The translations under genes and the position numbers were made by a program. The notes under the pieces are model-generated. The model was not told the DNA's origin and made no database searches. It saw only the letters and a program-made list of their open reading frames with translations. This document shows positions 1 through 64,000 of a DNA stretch of 64,000 bases, one piece after another; positions within the stretch are counted from its first letter, which is position 1; every line of letters begins with the position of its first letter. The stretch covers positions 1 through 64,000 of the forward strand of contig NZ_NJFZ01000005.1 in the NCBI RefSeq assembly GCF_002270355.1, in the 5' to 3' direction. Origin of the DNA: Flectobacillus sp. BAB-3569. Its GTDB lineage: Bacteria; Bacteroidota; Bacteroidia; Cytophagales; Spirosomataceae.

Positions 1-1
1 G

Positions 2-316
2 GAAATATGTCATAGCTACATGCACCGATGGAATATTGAACAGGCGTTTAGATTCGCCAAAACTGAGCTAGCTATTGAATCTCCAAGGTTATGGTTTTTC
101 GAGAATACCCTCAAATTATTAGCCATTGTCACGCTCATTTACGACTTCTTGATGAAACTCATCAGGAATTGGCCATCTATTATCAAGATAATCATCAATC
201 AATTTGCTCATAGAACAGGAAATCGGTGCCAAAATGCTTTGACACCGATTTATCGATTGAGAACTGCCATCCAAAACATGCTATGGTGCTACTTCGCACA
301 ACAAAATTCGGGATGA
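2..316 (+). CDS. IS4-family transposase, C-terminal part (cut by window edge)
   Basis: The frame is open to the left edge, so only about 104 C-terminal residues are visible. It carries the IS4 signature Y-(2)-R-(3)-E-(6)-K with exact spacing (Y at about base 17, then R, E and K), which holds the third acidic catalytic residue of the DDE active site. A hydrophobic helix (LLAIVTLIYDFLMKL) follows, as in transposase C-termini. No gene follows for about 120 bases, so this is the downstream end of an insertion sequence or its remnant, flanking the pectin locus. Whether the element is intact cannot be judged from here. Confidence 0.75.
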   Translation, partial: EICHSYMHRWNIEQAFRFAKTELAIESPRLWFFENTLKLLAIVTLIYDFLMKLIRNWPSIIKIIINQFAHRTGNRCQNALTPIYRLRTAIQNMLWCYFAQQNSG

Positions 317-401
317 CTCATGTTGATGGTTTTACTCGGCTTATGACACAATCATTCCGTCTCTACTGATAGAATACAAATTTCACATAATGACTCATGT
401 T
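313..401. repeat. 12-bp direct repeat just after the transposase
   Basis: ATGACTCATGTT occurs at 313-324, overlapping the transposase stop codon, and again at 390-401. It may mark the end of the insertion element or a duplicated end. The target-site duplication cannot be tested because the left end lies outside the window. Confidence 0.4.
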
Positions 402-437
402 ACTTAGTATTAGCGTTTTTTACTTTAACTCTATAAT

Positions 438-1388
438 TTACTCATCTACCTTCCAATCTCCGAAGATGCTTTCCTTGGTATATTTTTTGGCTTCATCATC
501 TGTGAGTTGATGTGACCATTTGACTCTCTTTGAGGTATCCGCACCAACACCAGTATTTTTGTATTCGGCATAATAGGATGTTGATTCATTACTCACTTTA
601 TCCCAATTGTTCCAACCTTCAGGTTTTATTTGTTTGTCTAGCACCGACTCCATGATGACAACTTTGGCATACGGTCGCCAAGGTCTGCCTAGATAAAAGG
701 TATTTGCTTGGGCGCTGCCTGTAAAGGTACAATTCTTAAAAACATAGCCGTATTCCTTATTTTGAGGTGTAGAGGCTGCGGTGTAATAACCATCGTTTTT
801 GGCGTATATGGTACATCTTTCAAATAAGGCAGTAGAGGAGCCAAAGATAAAATCGACCGTTCCTTCGATATAGCAATTGTAATAATATTGTCGACTTTCA
901 TAGCCATAGGTGTACAAGGTATCTTGAAAACCTAAAAATCTACAATTTCTGAACTGTACCTTATCGCCTTTTACCCAAACTGCAACCGCCTGCCCTACTG
1001 GACCCGCGGTATTTTGGAAAGTGATATTTTGTGCCGAAAACTCATTACCAAACACATAAAAGCCTGATGATCCTGTAGTTCCCTTTTCTTCTCCGAAGAT
1101 GTTTTTCTTTTGGGCAAAATCATCGTATTGGATAATAGTTTCGTTCAGGCTCTCCCCTACAATCTTCACCATTGTTTTGGATTCAGCAAGCACTAATTTT
1201 TCTTGATAAATCCCCTTTTTGATGTAAATCGTCGTAGGTTTTTTACGAAAATCAGGCACAGCATTGAAAGCTTCTTGTACAGTTCGAAATTGCCCTGTGC
1301 CATCTTGTGCCACCACGAAATCATACTTCTGAGCCGTTGACACAAAGGCTATCAGTAGTAATAAGCCTATTAAAATCTTTGTTTTCAT
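438..1388 (-). CDS. Secreted pectin methylesterase (CE8)
   Basis: This 316-residue pectinesterase removes methyl groups from homogalacturonan so that lyases can cleave it. A signal peptide (residues 1-19, ending near STAQ) sends it through Sec to the periplasm or outside. The CE8 active-site set is complete: Q133, D156 in GFQDTL (general acid), D179 in VDFIFGS (nucleophile) and R235 in LGRPW. There is no T9SS tail, unlike the related CE8 domain in the next gene. It is the last gene of the minus-strand pectin locus and sits about 290 bases after the fusion protein, beyond an imperfect inverted repeat, so it could be transcribed separately. Confidence 0.93.
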   Translation of the reverse strand: MKTKILIGLLLLIAFVSTAQKYDFVVAQDGTGQFRTVQEAFNAVPDFRKKPTTIYIKKGIYQEKLVLAESKTMVKIVGESLNETIIQYDDFAQKKNIFGEEKGTTGSSGFYVFGNEFSAQNITFQNTAGPVGQAVAVWVKGDKVQFRNCRFLGFQDTLYTYGYESRQYYYNCYIEGTVDFIFGSSTALFERCTIYAKNDGYYTAASTPQNKEYGYVFKNCTFTGSAQANTFYLGRPWRPYAKVVIMESVLDKQIKPEGWNNWDKVSNESTSYYAEYKNTGVGADTSKRVKWSHQLTDDEAKKYTKESIFGDWKVDE

Positions 1389-1463
1389 ATGTATTCCCTC
1401 TAAACGAAAAGAAGTTATTTTTTAACAGTATATCTGTAAAATGATGAATTATGAGTTAGTAGT

Positions 1464-1612
1464 GTACGAAGGATTCTAAAACTGTCTATTTCGGATATCG
1501 GATTTTGGATTTCGGAAGTGTAAGCTTTAATGTTTTGCAAAAAATAGAGGTATTTTACTTTATTTCCGAAATCAGAAATCCCAAATCAGCAATTATTGGA
1601 AATCCTTCGTAC
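1464..1612. repeat. Intergenic imperfect inverted repeat
   Basis: The 12-bp arms GTACGAAGGATT (1464-1475) and AATCCTTCGTAC (1601-1612) are perfect. An inner pair of arms, rich in words such as GGATTTCGGAA and TTCCGAAATC, is imperfect. It fills most of the 290-base gap 1389-1678, in which I see no coding potential. It probably forms a long hairpin in RNA; its function is unknown. Confidence 0.55.
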
Positions 1613-1678
1613 AACCCTAATTATGAATTGTGAATGTAAATTTTAACATATCAATACAATAGGCCTTTTGCTGTAAAA

Positions 1679-4600
1679 CTACTCTTTAACCAATTTTTTA
1701 GTAGCTTTTTTCTCTCCAGAGCTCCATTCGACCAGATACACACCAGAAGGTAAGCCTTGCAAACTTAGGGTTGTTGTGGTAGTATGTCCATTCAATGATT
1801 GAGAAATTTTGCTATTACCTTGCAAATCAATGAGGCGCAATTCAGCTTTTTCAGCAGGATGCGAAACCTGAACTTCATTGATGCTTGGGTTTGGGCTGAG
1901 CAACAAGGCATGATTTCCTATTTCGTCGATACCTAAAGGTTTTGTAACAACTCCTTTCAAATTTACTGTTATATCTTGTACTCCTGTTGCTTTGTGCGTA
2001 ATGGTGCCTGTGTAACTACCAGCTGTACTTGCCGTAAAGCGAACATATACTTTGGTTGAAACCATTCCATTGGTTGGGGTAATTTTCAATACAGAAGCAG
2101 CATTTACCCAAGTAGTTTTATCCAAGGATAATTCAAAAAAGGCAGAAGGTACTAATTGAATTTCTCCTTGTATGTTTTCGGCGGTTACAGTATAGCTTTG
2201 CGGCTCGTTGGTCATGCCAATCATATAATTAAAATCTTGGAATGCCTGAGTCAATGCCAAGGCAGGTTTTAGGATAGCTTTACTCACTCCTAAAAGTTCC
2301 AAATCTTTGATTTTGGCATAACGTCCAGTACTTGAACTACCTGTGCTGTAATAAAGTCGAAACGTAAGTGAATCCCCAGCCACCATGTTTATACCTGTTG
2401 AACCATTCAGCGCAAATTGATAGCGTGTGGTGGTCGAACTTGGCTCGGCATTGGGTACAATCGGCGTAGCAAATTTACCATTTGCCCCTGCAGCAAGAGG
2501 AATACCTGCAGACAAACTAGCACTTGCTTCGGAGGAATCACTTTTGAATCCTGTTTTTGAATATACCAAAGCAAATTTACCTGTTGCTGCGGCGTATAGG
2601 GCTGTTTTCAATTGTAAAGAGTCTACCCTGAGGGTGTAGTCTGTATTACATTTTATCACAATTTGCTCATAAGAACCTCGGTAAAGGTTATTTCCCCAAC
2701 CCCCACCTGCGGTAGTCCACAATCCTCCACCATTAGCAGAAGGCGCAAAAGCTTGACCATGCAAAGTAGAGTAAGCAGGAATCACCGAACCGTTAGAGAG
2801 ATACAATCTTTTTAGGGAAGGTTTGCTTACAGTTACCCCTTTGGCACGAACAGCAGCGCTATCTGCATCAGAAATATTCATAGACCAGAATGCTAACCTT
2901 TGTGAAAATGCCAGCGCTTCTGTCTGAGTTACCCCAGTAAGCGTCAATGTCTTGGTACCTGCTCCTGTACTAGTATGCGAAATAGTACCAGCATAATTTC
3001 CAGCAGCTTTTGCATTCAACCTAATCAATACAGAAGTTGTAGGAACAACTCCACTTACTGGACTGATCGAAACAGAGGTTGTATTCCATGTTTTCCCGCC
3101 ATCAATAGAGGCTTCAAAGTTGTTCGGCAAAGTAATGACCAATGCCGAAGGAAGGTTTTCGCCAGTAACCGTATATACTTGAGAAGCTGACGGAGCGCCT
3201 AGACCTTGTAGAAAATCGGATGGAGTACCATTTAAGGTGATTGTTGGTAGACTCGTTACTGAAACAGTGTCAGTATTAAACTCTTTAAAACCTGTTTTAG
3301 TCGCCTTAATCACATAGTAATAGGTTTTTCCTGCTTCTGGTGCATTATCATTGGTGGTATAATTCCAGAGCGTATCGGTGGTGCTAGTAATATCTTTGAG
3401 CTTGACAAAATTGGTTTTAGTATCCACGCTTCGATATACTGAGAATTGAATATCTTTCATATTCCATGCAGTATTCCATGCAAAGGTTGTTGGTGTCGAC
3501 AAATTAGCTCCTTTGGTTACTTTAAAATTTAACATAACCAACTCCCCTTTAGCCGTTGGACATACATTAGCCACGATACAAGGATCCCATGTACCAAATA
3601 TTTTTGAATTATCATAATAAACTAAAGCTTGAGCATCTGTCAACTGTTTTGACCAAGAAACCCTTTTACTTACATCTGCCAAAGCACCATTAAAACCTTT
3701 TGACTTATATTCGGCGTAGGTAATCAAACTCGTATTGGTTCCAGTATCCCAAACTGACCAACCTTCCGATTTAACTATTTTATTTCCATAAATACTATTC
3801 AAAAAAACAACCTTATTTCCTTTTTTGGCAGCATCGGCAGTGCCTGCATCATTTTGCCAAGGGCGACCTAGTACATAAGAAGTAACCCCATTATTGGCGG
3901 GTAAAATCGTATTTCTGAATACATAACCATACGTTTGAGTGGTTGGCGTATTAGCTGCTGTGATATAACTACCTGCCAATTTATCGACACGGTCTTTGGC
4001 ATACACAATACAAGAATCAAAAATGGCAGTAGCACTACCAAAAATAAAATCCACCACACCATCGATATAAGTATCCTTAAAATACTGGCGTTTGCCATCG
4101 CCATTGCTTAATACAGTATCTTGCCCACCTAAGAAAATACAGGATTTTACAACGGTCTTATCTCCTTCTAAGGATACCGCCAAAGCTTGTGGAGAGTCAC
4201 CCGTTGTATTTTCTACTGTTAAATTCCACAAGCCACAGTTATCTGACTTAATCGTCAAAGTTCCTGAGGTACTTGTTCCATACGTTCCACCTGCGGGGTT
4301 TGGCTTTCCAGAATAGTCATTCCATGAGATAATTGTTTTGGCGGCACTTTCCCCAATCAAGTAGATAAAGGGCTTGTTAGCAGGAATATTTACTTTTTCG
4401 AAATACTTCCCATTTTTAATAAAAATTCGAAAAGGTGCTGTACTATTCACTGGTACGGCATCGATAGCCGCCTGAACGGTTGAATGCGACCCTGTTCCAT
4501 CTAAAGCAACCACCGCATCGTAACCCATCAAATCTACCGTTTTTGTTCCACCAGCAATTTCGCCAGAACCTGTATCTTTAGTGATACTATTGAGAAAATT

Positions 4601-6040
4601 TTCGAGTTGGGTGTATCCATTTGGAGCGATATTATTGCCATCTGTAGCATCTTTGGGATTTAGTCCATTTGTCAATTCCCATGTATCATCCATTCCGTCT
4701 TTATCTGCATCGGTATAGGCGGTATTACTGCCATATTTGGGAATTCCACCTACATTCGCAGGACTATCAATAATCCCAGAGGGGTGTGAAATTCCTGTTC
4801 CTGTCACACGTGCATAGGTAGCTCCCTCATAGGTTGCAGTTCCAGTACGAGTTTCACGGGTAATTCGAATATCGATAGGGTCGCGACGAGGTAAGATAGC
4901 ACCAGCACTATCCAATACCCTCAAATATGCCTCCTCTGCCGTATGAGTACGAACGGGTGCAGTATCAAATGGTTTTTCTTGTCGAGCAGCTTTGATGAGC
5001 GCCTCTGCATTAGCATAACTATCTTTTTGAACACCTTTTGTCCAGTTGTCAGCCGTTACGTCGGGATACCCTGCTACGAAATTGCCATCAATATAAAACT
5101 TACCTCCCCACGTGGTGTCTGTTCCATCCACATAGAAATTGGTATAGTTTAAAATACGATTTCTTTTGTTAGAGGCAGAACTAGTAGTCAAGTTACCAGA
5201 TGTTGCGGGACCAGCTTTGTAATAGTTATTCACCATATTGACTTTGCCACCTTCGCCACCATACGAAGAGTTGATATTTCCCCAGTTATAAACCACATTA
5301 TTGCGATAATCTACCAATTCATCGGCTGGGTCATAAGGAACATATCCTTTTCTAGCTCCCCCGAATCTAGGGTTTCTGGATGAGTGATGAGCTAACAGGT
5401 TATGATGAAAAGTAGCATTTGCGCCTCCCCAAATTCCTGCATAACCATGTACTCCTTTGTCATGCTTTGAATTATATAAGCTTTCGCTCAAAATACACCA
5501 TTGTAAAGTAAAATTTCGGATTCCATAAAAAGTCCCTGTTTCATCAATTGACCAGCTCATAGAGCAATGGTCAACGATAATATTTTGGTAAGGTCCATTC
5601 CAACAGTTCATAGCATCGTCTTCAGAAGCATTTTCATCACCAAAGCGACAACGTAAGAATCGGACGATTATATCTGATGCCGAAATATTAAGGGTATATC
5701 CTGTGATACAAATCCCATCGCCAGGGGCTGTTTGCCCCGCAATTGTAATATTATTCTGTCTGATTACGAGTCTACTTTTTAGTTTTATTTCTCCCGAAAC
5801 TTTAAAAATAACAGTTCGGTTGGGTTGACTTATGGCATCTCGCAAACTACCAATACCTGAATCATTGAGGTTCGTAACCTCGTATACGCTTCCACCTCGC
5901 CCACCTTTGGCAAAGCGCCCCCCTCCCTCAGCAGTGGGAAAAGCAAGTTGTTGGGCATGGGTTTCTGAAAATAAACACAATATGAAAGCAGCAAGTGAAA
6001 AAATGTATTTTCTCACTTGGAAAAAAGAAGAAATTTTCAT
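1679..6040 (-). CDS. Multidomain secreted pectate lyase (PL1)-pectin methylesterase (CE8) with T9SS sorting domain
   Basis: This 1453-residue extracellular enzyme joins two pectin activities. After a signal peptide (1-29) comes a PL1-type beta-helix pectate lyase (about 33-380; IIVDHCSMSWSIDET at 154-168, SRNPRFGG at about 221-228). A calcium-binding-type segment DADKDGMDD (443-451) follows. The CE8 domain spans about 505-820 with Q618, D641 (QDTV), D664 (VVDFIFGS) and R726 (LGRPW) all present. Then come an Fn3-like domain (835-930), an Ig-like repeat (932-1037), a beta-rich domain (1040-1255), a second Ig-like repeat (1257-1365) and a type IX secretion tail (from about 1375, LSPNPS start, GVYLVEW near the end). 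De-esterification and lyase cleavage are thus coupled on one polypeptide at the cell surface. The start is the ATG at 6040. Confidence 0.93.
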   Translation of the reverse strand: MKISSFFQVRKYIFSLAAFILCLFSETHAQQLAFPTAEGGGRFAKGGRGGSVYEVTNLNDSGIGSLRDAISQPNRTVIFKVSGEIKLKSRLVIRQNNITIAGQTAPGDGICITGYTLNISASDIIVRFLRCRFGDENASEDDAMNCWNGPYQNIIVDHCSMSWSIDETGTFYGIRNFTLQWCILSESLYNSKHDKGVHGYAGIWGGANATFHHNLLAHHSSRNPRFGGARKGYVPYDPADELVDYRNNVVYNWGNINSSYGGEGGKVNMVNNYYKAGPATSGNLTTSSASNKRNRILNYTNFYVDGTDTTWGGKFYIDGNFVAGYPDVTADNWTKGVQKDSYANAEALIKAARQEKPFDTAPVRTHTAEEAYLRVLDSAGAILPRRDPIDIRITRETRTGTATYEGATYARVTGTGISHPSGIIDSPANVGGIPKYGSNTAYTDADKDGMDDTWELTNGLNPKDATDGNNIAPNGYTQLENFLNSITKDTGSGEIAGGTKTVDLMGYDAVVALDGTGSHSTVQAAIDAVPVNSTAPFRIFIKNGKYFEKVNIPANKPFIYLIGESAAKTIISWNDYSGKPNPAGGTYGTSTSGTLTIKSDNCGLWNLTVENTTGDSPQALAVSLEGDKTVVKSCIFLGGQDTVLSNGDGKRQYFKDTYIDGVVDFIFGSATAIFDSCIVYAKDRVDKLAGSYITAANTPTTQTYGYVFRNTILPANNGVTSYVLGRPWQNDAGTADAAKKGNKVVFLNSIYGNKIVKSEGWSVWDTGTNTSLITYAEYKSKGFNGALADVSKRVSWSKQLTDAQALVYYDNSKIFGTWDPCIVANVCPTAKGELVMLNFKVTKGANLSTPTTFAWNTAWNMKDIQFSVYRSVDTKTNFVKLKDITSTTDTLWNYTTNDNAPEAGKTYYYVIKATKTGFKEFNTDTVSVTSLPTITLNGTPSDFLQGLGAPSASQVYTVTGENLPSALVITLPNNFEASIDGGKTWNTTSVSISPVSGVVPTTSVLIRLNAKAAGNYAGTISHTSTGAGTKTLTLTGVTQTEALAFSQRLAFWSMNISDADSAAVRAKGVTVSKPSLKRLYLSNGSVIPAYSTLHGQAFAPSANGGGLWTTAGGGWGNNLYRGSYEQIVIKCNTDYTLRVDSLQLKTALYAAATGKFALVYSKTGFKSDSSEASASLSAGIPLAAGANGKFATPIVPNAEPSSTTTRYQFALNGSTGINMVAGDSLTFRLYYSTGSSSTGRYAKIKDLELLGVSKAILKPALALTQAFQDFNYMIGMTNEPQSYTVTAENIQGEIQLVPSAFFELSLDKTTWVNAASVLKITPTNGMVSTKVYVRFTASTAGSYTGTITHKATGVQDITVNLKGVVTKPLGIDEIGNHALLLSPNPSINEVQVSHPAEKAELRLIDLQGNSKISQSLNGHTTTTTLSLQGLPSGVYLVEWSSGEKKATKKLVKE

Positions 6041-6120
6041 CTTGAATAGGTTTTAAATAGGGTCTGAGCTTTGGGGTATCAGCATTGGACTATTGCTAAA
6101 AGCTCTCAAAATAGTAATTT

Positions 6121-6255
6121 TTAGGAGGCACAAGGCAACAGGCACAAGGCAAAGAGTGTTAAATGTTTTAGTAACGATAGCTTTGTTTTTGCCGAATGCC
6201 CAAAGCTGAAAGCCGTAAGCTCAAAAATTAAATTTTATTTTGCGCACTTACTTAC
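6121..6255. repeat. MITE-like dispersed repeat, copy 1
   Basis: This spacer element shares its body (AGGCAACAGGCAC, then GGCAAAGAG, then GCCGAATGCCCA) and its right end (TTATTTTGCGCACTTACTTAC without the last base, 6235-6255) with copies at 24893-25058 (opposite orientation) and 53104-53234. The left terminal repeat seen in the other copies is absent or degraded here. It fills the 228-base gap between two pectinase genes, which has no coding content. Confidence 0.6.
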
Positions 6256-6268
6256 CTAATGACCGAGC

Positions 6269-7345
6269 TTACTTGCTCCATTTGGCAAGCCATTTTGGAT
6301 AATCTACCTCAATGAGTTTTCTGGGCCAGTCGCCATAATAGCCGTATCCAATGCGGCGTTCATGTTCAATTTCGGCTAATGTCGCTTTGGGTACACTATC
6401 ACGACCAACAAAAAATGGTTGATTGGTTTCCAAATCATAAAACCTTGCCCAAACTTTCCCCTTAGGATCAGCTATTACTACACGGTCTTTACCTTTGGGA
6501 AGAGCTGGTGCGTCAATGTCTTGCACTTTTATTCCTTTAATTTTCACTGATTCCAAATAGGAAACCGCAGACTTTATGGATTGCTTGATTTCTTCGGAAG
6601 GGTTTTTAATCGACATCAAAAAATTAATAATTCCAACCGACTCGGCACCACTTAATGATGGTAGTTCAAATTTTCGTGCTTTGGCAGGTTTTAGCGTAAG
6701 TCTGTCATGTTGGGCACACCACACGGTAAGTTTTCCATTTTGGCGAACTTGGGTATTCAAAATACAGCTAATTCCTCTTTCCATAGCATTTTGAGCCAAA
6801 GGTCTGAGGCTGGGAGAAACACTTGCGTACTCATCTTTTGCCTCAACAGTACTTCTCATCACCTTCATGACATCTATCATGGCATTGTCATTGTAGGTGA
6901 TATGTTTACGATATCCAGCGGTATCAGGATAAAACTGTCCCCACCCTCCTGCTTTATTTTGCGCTTCGAGCAAATATTTAATTCCATTCTCTGCTGCCTG
7001 TAGATAACTCGGATTCTGAGTTTGGCTATAGGCTTTCACAAGCGTATTAATCTCCTTAGTGGTAGCTTTATCGTCAATAGTAGTATCATATACTTTTTTA
7101 TCAGATAAAAGTTTTTTCCTAAGCTCTGGTTTAATCGTAAGTGAATAATTGATAGCATTTCCGCCAGGCTGTGGCCAACCTCCATTTTCTCTTTGATACA
7201 AAAGCATCCTTTCAGCTACAGAATCTTGAAGATATTCTGTAGCAACTATTTGAACAGCCGTAGATTGTATTTCAGCAGCATGACAAGCCAGAAAAAGAGA
7301 AGGGAGTAAGCCTAAAAAACTTAAAGCAAAAGATTTTTTCATCAT
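6269..7345 (-). CDS. Pectate lyase, PL10 family
   Basis: This 358-residue lyase cleaves de-esterified polygalacturonate by beta-elimination. It has an N-terminal export signal ending near LFLACHAA. C21 could be a lipidation site, but position -3 is Phe, so a Sec-cleaved periplasmic form is as likely. Family features are the early RENGGWPQPGG block, the TIDDKATTKEINTL stretch, the GGWGQFYPD motif and the HITYNDNAM segment. Length fits the family's (alpha/alpha)3-barrel catalytic domain. It lies downstream of the DUF5123-type lipoprotein gene across a 48-base spacer that holds a strong hairpin, so it probably belongs to the same transcript. Confidence 0.9.
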   Translation of the reverse strand: MMKKSFALSFLGLLPSLFLACHAAEIQSTAVQIVATEYLQDSVAERMLLYQRENGGWPQPGGNAINYSLTIKPELRKKLLSDKKVYDTTIDDKATTKEINTLVKAYSQTQNPSYLQAAENGIKYLLEAQNKAGGWGQFYPDTAGYRKHITYNDNAMIDVMKVMRSTVEAKDEYASVSPSLRPLAQNAMERGISCILNTQVRQNGKLTVWCAQHDRLTLKPAKARKFELPSLSGAESVGIINFLMSIKNPSEEIKQSIKSAVSYLESVKIKGIKVQDIDAPALPKGKDRVVIADPKGKVWARFYDLETNQPFFVGRDSVPKATLAEIEHERRIGYGYYGDWPRKLIEVDYPKWLAKWSK

Positions 7346-7359
7346 AATCTTTGGAAGGC

Positions 7360-7389
7360 AAACTGCCCCCGAAAATTCGGGGGCAGTTT
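7360..7389. promoter_or_regulatory. Strong GC-rich intercistronic hairpin
   Basis: AAACTGCCCCCGAA (7360-7373) pairs perfectly with TTCGGGGGCAGTTT (7376-7389), nearly filling the 48-base spacer between two same-strand pectin genes. No U-run follows in the minus-strand direction, so it is more likely an RNA processing or 3'-end-stabilising structure than a classic terminator. It is strikingly GC-rich for this genome. Confidence 0.6.
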
Positions 7390-7393
7390 ACAA

Positions 7394-9055
7394 TTATTTC
7401 ACTCTCCAACGTGGGTCTCCACAATCGCGACGACCAGAGAAAGCGGTATCTTTAAAATTGAAGTTTAATCCTGAATAAGGGCTTATCCACAAATCAGTCG
7501 CCTTTTTAGTATAGGCATTTGATGGTAGCCCAGGAATTTCAGTACCAATAACGTACCCAAAATCACTTGTTGTGTAAGTATTAAGAACGGTAAAGGTAGT
7601 TGCCTCTAAGCCAGCAGATTTTCCACGTACTGTCAACAAGCTTGTTCCAGCCTGATCCCAAGCATGCCCAAAAATACTGTTGCTAATACGAATACCTCCT
7701 GTTACATTGCTACGAACACCAGCAGCCCCTCTCCATTGGAACAATGAACCTTGGTTGGTAGCAATCTCACTCAAAGTACAGTCTTCGATAACAACCGATT
7801 TTGAATTTTGACGAGAAACTAAGAATATATTGATTTTACTAAAAGTTGAGGATTGAAACAAGATATTATCAACCGCTGCTTGGGCATCACCGTCAGTATC
7901 AGTAGTCAATACACCGTAGTTACCAATTTGATGTACAATAGAGTTTTTGATAATATAATTGGTAATGAATACTTTGGCACGAATACGCAATACACCACGC
8001 ATATTTGAGATTACACAGTTATCAAATGACAACTCTCCAACAGTCGTAGTAGTACTAATATTTGGGTTAAAAATATAACTAGCAGCAATATCAGCACCGA
8101 TGAATTCAATATTTGAAAAACGGAGATAAGCTATATTTGCGCCTGTTCCTATGTTACCACCTCCCGATGTAGTGATGATTGTTTTCTGGTCGCCAAAGCC
8201 ATACGCACTCGTAATAGTAACAGACTTTGTAAAGCTATTGGTAGGCATCACATAAGTTGCCCCTTTTTTCAAAACAATAATGCCACCCTCCACAACATTT
8301 GCCAAGGCTGTATTCAAGGCTGTTGGATCATCATTTTCAGATAAATCTATTACGTTAGGTTGGGTAGTATCTACAGCACGCTGAATTGTTGTATAATTAT
8401 CCCATCCTTTAATTTCCCCATCAGCACTATAAATAGCTAACTGATAAGTAGTTAATGGCAACAACTTAGTAATGATTTTGGCTCCAGCTTTTTGCTCAGC
8501 ATCAGTCACATCATACGATGCCAATGGAGTTGCTAGTTTTAAATCTGTTTTGGCAAAGACTTTAATTTTAGTAATAACTGTCGATCCAGTTGCCCAACGC
8601 ACACGAGCTGCTACGTCAATCACGTCGGAAGCTGTCGGAGTAACCATGATTGTAGGAAACTTCTCGGTTCTTACCCCACCTAAATCTGACACCTTACTGT
8701 CATATTGGGTATTGGCAGCATGAGCAGTAGCTCTTACTTGATATTGCGTATTCCAAAACAACGACTCTCCTTTTAATAAGGTTTGGTCAACCACCACATA
8801 ATTGGTATCAACATTAACTTTATAGTCAACCGTTTTGAAGGTATCTCTACTTACTTCCACGGTATATCCCACTGCCGCTTTGATGTTGGCCATATTCACA
8901 ATAATGGTATTGTTTTTGGCAGATAAATCTTTATTTAAAACAGGGCGAAATAAGCGAGTTTCCGCAGTAATTTCTTCTTCAGGCTTGCAGGCAAAAAGCA
9001 AACCCAAAGCCGATACTGCTAACAAGATACTCTGTTTGATATATGACTTTTTCAT
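7394..9055 (-). CDS. Surface lipoprotein with Fn3-like and DUF4957/DUF5123-type beta-helix domains (pectin locus)
   Basis: The 553-residue product has a lipoprotein signal with lipobox LLFAC (Cys at about 23), followed by acidic residues, as in exported SusE/SusF-like glycan-binding lipoproteins. Two Fn3-like repeats (about 35-230) precede a right-handed beta-helix-like part (about 235-545) of the DUF4957/DUF5123 type, ending GRRDCGDPRWRV. Such proteins commonly follow susCD in pectin loci and probably bind pectin at the surface; I see no catalytic signature. It lies 130 bases after susD, across a hairpin spacer. Binding is inferred from context. Confidence 0.8.
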   Translation of the reverse strand: MKKSYIKQSILLAVSALGLLFACKPEEEITAETRLFRPVLNKDLSAKNNTIIVNMANIKAAVGYTVEVSRDTFKTVDYKVNVDTNYVVVDQTLLKGESLFWNTQYQVRATAHAANTQYDSKVSDLGGVRTEKFPTIMVTPTASDVIDVAARVRWATGSTVITKIKVFAKTDLKLATPLASYDVTDAEQKAGAKIITKLLPLTTYQLAIYSADGEIKGWDNYTTIQRAVDTTQPNVIDLSENDDPTALNTALANVVEGGIIVLKKGATYVMPTNSFTKSVTITSAYGFGDQKTIITTSGGGNIGTGANIAYLRFSNIEFIGADIAASYIFNPNISTTTTVGELSFDNCVISNMRGVLRIRAKVFITNYIIKNSIVHQIGNYGVLTTDTDGDAQAAVDNILFQSSTFSKINIFLVSRQNSKSVVIEDCTLSEIATNQGSLFQWRGAAGVRSNVTGGIRISNSIFGHAWDQAGTSLLTVRGKSAGLEATTFTVLNTYTTSDFGYVIGTEIPGLPSNAYTKKATDLWISPYSGLNFNFKDTAFSGRRDCGDPRWRVK

Positions 9056-9136
9056 AAATTTTCTTTGTTAAAAAGATCTTGAAACAAAGGACTCCCAGTC
9101 GGAACTCCTTTTAATTTAAGAAAACAACTTGCCATA

Positions 9137-9177
9137 TTTGAGTGCAATGAGCTCATTAACAAGTCATCGCACTCAAA
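9137..9177. promoter_or_regulatory. Intercistronic hairpin after susD
   Basis: TTTGAGTGCAATGA (9137-9150) pairs with TCATCGCACTCAAA (9164-9177) with one G-U pair and a 13-base loop. It lies just downstream of the susD stop in the transcribed direction. It may stabilise the susCD part of the message or reduce read-through into the lipoprotein and enzyme genes. Confidence 0.5.
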
Positions 9178-9185
9178 CCTACAGC

Positions 9186-11003
9186 CTAAAAACCGTAACC
9201 GTCGTTGGCTAGTTTACCTTGGCTATTTGTAATTGCTTCGGCAGGGATAGGGAAAATATAACGAGATACACCTGCTACAGGTCCATTGTAGTATTTCTCC
9301 CAGTCTTTGGTAATCCAATCCACGTAAGTGGTAGGTGTTGGTTTCAAACTCGCCAAGAACGATACTCGTGTCCAAGTAGCATCTGGCGTCCCTACGTATT
9401 TGCGGCTTGGGTTCAACAATTTGAAAGTTCCACTTGCATCACGTTTCCAGTACATATAGTCTGGTAATTCAGAGAATTTACCTGTACCTGTCTGCGCAGC
9501 ATCTGCCATCAATTTCAAATCATCCACCATTTGTTTCATTTTTGGTGCATATAAGTTCCAGCGAATCAATTCATATTTACGAATCATTTCACCGCCAAAT
9601 TCCCAAGCTCTTTCATCCACAATAGCATTAAAGAAACTTTGTTTTGAAGCAGATACAGACTTAATATAAGCATCTACTTTGGTAGGCCAGTAAGTAGAAG
9701 AGAACGCACGCTGACGAACACGTTTTAGCGCATTTTGAGCAGTTTCGGTTGGACCATTCAATTCATTTTCTGCTTCAGCCAACATCAATAATACATCCGA
9801 ATAACGCATCATTGGCCAGTTGATACCTGTACCTTTAGCCGTAGAAGCCCCAGGCGCTTTATCTAAGAACCAACGACTCCATTTACCTTGGGCAATGTTC
9901 ATCGAGTTGGTTACGAACACAGCCTGAGCACTCGTATTGATTTTGTAGAAAGCACAAGTTACGTCACGACGAACATCCAAAGTATCGAATGAAAAATAAT
10001 ACGTTGGAGGAATCGCCATATAGTTATTACCCGAACCATAGCTGTGAGCTGCTGTTGTACCACCTTCTACGGTAATACCAATATTCCAACCCACATCACC
10101 ATTACCAATCGCAAATGGTACTTCAAATAATACATCACTATTAGATGGAGTCACAAATTTTGATTGATTCAAGAATACCTGTTTGAAATCAGTCGGCAAA
10201 GCACGGTCTTTCAACGTAACTAATTTTTCGGTATAAGTCTTCGCAATTTTATAATAATCCAAATAGTCAGACTTACGCTCCATTTGCATAGCAGGAGTCA
10301 AGAAATACCCTCCACGCTGAAGTGCCAAGCGAGCAATCATACCCATGGTATATTCACGGTTGATTTGTTCGATGCTGTAGTTATTTTGGTCAGCCCAAAG
10401 CATCTTATCTTCAATTTTAATCAGGTCATCTATGACTTGCGATAAAATTACGTTACGATCTTCCTTAGGTAAAAAGAAGTTATTACCAGCCTTTGGCGCT
10501 TGACGTACATTAGGTACATCACCGAAGTACATCGTCAGCATGCTATACCAGTAAGCACGCATTGTGTACGCCTCACCAAGCATCTGATACATTTTTCTTG
10601 AAGTAGCAGCATCAGAAGATTTTAGGGCATCACTGGCTTCAATTCCTTCAATGGCAATATTACAGTTACGAATCGAAGTGTAAGCTGCATTCCATACGAT
10701 ACGAAGGTCGCCATTGGTAGCGAGCGCATTCAAATCCCAAATTTGATAACGGTCAGCAGTACTACTCCAGCCACTTTGGTGCTCGATGTCGGTATTACCT
10801 GCCATATTATTTGAAAGGCGAGAACGGAATGCATCTTGACCAAATGATTCATAAATAGCGTTTACACCTTTACGAGCATCATCTGGGTTTGAATAAATAT
10901 AAGTTACGTCAAAAGTTGATAACGAATCTGGCTCTAAGAAGTCTTTACAAGACGTTAGAAAACCAGAAGCTATCACTGCGAGTATGAGGAATTTCTTTTT
11001 CAT
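9186..11003 (-). CDS. RagB/SusD family nutrient-uptake outer-membrane lipoprotein
   Basis: SusD-type lid protein that binds glycan at the cell surface and closes over the SusC barrel. I start it at 11003 (MKKKFLIL...), which gives a clean lipoprotein signal with lipobox LTSC; the frame extends 18 codons further upstream without a plausible signal. It shows the tetratricopeptide-like SusD core (MRAYWYSMLTMYFGDVP near residue 150) and the typical C-terminus IFPIPAEAI. It follows susC with an 86-base gap, as in nearly all Sus pairs. The likely ligand is pectin oligogalacturonide, from the surrounding lyases and esterases. Confidence 0.93.
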   Translation of the reverse strand: MKKKFLILAVIASGFLTSCKDFLEPDSLSTFDVTYIYSNPDDARKGVNAIYESFGQDAFRSRLSNNMAGNTDIEHQSGWSSTADRYQIWDLNALATNGDLRIVWNAAYTSIRNCNIAIEGIEASDALKSSDAATSRKMYQMLGEAYTMRAYWYSMLTMYFGDVPNVRQAPKAGNNFFLPKEDRNVILSQVIDDLIKIEDKMLWADQNNYSIEQINREYTMGMIARLALQRGGYFLTPAMQMERKSDYLDYYKIAKTYTEKLVTLKDRALPTDFKQVFLNQSKFVTPSNSDVLFEVPFAIGNGDVGWNIGITVEGGTTAAHSYGSGNNYMAIPPTYYFSFDTLDVRRDVTCAFYKINTSAQAVFVTNSMNIAQGKWSRWFLDKAPGASTAKGTGINWPMMRYSDVLLMLAEAENELNGPTETAQNALKRVRQRAFSSTYWPTKVDAYIKSVSASKQSFFNAIVDERAWEFGGEMIRKYELIRWNLYAPKMKQMVDDLKLMADAAQTGTGKFSELPDYMYWKRDASGTFKLLNPSRKYVGTPDATWTRVSFLASLKPTPTTYVDWITKDWEKYYNGPVAGVSRYIFPIPAEAITNSQGKLANDGYGF

Positions 11004-11089
11004 AATACATTGAATAGACTTTTGCCGAGGCTTGAGTCTGATTTTTAGGTTAAACACACTAAAAGTTCAATTCAAACTTTTAACAAAGA

Positions 11090-14000
11090 CTAGAAAGTAA
11101 TATTTACACCAAAAGTATATGAGCGGCTACGCGGGAATGAAGAATAATCTACCCCTGGCGTTAAACCTGAATATCCGCTTCTTGTGGTACTAACTTCTGG
11201 GTCATAGCCTGAGTATTTCGACCATAGGTAAAGATTGTTTCCAGTAAAGTAAATTCTGAATTGAGACATACCTAACTTCGAAATAATGTGTTTTGGAATA
11301 GAGTAGCCAATGTTTAGGTTGTTCAAACGAATAAATGAACCATCTTCAAGTGCCCAGTCAGAAATAACCGCTTGTGCATCTGCCAATCCTAGTGGTGACC
11401 AAATAGTTTTGTTAGCATTTAATTGTCTCAATTGCTCCAAATCAGTCACAATTTCACCCGGTGTTCCTGTGTATTTTCCGTCTACGTCCAAATAGGTAAA
11501 GCGATTATTGATGCTCATCATGTCAGTAAGGTTACCGTAAGTCACACGACGGAATTGGTTATATTGGATTTTACCAGTATTATAAATCTTGTTACCATAC
11601 GACCAGTTAAAGAAAACCGAAGCATCAAAGTTTTTGTAACGACCATTAAATCCGAAACCACCTTGAGCTTTTGGTAAAGTATTACCAATAACCTGACGGT
11701 CTAAGCTGTTTACCACACCATCGCCATTGGTATCCTTTAACTTCATAAATCCAGGACGAATCGCAGTATTACCTGTAATCGAAGTTGAGTTAACAACCCC
11801 ATCTTTCAGGATATATTTTTTAGTTGCTGCATCATATCCAGAAAAATCATCAACGGTATAAAAACCATCCGATACATATCCGTACACATCTCCCAATGTA
11901 CCTCCTACTTTTACATAGAAGTCATCTTGGTCACGCAAATCGGTGCTTGCCCAGTTTGACTGGAAGAAGCGCTCCTGAGTTCCATCCAATGCCTCTACTT
12001 TAGCTTTGTTGATACCGAAGTTTAAGTTTACAGAAAATGAAGCATCTGGCTTGTCGATAATATATCCTGTCAATGACAATTCAACCCCACGGTTTGAAGT
12101 ACTTCCCACGTTATTCCATTGTCTGGTAAAACCAGAGCTCGAAGGAATGGCAGACTGCAATAATAAGTTGCTAGTTTTGTTATGATACAAATCCAAACTA
12201 CCAACCAAGCGTTGTTTAAAGAAACCAAAATCAAGACCTGCATTTTGGTTGATAGTCGTTTCCCAAACTAGGTTCGGATTATACAATGTGGTTCCTGTTG
12301 GGGTATAATACACATTGTCGACGTTGCCAAAGCCAGGCCCACGTAAAGTTGTTGCTTCAAACAAGAATTGAGTAGCCGTTGCATCGATACGGTCGTTACC
12401 TGTTGCACCGTAAGAGACACGCAATTTCAATTCATCGAGGTCACGAACTTGTTTAAGTAGCTTTGTTTCAGATAATTTCCATCCCAAAGCTACAGCTGGG
12501 AAGAAGCCCAAACGGTTAGCAGCACTAAATTTACTTGAAGCATCTGCACGGAAAGTCAAAGCAGCCAAATAGCGATCTTTGAATTGGTAGTTGATACGTC
12601 CAAATCCTGAAACACGATTTTGGTCGGTATTTTCAGTCGTGTATTGACGGTCGGTGCGACCAAACGACATGTTGGCGAATAGCTCTTCAGGCGTAATAGA
12701 AGCACGGAAGTCTTCGCCACGTAGGAAACTTGTATTTCCGCCTGTTGAATAGACTTCATGACCCAACAAGAAATCTAACTTGTGAGCACCCAAACCCTTC
12801 ATTTGATAATTCAAGGTATTTAACCAACGCAATGAATTAGTTTCAAAGTTTGTTTTTTCACCGATTGGTAGGCTACTACCATTGTTGAAAGATTCTCCTG
12901 TTAAAGGACCGTAATAACGTAATACTTTATCATACGATTTTGAACTTGTTAATGTCGTTTTAAAATCTAAGCCTTTTACAATTGACCAACTCAAACCTGC
13001 ATTCAATACATAGTCTTGAGTAGTACGCTTACGCCAATCTTGAGCTACTAATTTCTTAGGATTTACTAATGCCAACAAGAACGATGCAAAGTCATCATCA
13101 CTACCTGCGGTCGACAAATCAATGTCTAATTCATCAGCAATACCGTTAGTTGGGCGAGTCTGAACAGCATCTTTGATATTCAATTGTGCCGAACCTGAAG
13201 TACCTGCTCCGTCGATTATGGTGTTCGTGATACGAGCTGAAGCATCAAATTTCAATTTTTTACTAATATTTTGATTTAACTTAAAGTTGATTACATTACG
13301 ATTATATCCCGAACCTGTCAATAAGCCTTGGTCTGTATTATTGGTTAAACTCAAACTGAATGTTGTGAGCTCTGTACCTCCGCTAATACTAACATTATGA
13401 GACTGTGTAGTTCGTGGAGCCCCAAAAAGTTCATCTTGCCAATTAGTACCCTTTTTATCTTTATACAAGTCATAATCACCATACTTGCCAAAAAACTTCT
13501 CCATATTGTTTACATCTGTTGTACTGCGAAGCTTGGCTCTTTCATAGTTAACCAACACATATTCATAAGGCGAAAGCACTTTATAGGCACGGTCAGAAGG
13601 TAAGGTTTTTAGTTGCATAAAGCCGTTATACGATACTGTAGTGCGACCTGCTTTTGGTCTTTTGGTTGTAATAACAACTACCCCATTAGAAGCTTGTGCC
13701 CCATAAATCGCTGTAGCTGCTGCATCTTTCAAGACGTTGATACTTTCAATGTCTGAAGGAGGAACATCCTTAATACTATTGACAATAAAACCATCTACTA
13801 CATACAAAGGAGAGTTATCTTGTGTAATTGAGCCTCCACCACGAACACGAATTACTACATCGGCATCTGGCGAACCATCGGTTGTTACAACGCTTACCCC
13901 TGCCATACGACCTGTCATTGCTTGCGCGGCACTTGTGATAGGAATATTTTTGAGATCACGACCCGACATCGATGCCACCGAACCTGTATTATCTGTTTTT

Positions 14001-14709
14001 TCACTACACCATAACCATCGCTCACGACTGACACCTCGGCAAGCATGCTGTTTTCTGGTGCGAGCGAAATACTCAGTTCGCCTTTTCCTTCAATTTTCAC
14101 TTCTTGGGTTTTCATCCCAATAAATGAAAATACCAAAGTTGCTCCTTTGGGAGCATTGATACTAAAACGACCCTGAGAGTCGGTAGTAGCACCATTGTTA
14201 GTACCTTTTACCTTGACAGTAACTCCTGGAAGAGCGTCACCAGATTCTGAATCCACGACTTTTCCTTTAACAGGATCGGCTGCTGTGGCTTTTGTGAGAC
14301 TGGTTTCGAGCATGGGTGTATTCATTCCCGACTTTTCTTCTAGTCCGTTCGAAGCAGTCAGTACAATAGAATTATGCACCACTTTATAGCTCATGTTAAG
14401 AGGATTTAAGAAACGATTTAGGACCGTTCTCAAACTTTCATTGTTAGCAATAAGGCTCAGATTATTTGCTTGGGTAAGTGTTTGTTTAGAACTAAAAATG
14501 AAAGAAACACCTGATTCTTTCTCTAGTTCTTTCAACACACCCTTAATAGTGCTGTTCTTTACTGAAACAGTCACTGGTTTTGCCAAAACTTCTTGCGCGC
14601 TGGCATCTTTTGCATAAGATACCACCATAAAGGCAATAGCTATGGCTAACTGAATGACAGTCATCTTCATGATTTTGAAAAATGTTGTCTTAATAAATTG
14701 TTTTTCCAT
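11090..14709 (-). pseudogene. SusC/RagA TonB-linked outer-membrane transporter with STN domain, interrupted by a -1 frameshift
   Basis: The gene is read in two frames: 14709-13915 holds the signal sequence, an STN domain (about residues 50-120), a carboxypeptidase-regulatory-like domain and the start of the plug; 13978-11090 holds the plug (ending in the GVVVITTKRP type motif) and the beta-barrel to its C-terminal Phe. The break is at the T6 run 13996-14001 (A6 in the coding strand, GTG AAA AAA CAG). One extra A restores V-K-K-T-D-N-T-G-S-V-A-S-M-S-G, the normal SusC plug start, and a 1206-residue protein. Both sides are otherwise uninterrupted, so a sequencing indel or very recent mutation is likeliest. 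The STN domain couples uptake to the FecR/sigma pair upstream. Confidence 0.88.
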
Positions 14710-14758
14710 AAATTTGCTTTGTACGATTTGGTTGTGAAATCTACAATACCTCTACAGG

Positions 14759-14897
14759 CATCTGGTAAATGCTCGTGGAGGCTTATAAGCTTGAAGTGCT
14801 GGTAACACTTCAGGCTTTTTTATAGGTAGCTACTTTATTTAATCGATAGTCTTTGTATGAATAAGAAATCATCTGGTAAATAACTTCTTGCTGGTAA
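14759..14897 (-). promoter_or_regulatory. Four CTGGTAA repeats in the susC upstream region
   Basis: CTGGTAA (TTACCAG in the direction of transcription) occurs at 14762-14768, 14799-14805, 14873-14879 and 14891-14897, with start spacings of 37, 74 and 18. Two copies sit in an identical 12-mer, CATCTGGTAAAT. The 244-base gap also holds a hairpin (GCTTGAAGTG/CACTTCAGGC, about 14789-14814). Their position between fecR and susC makes them candidate regulator sites or leader elements. Confidence 0.4.
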
Positions 14898-14953
14898 TCA
14901 CATCAAGATTTTTCTTTTAAATAAATCGCTAAAACGGACTATGATGCTAACTC

Positions 14954-16000
14954 TTATTGGCAACCATCACCTAAGATGATTATTTCGTTGCCTTCGATTT
15001 GGTAAGTGGCACTAATTGAGCTACAGATAATATCCATGATTACGGGAAGTCGTTGGTTTTTGAAATTCCCGAATAAGGTACATTTTCTAATAGCGGTGTT
15101 GGGTGTTCGGATTATGATTCCGTATTCATCCTCAATTTGTTCTATAACTTTATCTAATATTACTTCGTCAAAACTTAGCGTAATCGGTTCCCAAATTTGC
15201 TTATGTGTGTGTTGTTCTACTGTAAAATCATGGGTTTCAACCGTATTTTCTTCTTTCTGAATCACTACCTGTTGTTGAGGTGTAATAATTACTTGATTGA
15301 CTTTATCCTCATCTTCTTGATAATTGACTCTTACTTTACCTGTCACCACCGAGACTTCATATTTATCAGTATTTGCTGAGGCAACTACATTAAAGCTCGT
15401 CCCTAATACCATGATATTCAAGCCTTTATTTTTGACATGAAATGGCTGTTCTTTATTGGGCTTTACGTCAAAAAATGCCTCTCCTTCGAGATATACCTCA
15501 CGAGTTGGCGCACCTTTGACAATTTTATACATAATGCTCGTTGAAGGATTCAGCCAAACTTTACTTCCGTCTGGCAAGCTCACTTCCTGAATAGCTTTTC
15601 CTACATTGGTAACGGTTTCCCAAAGACTTTTTTCTTTAGTAGACAGTTGTGGAATTCCTACCAAACTTTCAATATCACCTTTATTTTGTGGTTGTGAAGC
15701 TATACCAACAATGATAGCAATAGCCGCTGCTGCTGCCGAAAGCATCATCCAGTTTTGCATCCACCACTCTTTCCAGCCTGAACCTTGTATTTCCTCATCC
15801 TCTGTATCGGGAGTGATACCACGTTCTGTTTGTAGGGATTCCCAAACTTTCTTTTCGATTTTGGGTAAATCCTCTTCCAAGGGTGCTATTTCATCGAAAG
15901 CATCGTACCAAACTAACAGCTTCTCTATTTCTTCAGGAGTATATTTTTCTCTGAGCGACTTGATGATCTCGTCATCATCTTTAAATTCAGGATGGCTCAT
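14954..16000 (-). CDS. FecR-type anti-sigma factor
   Basis: This 348-residue inner-membrane regulator holds the neighbouring ECF sigma factor until the STN domain of SusC signals substrate. It has a cytoplasmic N-terminal part (1-83), one membrane helix (about 84-102, AAAAAIAIIVGIA), a periplasmic FecR domain (about 130-235; VSLPDGSKVWLNPST, VYLEGEAFFDV) and a C-terminal DUF4974-like domain (about 268-345). The STN, FecR and sigma components are adjacent and co-directional here, the standard trans-envelope circuit of Bacteroidota glycan loci. The inducer is presumably a pectin fragment. Confidence 0.92.
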   Translation of the reverse strand: MSHPEFKDDDEIIKSLREKYTPEEIEKLLVWYDAFDEIAPLEEDLPKIEKKVWESLQTERGITPDTEDEEIQGSGWKEWWMQNWMMLSAAAAAIAIIVGIASQPQNKGDIESLVGIPQLSTKEKSLWETVTNVGKAIQEVSLPDGSKVWLNPSTSIMYKIVKGAPTREVYLEGEAFFDVKPNKEQPFHVKNKGLNIMVLGTSFNVVASANTDKYEVSVVTGKVRVNYQEDEDKVNQVIITPQQQVVIQKEENTVETHDFTVEQHTHKQIWEPITLSFDEVILDKVIEQIEDEYGIIIRTPNTAIRKCTLFGNFKNQRLPVIMDIICSSISATYQIEGNEIIILGDGCQ

Positions 16001-16108
16001 GTTTTATTACTGTTTTTTATCAATAAAGTCTTACTAACTCCTTACATCTATAAGTCGGTTTAGCAAAAGACTTCCACTACTCGAATATGATTTTTTTTTA
16101 ATATTTTT

Positions 16109-16696
16109 TTAAAAAAAGAAGAAAAGGATAGGAATCAAGGTGTTAGGTGTCAAATATTCGGCCATGCCCGACTTCAAAAGTCGTAGCGCTTTGGCAATAT
16201 GGTTTTCTACGGTATTCTCTGAGATACCTAATTTTTGAGCAATTTCTTTTTGAGATAAACCCGCGCGACTCAATAGAAATACTTCTCGGCATTTTTCGGG
16301 CAATATCATCAAATTTTCATTGTACACACGGAGGGCGTCGGAATAGAATATATTTTCTTCTGTAGAATTGTGTTCTTGGGGAGTGTAAACCTGATAATCC
16401 AAGAAATTTTGGCGTACGGTATCGTGGTCAAGTGCATCTAACACACGATACTTGACGCTCTTCATTAAGTAGTTAGGTAAATTATCTATGTTTGCTTTAT
16501 GACGATTCACCCAAAGATTTAAAAATAAATCATGGATGATATCTTCAGTTTGCTGTTCATCGCAAAGACGGCGCTTTACCAAAGCATATAATTTGGTAAA
16601 ATAACGACGGTATATTTCCTCAAAAGCTGCATCGCTATCCTCCATCAATAGGGATAGTAATTCGCAATCGCTCGATGCCTTTAGAGGTCTGTACAT
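16109..16696 (-). CDS. ECF-type RNA polymerase sigma factor (FecI-like)
   Basis: This 195-residue sigma-70 family protein has region 2 at about 20-95 (AFEEIYRRYFTKLYAL, EDIIHDLFLNLW) and region 4 at about 128-180 (LPEKCREVFLLSRAGLSQKE, then SENTVENHI). It matches the Bacteroidota extracytoplasmic-function group and heads the minus-strand series sigma-fecR-susC-susD. It likely directs transcription of susC onwards when released by FecR. The 3' end is followed by an A/T homopolymer stretch (16080-16125). Confidence 0.93.
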   Translation of the reverse strand: MYRPLKASSDCELLSLLMEDSDAAFEEIYRRYFTKLYALVKRRLCDEQQTEDIIHDLFLNLWVNRHKANIDNLPNYLMKSVKYRVLDALDHDTVRQNFLDYQVYTPQEHNSTEENIFYSDALRVYNENLMILPEKCREVFLLSRAGLSQKEIAQKLGISENTVENHIAKALRLLKSGMAEYLTPNTLIPILFFFF

Positions 16697-16821
16697 AAGA
16701 AAAATAATATTTTATATTAAAAAACTACTTTCAAATGTAGGTTAATCACAAAGCATTCTCCAAATATTACCATTGAATTATTTATGCAAACGTTCCCGAT
16801 AACGTTTGCTTCTTAGCAGCA

Positions 16822-17937
16822 TCAAATCGTCGTTCGGGTCGAATGGCGTCTTTGAGCTAACAATTTCACTCGTTGTATTTGCTTGGCTGTTTGGTATTTA
16901 AACTGATTATGAAACAATAACCAGCCACCCAGTGCTCCTAACAAACTACCCAAAACAATATCAAGCAATCGAAAGGTAAAAAGTAGATCAGTATTGTTAA
17001 AATAAGGATTGGCCACTTGAGTCAAAAAGATGGTCATAGGTGTAATAAAAATCACTGCCAGTACATAGTTCCGCACGATTAGGGTCTCGATAATAAACAT
17101 CAATGTCACAATGCTTAAGCACAAGGTCAGAGGTTGTAACTGAAAGTGTAATATCAACCAACAAAGACCAAGTCCAAGGGTTGTTCCTAAAATTCGATGA
17201 ATAATACGCTGCAAAACATGGCGACGACTAATACCTTGCATAATAGCCAAACAGGATATAGCAACCCAATAAGGATTTTTCAAAGCAAAAAAATGTCCTA
17301 TGCCAAGTGATATCATTACAAAACAACCTACAATCATCGATTGTACTAGATTATGATAGCGTTGTCGACGAACGGTAATCGCTATCGTAACGGGAGGATG
17401 AGCCACCATTTTTTGTGTATTAAGTAATACCAAGCTGTATATAAATGTAATAATACAAGCCAACATGGTTCCCATGGCAATCAAGCCAATTTTTTGAGGC
17501 ATTTCGCTCCAGCCAAATGGCATACAACTTGCCATCACAGCAATTAATAAAAAGAAGAAACTCCCTGGGGCTTTCAATTTAAAATGACCCACCACCCAAT
17601 GTACCAAGGTGGCGTATGCACCTACCACCACGGTCGAAATCCATGGATTAAAACTAAAAGCGATACCTACTGTAAAAGACAAGACCATCCCAAAAGAACA
17701 TACAATCATCGTAATCATTCGATTGGTTAAGGGCAACGAGGGCATATACAAAATCACATGACCTCCCAAACAAACTAATAGTCCATTACTCAATTGACCT
17801 AAATACAAACCCGAAAACAAAGCTATACTAGCACAAAAAGCCGCAATCAGTGGCATGTGCCATGGTCGCTCAGAATGTTTTAGTTCAACCAAGCTTTTGA
17901 GCTCAGTCTGCAAAAGGTCTTTGAAGGAAGTTTGCAT
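16822..17937 (-). CDS. FUSC-family inner-membrane protein
   Basis: This 371-residue polytopic membrane protein has about ten hydrophobic segments in two similar halves, typical of the fusaric acid resistance/YccS-like (FUSC) group of putative aromatic-acid or drug exporters. I place the start at 17937 (MQTSFKDLL...), where the soluble N-terminus begins; the frame runs 26 codons further upstream through a less plausible stretch. It lacks the long cytoplasmic C-terminal domain of YccS. No partner adaptor gene is adjacent, and the substrate is unknown. It is monocistronic by position. Confidence 0.75.
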   Translation of the reverse strand: MQTSFKDLLQTELKSLVELKHSERPWHMPLIAAFCASIALFSGLYLGQLSNGLLVCLGGHVILYMPSLPLTNRMITMIVCSFGMVLSFTVGIAFSFNPWISTVVVGAYATLVHWVVGHFKLKAPGSFFFLLIAVMASCMPFGWSEMPQKIGLIAMGTMLACIITFIYSLVLLNTQKMVAHPPVTIAITVRRQRYHNLVQSMIVGCFVMISLGIGHFFALKNPYWVAISCLAIMQGISRRHVLQRIIHRILGTTLGLGLCWLILHFQLQPLTLCLSIVTLMFIIETLIVRNYVLAVIFITPMTIFLTQVANPYFNNTDLLFTFRLLDIVLGSLLGALGGWLLFHNQFKYQTAKQIQRVKLLAQRRHSTRTTI

Positions 17938-18071
17938 GATGATATTTGTTGGTCTTTTGAGAATTGTTTTACAAAAGAACATAATTCTTAAAAAGCTTAG
18001 TTTATGGATTATCAAAAAAATGCAATCTTTCTTGAATTATTTCAAAAACAATACAATACAGTTCAAAAAAA

Positions 18072-18099
18072 AAGTCCCAAGCTTTAAAACTTGGGACTT
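18072..18099. terminator. Rho-independent terminator
   Basis: AAGTCCCAAG (18072-18081) pairs with CTTGGGACTT (18090-18099), with A/T runs on both sides. It ends the minus-strand barrel gene at 18120 and could work in both directions. Confidence 0.75.
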
Positions 18100-18119
18100 A
18101 AAAAAAATATTTGTTGTAC

Positions 18120-18764
18120 CTACAAAATCTTCAAACCTAGTGTCAATTGCCACAAATTGCCTTTTTGGGTAAATTTCATATCGTTGGCAAACTGAGCAGA
18201 GGTTACATCCGAAAGACTACCTTCATATCGTACATCAAGAGAAAGTGCTCCAAGGTCTAATCCACCCCCAACTTGATAACCATAAGAAGCCTTTTTAAAA
18301 GCATCTTCAGCACCATTTTGGGTATATGCCTTAATTGACTCATTTAAAGTAGCTCCTTTACTTACATTGAAAGATGCTAATGGTCCACCATTGATACGGA
18401 AAGGACTCATTCTAAAACCTAACAACACAGGAATATCAATATTTGTATACTCAATATCAACAGTCTGTTTGTCGGCGGTACTTCCTCCTTTCAAAATATT
18501 CAAACTACCTCCTTTGGCTGAAAGCAAAAATTCGGGCTGAATAAAAACTTTGTTACCAATACGCATATACACACCACCCACATAACCAGTTTTAGTGTCT
18601 AGACTTTGTTGAAAATTGGCACCGATCGAATTCATATTCAATTCATTTCCCAATTTCAATTGTGATAAGTTTACACCACCTTTGATACCGAGTGTAAAGA
18701 ACTGAGCTTTTGAAACCATAGTCAAAAGCATAAAGAGGGCAAGGAATCCAAATGTCTTTTTCAT
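18120..18764 (-). CDS. PorT-like outer-membrane beta-barrel protein
   Basis: This 214-residue protein has a signal peptide (1-20, ending near SKAQ) and an eight-stranded-barrel pattern beginning FTLGIKGGVNLS and ending WQLTLGLKIL with alternating hydrophobic residues. It belongs to the broad outer-membrane beta-barrel (PorT/OmpW-like) group of Bacteroidota. The precise role is unknown and the gene stands alone, closed by a terminator. Confidence 0.75.
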   Translation of the reverse strand: MKKTFGFLALFMLLTMVSKAQFFTLGIKGGVNLSQLKLGNELNMNSIGANFQQSLDTKTGYVGGVYMRIGNKVFIQPEFLLSAKGGSLNILKGGSTADKQTVDIEYTNIDIPVLLGFRMSPFRINGGPLASFNVSKGATLNESIKAYTQNGAEDAFKKASYGYQVGGGLDLGALSLDVRYEGSLSDVTSAQFANDMKFTQKGNLWQLTLGLKIL

Positions 18765-19199
18765 AAGTAAGTTTTATTTAAAGTTAATGTTGCGCGACTA
18801 GTAATAATCTTTTAGTTGTTCAACTCAAACTGGGGAAATAACGACACCTGTTGTGTTAGTGATACAAGTATAAATCATTTTTTTCGTATAATTTCGTAAA
18901 CGGTATCTTTGCATACATTTTTGAAATACATCAACACCTTTATGCATATATGTGTTTTAAACACAAAAATTCGTCCAATTTCGTAGAAAATGATATTTAT
19001 TTCCTACTAAAATGGTCTGGCATACAATCATGACAGCTAAGATTTGCTCATCACCCATTTTGAAATCAATATTTATCAAATTGAGTAAAAATGTATTCAT
19101 GATTTCATTAGAAATGCTTTTGAACTTTTAGCTTACAGCATATTGCTTAGAGCGGGTAAAACTAACTTTAGTTTGCCCAATAACATATACAATAATTTT
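18765..19199. other. Gene-free spacer before radA, with a TAnnTTTG word
   Basis: This 435-base AT-rich divergent spacer has no coding content that I can support. A Bacteroidota-type -7 word TATCTTTG lies at 18904-18911 on the plus strand, about 290 bases upstream of radA. It could start a long leader, but without a clear -33 partner this is weak. Confidence 0.35.
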
Positions 19200-20576
19200 A
19201 TGGCTAAGACTAAAACCTCTTTTTTTTGTCAGAATTGTGGACATCAGGCACCCAAATGGTTGGGGCGCTGTCCATCATGTGGAGAATGGAATACTTTTGT
19301 AGAGGAAGTCATTCAAAAAGAAGAGCCCACCAAAGGCTCTTGGAAATCGAGCAGTTCATTAAAAGTAGCTGCCAAGCCCAGAGCGATTCAAGAAATTAAT
19401 TTTGAAGAACAGCCTCGTATCAAAACCAAAGACCAAGAGCTGAATCGAGTATTGGGTGGAGGCATAGTATTAGGCTCGTTGATATTGATTGGTGGCGAGC
19501 CGGGTATAGGTAAATCTACGTTGATGCTCCAAATTGCGTTAACACTCAGTAATTACCGCGTATTGTATGTTTCGGGTGAAGAATCTGAACAGCAAATCAA
19601 AATGCGTGCTGAACGTTTGGCTCACAAAAGTGACAATTGCTATATTTTGACCGAAACCTCAACCCAAAATATCTTCAAACAAATCGAGCAATTTGAGCCA
19701 GATATTTTGATTATTGACTCTATTCAAACACTCCAATCGTCTTTCATTGAAGCAGGTGCTGGTAGTATTTCACAAGTGAAAGAATGCGCTGCAGAGTTAA
19801 TGAAATATGCCAAAGAATCAGGCACGCCAGTGTTTATGATTGGACATATTACCAAAGATGGAGGCTTGGCTGGGCCAAAAGTGCTAGAGCACATGGTAGA
19901 TACTGTATTGCAATTTGAAGGCGACCGACATTTGGCATATCGTATATTACGCACCACCAAAAACCGTTTTGGTAGTACATCTGAGCTAGGAATTTATGAA
20001 ATGTTAGAATCGGGTTTGAGAGAAGTGACAAATCCTTCGGAAATACTAATTTCACAACGAGACGAGGATTTTTCTGGTATCACTATTGGTGCGATGCTGG
20101 AAGGAAACAGACCTTTACTTATTGAAATTCAATCGCTTGTGTCTATTGCCACCTACGGAACACCCCAACGAAGCTCGACAGGATTTGATGCCAAACGCTT
20201 GAATATGATTTTGGCGGTTCTTGAAAAACGAGGAGGCTTTAGATTGGGTAATCAAGATGTTTTCTTGAATATTGCTGGCGGACTCAAAGTGGAAGATCCT
20301 GCAATAGATTTGGCAGTTTGTACCTCTATTGTATCCTCTTACGAAGATATTAGTATTCCTAATACCGTTTGTTTTGCCGCGGAAGTCGGCTTGGGAGGCG
20401 AAGTCCGTGCTGTAAACAGAATAGAGCAGCGTATTGCAGAAGCGCAGAAGTTGGGATTCAAAGAAATCTGGATTTCGAAATTCAATGCCAAAGGCTTAAA
20501 TGTGGATGCTTATGATATCAAAATCAGAATGGCGTCGAAACTAGAAGATGTTTTTATACAAATTTTGAGAAAATAG
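19200..20576 (+). CDS. radA: DNA repair protein RadA
   Basis: RadA is a RecA-like ATPase that drives branch migration during recombinational repair. The start at 19200 (MAKTKTSFFC) gives 458 residues and places the zinc finger at C10, C13, C24 and C27. The Walker A motif GGEPGIGKST lies at about 97-106, the RadA-specific KNRFG at about 258 and a Lon-protease-like C-terminal domain follows from about 285. All landmarks are intact. Downstream, truA converges on a shared terminator. Confidence 0.97.
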   Translation: MAKTKTSFFCQNCGHQAPKWLGRCPSCGEWNTFVEEVIQKEEPTKGSWKSSSSLKVAAKPRAIQEINFEEQPRIKTKDQELNRVLGGGIVLGSLILIGGEPGIGKSTLMLQIALTLSNYRVLYVSGEESEQQIKMRAERLAHKSDNCYILTETSTQNIFKQIEQFEPDILIIDSIQTLQSSFIEAGAGSISQVKECAAELMKYAKESGTPVFMIGHITKDGGLAGPKVLEHMVDTVLQFEGDRHLAYRILRTTKNRFGSTSELGIYEMLESGLREVTNPSEILISQRDEDFSGITIGAMLEGNRPLLIEIQSLVSIATYGTPQRSSTGFDAKRLNMILAVLEKRGGFRLGNQDVFLNIAGGLKVEDPAIDLAVCTSIVSSYEDISIPNTVCFAAEVGLGGEVRAVNRIEQRIAEAQKLGFKEIWISKFNAKGLNVDAYDIKIRMASKLEDVFIQILRK

Positions 20577-20588
20577 GCATTCAAAGAG

Positions 20589-20613
20589 AAGGTGCAAAAG
20601 CAATTTGCACCTT
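20589..20613. terminator. Bidirectional terminator between radA and truA
   Basis: AAGGTGCAAA (20589-20598) pairs perfectly with TTTGCACCTT (20604-20613) around a five-base loop, and TCCCTATTTTTT follows on the plus strand. It serves the convergent radA and truA genes. Confidence 0.8.
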
Positions 20614-20623
20614 TCCCTATTTT

Positions 20624-21361
20624 TTACAACTCATAATTCACTTCCATCAAAAACAAACCCTGAGCAGGTACCGAGCGCCCTGCATTTTGACGATTTTTAT
20701 CGGTAATAATTTTTTCAAAACCTTGTACACTCAATTTTCCTAAACCAACCTCCAACAAGGTACCCACAATTGCACGTACCATTCCTCTCAAAAAGCGATT
20801 GGCTTTGATATGAAAAACTAATATATCATCTGATTCTTGACGCCACTCTGCCTCCATGATGGTGCAATTAAATGTTTTGACATCTGTGTGCAGTTTACTA
20901 AAACATTCAAAATCTTCGTATTTGAATAAAATTTGTGCAGCCTCATTCATTTTGAGCACATCCAAAGGCATTTCGAATTGGTAAGCCATATTCTGATAAA
21001 AAGGAGATTTTCTTCTTAATATCCGATATTCGTACTTACGGAAAGTAGCTTCGAAGCGACAATGAAAATCGTCTGGCACCAAATAAATCTGTTTTATAGA
21101 AATATTTTGAGATAAAATTTTATTTAATCTATATATCAGTTGTGAAATATCAGAAATTGGATTTTCTCGGTCAAACTGCGCTACCTGCGTATAGGCATGT
21201 ACACCTGCATCGGTTCTCGAACTACCCATCAAACTAGTAGGTTCTTTCAGTAAAATGGTTAATGCTTTTTCTATTTCCTCCTGAACTGTCATTGCATTGG
21301 GTTGTATTTGCCAACCTGCATAATTAGTCCCCAAATACGCACATTCAATAAAATATCTCAT
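20624..21361 (-). CDS. truA: tRNA pseudouridine(38-40) synthase TruA
   Basis: TruA isomerises uridines 38-40 in the tRNA anticodon arm. The 245-residue product carries the catalytic Asp (D51) in GSSRTDAGVHA, the FHCRFEATFRKYEYRI block and the RFLRGMVRAIVG motif. Length is normal. The start at 21361 (MRYFIECAYLGT) is the standard TruA beginning. No operon partner is evident. Confidence 0.96.
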   Translation of the reverse strand: MRYFIECAYLGTNYAGWQIQPNAMTVQEEIEKALTILLKEPTSLMGSSRTDAGVHAYTQVAQFDRENPISDISQLIYRLNKILSQNISIKQIYLVPDDFHCRFEATFRKYEYRILRRKSPFYQNMAYQFEMPLDVLKMNEAAQILFKYEDFECFSKLHTDVKTFNCTIMEAEWRQESDDILVFHIKANRFLRGMVRAIVGTLLEVGLGKLSVQGFEKIITDKNRQNAGRSVPAQGLFLMEVNYEL

Positions 21362-21488
21362 ATCAATAATTTAGGATTATATCTATATCATTTTTCCATT
21401 TATTTATTTTAAACAACAAAAAAAGGTCATTTACATACCATTAAATAAATTTCGCAAACATTATGACTTTCTTAGTTATTTCATCGTA

Positions 21489-21496
21489 TATATTTG
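21489..21496 (+). promoter_or_regulatory. Candidate -7 promoter element (TATATTTG)
   Basis: This is a match to the Bacteroidota TAnnTTTG -7 word in the 407-base truA-mocA spacer, pointing away from truA. No coding region follows; an intrinsic terminator lies about 90 bases downstream. A good -33 TTTG is not seen. Confidence 0.35.
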
Positions 21497-21502
21497 TATC
21501 GA

Positions 21503-21589
21503 AAACTTATCTAATAGGTTAGTGATCAAATAATAGCAAGAAGCAATATGGCAAAGCTGTAAGGTAACTACCTTGCAGCTTTCTTTTTT
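21503..21589 (+). ncRNA. Candidate small RNA (promoter word to intrinsic terminator)
   Basis: Between TATATTTG (21489-21496) and a strong terminator there is an approximately 87-base stretch with no ORF. The terminator pairs AAAGCTGTAAGGTA (21553-21566) with TACCTTGCAGCTTT (21569-21582), then C and six Ts. No plus-strand gene precedes it: truA starts at 21361 on the other strand. That leaves an independent short transcript as the simplest reading. The boundaries are inferred and it matches no RNA family that I recognise. Confidence 0.3.
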
Positions 21590-21624
21590 GGTAAAATCCC
21601 ATCGTCCCAAAGCTTGCTTAAACA

Positions 21625-21655
21625 AAAAGCCGAAGAACTTTGTCCTTCAGCTTTT
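21625..21655. terminator. Terminator after the mocA-like gene
   Basis: An imperfect stem (AAAAGC-CGAAG with CTTC-AGCTTTT) spans 21625-21655. On the minus strand it is followed by a T-run, so it suits the end of the iorB-mocA transcript. Confidence 0.55.
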
Positions 21656-21768
21656 AGATGTCAATATTTTTTCAGATAAATTGTACAAAAATCATTTTAC
21701 TCATCAAGCTTTACCTCCACATTTTGTCTAAAACTTTTCAAAGTTAACAAGAAAATAATTTTACTGGC

Positions 21769-22359
21769 TCAATTTTTTTTTCGCATAAGCTCTGCCATAT
21801 CTTCAGGGGTGTCTATATCCCAAGTTCCCAATGCAAAAGGTACTGTGAGAGTTGTATCCCTGTAATAGGATAAAAAACTCCGTGCTCCTTGATCGCCAGA
21901 CAATATCAATAATTCATGACGTACTTGAGGAGAAAATAACATCGGAACGCCCAATTTGCCTCCATAATCACAAGCCACAATTTCAGGATTTTTTTCCTGA
22001 TACAAATGAATCATCTGCCAAAGCAAACTCGTTTTTACTGCTGGCTGGTCTGATAATAAAATCATGATGGGGGCTTGCTTATTGTTCAAAGAGCTCACTC
22101 CTGCTTTTATCGATGTTCCCATTCCCTGTTCCCAATCGGCATTATAAACGATTTTAGGAAATAACTGCGCCTGATTCAGCGTCCATTCTATACGTTTAGC
22201 ATGCGACCCCAATACCACGGTTACATGCGGACTTACCTGCAAAGCATTGGAGACAATATGTTCAATTAAAGTTTTCCCTTGATAAACCACCAACTGTTTG
22301 GGCTGACCAAGTCGACTTGAGTTTCCAGCCGCCAAAATAATAATTTCAAGCGATTCCAT
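21769..22359 (-). CDS. Molybdenum cofactor cytidylyltransferase-like nucleotidyltransferase (MocA type)
   Basis: This protein is a GT-A-fold NTP transferase related to MocA/MobA. It likely attaches CMP to molybdopterin to make the MCD cofactor used by xanthine-oxidase-family enzymes. The motif IILAAGNSSRLGQPKQ, with the LAAGxSxRxGxxK nucleotide-binding pattern, is at the N-terminus. Later blocks MGTSIKAGV, LLSDQPAV and GDQGARS also fit. I start it at 22359 (MESLEIIIL), giving 196 residues; the frame opens 14 codons earlier. It lies 100 bases downstream of an iorB gene on the same strand, whose product needs such a cofactor, so the two are probably functionally linked. Confidence 0.85.
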   Translation of the reverse strand: MESLEIIILAAGNSSRLGQPKQLVVYQGKTLIEHIVSNALQVSPHVTVVLGSHAKRIEWTLNQAQLFPKIVYNADWEQGMGTSIKAGVSSLNNKQAPIMILLSDQPAVKTSLLWQMIHLYQEKNPEIVACDYGGKLGVPMLFSPQVRHELLILSGDQGARSFLSYYRDTTLTVPFALGTWDIDTPEDMAELMRKKN

Positions 22360-22459
22360 AAGTAACAATAAAATAGGGTTACACAACTTTAGGGATTCCA
22401 CTTCAGTATAAGTTATGAATTAATCTACACAAAATAGCGAGACAATCAATTACTTACAC

Positions 22460-24628
22460 TCAAACCTTATCCAAATCAAAAGGCATTTTACGTATGCGTT
22501 TGCCTGTGGCAGCGAATATCGCATTGGCTAGGGCTGGTGCAAACGGAGGTAGCCCTGGCTCTCCTACTCCTTTGATTTTAGGTCCCCCTTCTGCCAAAAT
22601 ATGAATTTCAACAATTGGCATTTCTTCAATCCTCACCATTCTATTATCGTGGAAGTTAGACTGTTGTACTTGACCTTTCTCAAAGGTAATAGCGTCTTTG
22701 GTCGCTGCACCAATGGCCATAGTTACGGCACCTTCTACTTGAGCTTTTACAGTGTCAGGATTAACAACTGTCCCTAAGTCAATCACAGCGTATACTTTTT
22801 CAATCTTTACGCCTCCATTTGGCTTTTTCGAAACCTCCACTACTTGTGCCGCCAATCCTGCAAAAAACTCCCATTGCGCTACGCCTCTTGCCCAACCTTT
22901 TGGCAAAGGTTTGCCCCATTGAGATACCTCCTTGAGCTTGAGCATTACACGTTTGGTATCTGTTTCTTTTTGTAAGAGATCCAAGCGAAAATCAAAAGGG
23001 TCTTTGTTTGCTTTATGAGCCATTTCATCAATAAAACACTCATGAGCAAATGATAAGGTGGTACTCGTTACTGCACGCCAAGCGGCTAATGGCACATGCG
23101 TTTCGGCATGAACGTAATAGTTTTTGATATGAGGAATTTCGTATTGTTGCTCACTAATACCCTCTGTCATGGTATTGTCAGACTTCGTTTTATCGTAGTT
23201 CTTATTTTGCGTAGCATTAATGGAAGGCGATATTACCTTATGCTGCAAGGCCAAAGCTTTGCCATCTGCTGTAAGCGCACCTTTAAAGGCTGAAAAAGTC
23301 ATAGGTCTGAAAGGTCCCTGCGTGGTATCATCTTCACGAGTCCAAATTACTTTAACTGGTTTTCCTACAGCTTTGGCAATCGATACAGCTTCAGTGGCAA
23401 AATCTTGGTACAAACGACGGCCAAAACCTCCACCATTAAAGAAAATATTCACCTTGATATTATCAGCAGGAATGGCAAAGGCCTCTGCGACTCTATTTCG
23501 TAACAAATCAGGTCCTTGCGACGAAGCCCAAACTTCTACCTTATCTCCTGTCCAGCTAGCTATACAATTCATTGGCTCCATCGGAGAATGTGACACCATC
23601 GGCGTTTCATAAAATGCTTCTAGTTTTACTGGAGCTTCTGCATAGTTTTTGTCAAAATCACCTTGGTTATGATCTACAACACCTTCATTTTTAGCCAAAT
23701 CACGTAATTGCTGTTCAAACTGGGTTGTGCTAAATTGGTCATTTCCTTGATAATCCCAAGTTACTTTTAGTGCTTTACGACCTTTCAATGCAGCCCAATA
23801 ATTGGATGCGATTACGGCAACAACTTCATATCTGTTTTTACCTAAAACCCTCTCAGCACGCACAACTTGCAAAACACCTTTTACTTTTAGGGTTTGAGTA
23901 TCATCTATTTGTTGGATTTTTCCACCAAAAACAGGACAACGTTCTACCGAAGCATAAACCATATTTGGCACTTCTACGTCCATGCCAAAAGTAGCTTGCC
24001 CTTTCACTTTCAAAGGAATATCCTGACGCTGTGTTTGTTTTCCAATTAACTTAAAATCCTTGCTATCTTTAAGCTTAGGTTCTTTGGGAACCTCCAATTT
24101 AGAAGCTGTTTCTACCAAAGCTGAATAAGCTAGTTTTTTACCACTTGGTTTATGGAAAATATTGGCACGTTCGGCATAACACTCATTTACTGGCACATTC
24201 CAAGTTTGGGCTGCAGCTTGCAAAAGCATTTCTCTAGCAGCAGCGCCAGTTTTGCGCAAGGTATTATAGCTTGTACGTACCGAAGCACTTCCTCCTGCGG
24301 TTTGCCCTCCATATTTTTTATCACCAGAAGTTTGCTTTATCTCGTATTGATCCAACCCCAACTCTAATTCCTCCGCAATAATCATCGGAATAGCCTGCCA
24401 TGTACCTTGACCAATTTCTGGTTTCGAATTCATGATAGTAATTTTTCCAGTTTTTTCAATGATAACAAACGGAGTTAATTCAAAAGAATCTTCGAGAAAG
24501 CTAAGGTTTTCAATGGATTGTTCAGAAGGCTCAGAAGCACGAGCCGATAAACCAAGAATAAAAGCAGCTCCCGAAAGCCCTGAAGCCTTGAGGAAGTTAC
24601 GACGATTGAGTTCTGTTGATGTGCGCAT
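22460..24628 (-). CDS. Isoquinoline 1-oxidoreductase-type molybdopterin-binding beta subunit (copy 1)
   Basis: This 722-residue large subunit of a xanthine-dehydrogenase-family hydroxylase carries a Tat signal (RRNFLKASG at 9-17) for folded export to the periplasm. The molybdopterin-binding blocks are recognisable ([20 protein letters not shown], the [10 protein letters not shown] segment and the C-terminal [18 protein letters not shown] with the conserved Glu). The usual [2Fe-2S] alpha subunit is not beside it; a complete alpha-beta pair lies at 52.6-55.5 kb. Either the two beta subunits share that alpha or this one uses another electron acceptor. The substrate is unknown, since family members oxidise aldehydes or N-heterocycles. 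Confidence 0.9.
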
Positions 24629-24808
24629 TACAAATTCAGGATTGAAGTAAAAAAGGACAATCTTTTATTCGAATATACCCATAATTTAAGCTAAATGTTC
24701 GAAATTTAGCTTAACAACTTTAAGTTTTAGCTGTAAAAACAAAGAGAGGTTCGTTAGAACTCAAGAGTATCACATTTACGTGTTTAGGGATCTCATGTCC
24801 GCAAGAGG

Positions 24809-24816
24809 CAAAATTA
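24809..24816 (-). promoter_or_regulatory. Candidate -7 promoter element for iorB-mocA
   Basis: CAAAATTA on the plus strand reads TAATTTTG on the minus strand, matching TAnnTTTG, about 180 bases upstream of the iorB start. The remainder of the 24629-25078 gap is occupied mainly by a dispersed repeat. Confidence 0.3.
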
Positions 24817-24892
24817 CTTTTACCTGTAGCGTCTAGCTTATTTTCTAAAGCATAGTAACATTCTTTCTTACATCTTCACAAAACCTTCCTAT

Positions 24893-25058
24893 TAAGTTAG
24901 TAGGCAAAATAAAATTCAACTATTTGGCTTTCGACTTTCGGCAATGGGCTTTCGGCAAAACATATCTGTATTTACCAAAAAATATTTTAAAAACTCTTTG
25001 CCTAGTGCCTGTTGCCTAAAGCACACAGCTTAAAGCTTATTTTGCCCTATTACTTACG
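24893..25058. repeat. MITE-like dispersed repeat, copy 2 (most complete)
   Basis: This is the longest copy, 166 bp, in opposite orientation to copies at 6121-6255 and 53104-53234. Its ends are inverted repeats: TAAGTTAGTAGGCAAAATAA (24893-24912) and TTATTTTGCCCTATTACTTA (25038-25057). Internal shared words are GGCTTTCGGCA and CTCTTTGCCTAGTGCCTG. It encodes no protein and resembles a small non-autonomous mobile or REP-type element. Confidence 0.65.
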
Positions 25059-25078
25059 CTACCTTTTAACTTCTCACC

Positions 25079-26248
25079 TTACAAATATCTCAACCATTGT
25101 TTTTCAGGATGTGAGGCTTTGTATTTGCCATACCACAAGCACAAGGGATACAAACTTAACACCACTCCAATCCATACTAAATAGACTCCTCCTAATGACA
25201 CCCCTGAACCAATAGCTGGACGCCCAAATTTGAAGACTCCAAACTCCAAACTTTCCCAAGTAAATCCTTGCATAAACACCATTATCAGTGTTAGAGAATG
25301 GATTATGTACCAATGAAAGAGATAGTAAAACAGCGGTACTTTTCCATAAACCCCAAAAAATCGCATCAAAGGGGTTTCCTTTCCATCTGTCAACAGCAAT
25401 ATTCCTAAAGCAAAACTGAGTGTCATCAACGTAAAAAGTAATGATGGAGCATACTTCGTGGTATTCACAAATGACAATATGGTAAAAAATGGACTTTCCT
25501 GCACCGACCAAGGTCTTGGATCTCCATAAATATTGACTGCTCTAATCACTATAAAAGCTATCAAAGTGAAAGAAAATAAAGTAGTAAGATTTTTTTTCCG
25601 TGCCAAAGGATCCAACTCATAGAGACGTCCTACTACAAAACCTGCAAGCATAATTCCAAACCAAGGAAGTACTGGATACATTACCATTATCATGTGGTCG
25701 GAGCCAATTGGAAATAGGTTTGGACTGATGAAGAGTGCCCATAGAAACTTCAACACTGGGTTTTCAAAAGCGGGAACTAAGCCTAAGGCATTATGCCCAA
25801 AAATTAAAACAAGGGATATGATTTCTAATACTTTAGGTGAAAGCTTGAAAACAAAAGCCAATAATATCATGCCCATTCCTATACTGCCTATCACTTGGAA
25901 AAGGAAACTTCTAAACTGTATATCAAACCAAATACCGAATCCGACAATAGTAAATTCAAGTAGTATCAACCACAAACCACGGGTAATCAGAAATCGTTTG
26001 GTAGCCTCCCAATCATGATGCTTACGAGAAGATAAATAGGCCGATACGCCCGAAAGAAACACAAATGTAGGTGCGCAAAAATGAGTAATCCATCTGGTAA
26101 AAAACAAACTTGGCGTCGTGGATGCCAAATCTGTGGGGTCTTGGGTTATTTCAGAAGTTAACATCAGGTCTCTGATATGGTCAATCGCCATTATGACCAT
26201 GACCAAACCACGCAAAAAATCTATAGATTGTTGTCTATTATTCTTCAT
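25079..26248 (-). CDS. DUF1624/HGSNAT-like acyltransferase-type membrane protein
   Basis: This 389-residue integral membrane protein begins RQQSIDFLRGLVMVIMAIDH, the opening of the heparan-alpha-glucosaminide N-acetyltransferase catalytic-domain (DUF1624, COG3503) family. About ten membrane helices follow, with a short charged loop after TTPSLFFTRWITHFCAPTFV. Family members move acyl groups across membranes or remain uncharacterised; the substrate here is unknown. It ends next to repeat copy 2 and has no clear operon partner. Confidence 0.8.
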   Translation of the reverse strand: MKNNRQQSIDFLRGLVMVIMAIDHIRDLMLTSEITQDPTDLASTTPSLFFTRWITHFCAPTFVFLSGVSAYLSSRKHHDWEATKRFLITRGLWLILLEFTIVGFGIWFDIQFRSFLFQVIGSIGMGMILLAFVFKLSPKVLEIISLVLIFGHNALGLVPAFENPVLKFLWALFISPNLFPIGSDHMIMVMYPVLPWFGIMLAGFVVGRLYELDPLARKKNLTTLFSFTLIAFIVIRAVNIYGDPRPWSVQESPFFTILSFVNTTKYAPSLLFTLMTLSFALGILLLTDGKETPLMRFFGVYGKVPLFYYLFHWYIIHSLTLIMVFMQGFTWESLEFGVFKFGRPAIGSGVSLGGVYLVWIGVVLSLYPLCLWYGKYKASHPEKQWLRYL

Positions 26249-26328
26249 AGTTGAATGTTTTAGAGATTAAATAAAAAGGCTGAAGGGTTCAATCAAAAGG
26301 TTTAGTCGTAAGGCACTTTCAACAAATA

Positions 26329-26364
26329 AAAATGAGGGAAGAACGTCTTGCTTTTCCCTCATTT
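26329..26364. terminator. Terminator after the GMC oxidoreductase gene
   Basis: AAAATGAGGGAA (26329-26340) pairs with TTCCCTCATTT (26354-26364). T-rich sequence follows in both directions, closing the minus-strand subunit 3-GMC operon. Confidence 0.65.
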
Positions 26365-26456
26365 CATTTTTTAATACAATTTAATCGTCCTGTGACAAAA
26401 ATCTATTTTTTCAGACAAAAAACATTAGCTCCTTCGCCAAGAAAGACACATTGGTT

Positions 26457-28175
26457 CTACAAATTTTTCTTTTTCAATTCAGCCACCGCATAATTTGCCG
26501 CTCTTGCTGTAATTGCCATAAAAGTTAGAGAAGGATTTTGTGTAGAAACCGACGTCATACAAGCCCCATCTGTCACAAATACATTTTTACAATGATGAAG
26601 CTGATTCCATTTGTTCAACAAAGAAGTTTTCGGATCTTTACCCATACGAACACCTCCCATTTCGTGAATATCTAAGCCTGGTGCTTTGTCTGATTTATCA
26701 TGAGTCTTGATATTCATAAAACCAGCAATAGTCAACATTTCGGTCATTTGCTCATGAAAATCACGAATCATTTTTTCATCATTATCATCATATCCTACCG
26801 AAATACGCAATTGCGGTATTCCCCAAGCATCTTTCAGCGTTTGATCCAAAGCCACATAATTACTTTCTTTCGGAATCGTTTCGCCCATCATGTGCGAGCC
26901 TACTTGCCAGTTCCCATAGTTCCTTTGATTTAAACTAGCTTTCAAATCATCTCCAAAACCACTGGTATCGTACGCTATGTTTCGGCTTGAGCCAAAGCCA
27001 GCGGCATAGCCTCTCAAGAAATCTGTCTCTTGCTTTTGTACATTTCTAAAACGTGGAATATAACTACCATTCGGTCTGATACCGTCTGACATAGTATCTT
27101 TAAAACCTTCGTACTCTGCGGTAATAGTCGTCCTAAAATTATGAAACGCAATGTATTTACCCAACAAGCCATTATCATTCCCTAATCCATTCGGAAAACG
27201 ATGTGACACCGAATTGAGTAATACCAAGTTGGTATTTAAGCAGGCAGCATTCACAAAAATAATTTTGGCATAATACTCTGTCATTTGTTTAGTATGGGCA
27301 TCTATTACTCTTACTCCTGTTGCCTTGTTTTTTTGCTCATCAAAAATAATAGAATGCACCACCGAATCTGGTCGTAAGGTCATATTACCCGTATTGAGCG
27401 CCCAAGGAATCGTTGATGAGTTACTACTAAAATAACCACCATAAGGGCATCCTCTTTGACATAACGAACGATTTTGACACTGACCTCTTCCTTGCTTCAA
27501 GTGAATTGGCTGTGGCTTGGTCAAATGCGCACAACGACCAATAATCACAGGACGAGTATTGTTGTAATGTTTCGCCATTTGTTGAGAAAAATGTTTCTCA
27601 ACACAAGACTGTTCGTGTGGTGGCAAAAACTCTCCATCAGGCAATTGAGACAAACCGTCTTTGTTGCCACTAATTCCTGCAAATTTCTCGACATGACTAT
27701 ACCAAGGTGCTAACTCATTATAGCTTATTGGCCATTCTACGGCAAAACCATCACGGGCTGGTCCATCAAAATCATATTGTGACCAACGCTGTGTACCACG
27801 TGCCCACATCAGTGACTTGCCTCCTACTTGATAGCCACGAATCCAGTCAAATGGTTTTTCTTGAACATAAGGATGTTCGTTGTCTTTGACAAAAAAATGG
27901 GCTGCATCTTCGTTAAAAGCATAACATCTGCTCACTATAGGATTAGCATCTTTGACGGCTTTTGGTATCTGATTAAGATGCTCAAACTCCCAAGGGTTCA
28001 TCATGGTTGTTGGATAATCGGTCACGTGTTTGACATCACGACCACGCTCAAGCACTAAGGTTTTGAGCCCTTTTTCACTTAGTTCTTTGGCTGCCCAGCC
28101 ACCGCTTATTCCTGAGCCAACCACAATGGCATCGAAAGTTCTTTCTTTGATTGAATCTATATTAAAGTATGACAT
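26457..28175 (-). CDS. GMC-family FAD oxidoreductase (gluconate 2-dehydrogenase-like large subunit)
   Basis: This flavoprotein oxidises a sugar, polyol or related alcohol. The start at MSYFNIDSIK (28175) gives 572 residues; the frame extends 19 codons upstream from a TTG. The Rossmann motif VVGSGISGGWAAKELSEKG lies near residues 17-35. The C-terminal block has HEMGGVRMG with the catalytic His and the TDGACM and NPSLTFMA motifs of GMC enzymes. A Cys-rich segment (CQNRSLCQRGCPYGG) fits the gluconate-dehydrogenase branch. It is 57 bases downstream of its small Tat-exported partner, with which it is probably carried to the periplasm. The usual cytochrome c subunit is not adjacent. Confidence 0.9.
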   Translation of the reverse strand: MSYFNIDSIKERTFDAIVVGSGISGGWAAKELSEKGLKTLVLERGRDVKHVTDYPTTMMNPWEFEHLNQIPKAVKDANPIVSRCYAFNEDAAHFFVKDNEHPYVQEKPFDWIRGYQVGGKSLMWARGTQRWSQYDFDGPARDGFAVEWPISYNELAPWYSHVEKFAGISGNKDGLSQLPDGEFLPPHEQSCVEKHFSQQMAKHYNNTRPVIIGRCAHLTKPQPIHLKQGRGQCQNRSLCQRGCPYGGYFSSNSSTIPWALNTGNMTLRPDSVVHSIIFDEQKNKATGVRVIDAHTKQMTEYYAKIIFVNAACLNTNLVLLNSVSHRFPNGLGNDNGLLGKYIAFHNFRTTITAEYEGFKDTMSDGIRPNGSYIPRFRNVQKQETDFLRGYAAGFGSSRNIAYDTSGFGDDLKASLNQRNYGNWQVGSHMMGETIPKESNYVALDQTLKDAWGIPQLRISVGYDDNDEKMIRDFHEQMTEMLTIAGFMNIKTHDKSDKAPGLDIHEMGGVRMGKDPKTSLLNKWNQLHHCKNVFVTDGACMTSVSTQNPSLTFMAITARAANYAVAELKKKNL

Positions 28176-28232
28176 TGATTTTTCGGATAATAAATTGGGG
28201 AGAGATAACAAGAATATGCTTTTCAAAAACAA

Positions 28233-28751
28233 CTATTTTACAGGAACACAACCATGATAATAGCCCGGAGCCATATTGAAATGTAGGATATTAGTCATGA
28301 CATACTCCGAGTTCATGTATCCTCTAATAGTCAGATTTTTCACAAGTGTGACAAAACCCTTAGCGACTGGGTTATCCGAAACAGACATTTCCTTCAATAC
28401 TTTTTCTCGTTCAGTTTTTGACGCTTGAGAGAAAGGTTTTTGATTCATTTTTTCCGAAAAATCATTACATAAATTTAATCCTTGTGCATACGTCTGTTGG
28501 GCTTCTGGACCATAGCAGTCACGAATCATTCGGTCGACTAATACATGAACTTTCAAGGATTTTGCACCAGGCGTTGATGATTCAGGAATGATGGTTTCTA
28601 CCACTTCGCCCAATAAATCGAGCGAGCCAGAAAAAATTGGTTGAGCCGTTTGAGGGAGACTTTCGGGTGTCCAAGCATGAGCCCAAGAAGGCCAAGCAAT
28701 AGCCACACCTACAGCCATTGAGAGGTTTTTGATAGCGGAACGCCTTTTCAT
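28233..28751 (-). CDS. Gluconate 2-dehydrogenase subunit 3 family protein
   Basis: The small (172-residue) partner of the GMC flavoprotein. It starts MKRRSAIKN with a Tat-like twin-arginine signal and a hydrophobic stretch ending SWAHA. The mature part shows the family pattern: LLGEVVETIIPESSTPGAKS near residue 47 and the end block YYHGCVPVK. In this family subunit 3 escorts the signal-less flavoprotein through Tat. It is the first gene of a two-gene operon. Confidence 0.88.
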   Translation of the reverse strand: MKRRSAIKNLSMAVGVAIAWPSWAHAWTPESLPQTAQPIFSGSLDLLGEVVETIIPESSTPGAKSLKVHVLVDRMIRDCYGPEAQQTYAQGLNLCNDFSEKMNQKPFSQASKTEREKVLKEMSVSDNPVAKGFVTLVKNLTIRGYMNSEYVMTNILHFNMAPGYYHGCVPVK

Positions 28752-29044
28752 AGTTAATCAATTGGGTTTAAAATAGCTGATCTATCCATAAGGTTTAGTT
28801 ATGGACTCTTATCAAATTAACAGATTCTGCCATAAATTCTTATCCCTATCTATCCGCAAAAAAACGAATCGAGTAACATATTGCTGGAGCTATCTTTTTG
28901 AGTGCTGTTGAATATATCCAAACGAGAAATTTGCAAAATCTGTTTTGTATAAAATTTAAGCTATTTTTGTTTCCAAAAATCTATTGAAGAAACAATTCCA
29001 TCATCTTATTTCTAACTATCTATGAAAAAAGTACATTATTTTTC

Positions 29045-29830
29045 ATGTTGCTATTTGTCCAATTTTTTGGATTTGGTGCTACCGATACGATTCAGGTAAA
29101 TAGTCAGTTTTTGAAAAAGAAAAGCCCGATTGTAGTGGTAACTCCTCAAGCCTATACGACATCTGGTGATAAACATTTCCCTGTGATTTATTTCCTTCAT
29201 GGCTACAGCGGTAATCATCGTTCATGGGTAGAATCCTCTCCCGACTTCCAACAGCTTGTAGACCAATATCAAATAATTGCCGTATGCGTAGATGGCGGTT
29301 ACGATAGCTGGTATTTCGACAGTCCTATCGAACCAACTTATCAGTACGAATCCTATATTTCAAAAGAACTCATTCCATTTGTTGACAGTAAGTTCAAAAC
29401 CAAGGCCGAACCCAATGGACGAGCAATCACAGGATTGAGTATGGGCGGACATGGCGCCTTGTATCTGGGCACTCGCCATCCTGAGTTGTTTGGCGCAATG
29501 GCAAGTATGAGTGGAGGGGTTGATATAGCTCCTTTTCCAAACAATTGGAATATCAAAGGTCGACTCGGAAAATATGAAGAGAATAAAGCTGTATGGGAAA
29601 AAAATGCTGTAATCAATCAAACCTTTACGCCAGCTCAAACGATTTTGATTGACTGTGGAATTGATGATTTCTTCATTGGTGTTAACCGTGCTTTACACCA
29701 AAAGCTCATGGATAATAAAATTCCTCACGAATATACCGAACGCCCAGGAGCTCACAATTGGAAATATTGGTCGGTATCGGTACGAAATCATTTTTACTTT
29801 TTCAATGCTTTCTTTAGTGGAAAAAAATAA
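29045..29830 (+). CDS. Secreted esterase of the esterase D/antigen 85 group (start probably at 29022 with a missing base)
   Basis: An alpha/beta-hydrolase esterase with nucleophile motif GLSMGG (about residue 131), the oxyanion-region HGYSGNHRSW and the late GAHNWKYW with the catalytic His. Homologues hydrolyse S-formylglutathione, acyl-sugar or feruloyl esters; the substrate here is unknown. In the shown frame it starts inside a hydrophobic stretch (MLLFVQFFGFGA). An ATG at 29022 is followed by A6 (29025-29030); one more A would give M-K-K-S-T-L-F-F-M-L-L, a perfect signal peptide, and 269 residues. The true start is therefore probably 29022, with an indel. Confidence 0.85.
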   Translation: MLLFVQFFGFGATDTIQVNSQFLKKKSPIVVVTPQAYTTSGDKHFPVIYFLHGYSGNHRSWVESSPDFQQLVDQYQIIAVCVDGGYDSWYFDSPIEPTYQYESYISKELIPFVDSKFKTKAEPNGRAITGLSMGGHGALYLGTRHPELFGAMASMSGGVDIAPFPNNWNIKGRLGKYEENKAVWEKNAVINQTFTPAQTILIDCGIDDFFIGVNRALHQKLMDNKIPHEYTERPGAHNWKYWSVSVRNHFYFFNAFFSGKK

Positions 29831-29854
29831 AAGCTTTTACTAAGTACAAAAAAT

Positions 29855-29876
29855 AGCCCAAGCTTTCACTTGGGCT
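29855..29876. terminator. Terminator between esterase and hpf
   Basis: AGCCCAAG (29855-29862) pairs with CTTGGGCT (29869-29876), flanked by A-rich and T-rich runs. It serves the convergent esterase and hibernation-factor genes. Confidence 0.75.
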
Positions 29877-29884
29877 TTTAATAT

Positions 29885-30247
29885 TTAGCTTTCAGAAGCC
29901 ATTGACAAATTCATCAGAACTTGGCGACTGCCTAAAGACTTTTCTTGCGCTTTTTCTTTGAACCTTTTTAATTGAACTTTCAACGCTTCGATTGCAATAT
30001 CCATTGCTTCTTCGAAGGTAGTAGCCATCTCCCTCACAAATAGTGTAGCACCCGGCAAATTGATTTTCACTTCTAACGTTTTACTTCTGACCTTCGTACT
30101 GTCCCCTTTATCGAGTCGGAGGAAAACTTCCCCACCGGTGATTTTGTCGTAAAACGTATCCAACTTGTTCAACTTAGATTGGATAAACTCCAACAACTTC
30201 TTGTCTGCGTCGAAGTGAATTGAATGCACCTGTAATTTCATACGCAC
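29885..30247 (-). CDS. hpf: Ribosome hibernation-promoting factor (HPF/RaiA family)
   Basis: This 120-residue protein binds the 30S subunit near the decoding site in stationary phase. It shows the HPF pattern: KLQVHSIHFDADKKLLEFI start, the EVFLRLD strand, VKINLPGATLFV and a C-terminal helix FEEAMDIAIEALKVQLKRFK. It is a short-type factor, without the long C-terminal dimerisation domain. The start may be 30247 or the second Met at 30241. Confidence 0.9.
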   Translation of the reverse strand: MRMKLQVHSIHFDADKKLLEFIQSKLNKLDTFYDKITGGEVFLRLDKGDSTKVRSKTLEVKINLPGATLFVREMATTFEEAMDIAIEALKVQLKRFKEKAQEKSLGSRQVLMNLSMASES

Positions 30248-30378
30248 TCTAGTTTAAGGTTAAAAGATAATTTATCTCTCAACGAGGCACTGCTTAATTT
30301 TAGTGTATAAAATATAAGGCTGAACAGTTTTTGTATATCTGGTATGATGTGCCAATGACGTTGAGTAGAAAATTGCTC

Positions 30379-30446
30379 AAGTTTGGAGTTGGGAACTAGC
30401 ATTACGATACTTTCATCAAAAGGCTAACTCCTCAGACTCCAAACTT
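30379..30446. repeat. Imperfect palindrome in the 30248-30699 spacer
   Basis: AAGTTTGGAGTTGGGAACTA (30379-30398) is matched imperfectly, inverted, by sequence at 30424-30446 ending ACTCCAAACTT. It resembles the GAGTTTGGAGT-rich palindromic spacers common in this phylum. The remaining 450 bases of the gap are AT-rich with no gene that I can support. Confidence 0.45.
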
Positions 30447-30699
30447 ATGTTATGTAAAAGCCCCATTCTTTCACAGGACTGAAATACATTATTGAGCGAT
30501 TTCCTTAGAATGAATTTAGAGGATTAATTTGATATATCCAAGCTCATTTTGCAGATTCTTCGAATAATCAAAACTAGAAATCTTCTATATAACAGAACAA
30601 GCTAATAATCTTGAAAATGTACAAAAAATAAGAATTTGTTAAGATTTTATTATATTTTATCCAAAAAAATAAAACTTTTCCGTGTTATTAAACCGTAGA

Positions 30700-32423
30700 T
30701 TAAGCAGTTATTAACTCTGTATCAGGCTTTTTCCATTCTATTCGGAGAACCTTAGCTCTCAAATTTATGCTCTCAAAAAACCCTAACCAATAGAGTTGCT
30801 GGTTGGAAAGACTATCGGTCGGTGACTTTACTTCTATAAATTGATAGTCGCCATCGTCCCAAATAAAAAGGTCGGGAAAGCCTCTGACATTTTCACGAAG
30901 ATTGCGAGCCATCTCCAGCATTACTGCCTTCACTTGCTCACTCGAAAGACGTTCTAATAAAGTAATCACTAAAGGAAATAAGCCTCCGTACCAGTCTACC
31001 AAGGGATTGGTAATACCATATTTTTCAAAGAAAACTCGATTCAAAAAGACATTCCAAGTGTCGGGGTCTTCCAATATTTCGAGACGTTCTTCCATCTTTT
31101 GCCTACGCTTTTCAAAAAATGTTGGTTTAAACAAATCTGAAGGCGAGCGTTGAAGTGGATGATGAATAGCCATACTCTCCGTATCAAAAATAATATCCCA
31201 AAAAAGCAAGCCAAATAAACTTCTCCAAAGGTGATTTTCTGTGAAAGCAGCTTTCTTATGCAGTTTTTCAAAATGGTCTATTACTCCAAACTCAACTTGA
31301 CGTTGCCATGATTTATCCAACGCCAACACATCTGCCTTATGAAGCTTATCTGTCACCGCTTTTTTAACTTTCTTCTTAGCATTTTGTGCTTCTAGCTTAT
31401 TAAAAAAATCAAGGGCAAAAACTGTTCATCCGCATTTTGTGGCTCCGAAAGAATTTGCTCACACAAGGCTTGTGCCTCTTCATTATTTTTGATTTTGTGC
31501 AAAATACGTACTTGTCTTTCTCTGGATGGAGGCTCTGGCGTAAGTCTAAATACAGGCAAGGCTAGATCTGGTAATTTGGCCTTTTCAAAATAACTCCCCA
31601 CTTTCAAGGCAAATCTTGCATAGCTGGGCTGGGCTATCTCAGAAAGTGATTCCTTATACTTTTCAGTCCAAGTCATAAACCAGTGATATATCTCTTCTGG
31701 CGCTATGTTTTGCTCCTGCATTTCATAAAAATCTTCTCTCGCCAAACTCACTTTGAATTTATCCTCCGCCTCTTGTCGACTCTGAAAATGTGGAACCAAC
31801 TGATCCATATCGTAGTGTTCATAAGTCTGAAAGCCCAAATCTCGCACCACAAATTCGGTCATATCGCCATAACGACTTCCGAAGAATAAGAACTTGAGCA
31901 TCTGTACTTCCTCCTCGTAATTGACCTTAATAATAGCAGGTTTTTCTGCTATTTCAGGATTGAGCCACGCCACCATTTCATCAAAAGTAGCCGATTCTAA
32001 AAGCCAGTCTAGGAGCTCCTCTTTTTTAAGTCCATTTTTACCCTTAACATCCAAATTCAACATTTTGGCTAACTGAATCAGCTCAGTCTTGTTAAGAATA
32101 TCCAAAACATTTCCTACCCAAGCAATATGCTCATGACTAAGCCCAGATATAAAATTTTTAGTGATTAAGATATCCAGCGTGGCATCAATATTTTCGATTT
32201 CTGAATATTTCAATTTATCAGTTTTGAAAAACGAACCCCTACGATTTGAGAAACGAATATATAAACATTGTTCATCTTCGCTGAGCGCTTCAAATGCCTG
32301 AATAAAAGCATTTTCCTGCTCATTGAGAATGAGGGCATATTTCTGTTTGACAAAATCCAACAAATACTGAAAATAGGTTAAATAGTATTTAGGAGGAAGT
32401 TCTTTTTTCTCGATTGGTATCAT
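30700..32423 (-). pseudogene. VRR-NUC domain nuclease (FAN1-like), interrupted by a -1 frameshift
   Basis: Two adjacent frames form one protein. 32423-31392 encodes the N-terminal part (343 residues, with a SAP-like helix segment near 115-145 reading KTELIQLAKMLNLDV). 31356-30700 encodes the C-terminal VRR-NUC nuclease with PDLF, FIEVK and QQ, the PD-(D/E)xK active-site set. The break is at the A7 run 31402-31408 (T7 in coding strand). One extra T gives L-I-F-F-N-K-L-E-A-Q-N-A-K-K-K-V and a continuous 574-residue protein, a normal size for the family, which cuts branched or flapped DNA during repair. An assembly indel or a very recent mutation is likely. Confidence 0.85.
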
Positions 32424-32652
32424 AAAATTGTATTGAGCTTCAAAAGTAATATTTGCTATAACAGAACGGATTTAATGCTCGAATAATTCAGGAAAGAAGA
32501 ATACATGAAAGGTTTTAGTCAAAATAGTACAAATACCGAAGCTCGACTTTGTATTATTTCAATATTCTTGTAAAAAATGTAACTTATTGCATAATCTCTA
32601 ATTAAAAATACTCAAATGATTGTGTTTTTTCGTGAATTATTCTTGAAAAATG

Positions 32653-32660
32653 TATATTTG
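32653..32660 (+). promoter_or_regulatory. Candidate pgk promoter -7 element
   Basis: TATATTTG matches TAnnTTTG about 165 bases upstream of pgk. It would give a long AT-rich leader. This is the only notable feature that I see in the 403-base spacer 32424-32826. Confidence 0.4.
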
Positions 32661-32826
32661 CCACGAAGATTTTTAAAGGAAAGTCAACGAAGCATCAAGA
32701 TTATAATAATTTTACAAATTATTAATTTCACGTAATATTATTTTGAAATAACTAGACGTTTCGTAATTTTTCTTTGTTGATTCACAAATCTCCCAATTAT
32801 AAACAACTATTAACATAAGAAAAAAA

Positions 32827-34014
32827 ATGAAGACTGTCAATTCCTTCAATTTTGCAGGCAAGCGTGCGTTAGTTCGTGTTGATTTTAACGTTCCATTGAA
32901 TGAACGTTTCGAAATCACTGATGATACTCGTATTAAGGCAACTATTCCTACAATCACCAAAATCCTTAATGATGGTGGTTCGGTTATCTTGATGTCACAC
33001 TTGGGAAGACCAAAAGACGGTCCAACTGAAAAATATTCATTGAAGCACTTAGTAAATCCATTGTCAGTAGTATTTGGTCGCAAGGTAAAATTTGCTGACG
33101 ACTGTATCGGACAATCGGCTATCGATCAAGCTGCTGAATTGCAAGCAGGTGAAATCCTTTTGTTGGAAAACCTTCGTTTTTACAAAGAAGAAGAAAAAGG
33201 AAATGTTGAGTTTGCTGAAAAATTGTCAAAATTAGGCGATGTTTGGGTAAATGACGCCTTCGGTACTGCTCACCGTGCACACGCTTCAACGGCTGTGGTA
33301 GGTCAATTCTTCGAAGACCGCGTTTGTGGATATGTAATGTTGGCAGAAATCGAAAATGCTAACAAAATTTTAGAAAGCGCTGAGCGTCCATTCACAGCTA
33401 TCATGGGTGGTTCTAAAATTTCAGATAAAATTTTGATTATCGAGCGTCTTTTAGACAAAGTAGATAACCTGATCATCGGTGGTGGTATGACTTATACTTT
33501 CTCTTTGGCTGAAGGTGGCAAAATTGGTAAGTCTATCAACGAACCAGATAAAGTTGAATTAGCAAAATCATTGTTGGAAAAAGCTGAAGCCAAAGGTGTA
33601 AAAATCTATATGCCATTAGACAATACTTGTGCTGATAACTTTAGCAACGATGCAAACCGTCAAATCGTAAATCGTGGCGAAATTCCTGATGGCTGGGAAG
33701 GTCTTGACATCGGTCCTGAATCGGTAAAATTGTTTAGCGAAGTAATTGCTAACTCTAAAACTGTTCTTTGGAACGGTCCAATGGGTGTATTTGAATTCCC
33801 TAACTTCGCTATCGGTACCAACGCTATCGCTGATGCAGTGGTAAAAGCGACTGAAGAAAACGGTGCATTCTCATTAATCGGTGGTGGTGACTCAGCTTCG
33901 GCTGTAAACAACGCTGGCTATGGTGACCGCGTATCTTACGTATCTACAGGTGGTGGTGCATTGTTAGAATACATGGAAGGAAAAGTTTTGCCAGGTGTAG
34001 CTGCTTTATCATAA
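32827..34014 (+). CDS. pgk: Phosphoglycerate kinase
   Basis: Glycolytic enzyme making ATP from 1,3-bisphosphoglycerate. The 395-residue length is standard. Motifs present are [13 protein letters not shown] near the N-terminus, [10 protein letters not shown], the ATP-binding [12 protein letters not shown] region, [10 protein letters not shown] and the C-terminal GGGDSASAV. The codon choice looks optimised compared with neighbours (few rare codons, many GGT and GTA), fitting high expression. It is monocistronic with a strong terminator. Confidence 0.98.
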
Positions 34015-34047
34015 GCCACTTAGCTTTTTCTAATATAAAATTAAGAT

Positions 34048-34077
34048 AAGTGAGGTAATTTTTACCTCACTTTTTTT
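34048..34077 (+). terminator. pgk terminator
   Basis: AAGTGAGGTAA (34048-34058) pairs perfectly with TTACCTCACTT (34062-34072) and is followed by a T-run. Confidence 0.85.
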
Positions 34078-34212
34078 GTTTCTATTTCATAAGGATTTAA
34101 TGATGGATTGCGCTAAAAGTGATACTTTCGGGTGGATTTTTCTAAATAGATTTATTGAAATCTCTCTCAGGCTCAATCATAAATCCCTCAATATTTTTGG
34201 ATATTTTGTAGA

Positions 34213-36732
34213 ATGAAATTTCAAACAGCCCCCATTAGCACACACGCCCAATATTTGCTGAATGACAGTCGCCAGCTTTCATCTCCAAGTTCTTCTATTT
34301 TCTTTGCCATAAAGGGGCTTCATCATGATGGACATCAGTATCTCGACGATTTATACCGTAAAGGCGTTCGTGAATTTGTGGTCGAAAAATCAGCTTGTAA
34401 TATAGGTGTCATGCGAGAACTTTCTCAAATGCCAGAGGCAAAGGTTTGGCAAGTAGAAGATAGCATTTTATCTATGCAAGAAGTGGCGGCGCAGCATCGT
34501 GCTCAGTTTACTATTCCTGTCATTGGAGTAACAGGAAGTAACGGCAAAACGGTCGTAAAAGAATGGCTGTCGCAACTATTGGCAAATCGTTTTCAGATTG
34601 TCAAAAGCCCTAAAAGCTATAATTCGCAGATTGGTGTGCCTTTGTCGGTTTGGCAGATGAATAAAGCTCATACGCTAGCCATATTCGAAGCAGGAATTTC
34701 TCGTCCAGAGGAAATGGAGGCTTTGCAAAAAGTCATTCAACCAACTATCGGCATTTTCACAAACATTGGTACAGCTCACAATGAGTTTTTTGCTGAAACA
34801 AGTCAAAAAATTCGAGAAAAAATGAAGCTGTTTCAACAGTCCAAAACTTTAATATACTGCTCTGATTACGTTGAGATTGACGAGATTGTAAAAAAGGAAT
34901 TCATTTTTGAAAATCCTTCATGCAAAATCCTTTCATGGTCGCGAGTTTTACCATTTGGTATTAGGGTTGATTGGGAGGTTGGACTTCAAAATACCTTGGT
35001 TACGCTTCAGCTAGACGACCCCGATACTGAAAAAGAGGATTTACCATTTCAAGGTGGACATGCGATGAAACTCGATGTCCCGTTCACAGACGAAGCCTCT
35101 ATTGAGAATGCGATTCATTGCATTGTTTCTATGATTCATTTGGGTTATAATGAATTAGAGATTCAAGCTCGTCTGCAAATCCTTCGTCCCATTTCGATGC
35201 GACTTGAAATGAAACAAGGAGTCAGAGGAAATTACTTAATTGACGATACCTACAATAACGATTTAGCAGGTTTGACAATCGCACTCAACTTTCTTAATCA
35301 GCAAAAGCAAAGAGAAACAAAAGTATTGATTTTGAGCGATTTGCTTGAAACAGGAGTTGTCGAAAGCGAGCTTTACAAACATATTGCACATTTGGTCAAG
35401 GCCAAACATTTGGATATGGTCATTGGGATTGGCGAAATTATTACCCGCAACTGTGGTTTGTTTTCAATTCCTGCCAAAAATGGAGTGCACGAAGGAGCGC
35501 TACATTTTTTCAGAACGACCCAAGATTTTCTTGAAAGTAGGCTCATCAAAGAAATCAAAGATAGTGTTATTTTGGTCAAAGGGGCACGCAAATTCGGCTT
35601 CGAACAGGTAGTCAGTAAATTGGTCAAGAAAACCCACGGCACTATTCTCGAAATCAATTTGGATGCTATCACGCACAACCTCAATTACTACAGAGATAAA
35701 ATTGGTCAACAAACCAAAATTATGGTAATGGTGAAGGCCTTCGCCTATGGTGCAGGAAGTACTGAAGTTGCCAATCTATTACAGTTTCATGGGGTAGATT
35801 ATCTAACGGTAGCCTATGCAGACGAAGGTGTAGCTTTAAGACAAAATGGCGTTTATTTACCTATTATGGTTATGAACCCCTCTCCCAACGATTTTGAGCA
35901 AATTATTCAATATAATCTTGAACCCGAAATCTACAGCAAACGCATATTAAGGGAATTTTCAGAATATATCGATGAACATCATTTAACTGCCAAAATCCAC
36001 ATCAAGCTCGACACAGGAATGCACCGTTTGGGTTTTGAAAAGCACGAATTGCCTGCTCTATTAGAAGTACTAACCTGTAATCCCAACCTTTGGGTGTCGA
36101 CCATTTTTAGTCATTTGGTTGGAGCAGATGGTGCCGAACATGATGATTTTACCAGAAATCAAGCAGCGCTTTATACCGAGATGGCAAACGAGATTTCTGA
36201 AGCAATTGGCTATTTTCCTTCAAGGCACCTAGCCAATTCGGCAGGGATTGCACGTTTTCCTGAAGCACGTTTGGATATGGTTCGTTTGGGCATTGGGCTA
36301 TATGGCGTAGCTGCTACCCCCGAAGACCAAGCGCAATTACAAACCGTAGGTACGCTAAAAACGGTCATTTCCCAAATAAAAACAGTTGATGCCAACGAAA
36401 CTGTAGGCTACAGTCGCAAAGGAATCCTTAATCGAAAAACTAAAACAGCCACAATTGCAATCGGCTATGCAGATGGTTTTGACAGAGGATTTAGTCGCGG
36501 CAATGGCGAAGTGCTAGTACACGGAGTTCGCTGTAAAGTGATAGGTAATATCTGTATGGATATGTGTATGATAGATGTAACCGATGTGCCAAATGTACAG
36601 GAAGGAGATGAAGTCATTATTTTTGGGAAAGACTTATCGATCATTGAGCTGGCTCAAAAAATAGATACTATTCCTTATGAAATTTTGACCAATGTAAGTG
36701 AACGAGTCAAGCGAGTTTTCTTCCAAGTGTAA
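34213..36732 (+). CDS. Bifunctional UDP-MurNAc-tripeptide:D-Ala-D-Ala ligase / alanine racemase (MurF-Alr)
   Basis: This 839-residue fusion joins two peptidoglycan steps: alanine racemase supplies D-alanine and the MurF part adds D-Ala-D-Ala to the UDP-muramoyl-tripeptide. The MurF half (about 1-470) has the ATP motif GVTGSNGKT and EAGISRPEEME. The racemase half starts near residue 477 (ILEINLDAITHNL). It carries the PLP lysine in MVKAFAYGAG (about 508), HLANSAGI, RLGIGLYGV, the catalytic Tyr in VGYSRKG and GNICMDMCMIDVTD. This fusion is usual in Bacteroidota. Confidence 0.96.
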   Translation: MKFQTAPISTHAQYLLNDSRQLSSPSSSIFFAIKGLHHDGHQYLDDLYRKGVREFVVEKSACNIGVMRELSQMPEAKVWQVEDSILSMQEVAAQHRAQFTIPVIGVTGSNGKTVVKEWLSQLLANRFQIVKSPKSYNSQIGVPLSVWQMNKAHTLAIFEAGISRPEEMEALQKVIQPTIGIFTNIGTAHNEFFAETSQKIREKMKLFQQSKTLIYCSDYVEIDEIVKKEFIFENPSCKILSWSRVLPFGIRVDWEVGLQNTLVTLQLDDPDTEKEDLPFQGGHAMKLDVPFTDEASIENAIHCIVSMIHLGYNELEIQARLQILRPISMRLEMKQGVRGNYLIDDTYNNDLAGLTIALNFLNQQKQRETKVLILSDLLETGVVESELYKHIAHLVKAKHLDMVIGIGEIITRNCGLFSIPAKNGVHEGALHFFRTTQDFLESRLIKEIKDSVILVKGARKFGFEQVVSKLVKKTHGTILEINLDAITHNLNYYRDKIGQQTKIMVMVKAFAYGAGSTEVANLLQFHGVDYLTVAYADEGVALRQNGVYLPIMVMNPSPNDFEQIIQYNLEPEIYSKRILREFSEYIDEHHLTAKIHIKLDTGMHRLGFEKHELPALLEVLTCNPNLWVSTIFSHLVGADGAEHDDFTRNQAALYTEMANEISEAIGYFPSRHLANSAGIARFPEARLDMVRLGIGLYGVAATPEDQAQLQTVGTLKTVISQIKTVDANETVGYSRKGILNRKTKTATIAIGYADGFDRGFSRGNGEVLVHGVRCKVIGNICMDMCMIDVTDVPNVQEGDEVIIFGKDLSIIELAQKIDTIPYEILTNVSERVKRVFFQV

Positions 36733-36741
36733 GAAAAAAAG

Positions 36742-36775
36742 AAAAACGGTGTCAGCAGAGCTGTCACCGTTTTTT
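36742..36775 (+). terminator. murF-alr terminator
   Basis: AAAAACGGTG (36742-36751) pairs with CACCGTTTTT (36765-36774), with an inner GTCAG/CTGTC extension and a T-run. Confidence 0.8.
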
Positions 36776-36881
36776 AATAACCCTTCAGAACATTATTCTT
36801 ACTATCCAATTATTAATACTAATTATTCTCTAAAGATATAAAAATGGTTAATTTTTTACAAGACAAAGATATAAAAACTTT

Positions 36882-36925
36882 TCAAACTATTGCAAGTAAA
36901 TTTGCAAAAAATTGCAATAGTTTGA
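36882..36925. promoter_or_regulatory. Long perfect inverted repeat upstream of a DeoR regulator (candidate operator)
   Basis: TCAAACTATTGCAA (36882-36895) and TTGCAATAGTTTGA (36912-36925) form perfect 14-bp arms around a 16-bp spacer. A further TTTGCAAA lies in the spacer, CTTGCAAT follows at about 37025 and ATTGCAAAT with CTTGCA sit just past the gene (37829-37843). It lies 142 bases upstream of the regulator start and has no proper U-run for a terminator, so an autoregulatory site is plausible. Confidence 0.45.
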
Positions 36926-36989
36926 GACCTTTTTTCAAAGTTTTGCGAAAAAAAACTTTCCACTCTAGGATATTAGCAAGAAATAATTG

Positions 36990-36997
36990 TAAATTTG
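36990..36997 (+). promoter_or_regulatory. Candidate -7 promoter element for the DeoR regulator
   Basis: TAAATTTG matches TAnnTTTG and lies about 70 bases before the ATG at 37068, just downstream of the inverted repeat at 36882-36925. Confidence 0.4.
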
Positions 36998-37067
36998 ACC
37001 ACTTATTATAATAAAATAGAAGTGCTTGCAATCTTGGGCAAGCGTGGGCCATTAAAGGTTTAAAGGT

Positions 37068-37817
37068 ATGCTTAAAGAAGAACGTCAACAACTAATTCTA
37101 GAAAAGTTAGGAACTGACAAGAAAGTAACATTGGTAGAGCTGGGGCAGTTATTAAATGTCTCGTATGATAGTGTAAGGAGAGATGTTATAGAGCTAGAAG
37201 ACCGAGGACTTTTGAAAAAAGTACATGGGGGAGCTATTGCCAACTCATACTTATCAATGAAGGCAAGTCGTGGCTTGGGTATTGCTAACAATGAATTTAA
37301 TATCATTACCAAAAAGGCTCAAAAACTGATAGAAAATCATTCTATCGTATTGATGGACGGAGGGACAACCAATTTTTACATTGCCGAACAACTCCCTAAA
37401 AGCCTGGAAATTACAGTTGTAACTAACAATCCTCATTTAGCAACGGCATTGGCTGAACACCCCAAAATTGAAGTGATCTTACTTGGTGGCTCATTTTATA
37501 AACGGTACCAAATAACTCTGGGAAGTAAAACCATGCAGGATTTGGAGCATATCAATGCCGATCTATACTTCATGGGCATCAACAGTATCCATCCACAAAA
37601 AGGATTAGCTATCAGACAATATGAGGAATCTCTACTCAAACAAAAGATGATGAGCGTTGCTAAAAAAACAGTAAGCTGTGTGATTGAGGAGAAAATGAAC
37701 CGTGTAGAAAACTATAAAGTATGTGATGTAGACGATTTGGATTATCTGGTAACAAGCCTTAATCCAAATGAAAAAATACTACAACCTTTCAAGGGAAAAT
37801 CAGTAGAAATACTATAG
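37068..37817 (+). CDS. DeoR/GlpR-family transcriptional regulator
   Basis: This 249-residue repressor has an N-terminal winged helix (1-57; LVELGQLLNVSYDSVRRDV, then the HGGA hinge) and a C-terminal sugar-phosphate-sensing domain (about 75-235; MDGGTTNFYIAEQLP, VTNNPHLATALA, LLGGSFYKRYQITLG). Family members sense phosphorylated sugars and regulate carbohydrate genes. No sugar gene is adjacent, so the target is unknown apart from possible autoregulation through the upstream inverted repeat. It is closed by a strong terminator. Confidence 0.92.
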   Translation: MLKEERQQLILEKLGTDKKVTLVELGQLLNVSYDSVRRDVIELEDRGLLKKVHGGAIANSYLSMKASRGLGIANNEFNIITKKAQKLIENHSIVLMDGGTTNFYIAEQLPKSLEITVVTNNPHLATALAEHPKIEVILLGGSFYKRYQITLGSKTMQDLEHINADLYFMGINSIHPQKGLAIRQYEESLLKQKMMSVAKKTVSCVIEEKMNRVENYKVCDVDDLDYLVTSLNPNEKILQPFKGKSVEIL

Positions 37818-37846
37818 TTTGCATGAGATTGCAAATACTTGCATAA

Positions 37847-37877
37847 AAAAAAGGTGTTATTGCTAACACCTTTTTTT
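37847..37877. terminator. Bidirectional terminator
   Basis: AAAAAAGGTGTTA pairs perfectly with TAACACCTTTTTT around TTGC. It sits between the convergent DeoR and DUF3592 genes. Confidence 0.85.
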
Positions 37878-37895
37878 ATTTTATGGAGACCTTAA

Positions 37896-38390
37896 TTACT
37901 TAAGAGCAATTGGCATTTGTGCATGTGCTGTTAGAATTGCGCTTGCAACTAATAACAAAGCACCAAGAACAAAGAATAAACCAGGTTTTGTGCCAGGAAT
38001 ACTCGAAGTTCCCAACGTAGAATCGTATGGGTTTTCAGGATTAAAGCGAACCTCAACTTTTTCACCCACTTGACTGATTCTTGGCATTCCAGTCTCAGAT
38101 TCAATTTTGAAAGTTCTTCCTTTGAAGCTAAAAGACACAACAGGAAAATAAATCGGCGACTGACCCATTTTGTCACTACGCTCGTAACGTTTACTTACCT
38201 CTACAATTTCACCTTCCGTAATTTGTGAATGCTCCAACCATGATTGACGCTTTCTAGCAATTACTAAACCTAATACTATCAGTGCAACAGAAACTACCAT
38301 AAATATAACCATTACCACTGGAGGTACACCAGTGAATGGCTGAGTCGGACGACCCGAGATTAACAAAATCGAAGCAAACACGCTTTCCAT
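37896..38390 (-). CDS. DUF3592-type membrane protein
   Basis: This 164-residue protein has two membrane helices (about 25-44 and 135-155) flanking a beta-rich domain with the DUF3592 pattern: AQG-like TEGEIVEVSKRYE, PVVSFSFKGRTFKIES, VGEKVEVRFNPENPYDS. The function of the family is unknown. It stands alone between a shared terminator and a 520-base spacer. Confidence 0.75.
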   Translation of the reverse strand: MESVFASILLISGRPTQPFTGVPPVVMVIFMVVSVALIVLGLVIARKRQSWLEHSQITEGEIVEVSKRYERSDKMGQSPIYFPVVSFSFKGRTFKIESETGMPRISQVGEKVEVRFNPENPYDSTLGTSSIPGTKPGLFFVLGALLLVASAILTAHAQMPIALK

Positions 38391-38909
38391 ACTCTTCTAT
38401 GATTTTTAGTGATTATCTAAACCATTGGTTACTTAGACCATTTTATAATTCAAATATCCGACTAAAGTATCAGAAAATCAAGCAGTTAAAACTCCTCCAC
38501 AAAATTTCAACATCTTCTAAAATAACCCACAAAGCCTTCAATTTTATCTTTTTTCAAAGGATTTATAGAATTTTATAACCTATTTTTTTAGAAATGAATA
38601 TTTTTTTGAAAAAATACATTGATTTTGCACCCATAGTTGCCTTAAAAAATATTTTTTGATTTATGGTAATTATTTATTGCACTTTTTGTAGTTAAATACT
38701 TCATAAATCAACCATTCGCAGAGTCAAAATACAATTTGATAATGATAGAGGATTCATATTTACCCTGTTTTTGTTAAAAAAGTATATTTTTCAATAAAAC
38801 AGGGCAATAAAAATAGTATTATCGCTCAAAAACATAAAAAACTATTTTTTTTACAACTAAGTAAAATCAGTTTTTTAACAAATCTCAAATATGAGTATTT
38901 ATTACTAGA
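38391..38909. other. 520-base AT-rich spacer without a gene
   Basis: No ORF of credible composition is present. The one structure that I see is a weak hairpin: CCCTGTTTT (38763-38771) with AAAACAGGG (38796-38804) around an A/T-only loop. Poly-A and poly-T tracts are frequent. Confidence 0.4.
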
Positions 38910-39986
38910 CTACAGCCAACCTTTTCGTTTAAACCCAATCAACATTAAAATCACCATGACAATCATGACGATCCAAACAACAGGGTAACTGTATTTCCAG
39001 TGCAATTCGGGCATATTATCAAAGTTCATCCCATAAATCCCAGCCACAAATGTCAGAGGCATAAAAATGACCGAAATGACCGTGAGCACCTTCATAATAT
39101 TGTTCATTTTATTGCTCACTTGCGAAAGATACAAATCCATCAGGGAGGCAATCAAATCACGATGTGAATCAATATTTTCAATCAATTGTGAAGTATGATC
39201 AAGTACATCTCTAAAATAAAGTGAAGTATAATGCGTAATACTTGGGTAGTCCTCACGTAGGACAGTTGCTATCATTTCTCGCAATGGATAAATAGATTTT
39301 CGCAATGCCATTTCTTCCCGTTTCAAACCATATAATTCTCGCATTGCGATCGGTTTGGCATCTTGAATAATCTCCTCCTCCAAACGCTCAATCTCATCAG
39401 AAAGGCAATCTAAACACATAAAATAGTTATCTACGACTAGGTCTATTAAGCAATATATCAAGTAGTCGACTCCATTCTTACGAGTTTTACCTGCCGATGC
39501 CACAATTCGATTTTGAACAGGTAGAAAAATATCGGTGGTACGTTCCTCCTGAAATGAAAGGACACAATTATCAATCAGGACTAAACTCAAATGCTCGCTT
39601 TCAATTTCTCGTGTAGAAGCATTATAATTGAGCATTTTGAAGGTAAAAAAGAGTTGATTTCCTTCATAAGACTCAAATTTTGGTTTTTGCTCAGTATTCA
39701 TGATATCCTCCAAAATAAGCGGATGCAAATTGAATATTTCACCAATTGTTGCAATCACTTGTGGTTCGTGAATACCGTCGATATTAAACCAATGCCTTTT
39801 ATTTTTACTTAATTCTAGCTGATTCAAATCCGAAAAGTGTGGAATTTGACATACTTTATATTCTTCATTGTTATATTCTACCCAAGTGATTTTGGTAGCA
39901 TAATTTACGTCCGCTCCTACATAGGTAAGTGTACCAGGTGAAGTGCCTAATGTTGTTTGAGAGTTATTTCTTTTACGTTTGGACAT
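38910..39986 (-). CDS. corA: Magnesium/cobalt transporter CorA
   Basis: CorA is a homopentameric inner-membrane Mg2+ channel. The 358-residue protein has a large cytoplasmic N-terminal domain, two C-terminal membrane helices and the selectivity motif YGMNF between them (about residue 318), followed by the short MPELHWKYSYP loop and a basic C-terminus KRKGW. Length and order are typical. A Ser/Thr/Asn-rich N-terminus (about 1-25) precedes the domain. It is monocistronic. Confidence 0.96.
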   Translation of the reverse strand: MSKRKRNNSQTTLGTSPGTLTYVGADVNYATKITWVEYNNEEYKVCQIPHFSDLNQLELSKNKRHWFNIDGIHEPQVIATIGEIFNLHPLILEDIMNTEQKPKFESYEGNQLFFTFKMLNYNASTREIESEHLSLVLIDNCVLSFQEERTTDIFLPVQNRIVASAGKTRKNGVDYLIYCLIDLVVDNYFMCLDCLSDEIERLEEEIIQDAKPIAMRELYGLKREEMALRKSIYPLREMIATVLREDYPSITHYTSLYFRDVLDHTSQLIENIDSHRDLIASLMDLYLSQVSNKMNNIMKVLTVISVIFMPLTFVAGIYGMNFDNMPELHWKYSYPVVWIVMIVMVILMLIGFKRKGWL

Positions 39987-40231
39987 ACCGACATTATTGA
40001 ATTATGAGCATGAAACCTTCAATACAAAACCTTATCTTTCAACAATTTAATTACTCAAACCCACTTTTCTGTTACGCTTATTGATGGATATTCATCAAAA
40101 GAGTTAAAACAATTTTAGATTTGGCAACTCTATTTGTGCTAAGTTGAGATAGTTTTGTGGCTATCAAATAATAGTTTTTAGATCTTTGTCAAAGATAAAT
40201 GTTTAATCGAAAATCAAAACAAAACCATAGG

Positions 40232-40633
40232 ATGCAACACGTAGAACATATTGGTATTGCAGTGAAGAGCTTGTCCGAATCCAATAGCTTATTTAGTAAA
40301 TTACTGGGCGTACAACCCTATAAACAAGAAGGCGTAGAATCAGAAGGAGTTTTAACTTCTTTTTTCCAGACAGGACAAACAAAAATTGAGCTTTTAGAAG
40401 CAACGAATCCAGATAGTCCTATAGCAAAATTCATTGAGAAAAAAGGCGAAGGTATACACCATATTGCCTTTGAAGTCGAGGACATTGAAGCCGAAATGAC
40501 GAGATTAAAATCAGAAGGTTTTATATTATTGAACGAGGTGCCTAAAAAAGGTGCTGATAACAAATTGGTATGTTTTTTACATCCAAAATCAACAAATTCA
40601 GTATTGGTGGAACTGTGCCAAACTATTAAATAA
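40232..40633 (+). CDS. mce: Methylmalonyl-CoA epimerase
   Basis: This enzyme interconverts (R)- and (S)-methylmalonyl-CoA in propionate and succinyl-CoA metabolism. It is a glyoxalase-fold protein of 133 residues from the ATG at 40232 (MQHVEHIGIAV), the usual beginning; the frame also opens 11 codons earlier at 40199. Metal ligands sit in EHIGIAV, GIHHIAFEVED and the late VLVELCQ. The mutase genes are not in the window. Confidence 0.9.
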   Translation: MQHVEHIGIAVKSLSESNSLFSKLLGVQPYKQEGVESEGVLTSFFQTGQTKIELLEATNPDSPIAKFIEKKGEGIHHIAFEVEDIEAEMTRLKSEGFILLNEVPKKGADNKLVCFLHPKSTNSVLVELCQTIK

Positions 40634-40652
40634 AGGGTAATATTCATAAAGT

Positions 40653-40689
40653 AAAAAGGAGCTCTTCAAATCAATGAGAGCTCCTTTTT
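40653..40689. terminator. Bidirectional terminator after mce
   Basis: AAAAAGGAGCTCT (40653-40665) pairs perfectly with AGAGCTCCTTTTT (40677-40689), between the convergent mce and LiaF-like genes. Confidence 0.85.
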
Positions 40690-40720
40690 ATTGTTATCAA
40701 AAATCAGGGTTCAGCAATTC

Positions 40721-41728
40721 TTAGTATCTTTTCACTTTCAAATCTTGCAATCCACCTTCAAAATTGATTAAGATTTTTTTGCTTGACTTGTCATAATTTG
40801 GAGATTCCCAATAGTCACCTCTCTTAGTGAACCCATCAAAGTTTTTCGAATTTAATCCGCCATCTACTTTGATTCGACAACCCACACTTTGTGGAACCTC
40901 AAACTCAATTGAAGTAAGTCCTGACTCTACGTTAACAATCATATTATCTGACAATTCACCCAATTTGATATCTGTTTTGGTTACCCCTGTTTTGATATCC
41001 AATTGTTTGATACGGTATGATGAAAAATCGAAATCTGCTTTTCCAGCACCGAATTCAAATTTCATGTTCCAAAGCACATTAGGGTTGAATTTCAAATCAA
41101 CTTTATTATGACGGTCACTGTCAAAATTGATCCCTTCTTTTTTTCCAGAAAGTTTGAATTTTACGTTCGGGTTATCGCCATCTCCAGTTTTTCCTAAAGA
41201 GATTTTTCCAAAATCAAGATCGGCATCAGCTTCTACTAACTCAGAAGTCCCGCCGTCGATAATAAACTCTGCTGCTCCACCATTCAACTCAAAATTAGCA
41301 GTTTTGATAGATGAGCTCATTGGTTCGGTGATATGTTGCTTGCCACCAGCGCCAAAAGATTTTTCATCATCGTTATTATCATCTCTATTGTTATCCTCAC
41401 TCTGGTCCTTATCGTCGTTGTTATCATTGTCATCATCAAATCTTAAATGGAAATTTTTATCTCCATCAAACACTTCTGACTTCACATCATCAACACAACT
41501 CTTGACCAATACCAATGGAATAAAAATAGCCATCATGATAATAGAAATTACGGTGGCTGAGCGGCTGGTTTTGCCCACGAAGGCCATCAAGCCCATGTAG
41601 ATCAATAGCAATGGCCACATTCGAGCGATATCATGCCAGTGGATATGAAACCACCCATATTCTTTTCCGAGGAAGAGGATACCTAATATAATTAGAAAAC
41701 CTCCTGCAAATATATTTTTAGAGTTCAT
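40721..41728 (-). CDS. LiaF/LiaI-like envelope-stress membrane protein
   Basis: This 335-residue protein has three membrane helices in its first 76 residues (DUF5668/LiaI-like, with the IFAGGFLIILGILFL start). A very acidic Asp/Asn linker (98-122) follows, then a beta-helical domain resembling the LiaF C-terminus, with repeated GGxxxxxID-type turns. Such proteins respond to cell-envelope stress. It is 19 bases downstream of a pspC-like gene, and the two form an operon. The product's exact role in Bacteroidota is not established. Confidence 0.75.
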   Translation of the reverse strand: MNSKNIFAGGFLIILGILFLGKEYGWFHIHWHDIARMWPLLLIYMGLMAFVGKTSRSATVISIIMMAIFIPLVLVKSCVDDVKSEVFDGDKNFHLRFDDDNDNNDDKDQSEDNNRDDNNDDEKSFGAGGKQHITEPMSSSIKTANFELNGGAAEFIIDGGTSELVEADADLDFGKISLGKTGDGDNPNVKFKLSGKKEGINFDSDRHNKVDLKFNPNVLWNMKFEFGAGKADFDFSSYRIKQLDIKTGVTKTDIKLGELSDNMIVNVESGLTSIEFEVPQSVGCRIKVDGGLNSKNFDGFTKRGDYWESPNYDKSSKKILINFEGGLQDLKVKRY

Positions 41729-41747
41729 GGCTTAAAGGTTTTGAATA

Positions 41748-42179
41748 TTAGAATTGACCGTAATTATCATTATTGCCATTTGACTTTCTATCCTTGAAAA
41801 TGATGTAACCACCTACACCAATAAGTACTAAAGGCCATAATTTATGCATATCAAAGCTTGGGATCCATTCATCTAAGAAGAAAACTAAGCCTAGGCCGAT
41901 AAGTACGGCACCCCAAATTTTATTTGATTCTTTTTTCATATCAGGTTTATTAAAATTGAAAGCAGTGGCATCGTTTACAGTGGTGTCCCAAGTATTTTTA
42001 ACTGGTAAGGCAATCCAAAGGATGATATACATCCAAAAGAAAAAGCCATGTGACAACACTGTTCCGAAGAAAAATATCAGTTGTATAATTACAGTTTCTA
42101 TTCCGAATCTTTCTGAGAGTCCTGCACAAACACCCCCCAAAGTAGCTTTTGAAGGATTGCGATAAAGTCTTTCGTTCAT
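41748..42179 (-). CDS. PspC-domain membrane protein
   Basis: This 143-residue protein begins with a PspC domain (residues 4-60; LYRNPSKATLGGVCAGLSER, then a helix with FFFWMYIILWIALP). A second hydrophobic part (about 88-132, IWGAVLIGLGLVFFLDEW) resembles the LiaI/DUF5668 helices of the next gene. PspC senses membrane stress in other bacteria. It leads the two-gene operon with the LiaF-like protein. Confidence 0.85.
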   Translation of the reverse strand: MNERLYRNPSKATLGGVCAGLSERFGIETVIIQLIFFFGTVLSHGFFFWMYIILWIALPVKNTWDTTVNDATAFNFNKPDMKKESNKIWGAVLIGLGLVFFLDEWIPSFDMHKLWPLVLIGVGGYIIFKDRKSNGNNDNYGQF

Positions 42180-42381
42180 GGTAGTAAGTATTAATTGTTA
42201 CGAGGTTTGATGCTAGTTTCAAATCAAAGGTTACAGCCTAATTTAGTTAATTATTGGGATAATGTTGCTGTTTTGCCTTGTTTGATGTTCGAAAGTTATG
42301 TGGAGCTACAGAATTCTCAAGACGAAAATAAACGGACGGCAGTTTTTGACGGCTAAATGGAGTTTTTGGACGGGTAACAAA

Positions 42382-42420
42382 AAAAACTCCTAATCAAGTA
42401 TGTCTTGATTAGGAGTTTTT
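42382..42420. terminator. Strong terminator
   Basis: AAAAACTCCTAATCAAG (42382-42398) pairs perfectly over 17 bp with CTTGATTAGGAGTTTTT (42404-42420). It ends the minus-strand gene at 42430. Confidence 0.88.
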
Positions 42421-42429
42421 CACATTGAC

Positions 42430-43104
42430 TTATTTTGGCAATTTTGTTCTTGCCTCTTCTAATTTCTTCTGCTGATTGGCCAGTTCTTCTTGAATTTTGA
42501 TTTGATCTTTTTTGTTTTGTTCTACTTCTGAAAGAAGCTTTTCAAGCGCTACACCATTTTCTTCTATTCTTTTCAAAAGGCGTTCCTTTTCTTTTTTGTT
42601 GTCTTCAATAGACTTTACCAGTCTATCTCCTGATTTAGCAAACTTCTTTTGCTTTTCAGTGACATCATCCAAGGCTTTTTGTTGAATTCTGACATTTTCT
42701 TGTTGAGTAATCAGATCAACAAAGTTGTTGAGAAACTTTTCAGCTTGTGGGTATTGAGAATGCCCACCATTGATATAAACTTGGTCTTCGAAACCAAAAG
42801 AAACAAATATTTTAGTACGCCCCTTATCATAAAATACTTTACTGACCACCATTAGTGGAAGACTCGATACACTAGGAATATTAGCCCCTGTTATGCGATA
42901 TACGCCACTTCTGCCGTCCTCTACACGTCCGTATTTGGCCAATTCTTGTGCCCAAGATTCTTTTACATATTTTTCATCGACTGATACTGTTGTATATAAG
43001 CCTTCTTTATTGGCACGGTCAACTTCGAGAGTTCCAGTAAAAACCTGGCTAAAGCCAGATTTGCCAATGAACAATAGGATGGATAAGATGAGAAGTTTTT
43101 TCAT
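42430..43104 (-). CDS. Exported protein with C-terminal coiled coil, unknown function
   Basis: I do not recognise the family. The 224-residue product has a signal peptide (1-19, ending GFSQ), a globular part of about 110 residues (VFTGTLEVDRANKEGLYTTV, RTKIFVSFGFEDQVYINGG) and a Lys/Glu-rich coiled coil from about residue 130 to the end. It should be periplasmic. The gene stands alone with its own strong terminator. The coiled coil suggests assembly with itself or an envelope partner. Confidence 0.7.
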   Translation of the reverse strand: MKKLLILSILLFIGKSGFSQVFTGTLEVDRANKEGLYTTVSVDEKYVKESWAQELAKYGRVEDGRSGVYRITGANIPSVSSLPLMVVSKVFYDKGRTKIFVSFGFEDQVYINGGHSQYPQAEKFLNNFVDLITQQENVRIQQKALDDVTEKQKKFAKSGDRLVKSIEDNKKEKERLLKRIEENGVALEKLLSEVEQNKKDQIKIQEELANQQKKLEEARTKLPK

Positions 43105-43208
43105 GATTTCGAAAATTTTGATTGTGTCTTACCAACGAATTTAGCGCTTATTCGGTTTGATTTCAAGCAACTATTTGAGTATTTGGTAGCTATAAGACTT
43201 ATATCTCT

Positions 43209-44411
43209 TTAAGAAGTCACCTTTTGACAAACTATCACGATTTTTTGCCCTTGGGCGTCGGTAGTGGCAAAAAGATAGGTATTCCCCCCTTCTTGAATTT
43301 TAAGTTTTTCTCTGATTTGTTTTACTGTTAAAGGAAAATTTCTGATGGTAATATTGGCTTGATTATTCGAAATAAATGGAGCAATGGCTTTTTTATCAAG
43401 TTTACAAACTGCTAGTACTTCAAAAGAGCGCCCGATAAAATCAGGCTGGAAAACAGCTGAGGTATATAAATGACTGTGCGGAGCAATTTTTTGTAGCCCA
43501 TAGCGACTACAAGGAAGCTTAAAAGCACCTGCTTTTAATAACGCCACATTGGGTTCATACAAATAGCGAGCAGGCTGACCAATACTTGGAGCAGTTTGTG
43601 CTTCTTCTTCTTTGTAAAAACTCAAAGTCTGAGTATCCTGATTTTTATATAGCGCCACGCAAGTTATGACTGGTGCTTCGCTATGGTTTGATTTCAGGTG
43701 AAAAAGAACCTCCTTCACTTCATTATCTACCGAAATTACCCAAATTTGTTTGATACACTTCAATTCTCGAATAGACTGGTCGAGGTCGAGCATAGGAGAT
43801 GCTTTAATCAGAATATTTTCAGAAAATTGAAAAAGCAAGTCTTGGTATTTCACTACATCGGGTTCGCAATCACTCAAGGCAAAAACCTTCCCTCCTGCTT
43901 CATCACGACGATGTGGGTCGAGATATATCCAAGAAAAATGTGTTTGAGCAACAGCCTGCGCATTGAGCCATTCAACTGAATTACCGCCCACAAAGGCTAT
44001 ATGTTTTAAGCCCAATTGTTCAAAATTATATGCCACTATCTCTTGAAGTTCCTGATTTTGCTCAAAATGAAAAGCTTTCTGAAAACCTTGTGCCAAATAA
44101 GCCGTATCCACTCCCATTCCACCCGTCAAATCGGCCAAACTTTCTCCCTGAATTAAACTTGCCTTGAATTGAGCCGTCACTTGCGAAGAACATTGCTCTA
44201 CCGAAAGATTGGCAGGAAATATCAAGTTGGCATTGGCATACCAATCGGGTAATTTATGCTGAGCTTTTTGGCGAGCTTGAATTTGCTGAACCAACTTGGC
44301 TATCGGCAAATGCGGATAACGACGCGCCTGCAACATCAATTTGCTGGGTTCATCGTTGAGATGTTCTTGTATAAACTGGATTTCTTCTGGACTAAATAAA
44401 GGAGCGTTCAT
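43209..44411 (-). CDS. Class I SAM-dependent methyltransferase with THUMP-like domain
   Basis: This 400-residue protein has a Rossmann methyltransferase core: motif I in DLTGGMGVDTAYLA (about 100), an acidic end in FHFEQN and a motif IV-like YLDPHRRD (about 166). The C-terminal region (about 300-395) matches the THUMP-like domain of the conserved Bacteroidota family. RNA is a likely substrate, from the domain, but the target base is unknown. It is monocistronic, and its stop lies near another minus-strand gene. Confidence 0.8.
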   Translation of the reverse strand: MNAPLFSPEEIQFIQEHLNDEPSKLMLQARRYPHLPIAKLVQQIQARQKAQHKLPDWYANANLIFPANLSVEQCSSQVTAQFKASLIQGESLADLTGGMGVDTAYLAQGFQKAFHFEQNQELQEIVAYNFEQLGLKHIAFVGGNSVEWLNAQAVAQTHFSWIYLDPHRRDEAGGKVFALSDCEPDVVKYQDLLFQFSENILIKASPMLDLDQSIRELKCIKQIWVISVDNEVKEVLFHLKSNHSEAPVITCVALYKNQDTQTLSFYKEEEAQTAPSIGQPARYLYEPNVALLKAGAFKLPCSRYGLQKIAPHSHLYTSAVFQPDFIGRSFEVLAVCKLDKKAIAPFISNNQANITIRNFPLTVKQIREKLKIQEGGNTYLFATTDAQGQKIVIVCQKVTS

Positions 44412-44445
44412 ACCACAAAAGTACTAGAATAAATGCAAGGCAAAA

Positions 44446-44475
44446 AAAGCCCCACAGCTTAAACTGTAGGGCTTT
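44446..44475. terminator. Terminator after the tolC-type operon
   Basis: AAAGCCCCACAG (44446-44457) pairs with CTGTAGGGCTTT (44464-44475) with one mismatch and an A-run on the outer left side (a T-run for minus-strand transcripts). It closes the secretion operon. Confidence 0.75.
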
Positions 44476-44478
44476 GGA

Positions 44479-45906
44479 CTATAACTCACTTAAACCTGAG
44501 TAATATGCTAAACTTGCTAGTGCTTTTTCGTATTTACTTCGCAAAGATTCAACCTTGACTTTCATGTCGATAAACTTACTTTCACGAGAGTTGATTAGGA
44601 AAAGTGTACTTTCGCCTATTTCAAACTTACGTTGTTCAGCTTTCAGTAAAAGTTCCTGATTGCTGGTCGCTTGTTGTTGAATAGAAAGCTGACGTTCAAG
44701 GTTTTTTACATCGTTGTAAGCTGCATAAATATCGTTCACAACCTCTCTTTTTGCTAAATTGTATTCAAAACCTGTCGACAATTGCTTGATACGAACTTGT
44801 TCGAGCTTACCTCTTTCTTTTCGTAAAAAAATAGGCATTACAAATTCAATACCCATTTTGTGATTATCAAAAGAGACTCCTCCTTCTGGACCGTAATTGC
44901 TATTGAGAGTTTTGGTAATAAGATTGAAATTGAAATTCAATTGTGGTTTCAACAATTCCTTTCTAAGCTTTTCCTCTAATCCCAACTGTTTGATTTTGAC
45001 ATCCAATTTTACAATTTCAGGATGTTGGACTTTCGCCTGAGTAATGAGGTTTTGTAAAGTGACCTCGTCAAGTTTTCGGGTCGGAATTTTTGGAGGAATA
45101 GCACCTTCAGGTAATTCTAATGGATTTTCGTTGGCATCCCACAAAAAATTAGAAAGTGCCAAACGGGTATTTTGCAATTCGACATAAGCTTGCTCCAATG
45201 CTACCTGACGGTCTTGCAAGGTAATCTTTGCCTCCACAGAGTCAATCGCAGCTTGTTCGCCAATGGCAGCACGTTCTTTAGTTGCTATATATCGAGTATT
45301 CGCCAAATTCAAACCTTCTTGAATAAACTGTAATTGTTGATAGCTAAACCACCATTCCCAATAGGCTTTCGATGCAGACAAAACTGTTTTATTAATCAAT
45401 TTCAATCGCTCAGCTTCAGAAATTGTCTTAGCCAATTGTGCCTGTTTTAAGGTAGTACGACGTGCATCGATAATCATCCCTTGTCCAATAGGAACAGTGA
45501 TGCCCGCTACCAGTAATTCGGGAGATTCTTCAGGTAAAAGTTTTTTACCTGTACGATTTTCATACCCTAATTTTAAATCTGTTCCTGTCCAAACAGGAAC
45601 TTTTAAGGCATTTTCCCAACGATTATAATACTCGCTTCCACCCAAAGCTTTACGATCGAGCGTAGAGCTAAGTTTGGGGTCAAACTGACCTTTGGCTTGC
45701 ATAATTTCGGTTTCGGCATCGCGTGGGTACAAATCCGCTTGCTTGACCATGGGGTGATTTTTGAGCACCAAACTTTTAAAATCCTCAAAACTAAAAGCTG
45801 TCTGAGCAGATACTCTGAAGCCTGCAAAGCTCCAGAGTATAAGAATAAAAAAGAAAGGTTTGACAAGAAAAGCACCCTGATGTGTGTTATTCTGCATCTT
45901 TATCAT
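44479..45906 (-). CDS. TolC-family outer-membrane efflux/secretion channel
   Basis: This 475-residue protein has a signal peptide (cleavage near RVSAQ, about residue 35) and two long helical repeats of the outer-membrane efflux protein type (about 40-230 and 270-470), which form the periplasmic tunnel. It is the last gene of the export operon and overlaps the HlyD gene by four bases (ATGA, 45903-45906), so translation is probably coupled. It would provide the exit duct for the ABC/HlyD pair. Confidence 0.9.
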   Translation of the reverse strand: MIKMQNNTHQGAFLVKPFFFILILWSFAGFRVSAQTAFSFEDFKSLVLKNHPMVKQADLYPRDAETEIMQAKGQFDPKLSSTLDRKALGGSEYYNRWENALKVPVWTGTDLKLGYENRTGKKLLPEESPELLVAGITVPIGQGMIIDARRTTLKQAQLAKTISEAERLKLINKTVLSASKAYWEWWFSYQQLQFIQEGLNLANTRYIATKERAAIGEQAAIDSVEAKITLQDRQVALEQAYVELQNTRLALSNFLWDANENPLELPEGAIPPKIPTRKLDEVTLQNLITQAKVQHPEIVKLDVKIKQLGLEEKLRKELLKPQLNFNFNLITKTLNSNYGPEGGVSFDNHKMGIEFVMPIFLRKERGKLEQVRIKQLSTGFEYNLAKREVVNDIYAAYNDVKNLERQLSIQQQATSNQELLLKAEQRKFEIGESTLFLINSRESKFIDMKVKVESLRSKYEKALASLAYYSGLSEL

Positions 45907-47279
45907 TTTTTATCTTCTTTTTTAGCTTGTTTGTCAGGTTGTTTTTCCTCTGGTTCACTCTTTAAGTTGGCAGGGAAAGCATTGAGCTGACGCCATACTT
46001 CATACCAAATAGGTACATTGTCGAGCATTACCCAGCCTACTACACCTGAGCCCATTCGCAATTGTTTTGGCCAAGGATCATCTCCTTTTTTCGGGATTAC
46101 TAGCATACGATATTCTCCACCTTTACTATCTACTCGGTCGATAACTTTGACTGTACCTCCAAAAGTACCTACCGAAGTAGAAGGCCATCCAGAAAATACC
46201 AATGCTGGCCAACCTTCAAACTGCAAACGTACTTCACGACCTTCTTGGATAAGCGGCACGTCCATCGCTTTTACATATAGTTCTACAGCTGTATCTGGAT
46301 TAGAAGGTTGAAGCGTACAGATAGACTCCCCTTCTTTGATGGTTTCGCCAATACCTGCTTTCAAGGCTTTTACCACAAATCCATCTTGTGGTGCTCTAAC
46401 AACATATTGTCCAAGGCGATAATCAACATTGGAGATTTTATTTTGTAGCTGTGACAACTCATATTCCCCAGTAGCAACCGACGATAGAGCTGAGCTTCTA
46501 TCAGATTCTGCCTTTGAGATTTTTTCCGCATATTCTGCATTTACAGAGTTGAGTTCGATACGAGCATTGATAAGCTCTTGACGAGAAACCAACAATTTAT
46601 TTTGTATCGAAACATATTTTGCTTTTGTCTCCTGCAATTTTAGTTTACGCGATTCTAGTTCGCTCAATGACACAATACCTCCATTTTTGTATTGGTCTTC
46701 GCCACGATCATAACGCACCTGTGCGATATTAACTTGCACTTGTTCTGCCAACATATCGGTACTATCCGACACTACTTTGGCTTGGTTTTGCTTTACCTTG
46801 TTTTTAGCTTTTTGCAAACTAAACTGCTGGTTTTGTTGCAAAGCCACAATTTGCGACTCAAGGGCTCTTACTTTGACATGATAGCTTTCAATAGCAGATC
46901 TTTTGGCAGCAAGTTGCTCTTGTAATCTTCCAGAAAGATTTTTATCAAAATAATCATCCTTAATTTCGGATACCACTAAAATGGTATCCCCTTTCTCTAC
47001 ATAGTCACCTTCTTTCACGAGCCATTTCTCGATTCGACCTGCAATGATATTTTGAATATTTTGAGGTCGATCTTTGGGCGTAAGTGCTGTAATCTCGCCT
47101 TTACCATTAATATTTTGCTGCCAAGGCAAAAATATAATAAGCAACAAAACAACCCCAATCCCAATAAGCCATCTTTTTAGGACGACTGCTGACCGTGGCG
47201 TATGCAAAGTGTTGAGAGAGTATAAATCAAACTCCTCATGAACACGGTCGTGAACTTTTTGTTTTGATATATTTAACAT
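45903..47279 (-). CDS. HlyD-family periplasmic adaptor
   Basis: This 458-residue membrane-fusion protein bridges the ABC exporter and TolC. It has a short cytoplasmic N-terminus, one membrane helix (about 35-52, LIGIGVVLLLIIFLPW), a biotinyl-lipoyl-like half (GRIEKWLVKEGDYVEKGD), a long coiled-coil hairpin (about 120-285), the returning half (YVVRAPQDGFVVKALKAG) and a beta-barrel domain. The last 25 residues are rich in Lys, Glu and Asp. The adaptor looks intact and normal, unlike the neighbouring nucleotide-binding domain. Confidence 0.92.
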   Translation of the reverse strand: MLNISKQKVHDRVHEEFDLYSLNTLHTPRSAVVLKRWLIGIGVVLLLIIFLPWQQNINGKGEITALTPKDRPQNIQNIIAGRIEKWLVKEGDYVEKGDTILVVSEIKDDYFDKNLSGRLQEQLAAKRSAIESYHVKVRALESQIVALQQNQQFSLQKAKNKVKQNQAKVVSDSTDMLAEQVQVNIAQVRYDRGEDQYKNGGIVSLSELESRKLKLQETKAKYVSIQNKLLVSRQELINARIELNSVNAEYAEKISKAESDRSSALSSVATGEYELSQLQNKISNVDYRLGQYVVRAPQDGFVVKALKAGIGETIKEGESICTLQPSNPDTAVELYVKAMDVPLIQEGREVRLQFEGWPALVFSGWPSTSVGTFGGTVKVIDRVDSKGGEYRMLVIPKKGDDPWPKQLRMGSGVVGWVMLDNVPIWYEVWRQLNAFPANLKSEPEEKQPDKQAKKEDKK

Positions 47280-47341
47280 GAGTTAATTCTTAAAATTACG
47301 TTTGAAATAATTGTTTTGGCTCAATACCTTTTTTTCAACAA

Positions 47342-48052
47342 CTAATCCACCAATGACATAAACTTATCGTTTTTGATAAGCTCCTCAAATGGGCCGTCCA
47401 ATACAATTTCGCCTTCATTCATTACTAAAACTCGATCACAAGTTGCCATCACCATTGGGTCATTCGAGATGGTGAGTAAGGTCCAAGGATTTTGTTTATC
47501 GGTCAAAAATGAGATACATTTCATTCGCTCGGCCTTGTGTAGCTCACGATAGATATCGGTAATCATCAGCAATTTTGGCTTTTCAACTACACATCTAGCC
47601 ACTGATACTTTGGCGATAAAGCTTTCTGAAAAACGCTTGCCTCCAGCAATCATTTGGGTACTAAGTCCATCAGGTAGCTCAGCTATAACATCTTGCATAT
47701 TGAGACTTCGGAGCGCCCACTGCAAATCTTCGAAAGTGATATTTTTGCGTCCCATTACTATGTTGTCGATTAATGAACCGTCAAAAATCAAGTCCACAGC
47801 AAGGTTGCGCTCAATTGCATCACGAACGGCATTTAAGTCCAAATCACGAATCGAAATACCATTGTAAGAAACAGAGCCTTCGTACTCAGTAAAAATCGCA
47901 GATAAGATTTTAAGCAAAGTTTCTTTACCTGATCCATTGGTACCAGTAATACAAATACTTTCGTTTGGACGCACATCCAAATTCAAGTTTCTCAATACCT
48001 TTTTATTTCCATCTGGATATTTATAACTCAAGTTTTGCAACTTGATGGCCAT
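47342..48052 (-). CDS. Degenerate ABC-transporter nucleotide-binding domain (apparently ATPase-dead)
   Basis: The 236-residue protein is plainly an ABC nucleotide-binding domain by fold order and flanking sequence (IKLQNLSYKYPDGNKKVL start; CDRVLVMNEGEIVLDG end). Every catalytic motif is altered. Walker A reads GTNGSGKET, with Glu where Ser/Thr should hold Mg-ATP. The Q-loop Gln is missing (LAVDLIF). The LSGGQ signature is FSESF. Walker B reads LLMITDI with Ile for the catalytic Glu. The D-loop is YREL, and the H-loop His is Asn (TISNDP). The frame is open and well conserved otherwise, so it is not decaying by stops. It overlaps the membrane-domain gene by 25 bases and may be co-translated or fused with it. 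Confidence 0.85.
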   Translation of the reverse strand: MAIKLQNLSYKYPDGNKKVLRNLNLDVRPNESICITGTNGSGKETLLKILSAIFTEYEGSVSYNGISIRDLDLNAVRDAIERNLAVDLIFDGSLIDNIVMGRKNITFEDLQWALRSLNMQDVIAELPDGLSTQMIAGGKRFSESFIAKVSVARCVVEKPKLLMITDIYRELHKAERMKCISFLTDKQNPWTLLTISNDPMVMATCDRVLVMNEGEIVLDGPFEELIKNDKFMSLVD

Positions 48053-49524
48053 TCCTTCGGAATGCTGGTTAAATCGTAGTTTAAGCCCGTTTGACGCTCT
48101 AAAGGAAGATCAGTAACAGTTCCCATTTTTTCAACGGCTGTCAACAAATCAAAAACTGTTTCGATACTACCAATCAATTTTTCGACAGAGTTTACCACCA
48201 ATACGATGATAATTTCAGAAGCAACAAACTGCCCAAGCGTAATTTGTCGGTCGATAACTAAGGCAGTACCCAACACTAGGAGTAAACCCGTAATAAATGC
48301 TTTGAAGAATACTGCATTTCCAAAAAGGATTAGCAATACGTTAAAATGTTTTTTACGATACTTAAGATAATTATTTACCAAATGGTCCATGCGTTGCATA
48401 GGCAAATTGGTGGATCCAGCAGATTTGAAGGCATACAAAGTACGAGCAATATCTTCAAGCCATTGCGCTACTTTATACTTATACTTTGATTCAATTAAAC
48501 TGGTCTCAAGTCCTTTGGGTGCATTATAATAGACTACTAACGATACAACAACGACCGTAATAGCCCCAAATGCAATGAAGTAAGGGTGATAAAGCGATAG
48601 CAATATAATACCAAACACAATTTGGATTACGGCTGCTGTTACGTCGATAAGTACTTTGGGAAGTGCTTTTTGAACATTGAGAATGTCAAAAAAACGATTC
48701 ATTAACTCTGGTGCGTAGACCCCTAATAAAGATTCAGATTTGACTCTAGGGATACGATAGGTAAATTCGAAGGCAGCTTTGGCAAAAACTCTTCTTTGAA
48801 GAATTTCGACAAGCGTTTGTTGGTAAATTTGTAGGATACCCGAAAAGACAATTCCAAGTATTACGACACCGACTAAGACATAAACAGAACTAAAGAATAG
48901 ACCTCCTGAGACAAGCCCAATGATAGCCTGAATGCCTAGTGGCAAGGTTAAGCTAATGATACCCACTACAATGGCATAGATATAGATAGTGGTGATATCT
49001 TTTTTCTCCTTACGAAGCATATTAAACAGCCTCTGTACAGGAGATAACTGCTCGAAGGCATTATCCTCTGCAATATTTTCGAGGGGAAAGACTTTCAAAA
49101 ATCTCACCTTCCCGTTATTAGACTTGTCAGGAGAATTTGAAACGACTGCTGGTCTAAAAGATGAAGACGACGAAATCGATTCTGTTTCATTTTCTAAAAT
49201 ACGCCAAAAGAATGACTCATCATCTTTGAGTTTTCTAGCTGCTAAAATTGGTCTAATCTCTCCTTGAGAATCATCAAAAAATATAATTGGATGAGAGCTT
49301 TGCTCGATTAGAACGTGGAACTCTTTGGCATTAGCGTAGTTTTCGACTACTAAAAACTGTTGTTTTCTGGCCTCTTGGATAAGGTCATTCACAAAGTCGT
49401 TGATACTATCCTTAGCGTAAGTTTTAGTCGGCGATAGTGATGACTGGTATGTGAAATTGTTAAATTCAGTGCCGTAAAACTCGGTCAGTTTCTTAACGAT
49501 AAGGCTTAACTGAGTGCTTTGCAT
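48028..49524 (-). CDS. ABC exporter membrane domain with N-terminal cytoplasmic extension
   Basis: This 498-residue protein has a type I ABC exporter membrane domain (about 180-470, five to six helices; IYAIVVGIISLTLPLGIQA, FEFTYRIPRVKSESL, LTAVEKMGTVTDLP). The first about 175 residues form a soluble domain at the place of the C39-like domain of HlyB-type exporters, but I see no convincing Cys/His protease residues. The frame runs 11 residues past the usual membrane-NBD linker (TDLPLERQTG) and ends in a 25-base overlap with the next gene. It is first in the operon with the NBD, HlyD and TolC genes. The cargo is unknown. Confidence 0.85.
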   Translation of the reverse strand: MQSTQLSLIVKKLTEFYGTEFNNFTYQSSLSPTKTYAKDSINDFVNDLIQEARKQQFLVVENYANAKEFHVLIEQSSHPIIFFDDSQGEIRPILAARKLKDDESFFWRILENETESISSSSSFRPAVVSNSPDKSNNGKVRFLKVFPLENIAEDNAFEQLSPVQRLFNMLRKEKKDITTIYIYAIVVGIISLTLPLGIQAIIGLVSGGLFFSSVYVLVGVVILGIVFSGILQIYQQTLVEILQRRVFAKAAFEFTYRIPRVKSESLLGVYAPELMNRFFDILNVQKALPKVLIDVTAAVIQIVFGIILLSLYHPYFIAFGAITVVVVSLVVYYNAPKGLETSLIESKYKYKVAQWLEDIARTLYAFKSAGSTNLPMQRMDHLVNNYLKYRKKHFNVLLILFGNAVFFKAFITGLLLVLGTALVIDRQITLGQFVASEIIIVLVVNSVEKLIGSIETVFDLLTAVEKMGTVTDLPLERQTGLNYDLTSIPKEWPSSCKT

Positions 49525-49619
49525 GTGGTTGTTGGTTTTTTAAAGGTTAATTGTTCACTAACAACGAATTATTAGCTTGTTCGAACAGTTTGGAAAGAAT
49601 CTAAATAAAGTCGAACGCA

Positions 49620-49627
49620 CAAAATTA
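49620..49627 (-). promoter_or_regulatory. Candidate -7 element for the export operon
   Basis: CAAAATTA on the plus strand reads TAATTTTG on the minus strand, matching TAnnTTTG, about 95 bases before the membrane-domain start at 49524. It lies in the 422-base divergent spacer 49525-49946. Confidence 0.35.
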
Positions 49628-49725
49628 CTTATTATTTTACTTGCAATTGGGAGACCGACATTAATCTTATATTAGAATTTATTCTTCGCATGAGCTTTAT
49701 CATTGAGGGTTATTGAAGAGGTGCA

Positions 49726-49733
49726 TAAATTTG
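49726..49733 (+). promoter_or_regulatory. Candidate -7 element for the DUF5686 gene
   Basis: TAAATTTG matches TAnnTTTG on the plus strand, about 214 bases before the ATG at 49947. The rest of the spacer is AT-rich and shows no gene. Confidence 0.3.
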
Positions 49734-49946
49734 CTTTGCCTTTTATTATTTAGTAATTTAGTCCTAGATTAAGAGTAATGGTATTATTTCATGAAAAAAT
49801 AAGTTTTTTCACTTAAATTTTCTTTAACTAAATATCACCTTTTTTTCAGATAAACAAAACTAAAAGAGGGTAATTTTCCGTTTATTAAATTTTGGAGATA
49901 AGCTCCATATCAACCATTGAGGCAAAGCCTTGCTTTGCAAGTCCTT

Positions 49947-52355
49947 ATGTTTAAAGAATTCATTCGGCCACTGATATTACTATTATCTATATGCTGCCAA
50001 GTTTATACTGTCAATGCCTTTCAAATCAATACGACTGATTCCTCATCATTTACTCGTCAAGCTGTAGAAAAAGCTATTTTGAATGCTAGCAAGCATGACC
50101 AAAAACAAGCCAATTTTTCTGCTGAGGTTTTTATTCAAAATACAGGGAAATGGAATCATATCCCAAGTATTTGGAAAGGTCCTCTCAAAAAAGAGGGAAT
50201 AGAAGACCATTTAGCGTATCAATCAGAATCTTATGGAAAGTTTCGTGTAGACACTGCCTATAATTATGTATTTGATTTTAAAGCTACTCGTAACAATTAT
50301 CATGCAGAAGCTCGTGCTGACAAGTTTGTAAACCCTAATTTCTATAAAGCTGAGGTGGGGCCAAAAGCTATTTCTCCACTCTCTCCTAAGGCTTTTCACT
50401 TTTATGATTTTAAGTGGATAGGTAATGCATTTCTTGCTGGAAAAGAAGCAGATTGGTTTGAAATTATCCCCAAACGTAATAATGACGAAAAAGTTTTTTC
50501 TGGAAAAATTGCGTTGTCTAAAGACGAAGGATGGATTGTCGGATTAGATGTTTCAGTAAATCATTATGCGATTCAATATCACTTTGAAATAGATTTTGAA
50601 TCTATTCAATCAGTAGTTCTTCCTCTAAAATATCAAATATCTACCACTGGTAAACTCATGGGATTTCAGGGCGAATACCAGTATGTAGCACATGTTTGGA
50701 ATTATCAGCTAGGAAACATCGAGCCTATCAAGAGACCTGCTGAACATCAATTTCGTGAAGTTTATAATATTCAAGAGCGTAACTTCGAAGTACAGCAGTT
50801 TAAGCAAGTAATAGGTACGCTTGGTGCTAATCTCGAAAATACGTGGAGCGACGCTAATATTGGGTCGGGCTTGAAAAGATATGATAAAATAAACTTGGAG
50901 ATTTTGCCCGAATCACAATCACAAGAATGGTGGGACAATCTAAAAAAAGCGTATCAAACAAAAAACTACCTCCCACAACTTTCTATTTCGGCGATTTCCA
51001 AATCAACATTGCCTCCGCAACCTGACGAGTATGCTACCTATCGTCAAGCCAACCTCAAGTTTGGTGTCGGAAGTATTTTATTTAGTCGCTCGTATTTTTG
51101 GGGAGATAATACAAGAGGTTTTTACCCACACGAAATTTACTATAAATCTCCCGTTTTAGACTTTAACTTCAACACTGTTGAAGGATTCGTTCAAAATACG
51201 GGCGCTTTGTATCGTTTTAGAAAAGCTCGTTATGATTGGTTTGAAATAGACCCAACTTGGCGATATTCTTACAACTTAAATAAGTCATCAGGAACTCTTA
51301 AGCTTCGTTGGAAAACCCAACAAGACGACATCAGTATTACTGGTGGGAAGTTTGTATCGCAATACAATGTGGATACACCGATTGCCTTTGATCTTAACTC
51401 ATTATCGACATTATTATTAAAGAAAAATTACGTAAAAATTTACGAGAAAGAGTTTATCAATTTTAGTTTAGTTGAAAGACTTTCAAATGCCTTTGCCATT
51501 CGTGGTTCGGCGGAATGGGCAAGAAGATTTCCTTTGGAAAACACAACCAATTATTACTGGATTAACTTCCAGAATACGCCGTATTTGCCTAACAACCCAG
51601 AAAATAAAGAAATTGGCAATACCGAATTTAAAACCAATACAGCTTTTTCGGTCAGTTTTCAGGTAAACTATCGCCCTACGCTCAAAAAGCAATACCGCAA
51701 CAATATCAGAATGGTCGATTTGTCTTCGTCGCCATTAATTATGTTCAAGTATCGTGGTGCCTTCAGCGAGGTTCTTAATACAGACATTGACTTTCATACC
51801 GTTGAATTGGGGATTACTCATAACTTTCCAATATCGCTCAATACCAACTTTAATTACATAGCACAAGTTGGTACATTTTTCGATGTAAAGAATATGACTT
51901 TTGCCGACTACAAGCATTTTAATGGCAATAACAATATGATTTCGATTGGAAATATGCTTACCACACACAGATTAGTAGGTTTTTATGATAACTATATTTG
52001 GGGGGCAAGTAAGAAATTCATTGATCCATATTTGTATTCCACAAATGGCACTTACATCGATATTATGACCATGGTTGGAATGAGAAAATTTCTAATTTCA
52101 AGACTAAATATTGCACGAAAATTGGCACTACGTGAAGAGTTCTTTGCTAACTATATGTATACAGCCAACAAGAATTTTCACTATGCAGAATTTGGCTATG
52201 GTATCGATGGTATTGCTCGTATTTTCCGTTTAGAATTTGGCTACCGACTTGAAAATGGTACTTTCACAAAGGATACCCCAACCTCAAGAATTACCCCTAT
52301 CATTCGTATTTCTCTCAACTCAAGAGTACGTGGAGGTGTAACACCTGACTGGTAA
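49947..52355 (+). CDS. DUF5686-family outer-membrane barrel protein
   Basis: From the ATG at 49947 the product has 802 residues with a signal peptide (ending near VNAFQ). It matches the DUF5686 family of Bacteroidota outer-membrane proteins: an N-terminal periplasmic part (AVEKAILNASKHDQKQANFS), WWDNLKKAYQTKNYLPQ in the middle and a long beta-barrel with the FGVGSILFSRSYFWG start and an aromatic-rich end. The carboxypeptidase-regulatory-like domain usually found at the N-terminus of this family is absent. Function is unknown. It diverges from the export operon, so a joint role is possible but unproven. Confidence 0.82.
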   Translation: MFKEFIRPLILLLSICCQVYTVNAFQINTTDSSSFTRQAVEKAILNASKHDQKQANFSAEVFIQNTGKWNHIPSIWKGPLKKEGIEDHLAYQSESYGKFRVDTAYNYVFDFKATRNNYHAEARADKFVNPNFYKAEVGPKAISPLSPKAFHFYDFKWIGNAFLAGKEADWFEIIPKRNNDEKVFSGKIALSKDEGWIVGLDVSVNHYAIQYHFEIDFESIQSVVLPLKYQISTTGKLMGFQGEYQYVAHVWNYQLGNIEPIKRPAEHQFREVYNIQERNFEVQQFKQVIGTLGANLENTWSDANIGSGLKRYDKINLEILPESQSQEWWDNLKKAYQTKNYLPQLSISAISKSTLPPQPDEYATYRQANLKFGVGSILFSRSYFWGDNTRGFYPHEIYYKSPVLDFNFNTVEGFVQNTGALYRFRKARYDWFEIDPTWRYSYNLNKSSGTLKLRWKTQQDDISITGGKFVSQYNVDTPIAFDLNSLSTLLLKKNYVKIYEKEFINFSLVERLSNAFAIRGSAEWARRFPLENTTNYYWINFQNTPYLPNNPENKEIGNTEFKTNTAFSVSFQVNYRPTLKKQYRNNIRMVDLSSSPLIMFKYRGAFSEVLNTDIDFHTVELGITHNFPISLNTNFNYIAQVGTFFDVKNMTFADYKHFNGNNNMISIGNMLTTHRLVGFYDNYIWGASKKFIDPYLYSTNGTYIDIMTMVGMRKFLISRLNIARKLALREEFFANYMYTANKNFHYAEFGYGIDGIARIFRLEFGYRLENGTFTKDTPTSRITPIIRISLNSRVRGGVTPDW

Positions 52356-52383
52356 TATGGCATTATTGATTTTGATAAATTGT

Positions 52384-52414
52384 AGAGACGTAAGGAATTG
52401 CGTCTCTTTTTTTA
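52384..52414 (+). terminator. Terminator after DUF5686
   Basis: AGAGACG (52384-52390) pairs with CGTCTCT (52401-52407), then a T-run. Confidence 0.75.
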
Positions 52415-52607
52415 TCTTTATATTGTAACAAATCTCCAATCAAACATCCGCAAGCTGAAATCCTTTGTGTTTCATCTAAAAAATTTGAACAAAATAAGGA
52501 CAAATTGTATTTTTATAAATGTTAAAGATAAAGTCAGACGACTTTCGTCTTGCTTTTACAAACACTATCCTTCTAGATACTAATCAACTCCTAAACTTTC
52601 GCACATC

Positions 52608-53096
52608 ATGGCAAAGTACAATCTTTCTGTAAATGGCAAAAAATATACTGTAGATGCTGATCCTGACACTCCACTTTTGTGGGTGATTCGTGACTACGTG
52701 GGTTTGAAAGGCACTAAATTTGGCTGTGGAATGGCACTTTGTGGTGCATGTACCGTTCATTTGGACGGACAGCCAATCCGTTCATGCTCAACGCCAGTTT
52801 CTACAGTAAAGGCAACCAATAAAATCACTACTATTGAGGGAATTTCTAACAACACTGATCATGCTGTACAAAAAGCATGGATTGAAGCTCAAGTACCTCA
52901 GTGTGGTTATTGCCAATCAGGACAAATTATGTCTGCTGTGGCACTTTTGAAAACAAATCCAAATCCTAGTGATTCGGATATCGATGAGGCTATGTCTGGT
53001 AATATTTGCCGCTGCGGAACTTATCCACGTATTCGCAAAGCGATTCACCGTGCGGCAGAATTAATGAAAGATTCAGGTAATACAACTGGTAGATAA
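52608..53096 (+). CDS. iorA: Isoquinoline 1-oxidoreductase-type [2Fe-2S] alpha subunit
   Basis: This 162-residue iron-sulfur subunit passes electrons from the molybdenum site of its partner. A ferredoxin-like cluster is bound by C40, C45, C48 and C60. The second, helical cluster is bound by C99, C102, C134 and C136 ([17 protein letters not shown]). All eight Cys are present. There is no Tat signal, so it would be carried with the beta subunit, whose gene follows after a 170-base gap that contains a dispersed repeat. Confidence 0.95.
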
Positions 53097-53103
53097 GAAT
53101 ATT

Positions 53104-53234
53104 GTACTTAGGCAAAATCAGCTTTAGGCTCTCAGCTCTAGGGATTAGGCATTTAAAATAACACAGAAATATATTGCCGACTGCCCATAGCTGAATACCA
53201 AAAGCCTAACAGTTTATTTTGCCCACTCACTTAC
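53104..53234. repeat. MITE-like dispersed repeat, copy 3
   Basis: This 131-bp copy begins GTACTTAGGCAAAATCAGC (53104-53122) and ends TTATTTTGCCCACTCACTTA plus C (53214-53234), an inverted terminal pair matching copy 2 at 24893-25058. The internal GCCGACTGCCCATAGCTGAA corresponds to GCCGAATGCCCAAAGCTGAA of copy 1. It lies inside the iorA-iorB operon. Confidence 0.6.
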
Positions 53235-53269
53235 TAAAACCATTGTTTACCTTCAACTCTCAAACTATC

Positions 53270-55453
53270 ATGACAAAATCATTAGAATCTTCAAGTCGTA
53301 GAGACTTTTTGAAATCTACGGGAAAAGTTGGGGCTTTGTTGGCTATCGGCTTTTCGTTGCCTTGGCAACAAGGACAAGCTGCAACCATTACCAAAATTGA
53401 CACAACGAGTTCATTAGCAGGACTAGAACTCAATCCTTATATCTTGATCAGTGACGATGGGCAAATAACCTTATTTAACGCTCGTCCAGACATGGGGCAA
53501 GGCACTTATCAATCTTTACCGCTATTACTGGCTGAGGAACTGGAGGTAGATTTATCTCAAGTTCAAATCCGTAATACCGACGGTCAAGGTAAGTATGGTG
53601 CACAGTTATCTGGTGGTTCGTCTTCTATTCGCACACGCTGGCAACCTATGCGTAAAGCTGGTGCAGCGGTAAAAGAAATGTTGATTACAGCTGCTTCCAA
53701 AAAATGGAATGTTCCTACTTCGGATTGTTACGCTCAACTTGGTAAAGTATATCACAAGCCTTCTGGCAAGTCTTATACTTATGGAGAATTAGTGGAAGAG
53801 GCTTCAAAATTAGAAGTGCCTAAAAACCCTAAACTCAAAGACCCGAAAGACTTCAGACTTTTAGGAAAATCAGTTCCAAGACCAGAGATTCCTTCTAAAA
53901 TTAATGGTAGTGCAGTTTTTGGCATCGATGCCGAAGTGCCAGGCATGTTGTATGCGAGTATCCAGCGCTCTCCAACTATTTTAGGTAAAGTAAAGAGTAT
54001 TGATAGTGCAGAAGCGCTGAAGGTAAAAGGTGTGAAAAAGGTCGTAAAAACCGAACGCAAAATGCCTCACCGTGCCGTAGAAGCTGTTGCAGTCGTTGCT
54101 GATACTTATTGGGCTGCCTTGAAAGCAAGAAAAGCGCTTAAAATACAATGGGATGCTGAGGGTTCAGACAAAATTTCGACGGATGCTTATTATGCCAATC
54201 TTCGCCAGTTAGCCAAACAAGAAGGAATAGACTATCCAGAAAAAGCAGGTGATTTTAAAGGTGCATTCCAAAAAGCGAGTAAAAAACTTGAAGCTTCTTA
54301 TGAAACACCTTTCTTGGCGCATGCTCCTCTTGAGCCAGAGAATGCAACTGTATGGGTGCAAGGCGACAAAGTAGAAGTATGGGCTCCTATTCAAGGTCCT
54401 GATGGCTTGATTCAACAGTTGTCGGCATACCTAAAAATTAAGCCTGAGAATGTAAAAGTAAACGTACCATTTATGGGCGGTGCTTTTGGTAGAAAAGCCT
54501 ATTTCGATTATGTGATGGAAGCAGCACATATTTCTAAACAGCTTAATGCTCCTATTAAGGTAATCTGGACACGCGAAGACGATATGACGCAAGGACCGTT
54601 CCGTCCGGGTATGCTTGACAGATTGGAGGGTGCGATTGATGAGAAAGGTGCTTTAGTGGCTCACCATCACCAAATTGTGGGTTCTTCGATTCAGCATCAA
54701 GTATTTGGGGTACCACTCAAAGACAAAGCTGATGATTGGGCACATGAAACAGCTAATTTTGAAGATAGTCCTTATGATATTGCTAACAGAAAACTATCTT
54801 TCAATCTAGCAGAAACCGATATTCCTATTCTTTGGTGGCGTTCGGTATATTCATCTACTACAGCATTTGGTCAAGAGTGTTTTATGGATGAATTAGCACA
54901 TGCTGCGCAGATTGACCCACTGGCTTTTAGATTAGAAATGTTAGCTGACTCGCCACGCTTTTCAAGAGTTTTACAGACTTTAGCTAAGAAATCGAACTAT
55001 CATCAAAAATTACCTAATAATCAGGCCATCGGTATTGCAGTGGCTCGTTCGTTTGGTACTATCGCAGCGCATGCGATTACGGTTTCGAAACAAGGCAAAG
55101 GGGTGAAAATTGAAAAAGTTGTGTCAGTTATTGACTGCGGTATGACGGTAAACCCTGATAATATCAAGGCACAAACTGAAGGAAATATCGTGATGGGATT
55201 GACGGCAGCTATCAAAAATGGTATCACCATTAAAGATGGTATCACCGAACAAACCAATTTCCACGAATATAACGTAATGCGCATCAATGAGATGCCAGCT
55301 ACAGAAATTCACATTATTGATTCTACCGAAGAACCAGGAGGAGTTGGCGAGCCAGGCTTACCACCTATTGCTCCTGCACTTTGTAATGCCATATTCAACT
55401 TGACTGGTAAACGACTTCGAAATTTACCAATCAATTTGGACGAAATAGGTTAA
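53270..55453 (+). CDS. iorB: Isoquinoline 1-oxidoreductase-type molybdopterin-binding beta subunit (copy 2)
   Basis: From the ATG at 53270 the product has 727 residues and a Tat signal (SRRDFLKSTGK at about 9-19). The molybdopterin-domain blocks are present (NARPDMGQGTYQSLPLLLAE, PFMGGAFGRKAY and the C-terminal [21 protein letters not shown] with the active-site Glu region). It pairs with the iorA gene just upstream. It is clearly paralogous to the beta subunit at 22460-24628, with the same order of motifs. The substrate is unknown. Confidence 0.93.
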   Translation: MTKSLESSSRRDFLKSTGKVGALLAIGFSLPWQQGQAATITKIDTTSSLAGLELNPYILISDDGQITLFNARPDMGQGTYQSLPLLLAEELEVDLSQVQIRNTDGQGKYGAQLSGGSSSIRTRWQPMRKAGAAVKEMLITAASKKWNVPTSDCYAQLGKVYHKPSGKSYTYGELVEEASKLEVPKNPKLKDPKDFRLLGKSVPRPEIPSKINGSAVFGIDAEVPGMLYASIQRSPTILGKVKSIDSAEALKVKGVKKVVKTERKMPHRAVEAVAVVADTYWAALKARKALKIQWDAEGSDKISTDAYYANLRQLAKQEGIDYPEKAGDFKGAFQKASKKLEASYETPFLAHAPLEPENATVWVQGDKVEVWAPIQGPDGLIQQLSAYLKIKPENVKVNVPFMGGAFGRKAYFDYVMEAAHISKQLNAPIKVIWTREDDMTQGPFRPGMLDRLEGAIDEKGALVAHHHQIVGSSIQHQVFGVPLKDKADDWAHETANFEDSPYDIANRKLSFNLAETDIPILWWRSVYSSTTAFGQECFMDELAHAAQIDPLAFRLEMLADSPRFSRVLQTLAKKSNYHQKLPNNQAIGIAVARSFGTIAAHAITVSKQGKGVKIEKVVSVIDCGMTVNPDNIKAQTEGNIVMGLTAAIKNGITIKDGITEQTNFHEYNVMRINEMPATEIHIIDSTEEPGGVGEPGLPPIAPALCNAIFNLTGKRLRNLPINLDEIG

Positions 55454-55457
55454 AACT

Positions 55458-55490
55458 AAAAGAGGTTACCCCAAAAGGTAGCCTCTTTTT
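55458..55490 (+). terminator. iorAB terminator
   Basis: AAAAGAGGTTACC (55458-55470) pairs with GGTAGCCTCTTTT (55477-55489) with one G-U pair, then Ts. Confidence 0.8.
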
Positions 55491-55603
55491 TTATTTCACC
55501 ATCCCTCCTCTTAAATATATTCTATCCAGACTATTCGAAAATTACCATTTGTTATCGATAAACTAAAGGAGTTTTACTAATTTGCGTAAATACGACTACT
55601 TTC

Positions 55604-55646
55604 AAAAACCTTGTATCATCCCGCTTGTGAAGATACAAGGTTTTTT
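55604..55646 (+). terminator. Terminator-like hairpin in the leader of the META gene
   Basis: AAAAACCTTGTATC (55604-55617) pairs perfectly with GATACAAGGTTTTT (55632-55645) and is followed by T, 17 bases before the ATG at 55663. The preceding operon already has its own terminator. This could attenuate the gene or end a short upstream RNA, and it argues against a longer N-terminus for the META protein. Confidence 0.5.
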
Positions 55647-55662
55647 AAACCATTATATTTTC

Positions 55663-56400
55663 ATGAAATATTGGATTTTAACCTTATCGCTTCTATTAAG
55701 TAGCATCCTATTAGTTGACGCACGCCCTCGTCGCAAAAAACATCATTCAAAACGTAGTAAGCACCGTGTAAGCCGTGTAGTTCGTCGCTCAAGTGGAGGA
55801 GGAAATTACAAATCGGTGTGGATTGCACCACATCAGGTCGATTGTAATGGTGTGGCTCCTTTAAAATGTTTTCAGGTAAAATATGCTCCTCAAGAAGAAT
55901 GGCAAACGTACTCAGGCGCAATTGACCGTTTTAAATTTGTTGAAGGATTTGAATATCAAATTAAGGTAAAAGAAACAAAGCTTAAAAACCCTCCTGCCGA
56001 TGCGCCAGACACCAAATGGACATTAGTAAGAGTAGTTTCTAAGCAAGAACCCGAATTGCCCAAACTTCCATTAGCATCACAATGGATTTTATCTGCTTAC
56101 TACACAGGTAGTGCCTGGGAGCCTACCAATTCGAAGTCAGCTTATTTGACAATTGCGAGAGACTTAAAAGGATTTTCAGGAACTGGAGGATGTAACAGAT
56201 TAAGAGGAGACTTAGAAAGCAATGGCACAAACGTTACCTTCAGCCAAATCATAAGCACTAAAATGGCTTGCGATAAATTACAGGCTGAAACTCGTTTTAT
56301 TGAAGCACTTGGCAAAGCTAATCGCTTTGATATCGTCGGTGGAGAACTAACACTTTTTAATGGACAAACACCATTAATGAAATTAGAAAGCTATCGCTAA
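55663..56400 (+). CDS. Exported META/HslJ-like domain protein
   Basis: From the ATG at 55663 the product has 245 residues with a signal peptide (MKYWILTL..., ending LVDA). A very basic stretch (PRRKKHHSKRSKHRVSRVVR) follows. A DUF4377-like domain (about 50-135; WIAPHQVDCNGVAPLKCFQ) precedes a META domain (about 145-240; FSGTGGCNRLRGDLE, STKMACDKLQAET). The META/HslJ fold occurs in heat-shock or secretion-associated envelope proteins of unclear function. The basic patch could bind polyanions such as LPS, which is inference. Confidence 0.82.
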   Translation: MKYWILTLSLLLSSILLVDARPRRKKHHSKRSKHRVSRVVRRSSGGGNYKSVWIAPHQVDCNGVAPLKCFQVKYAPQEEWQTYSGAIDRFKFVEGFEYQIKVKETKLKNPPADAPDTKWTLVRVVSKQEPELPKLPLASQWILSAYYTGSAWEPTNSKSAYLTIARDLKGFSGTGGCNRLRGDLESNGTNVTFSQIISTKMACDKLQAETRFIEALGKANRFDIVGGELTLFNGQTPLMKLESYR

Positions 56401-56420
56401 TTTTTATCCTACTGATAACA

Positions 56421-56454
56421 AAAAAAGGCAAAGTCCGTGGACTTTGCCTTTTTT
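56421..56454. terminator. Bidirectional terminator between META gene and metK
   Basis: AAAAAAGGCAAAGTCC (56421-56436) pairs perfectly with GGACTTTGCCTTTTTT (56439-56454). Confidence 0.85.
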
Positions 56455-56473
56455 AATATCGAAACTGTAAGTA

Positions 56474-57733
56474 CTAAGCCAAACCAAATTTAGCTTTTAC
56501 TGCATCTACATAGTCAAGTTTTTCCCAAGTAAATAACTCTACCTCTTTCTCTACAACTTTACCATCTGGAGACTTGAACGTTTTTGTAACAACTTCGTTT
56601 TTACGTCCCATGTGACCATAAGCAGCAGTTTCAGAATAGATAGGGTTTCTCAACTTCAAACGTTGTTCGATGAAGTAAGGACGCATATCGAAGATTTCTT
56701 CTACTTTACGAGCGATTTCTCCGTCAGTCAAATCAACTTTCGCAGTTCCATAAGTGTTTACATACAAACCACATGGTTTAGCAACACCGATTGCATAAGA
56801 AACTTGAACCAATACTTCGTCACAAAGACCAGCAGCTACCAAGTTTTTCGCAATGTGGCGAGTAGCATAAGCCGCAGAACGGTCTACTTTTGAAGGATCT
56901 TTACCAGAGAATGCACCACCACCGTGAGCACCTTTTCCACCGTAAGTATCTACGATAATCTTACGACCTGTCAAACCTGTATCTCCGTGAGGGCCACCGA
57001 TTACAAATTTACCAGTTGGGTTGATATGGTAAGTAATCTCATCCCTAAACAAAGCTTGTAACTCAGGAGTCAACTTTGCTTTTACGCGAGGGATAACAAT
57101 GGCAATAATATCTTCTTTGATTTTTGCCAACATAGCCTCTTCTGAGTCAAAATCATCGTGCTGAGTAGACACTACGATTGTATCAATTCTTTGAGGTTCG
57201 TTGTTATCAGAATATTCGATTGTTACTTGAGACTTAGCATCTGGACGCAAATAACCAATCAAAGCTGGCTCATTGTTACGGATGTAAGAAAGTTCTTGCA
57301 AGATTTTGTGAGCCAAATCCAATGCCAATGGCATATAGTTTTCGGTTTCTTTTGTAGCATAACCGAACATCATACCTTGGTCACCAGCACCTTGTTCTTC
57401 TGGGTTCTTGCGATCAACACCTTGGTTAATATCAGCAGATTGCTCGTGAATAGCCGAAAGGATACCACAAGAATTTGCTTCGAACATATATTCAGATTTT
57501 GTATAACCAATTTTGCGGATTACTTCACGTGCAATACTCTGTACGTCTAAGTAAGTGTTAGTATTTACTTCACCCGCCAAAATTACTTGACCAGTGGTTA
57601 CTAATGTTTCGCAAGCTACTTTTGATGAAGGGTCAAACGCCATGAAGTGGTCGATAAGGGCGTCCGATATTTGGTCAGCAACTTTATCTGGGTGTCCTTC
57701 AGAAACTGACTCAGAGGTGAAAAGATATGCCAT
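56474..57733 (-). CDS. metK: S-adenosylmethionine synthetase
   Basis: MetK makes SAM from methionine and ATP. The ATG at 57733 ([18 protein letters not shown]) gives 419 residues; the frame extends 17 codons further up without family similarity. Landmarks are [13 protein letters not shown], the [12 protein letters not shown] loop, [16 protein letters not shown] and [19 protein letters not shown]. Codon use is optimised, as in pgk. I see no SAM-riboswitch-like structure in the approximately 70-base leader. Confidence 0.97.
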
Positions 57734-57809
57734 TTCTACAATTAATTTTTTTTGAAATTCTATGGAAATATTCGACCCAAGCACAAAAGCTTACTAGCGA
57801 AATTATCGA

Positions 57810-57817
57810 CAAAAATA
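57810..57817 (-). promoter_or_regulatory. metK promoter -7 element
   Basis: CAAAAATA on the plus strand reads TATTTTTG on the minus strand, a match to TAnnTTTG about 77 bases before the metK ATG. Confidence 0.4.
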
Positions 57818-57948
57818 AGAGGAAAAACTCTCAGAATTCTTGTATCTAGCTCAGTGCTTACAGCCAAGGGTCAGAATTGTATTACAAAACTACAACTAAT
57901 ATTTTTAAATGACAATTTAGCTTAGTTGACTACTAGATTATAGATAAA

Positions 57949-59175
57949 TTATCTTAAAAATAACCATATTTTTCTAAATATCACTACAAATGCCGATTTC
58001 AAGAAGGGAATTATCGGAACAGTGTGCATTATAGCCAAGTCTTCTAATAGACTTGTATCTTCGTCCAAAAACTTCAAAATTTGGGCTGGTCGGTTTTTAC
58101 TAAACAAACGAGTGAAAATATCCTTTGACGAATGGCGATTTTTGAGCATTACGTCTAGCAAAATACTATCTAATAAGGCTTTCCAATTGGGAATATATGT
58201 ACCTTTCCGCCATGCCTTTTTTTCCTTTTCAAAAGAATCAAAATTACCTTTTGCTCGCTCCAAATCTCGAACGAGGTTCTTTATAATACGTTGTGTCCGA
58301 GTAAAACTATATCCTGTCGACGCCTTTACATAGCCCCCCGCAGTACCTATGTGCACAATGCCATCGTCGGGTATTTGAATACAAGGCTCATCAGACATCG
58401 GAATTATCCCTTTTTCGACTTCTTCAATGCGATAATTAGTAATTTTTAACCGTTGTGAGATATAACTTTTTAGCTCATCATCATAAACAGAATCTTCTAA
58501 TAAATTATCAGAAAAAATCGTGAATTCAACCAAGGCTTTGGTAGGGCTATATGGTAGTACATATACGAATCGGCATTCATCGTTCTGTTCTACACTAAAA
58601 TCAAACATGGTCGGCTTAGTTTCATCAAAGGCTGGCGCATCGGTTTCGATAACCCAACCTTTGAAATGCTGGAGCATTTGACTATATCGAGGATCATCGT
58701 ATGACGAACGAGATGTGCTATCAAAAACTATTTGGGAGGCTTTAAAAATACCTTGTGTTGTTTTAACTTGAGGTCTATTATCAATATCTTTTTCTACAGA
58801 CAATACACTGTCAATCAAAAAGCTAATATTATCTTTTCGAGAAATAGCCTTATAGATAAACTGGTAGAAATCAGCACTTCTGATTAGTTTATATTGGTAT
58901 TCATCTATGGGTAAAAACTGGCTAAAATTTCTACTTCCGTGAAACCAAACACCATTCCATTTTTGTCTAACTATTTCGTCAAAAGCCGTTGGCTGAGCTT
59001 CCCAAAAACACCAAGTTTTGTCATTTTCCTTTTTTTCAGACTGATCAATAATTAGAATCTTAGCGTTTTCTAAACTCGATTGAGATAGATAATATGCCAA
59101 CGACAAACCCGCCAAGCCTCCACCTGCTATAATGAAATCATATGTTGACGAATAGGATTCTGATGCTGTACTCAT
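57949..59175 (-). CDS. Lycopene cyclase (carotenoid ring formation)
   Basis: A 408-residue FAD/NAD-dependent lycopene cyclase of the CrtY/CrtL type, which forms the beta-ionone rings of carotenoids. The dinucleotide fold FIIAGGGLAGLSLAYYL starts the protein. Family blocks CFWE (about 57-60), VFDSTSR, and GTAGGYVKASTGYSF are present. No other carotenoid gene is in the window, so pigment genes are dispersed. It implies a yellow-to-pink pigmented organism. Confidence 0.9.
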   Translation of the reverse strand: MSTASESYSSTYDFIIAGGGLAGLSLAYYLSQSSLENAKILIIDQSEKKENDKTWCFWEAQPTAFDEIVRQKWNGVWFHGSRNFSQFLPIDEYQYKLIRSADFYQFIYKAISRKDNISFLIDSVLSVEKDIDNRPQVKTTQGIFKASQIVFDSTSRSSYDDPRYSQMLQHFKGWVIETDAPAFDETKPTMFDFSVEQNDECRFVYVLPYSPTKALVEFTIFSDNLLEDSVYDDELKSYISQRLKITNYRIEEVEKGIIPMSDEPCIQIPDDGIVHIGTAGGYVKASTGYSFTRTQRIIKNLVRDLERAKGNFDSFEKEKKAWRKGTYIPNWKALLDSILLDVMLKNRHSSKDIFTRLFSKNRPAQILKFLDEDTSLLEDLAIMHTVPIIPFLKSAFVVIFRKIWLFLR

Positions 59176-59256
59176 AGATAACTTTTTCTTTTAGTAACAT
59201 GAAGAAGGTTACTTTGTTTAGATATTTCTTGACTGCCTAGCAGGAGTATGAATAAA

Positions 59257-59284
59257 AAAAGCCTTACCTAAAGGTAAAGCTTTT
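59257..59284. terminator. lipA terminator
   Basis: AAAAGCCTTACC pairs with GGTAAAGCTTTT (one mismatch) around TAAA. On the minus strand a long T-run follows, ending the lipA transcript. Confidence 0.7.
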
Positions 59285-59388
59285 CTATTTTATCTAATTC
59301 TTGAACCATCAAAAATGAAGTATGTTGTTCAAAAAAGGTCGTAAAATGCTAAAATTTAAACTCAAAATTCATAATTCAGCACTAATAC

Positions 59389-60264
59389 TTAGATATGTCT
59401 TTCTGCATGGTAGCTTGAACGCACCAATGCACCCGACTCCACATATTGGATACCTCTTTTCAAACCTTCTTCTTTGTACATGGCAAAAGTATCTGGGTGA
59501 ATCCACTCAATTACCTCATGGTGCATTTTGGTTGGTTGAAGGTATTGTCCTAAAGTCAAAACGTCTAAGCCATTTTCCACTAAATCGTCCATCGCTTTAA
59601 ATACCTCTTCTTTGGTTTCGCCAAGACCCAACATGATACCAGTTTTGGTACGTTTACCAAATTCTTTGGTACGTTTAGTTTGTTCCAAACTACGTGCATA
59701 TTTTGCCTGAGGACGAACATTACGATACAAGCGCTCAACTGTTTCCATATTGTGAGAAACAACCTCTTGACCGCCTTCAATCATTCGGTATAGGGCATCC
59801 CAATTACCTTTTGTATCTGGAATAAGTGTTTCGATCGTAGTCGTTGGAGACTCTTGTTTTACTTGGACCACCGTTTGATACCAAATTTCGGCACCACGGT
59901 CTTTCAATTCGTCACGGTTTACTGAAGTAATAACAGCGTGCTTTACTCCCATCAACTTAATAGCTTCAGCTACACGACGTGGCTCATCAGCATCATATTC
60001 GTTTGGACGACCAGTAGCCACCGCACAAAATGTACAAGAACGAGTACAAACATTACCCAAAATCATAAAGGTTGCTGTACCTGCTCCCCAACACTCGCCC
60101 ATGTTTGGACAATTCCCTGATTGACAGATGGTATGTAGCTTATATTCGTCGACAATACTACGAACTTTTGCGTATTCTTTACCGATTGGCAATTTTACTC
60201 TCAACCAATCTGGTTTTTTGTTATGCTTGGTAGCACTAGTAGCTACTACTGGAAGTTCTATCAT
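59389..60264 (-). CDS. lipA: Lipoyl synthase
   Basis: This radical-SAM enzyme inserts two sulfurs into octanoyl groups to make lipoate. The auxiliary cluster Cys are C47, C52 and C58 ([12 protein letters not shown]). The radical-SAM CxxxCxxC is C73, C77 and C80 (CTRSCTFC). The C-terminal RSSYHAE carries the serine that ligates the auxiliary cluster. The length of 291 is standard. The start at 60264 gives the short N-terminal leader usual for Bacteroidota. Confidence 0.97.
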
Positions 60265-60341
60265 TACAATAAATTGAGGTATGTTGAAAAAGTGATCTAT
60301 ACTTCTAACAAACTCTACCCTATTTTTGATTCAACAATGTG

Positions 60342-60349
60342 CAAAAATA
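60342..60349 (-). promoter_or_regulatory. lipA promoter -7 element
   Basis: CAAAAATA on the plus strand reads TATTTTTG on the minus strand, about 78 bases before the lipA ATG and six bases before the stop of the upstream gene. Confidence 0.4.
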
Positions 60350-60354
60350 CGAAC

Positions 60355-61179
60355 TTACTTTTTACCCCCGAAGAAAATTGTCAAATATCCCGAAGTAAAG
60401 ACACTTTGATTATCAGAAAGTGCCATAATTTCTACTTTTTTGCTATAGATATCCGCTAAGAAACCTACTTCTAAACTAATATTGCTTTGACGAAAAGCAT
60501 CCAATTCAAAATTCAAACCAGCTTTGATATTGATACCCGGTGTAAATTTCATATTACCCAATCCTTTAAAAAAGCCTCCACTTCCAGCAATATTGTTGAT
60601 AGAATGAACATTGGGATCGTAAGGTTCGCTTACCAAATAGCCTCTTCCGTAATATACATCTACGTAATACGGCTTCAAAAAACCAAGCGTTGGGCCAGCA
60701 GCGATGAACCCATTCACATTGATACCTCCATCTGAAGATTTTCTAAATAAGCTTATTTCACGGCCATACTGCGGACGCAAAGCAAACAAATAGTTCTTTT
60801 TGCCATAAGCATATCCTGAGCCATTACCTCCTGCATGAAGTGTACTTTCTTGGTAATTATCTACATTCACCAATTCTAAGTTGAAATAATGCATCTGTCT
60901 ACGCGCCGCACCGTTGTCAATAACGATTTCTTTACGTACCATAAATCCTCCTAACAACCCTGAATTGGTGTTGGTGGTGATACCCACTGAGAAAATTGAG
61001 TTAAAATTTTCTTCATCTACCTCCTTTTTAGGCTTAGTAGCGGGCGCACGGTTAGGAGCAGCAGACTTTGTTGTTGTAGTTGTTGTGTTGGCAGGAGTAT
61101 TTCTACGTTGTGCTTGAGACAAATTTGACCAAGTCATCAACAGTAAACTCATTGCTAAATATTGGGTAGTTTTTTTCAC
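60355..61179 (-). CDS. Predicted outer-membrane barrel protein, unknown function
   Basis: The 274-residue product has a signal peptide (cleavage near LSQAQ), a Thr/Pro/Ala/Lys-rich linker (about 25-52, including a run of six Thr) and a C-terminal part with alternating hydrophobic strands (FSVGITTNTNSGLLGGF, GYLTIFFGGKK end) like small outer-membrane barrels. I do not recognise a named family. It could share a transcript with lipA, whose ATG lies 90 bases further on. Confidence 0.65.
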   Translation of the reverse strand: MKKTTQYLAMSLLLMTWSNLSQAQRRNTPANTTTTTTKSAAPNRAPATKPKKEVDEENFNSIFSVGITTNTNSGLLGGFMVRKEIVIDNGAARRQMHYFNLELVNVDNYQESTLHAGGNGSGYAYGKKNYLFALRPQYGREISLFRKSSDGGINVNGFIAAGPTLGFLKPYYVDVYYGRGYLVSEPYDPNVHSINNIAGSGGFFKGLGNMKFTPGINIKAGLNFELDAFRQSNISLEVGFLADIYSKKVEIMALSDNQSVFTSGYLTIFFGGKK

Positions 61180-61408
61180 GATAAACTTTTCATTTTAACC
61201 TAAAATCACCAAAAATCAAGGTTTTTGAGTAATTTTAGGAAAAGTAAACAGGAAATTTCGGTAATACAAATATTGACCTTTGTATTCAAGAAAAACAAAA
61301 GCCAATGCTTCTTAAGCAATACGAAATATAAAGCAATTTATTTTGGAGCTTGGTTATTTTCAATTAAAATTACCTTTTTCTTACAATCATTATAACAACT
61401 CTATTAAT

Positions 61409-61822
61409 ATGCCCACAGTAAAAACAACTTACCTTGGAGAACTTCGCACAGAGTCTACTCACTTACAATCAGGCAATCAGCTCATTACCGATGCACCTAC
61501 AGATAACATGGGCAAGGGCGAGGCATTTTCTCCTACCGACTTGGTAGCTACTGCCACAGGTACTTGTATGCTTACAACAATGGCAATCGTTGCACAAAGA
61601 GACGGTATTGAATTAGCTGGCTCGGAAGTTGAGGTTACCAAAATCATGTCTCAAACTCCTCCGCGCAGAATCGCTCGCTTAGAGATTAACCTGAAAATGA
61701 AGACAAATGTTGCCTTGGACGATGCACATATTAAAAAATTAGAAAATACAGCACACAAATGTCCAGTTTCATTGAGCCTTCATCCTGATGTCGAACAAGT
61801 AATTGATATTCAGTGGCTATAG
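61409..61822 (+). CDS. OsmC-family thiol peroxidase-like protein
   Basis: OsmC/Ohr proteins reduce organic hydroperoxides using two Cys. From the ATG at 61409 (MPTVKTTYLGELRTE) the product has 137 residues with C53 (TGTCMLTTM) and C118 (HKCPVSL) in the standard places; the frame extends 22 codons upstream without similarity. It converges on the YtxJ gene, also thiol-linked. Its hydroperoxide or other substrate is not shown. Confidence 0.9.
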   Translation: MPTVKTTYLGELRTESTHLQSGNQLITDAPTDNMGKGEAFSPTDLVATATGTCMLTTMAIVAQRDGIELAGSEVEVTKIMSQTPPRRIARLEINLKMKTNVALDDAHIKKLENTAHKCPVSLSLHPDVEQVIDIQWL

Positions 61823-61940
61823 GTAAATGGATGTTATTTGTTAGCAGTGTATCCGTTATTAGAAAGTATTCTTAGGGCATACTTGCCTAATTTTTAAAGA
61901 AATTCATCAATTTTACCCAAATATTTTTAGGATAAAAACT

Positions 61941-61975
61941 ATAAAGGCTACCTATTTGCATAAGGTAGCCTTTAT
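61941..61975. terminator. Terminator between osmC-like and ytxJ genes
   Basis: ATAAAGGCTACCT (61941-61953) pairs perfectly with AGGTAGCCTTTAT (61963-61975). Confidence 0.7.
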
Positions 61976-62048
61976 AATTTCTGATGTCAGCGATTTGCAA
62001 AGATTGAACCCAAAAGCTATTTAAGCCCTAATCTCCAATCCGAAATCG

Positions 62049-62384
62049 TTAAACTGTTTCTGCAATTTCTTCAAAACGAATATCAAAATGCGAAGCATCA
62101 TACACACTTGCTCCATCCTTGATTAGAATCACTTGTGGCGACTGATGCTCTACCCCAAATTCCTCTACGATGGCATTTGATACGGGTCTATTCGCAATCA
62201 AATCCAAATAATAAGGCTTTAATTCACCAACGGCTTCTTGTTTCCAATTACGCTCAACACGACTTAAGGCTGTAGATGAAATTGAACAACGAGTACTATG
62301 TTTAAAAATCAACACTGGTTGATTAAATGACTCTTCTTTAATGGATTGTAATTGCTCTACTGTGGTTAATTGATTCCAGTTCAT
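62049..62384 (-). CDS. ytxJ: YtxJ-type bacillithiol-system thioredoxin-like protein
   Basis: This 111-residue thioredoxin-fold protein has a single active-site Cys (C33) in FKHSTRCSIS, the YtxJ signature, and the cis-Pro region HQSPQVILIKDG. The family is placed in bacillithiol redox control, reversing S-bacillithiolation. Bacillithiol synthesis genes are not in the window. The start at 62384 (MNWNQLTTVEQL) is typical. Confidence 0.9.
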   Translation of the reverse strand: MNWNQLTTVEQLQSIKEESFNQPVLIFKHSTRCSISSTALSRVERNWKQEAVGELKPYYLDLIANRPVSNAIVEEFGVEHQSPQVILIKDGASVYDASHFDIRFEEIAETV

Positions 62385-62463
62385 GGGGTAAAATATGTGT
62401 TACAGATACCAAAATGATAACCTATCTATGACCTAATTATCATTTTTCTATCAATGATTATGG

Positions 62464-62471
62464 TATTTTTG
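62464..62471 (+). promoter_or_regulatory. kdtA promoter -7 element
   Basis: TATTTTTG matches TAnnTTTG about 85 bases before the kdtA start. Confidence 0.35.
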
Positions 62472-62555
62472 TTGTTTGTCTTTTAGAATTGTTTTATTGC
62501 TAAACGAAATACTAGTAAATTTGATTCAAATTTCATGATACAATTCTAAAACGCA

Positions 62556-63839
62556 TTGGCAAAAGTACTATATAATTTATCGATTGAGCTGTATCAATGG
62601 CTAATTCGTCTGGTAAGTCCTTTCAATCAAAAGGCTCAGCTATGGCTCAAGGGTCGAGAAGGACTTTTCGAAAAACTCGAATATCAACTAACACAAGCTC
62701 GTCAAAAATCACAAAGCCCACTTTCTATTGCATGGTTTCATTGTGCAAGTTTGGGTGAATTCGAGCAAGGTCGTCCTGTGATCGAAGCTTACAAAAAAGA
62801 ATTTCCCAATCATCACATATTACTAACCTTCTTCTCCCCTTCTGGATACGAGATTAGGAAAAACTACGAAGGCGCAGATATTATTTGCTATCTTCCAGCA
62901 GATACTCCAAGTAATGCCAAACGTTTTGTGGAACTTATCAACCCTACGGTGGCATTTTTTGTAAAGTATGAGTTTTGGTATAACTATCTGAATTGTCTCA
63001 AACAAGCCAATATTCCCAGTATTTCATTTTCGACTATATTTAGAGAAAATCAGGTTTACTTTAAATCTTATGGTGAATTTAATCGTAGTATTCTGCGATT
63101 ATTAACTCATATTTTTGTCCAAAACGAAAAGTCGGCATCTCTTTTAGCTGGTATTCAAATTCAAGAAAATGTAAGTATTGCAGGTGATACCCGCTTTGAC
63201 CGAGTTGCTCAAATTGCCCAAAACAAAAGAGTAATTCCTATCGCAGAGCAGTTTAAGAACGATACACAAACTTTAATTGTTGGCTCGTGCTGGCAACAAG
63301 ATTTTGACGTAATTTGTCCTTTTATCAATAGTTTTGCACATCCATTAAAGGTAATCATTGCACCTCACGAAATTCATCCAGAAGAAATCGCACAATGGCA
63401 AAAACAGCTCAAAAAGCCAAGTATTCGCTATTCTGAAGCTCTGAATGGTAAAGAACTAAACAACGCCGAAATACTATTTATCGATAATATTGGTATGCTT
63501 TCATCGCTTTATCAATACGCCGATTATGCTTGGATTGGAGGAGCTTATGGTAAAGGTTTACATAATACCTTGGAGGCAGCCACTTTTGGACTCCCTATCT
63601 TTTTTGGAAATAAGGTTTATACCAAATTCCAAGAGGCCATGGATTTGATTGCCATTGGAGGTGCTCAGGTAATTGATAACACTCAAACTTTTGAAAGTAT
63701 TTTCACCAGTTTATATCAAGATTTCAACAAACGAAAAGAGGTTTCTGACAAAATTTTAACCTATGTTAAAAGTAATATTGGAAGCACTCAAACCATTATC
63801 AATTTTGTAAAAAATCTTATTCAAACAACGAATAAGTGA
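62556..63839 (+). CDS. waaA: 3-deoxy-D-manno-octulosonic acid transferase (Kdo transferase)
   Basis: This GT30 glycosyltransferase adds Kdo to lipid A. The 427-residue protein begins with a membrane-anchor-like helix (VLYNLSIELYQWLIRLV), then the N-terminal domain with the FHCASLGEFEQGRP block, including the catalytic Glu. The C-terminal CMP-Kdo domain shows VGSCWQQDF, APHEIHPEE and WIGGAYGKGLHNTLEAA. The start codon is TTG at 62556, since no upstream ATG is available in frame and the anchor needs these residues. Confidence 0.92.
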   Translation: MAKVLYNLSIELYQWLIRLVSPFNQKAQLWLKGREGLFEKLEYQLTQARQKSQSPLSIAWFHCASLGEFEQGRPVIEAYKKEFPNHHILLTFFSPSGYEIRKNYEGADIICYLPADTPSNAKRFVELINPTVAFFVKYEFWYNYLNCLKQANIPSISFSTIFRENQVYFKSYGEFNRSILRLLTHIFVQNEKSASLLAGIQIQENVSIAGDTRFDRVAQIAQNKRVIPIAEQFKNDTQTLIVGSCWQQDFDVICPFINSFAHPLKVIIAPHEIHPEEIAQWQKQLKKPSIRYSEALNGKELNNAEILFIDNIGMLSSLYQYADYAWIGGAYGKGLHNTLEAATFGLPIFFGNKVYTKFQEAMDLIAIGGAQVIDNTQTFESIFTSLYQDFNKRKEVSDKILTYVKSNIGSTQTIINFVKNLIQTTNK

Positions 63840-63905
63840 CTCACTGAAAAGTGATTGCAAGAAGAAATACGTTTCGAATGCATTACTTTTCTTACGATTT
63901 AATAT

Positions 63906-64000
63906 ATGCACAGAGGATTAGTCATACGCTCAACTGGCTCATGGTACGAGGTAATGGCCGACTCAGACAAGCACGTCTGGAAAGGTCGTTTGAAGGGGAA
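63906..64000 (+). CDS. rsgA: Ribosome small-subunit GTPase RsgA, N-terminal start (cut by window edge)
   Basis: Only 31 residues are visible: they begin MHRGLVIRSTGSWYEV and continue to WKGRLKG, the OB-fold opening of RsgA/YjeQ, which matures the 30S subunit. It starts 66 bases after waaA on the same strand. The GTPase domain lies outside the window. Confidence 0.75.
   Translation, partial: MHRGLVIRSTGSWYEVMADSDKHVWKGRLKG

Follow-up and report, generated by a model that had tools for sequence, protein, structure and literature searches.

Results

An operon of type I secretion layout with a degenerate ABC nucleotide-binding domain

The window, by which we mean the whole 64,000-nucleotide stretch analysed here (Flectobacillus sp. 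BAB-3569, contig NZ_NJFZ01000005.1, positions 1 to 64,000), carries an operon in which an ABC gene adjoins an HlyD-type adaptor and a TolC-type channel, that is, a type I secretion layout:

44479..45906, minus strand: TolC-type outer membrane factor, 475 aa (PF02321, 149.6 bits)
45903..47279, minus strand: HlyD-type periplasmic adaptor, 458 aa (PF13437, 40.4 bits)
47342..48052, minus strand: degenerate ABC nucleotide-binding domain (NBD), 236 aa (PF00005, 59 bits, cut-off 25)
48028..49524, minus strand: 498-aa frame with an N-terminal domain (residues ~1-158) and an ABC exporter TMD (~159-480)

The TolC and HlyD frames share 4 bases of overlap, and the HlyD-type frame also matched TIGR01843 at 79.4 bits, under the cut-off of 208.65. 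Judged by their sequences, both partners appear intact, as the original prediction had held. The 498-aa frame matched PF00664 at 41.7 bits and was alignable with 176 family TMDs, and its TMD has the six-helix exporter fold (type IV) with coupling helices. Residues 1-158 of the same frame gave no Pfam family match. A C39 or C39-like N-terminal domain was likewise without a Pfam match in the window or the scanned relatives, and the N-terminal domain of outer family members found no credible PDB sequence match; any likeness to a C39-type domain would be conjectural. This domain evolved faster than the TMD and the NBD (dN/dS 0.105-0.152 among the window and its relatives L071 and L072), and there is no room for it in frames of the 550-aa class or of the NBD-less clade described below.

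We found no second transporter gene beside the operon, and the window genome contained one family TMD match. Divergent from the operon lies a DUF5686 protein (49917-52355; PF18939, 371 bits), with a matching frame at seven close loci. The surroundings also include what we take to be a PspC-like protein and, after it, one that carries an acidic linker (40721-42179) and, presumably, the 2Fe-2S and large molybdopterin-type subunits of a xanthine dehydrogenase-like enzyme (52608-55453).

ABC exporters are defined by their ATPase. In the window NBD, the motif positions read as follows:

47918..47944, minus strand: Walker A, GTNGSGKET, which retains the Lys and has Glu for the Mg-binding Ser/Thr
47798..47800, minus strand: Q-loop position, Gln to Ala
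47618..47632, minus strand: signature position, FSESF in place of LSGGQ
47552..47575, minus strand: Walker B position, KLLMITDI, Asp to Thr and catalytic Glu to Asp
47462..47464, minus strand: H-loop position, His to Asn

By alignment, the window NBD was canonical at 0 of 6 hydrolytic positions. As an in-genome control, we scored 20 of the 52 other PF00005 matches, a non-random pick of the better-scoring ones; Walker A, Walker B and His were all canonical in 14 of these 20, and the other six comprised four gapped or cut sequences, the misaligned L221, and L213, which carries a Glu to Asp change. The alignment returned the same motifs that had been read earlier from the letters (KET, the Q-loop, FSESF, ITDI and the H-loop Asn), and the PF00005 match supports the assignment as an NBD. 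The expectation that such a domain should not hydrolyse ATP agrees with the sequence, in which the hydrolytic motif positions are lost. Two statements of the original prediction needed narrowing. It had every catalytic motif altered; the hydrolytic positions are indeed lost, but the Walker A Lys and the A-loop aromatic are kept throughout the window clade (28/28). It also had Walker B lacking Glu; the catalytic Glu is gone, but an Asp stands there, so that the position is not simply empty.

The motif losses are shared by a clade and the degenerate NBD is under selection

The TMD and NBD frames in the window overlap by 25 bases. In four congeners, TMD and NBD form one fused frame of 732-740 aa, with 80-97% identity, and the window NBD is 36-97% identical to the NBDs of fused relatives. 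The window has two frames because of a one-base length difference in a T run, which we located in aligned DNA:

48071..48075, minus strand: short T run, one base off in length against the four congeners

An NBD that is a protein of its own, as first described, is therefore not what the lineage encodes: the congeners are fused, and the window is split through this one-base difference. The break may be real or an assembly error, and the window strain may lack a working protein, this copy being split. The earlier observation itself stands, although neither the frame split nor the existence of fused and of NBD-less relatives had been noticed. A broken TMD-NBD frame also occurs in other relatives (L070, L090 and G128), all in draft genomes.

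We then scored the NBDs of the window clade, for which 28 sequences were counted (L070 omitted; L090 and L168, from the same genome, both included). A Ser or Thr at the Mg-binding position was found in 0/28, the residue being Glu in 14, Asn in 10, Asp in 2 and His in 2. The Q-loop Gln and a signature Gly at either position were likewise at 0/28. Walker B retained its Asp in a single member and the catalytic Glu in none, with Asp at the Glu position in 23; the H-loop His was present in five. In 22 of the 28, all six hydrolytic positions were non-canonical. By contrast with these losses, every member (28/28) had the Lys of Walker A and an aromatic residue in the A-loop. When we checked for shared substitutions across genera, as had been suggested, loss of the hydrolytic positions was common to them, but the replacing residues varied. 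The members L085, L086, L090, L094 and L168 (g20, Siphonobacter) keep the His and have lost the other five scored hydrolytic positions.

Comparison of the window with its congener L071 gave dN/dS values of 0.152 in the N-terminal domain, 0.026 in the TMD and 0.033 in the NBD; for L071 and L072, the values were 0.113, 0.028 and 0.013, respectively. For the window and L073, where dS was saturated, amino-acid changes per site were higher in the NBD (0.109) than in the TMD (0.066). The low NBD dN/dS values indicate that the dead NBD is under strong purifying selection, nearly at the level of the TMD, and selection has retained it in many genera.

A graded series of probable ATPase loss within one phylum

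TMD matches of the family at E <= 1e-40 were present in 76 of the 296 genomes of our phylum sample. We examined a 3-kb neighbourhood at 180 loci, of which 174 had an HlyD frame there and 168 a TolC frame. At the search threshold, the six HlyD misses are real; of the 12 loci without TolC, four have less than 1.6 kb of downstream sequence, and the other eight are real at the threshold.

We looked for canonical motifs in close relatives, a finding that would have spoken for decay of this copy alone, and found them in 0/28 of the clade; near-canonical NBDs occurred only far from the window, in the outer set, where Walker A, Walker B and His were all canonical in 13/18. The Q-loop Gln was at 0/18 even in this outer set, so the family was unusual early. 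In the inner family, no NBD among 127 combined a canonical Walker A with a canonical Walker B and a canonical His. The 45 NBDs from proteins without the N-terminal domain (~545-607 aa) retained the Ser/Thr in 42, the Walker B Asp in 7, the Glu in 15 and the His in 0; the 54 N-domain NBDs outside the window clade retained them in 40, 10, 4 and 0, respectively. These classes are based on stop-to-stop frames, and many of the relatives are draft genomes or MAGs. The tree root was chosen on the outer set, and we infer the direction of decay, from canonical to degenerate, from the ABC superfamily at large. Overall, we read the series as stepwise ATPase loss from an HlyD/TolC-linked ABC exporter, not as local decay.

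At its far end, one clade of 34 loci (Spirosoma, Fibrella, Larkinella and others) has a TMD frame without an NBD and keeps TMD, HlyD and TolC. The HlyD and TolC frames were next in line at 34/34 of these loci, the TolC of L104 being in two frames. As L044/L120 and L045/L129 are identical sequences, the 34 loci give 32 distinct TMDs. In the TMD tree, the NBD-less clade (29 rows) fell on one side of a branch with support of 100/100 and nested in a larger clade of 52 rows (100/99), in which the remaining 23 rows carry dead NBDs; in the HlyD tree, built by a quick method, the NBD-less loci likewise formed one group (SH-aLRT 99). The exact point at which the NBD-less clade joins its relatives with dead NBDs was weakly supported (86/56, 97/71 and 96/59). 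Two independent NBD losses, considered since g32 stands apart by identity, were rejected, as the TMD and HlyD trees each give one group.

Among the eight closest pairs of NBD-less TMDs, one of them a duplicate, dN/dS was 0.004-0.061, which places these TMDs under purifying selection. The model of the NBD-less L104 has a predicted ABC exporter fold. A Pfam scan of L104 to E 0.1 gave a match to PF00664 alone, with none to the SbmA/BacA family profile. An NBD-bearing copy, L096, was found in a Spirosoma fluviale MAG, against a clean taxonomic split. In genus g32, NBD-less and NBD-bearing copies of the operon coexist in one genome, for example L051 and L053 beside L052 in G064, and L049 beside L066 in G032.

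Coupling helix 2 is relaxed in the NBD-less clade

In ABC exporters, coupling helices engage the NBDs (PMC8277102). We followed sequence variability along the TMD, and in particular at the putative docking site:

48400..48444, minus strand: coupling helix 2 region, residues 361-375, probable NBD docking site, conserved in the window copy

In the L104 model, a predicted helix at residues 214-219, between the fourth and fifth long helices, aligns with residues 363-368 of the window TMD and, by its position, is likely to be coupling helix 2. We compared the NBD-less class with the two dead-NBD N-domain classes in 15-residue sliding windows beginning at residues 163-445, a range that leaves the extreme ends of the TMD outside the comparison. 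At coupling helix 2, the NBD-less class showed up to 1.24 bits of extra variability; the 222 sliding windows outside residues 346-392 had a mean of -0.07, a standard deviation of 0.127 and a maximum of 0.34. No comparable rise in variability was observed at the first coupling region of the NBD-less clade. Residue K367 was Lys in 27/27, 52/53, 42/44 and 17/17 members of the NBD-bearing classes and Arg in 31/32 of the NBD-less class (L090, L139, L168 and L207 were omitted from the TMD column counts).

In the L104 model, coupling helix 2 is still predicted as a short helix, its sequence relaxed. This pattern of constraint suggests continued docking of the dead NBD, with the docking site freed only once the NBD was gone. 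Relaxation of the helix where the NBD is missing also argues against an NBD acting in trans on NBD-less TMDs.

Discussion

Taken together, the sequences point to the window operon encoding the inner-membrane part of a tripartite HlyD-TolC system of ABC exporter descent, which may have abandoned ATP hydrolysis, a reading that we believe about as much as we doubt. Two TMD copies would pair into the dimer usual for exporters, and this dimer would feed HlyD and TolC. The dead NBD of the window clade could then serve as a structural clamp or as a nucleotide-sensing gate, its Walker A Lys and A-loop aromatic having been kept. Transport would be powered by a proton gradient or a substrate gradient, as has been proposed for SbmA, a relative of ABC exporters that has no NBD (PMC13316013). 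Candidate proton carriers would be acids kept in 32/32 distinct NBD-less TMDs, for example D294 and E437 (window TMD numbering). Members with near-canonical NBDs conserve such acids as well (E437 in 16/17 of the outer class), so that the acids are not special to the NBD-less state; they are compatible with, and no proof of, proton coupling. A further proposal, tentative though plausible, is that an ATP-driven tripartite exporter became proton-driven, with all stages (near-canonical NBD, dead but conserved NBD, NBD absent) extant in one phylum and HlyD and TolC present throughout.

The same genes could instead form a conduit, passive or gated, or a scaffold holding HlyD and TolC in place, with no pump at all and with the NBD as a gate or regulator as in CFTR and SUR1. 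An intact hydrolytic site is absent, HlyD and TolC are retained at all 34 NBD-less loci, and CFTR and SUR chains are among the matches of the NBD profile, with P-glycoprotein chains scoring higher. We nevertheless consider this unlikely: an open passage through both membranes would presumably be costly for the cell, and the strong constraint on the TMD, charged residues included, suits a moving transporter at least equally well. An ATPase encoded elsewhere might also act in trans, either pairing with the degenerate NBD or replacing it. Heterodimers with one degenerate site are common (PMC7756269), and the window genome has many other NBDs. Yet the genome has a single family TMD match and the operon no adjoining second transporter gene; in the 49 genomes with short TMD frames, the best NBD match had an E value of 4e-29, against 3e-50 or lower for fused relatives, a comparison that would miss an unrelated ATPase; and the constraint on coupling helix 2 is lost in the NBD-less clade. 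An ATPase in trans is in our estimate improbable. The second active NBD partner that the original prediction had offered is not supported by the single family TMD match, the lack of an adjoining transporter gene or the NBD-less clade; an unlinked partner of unrelated sequence would have escaped these comparisons.

Slow hydrolysis through an unusual site would fit the Walker A Lys and A-loop aromatic at 28/28 and the Asp at the catalytic Glu position in 23/28. It is hard to reconcile with a Ser/Thr at 0/28, a Walker B Asp at 1/28 and a His at 5/28, or with one clade that lives without the NBD, and we regard it as very improbable. That the window gene is a decaying pseudogene, as a frame broken by a one-base difference might imply, is hardly credible given that four congeners show the same motif changes in open, fused frames, that other genera share them, and that NBD dN/dS is 0.01-0.03 among the window, L071 and L072. 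Local decay of the NBD was rejected for the lineage on the fused open frames of the congeners and the low dN/dS.

Our preferred reading, a tripartite system that no longer hydrolyses ATP, has its nearest parallel in SbmA/BacA (SLiPT) and YddA-like kin, which have an exporter TMD without an NBD and for which an NBD-bearing ABC ancestor has been proposed (PMC13316013). Part of the SbmA/BacA acid ladder is said in the same study to pre-exist in NBD-bearing kin, as the acids do here. The differences are that SbmA is a peptide importer with a TM0 domain, and that the sections covered name no HlyD or TolC partner (PMC13316013). SbmA kin are described there with split TMD and NBD genes; here, members with a dead but conserved NBD survive. 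The window itself, unlike SbmA/BacA, has an NBD, and it is the related 34-locus clade that has none in the TMD frame. In heterodimeric exporters such as TM287/288, TmrAB and TAP, the catalytic Glu and the signature are likewise substituted (PMC7756269, PMC8277102). In those exporters a second subunit keeps one canonical site, and here we found no second subunit.

The ABC components of type I secretion (HlyB, LssB, PCAT1 and ComA) have intact ATPase motifs that are absent here, the NBD itself being absent in one clade. CFTR and SUR1/SUR2, which were among the NBD and fold matches, put the ABC fold to a non-pump job. They bind and partly hydrolyse ATP, and they are not known to have an adaptor or outer-membrane partner. 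None of the top-ranked literature matches described an ABC exporter linked to HlyD and TolC in which the NBD is dead or missing.

A widespread lineage in which the ATPase died and was then dropped while its partners were kept would show that the exporter fold with HlyD and TolC can run on other energy. If the proposed change from ATP-driven to proton-driven export is true, the outcome would be a type I secretion-like machine that works without an ATPase, and its living stages would form a natural series from primary pump to secondary transporter. Members with a dead but conserved NBD would be the middle step, making the passage from primary to secondary transport testable stepwise. Annotation by homology would call these genes an ABC transporter or a type I secretion system, and may assign the wrong energy source.

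Among neighbouring frames of at least 70 aa, we found no conserved cargo- or substrate-like gene. The commonest shared neighbour was a TetR-like frame, at 80 of the 171 loci with at least 1 kb of upstream sequence, in a group formed by single-linkage BLAST with one member checked by Pfam. TetR-type regulators beside many relatives suggest inducible efflux; no TetR regulator lies beside the window operon. By class, the TetR-like frame was present at 21/34 NBD-less loci, 30/48 loci with an NBD only and 29/89 loci with both the N-terminal domain and an NBD.
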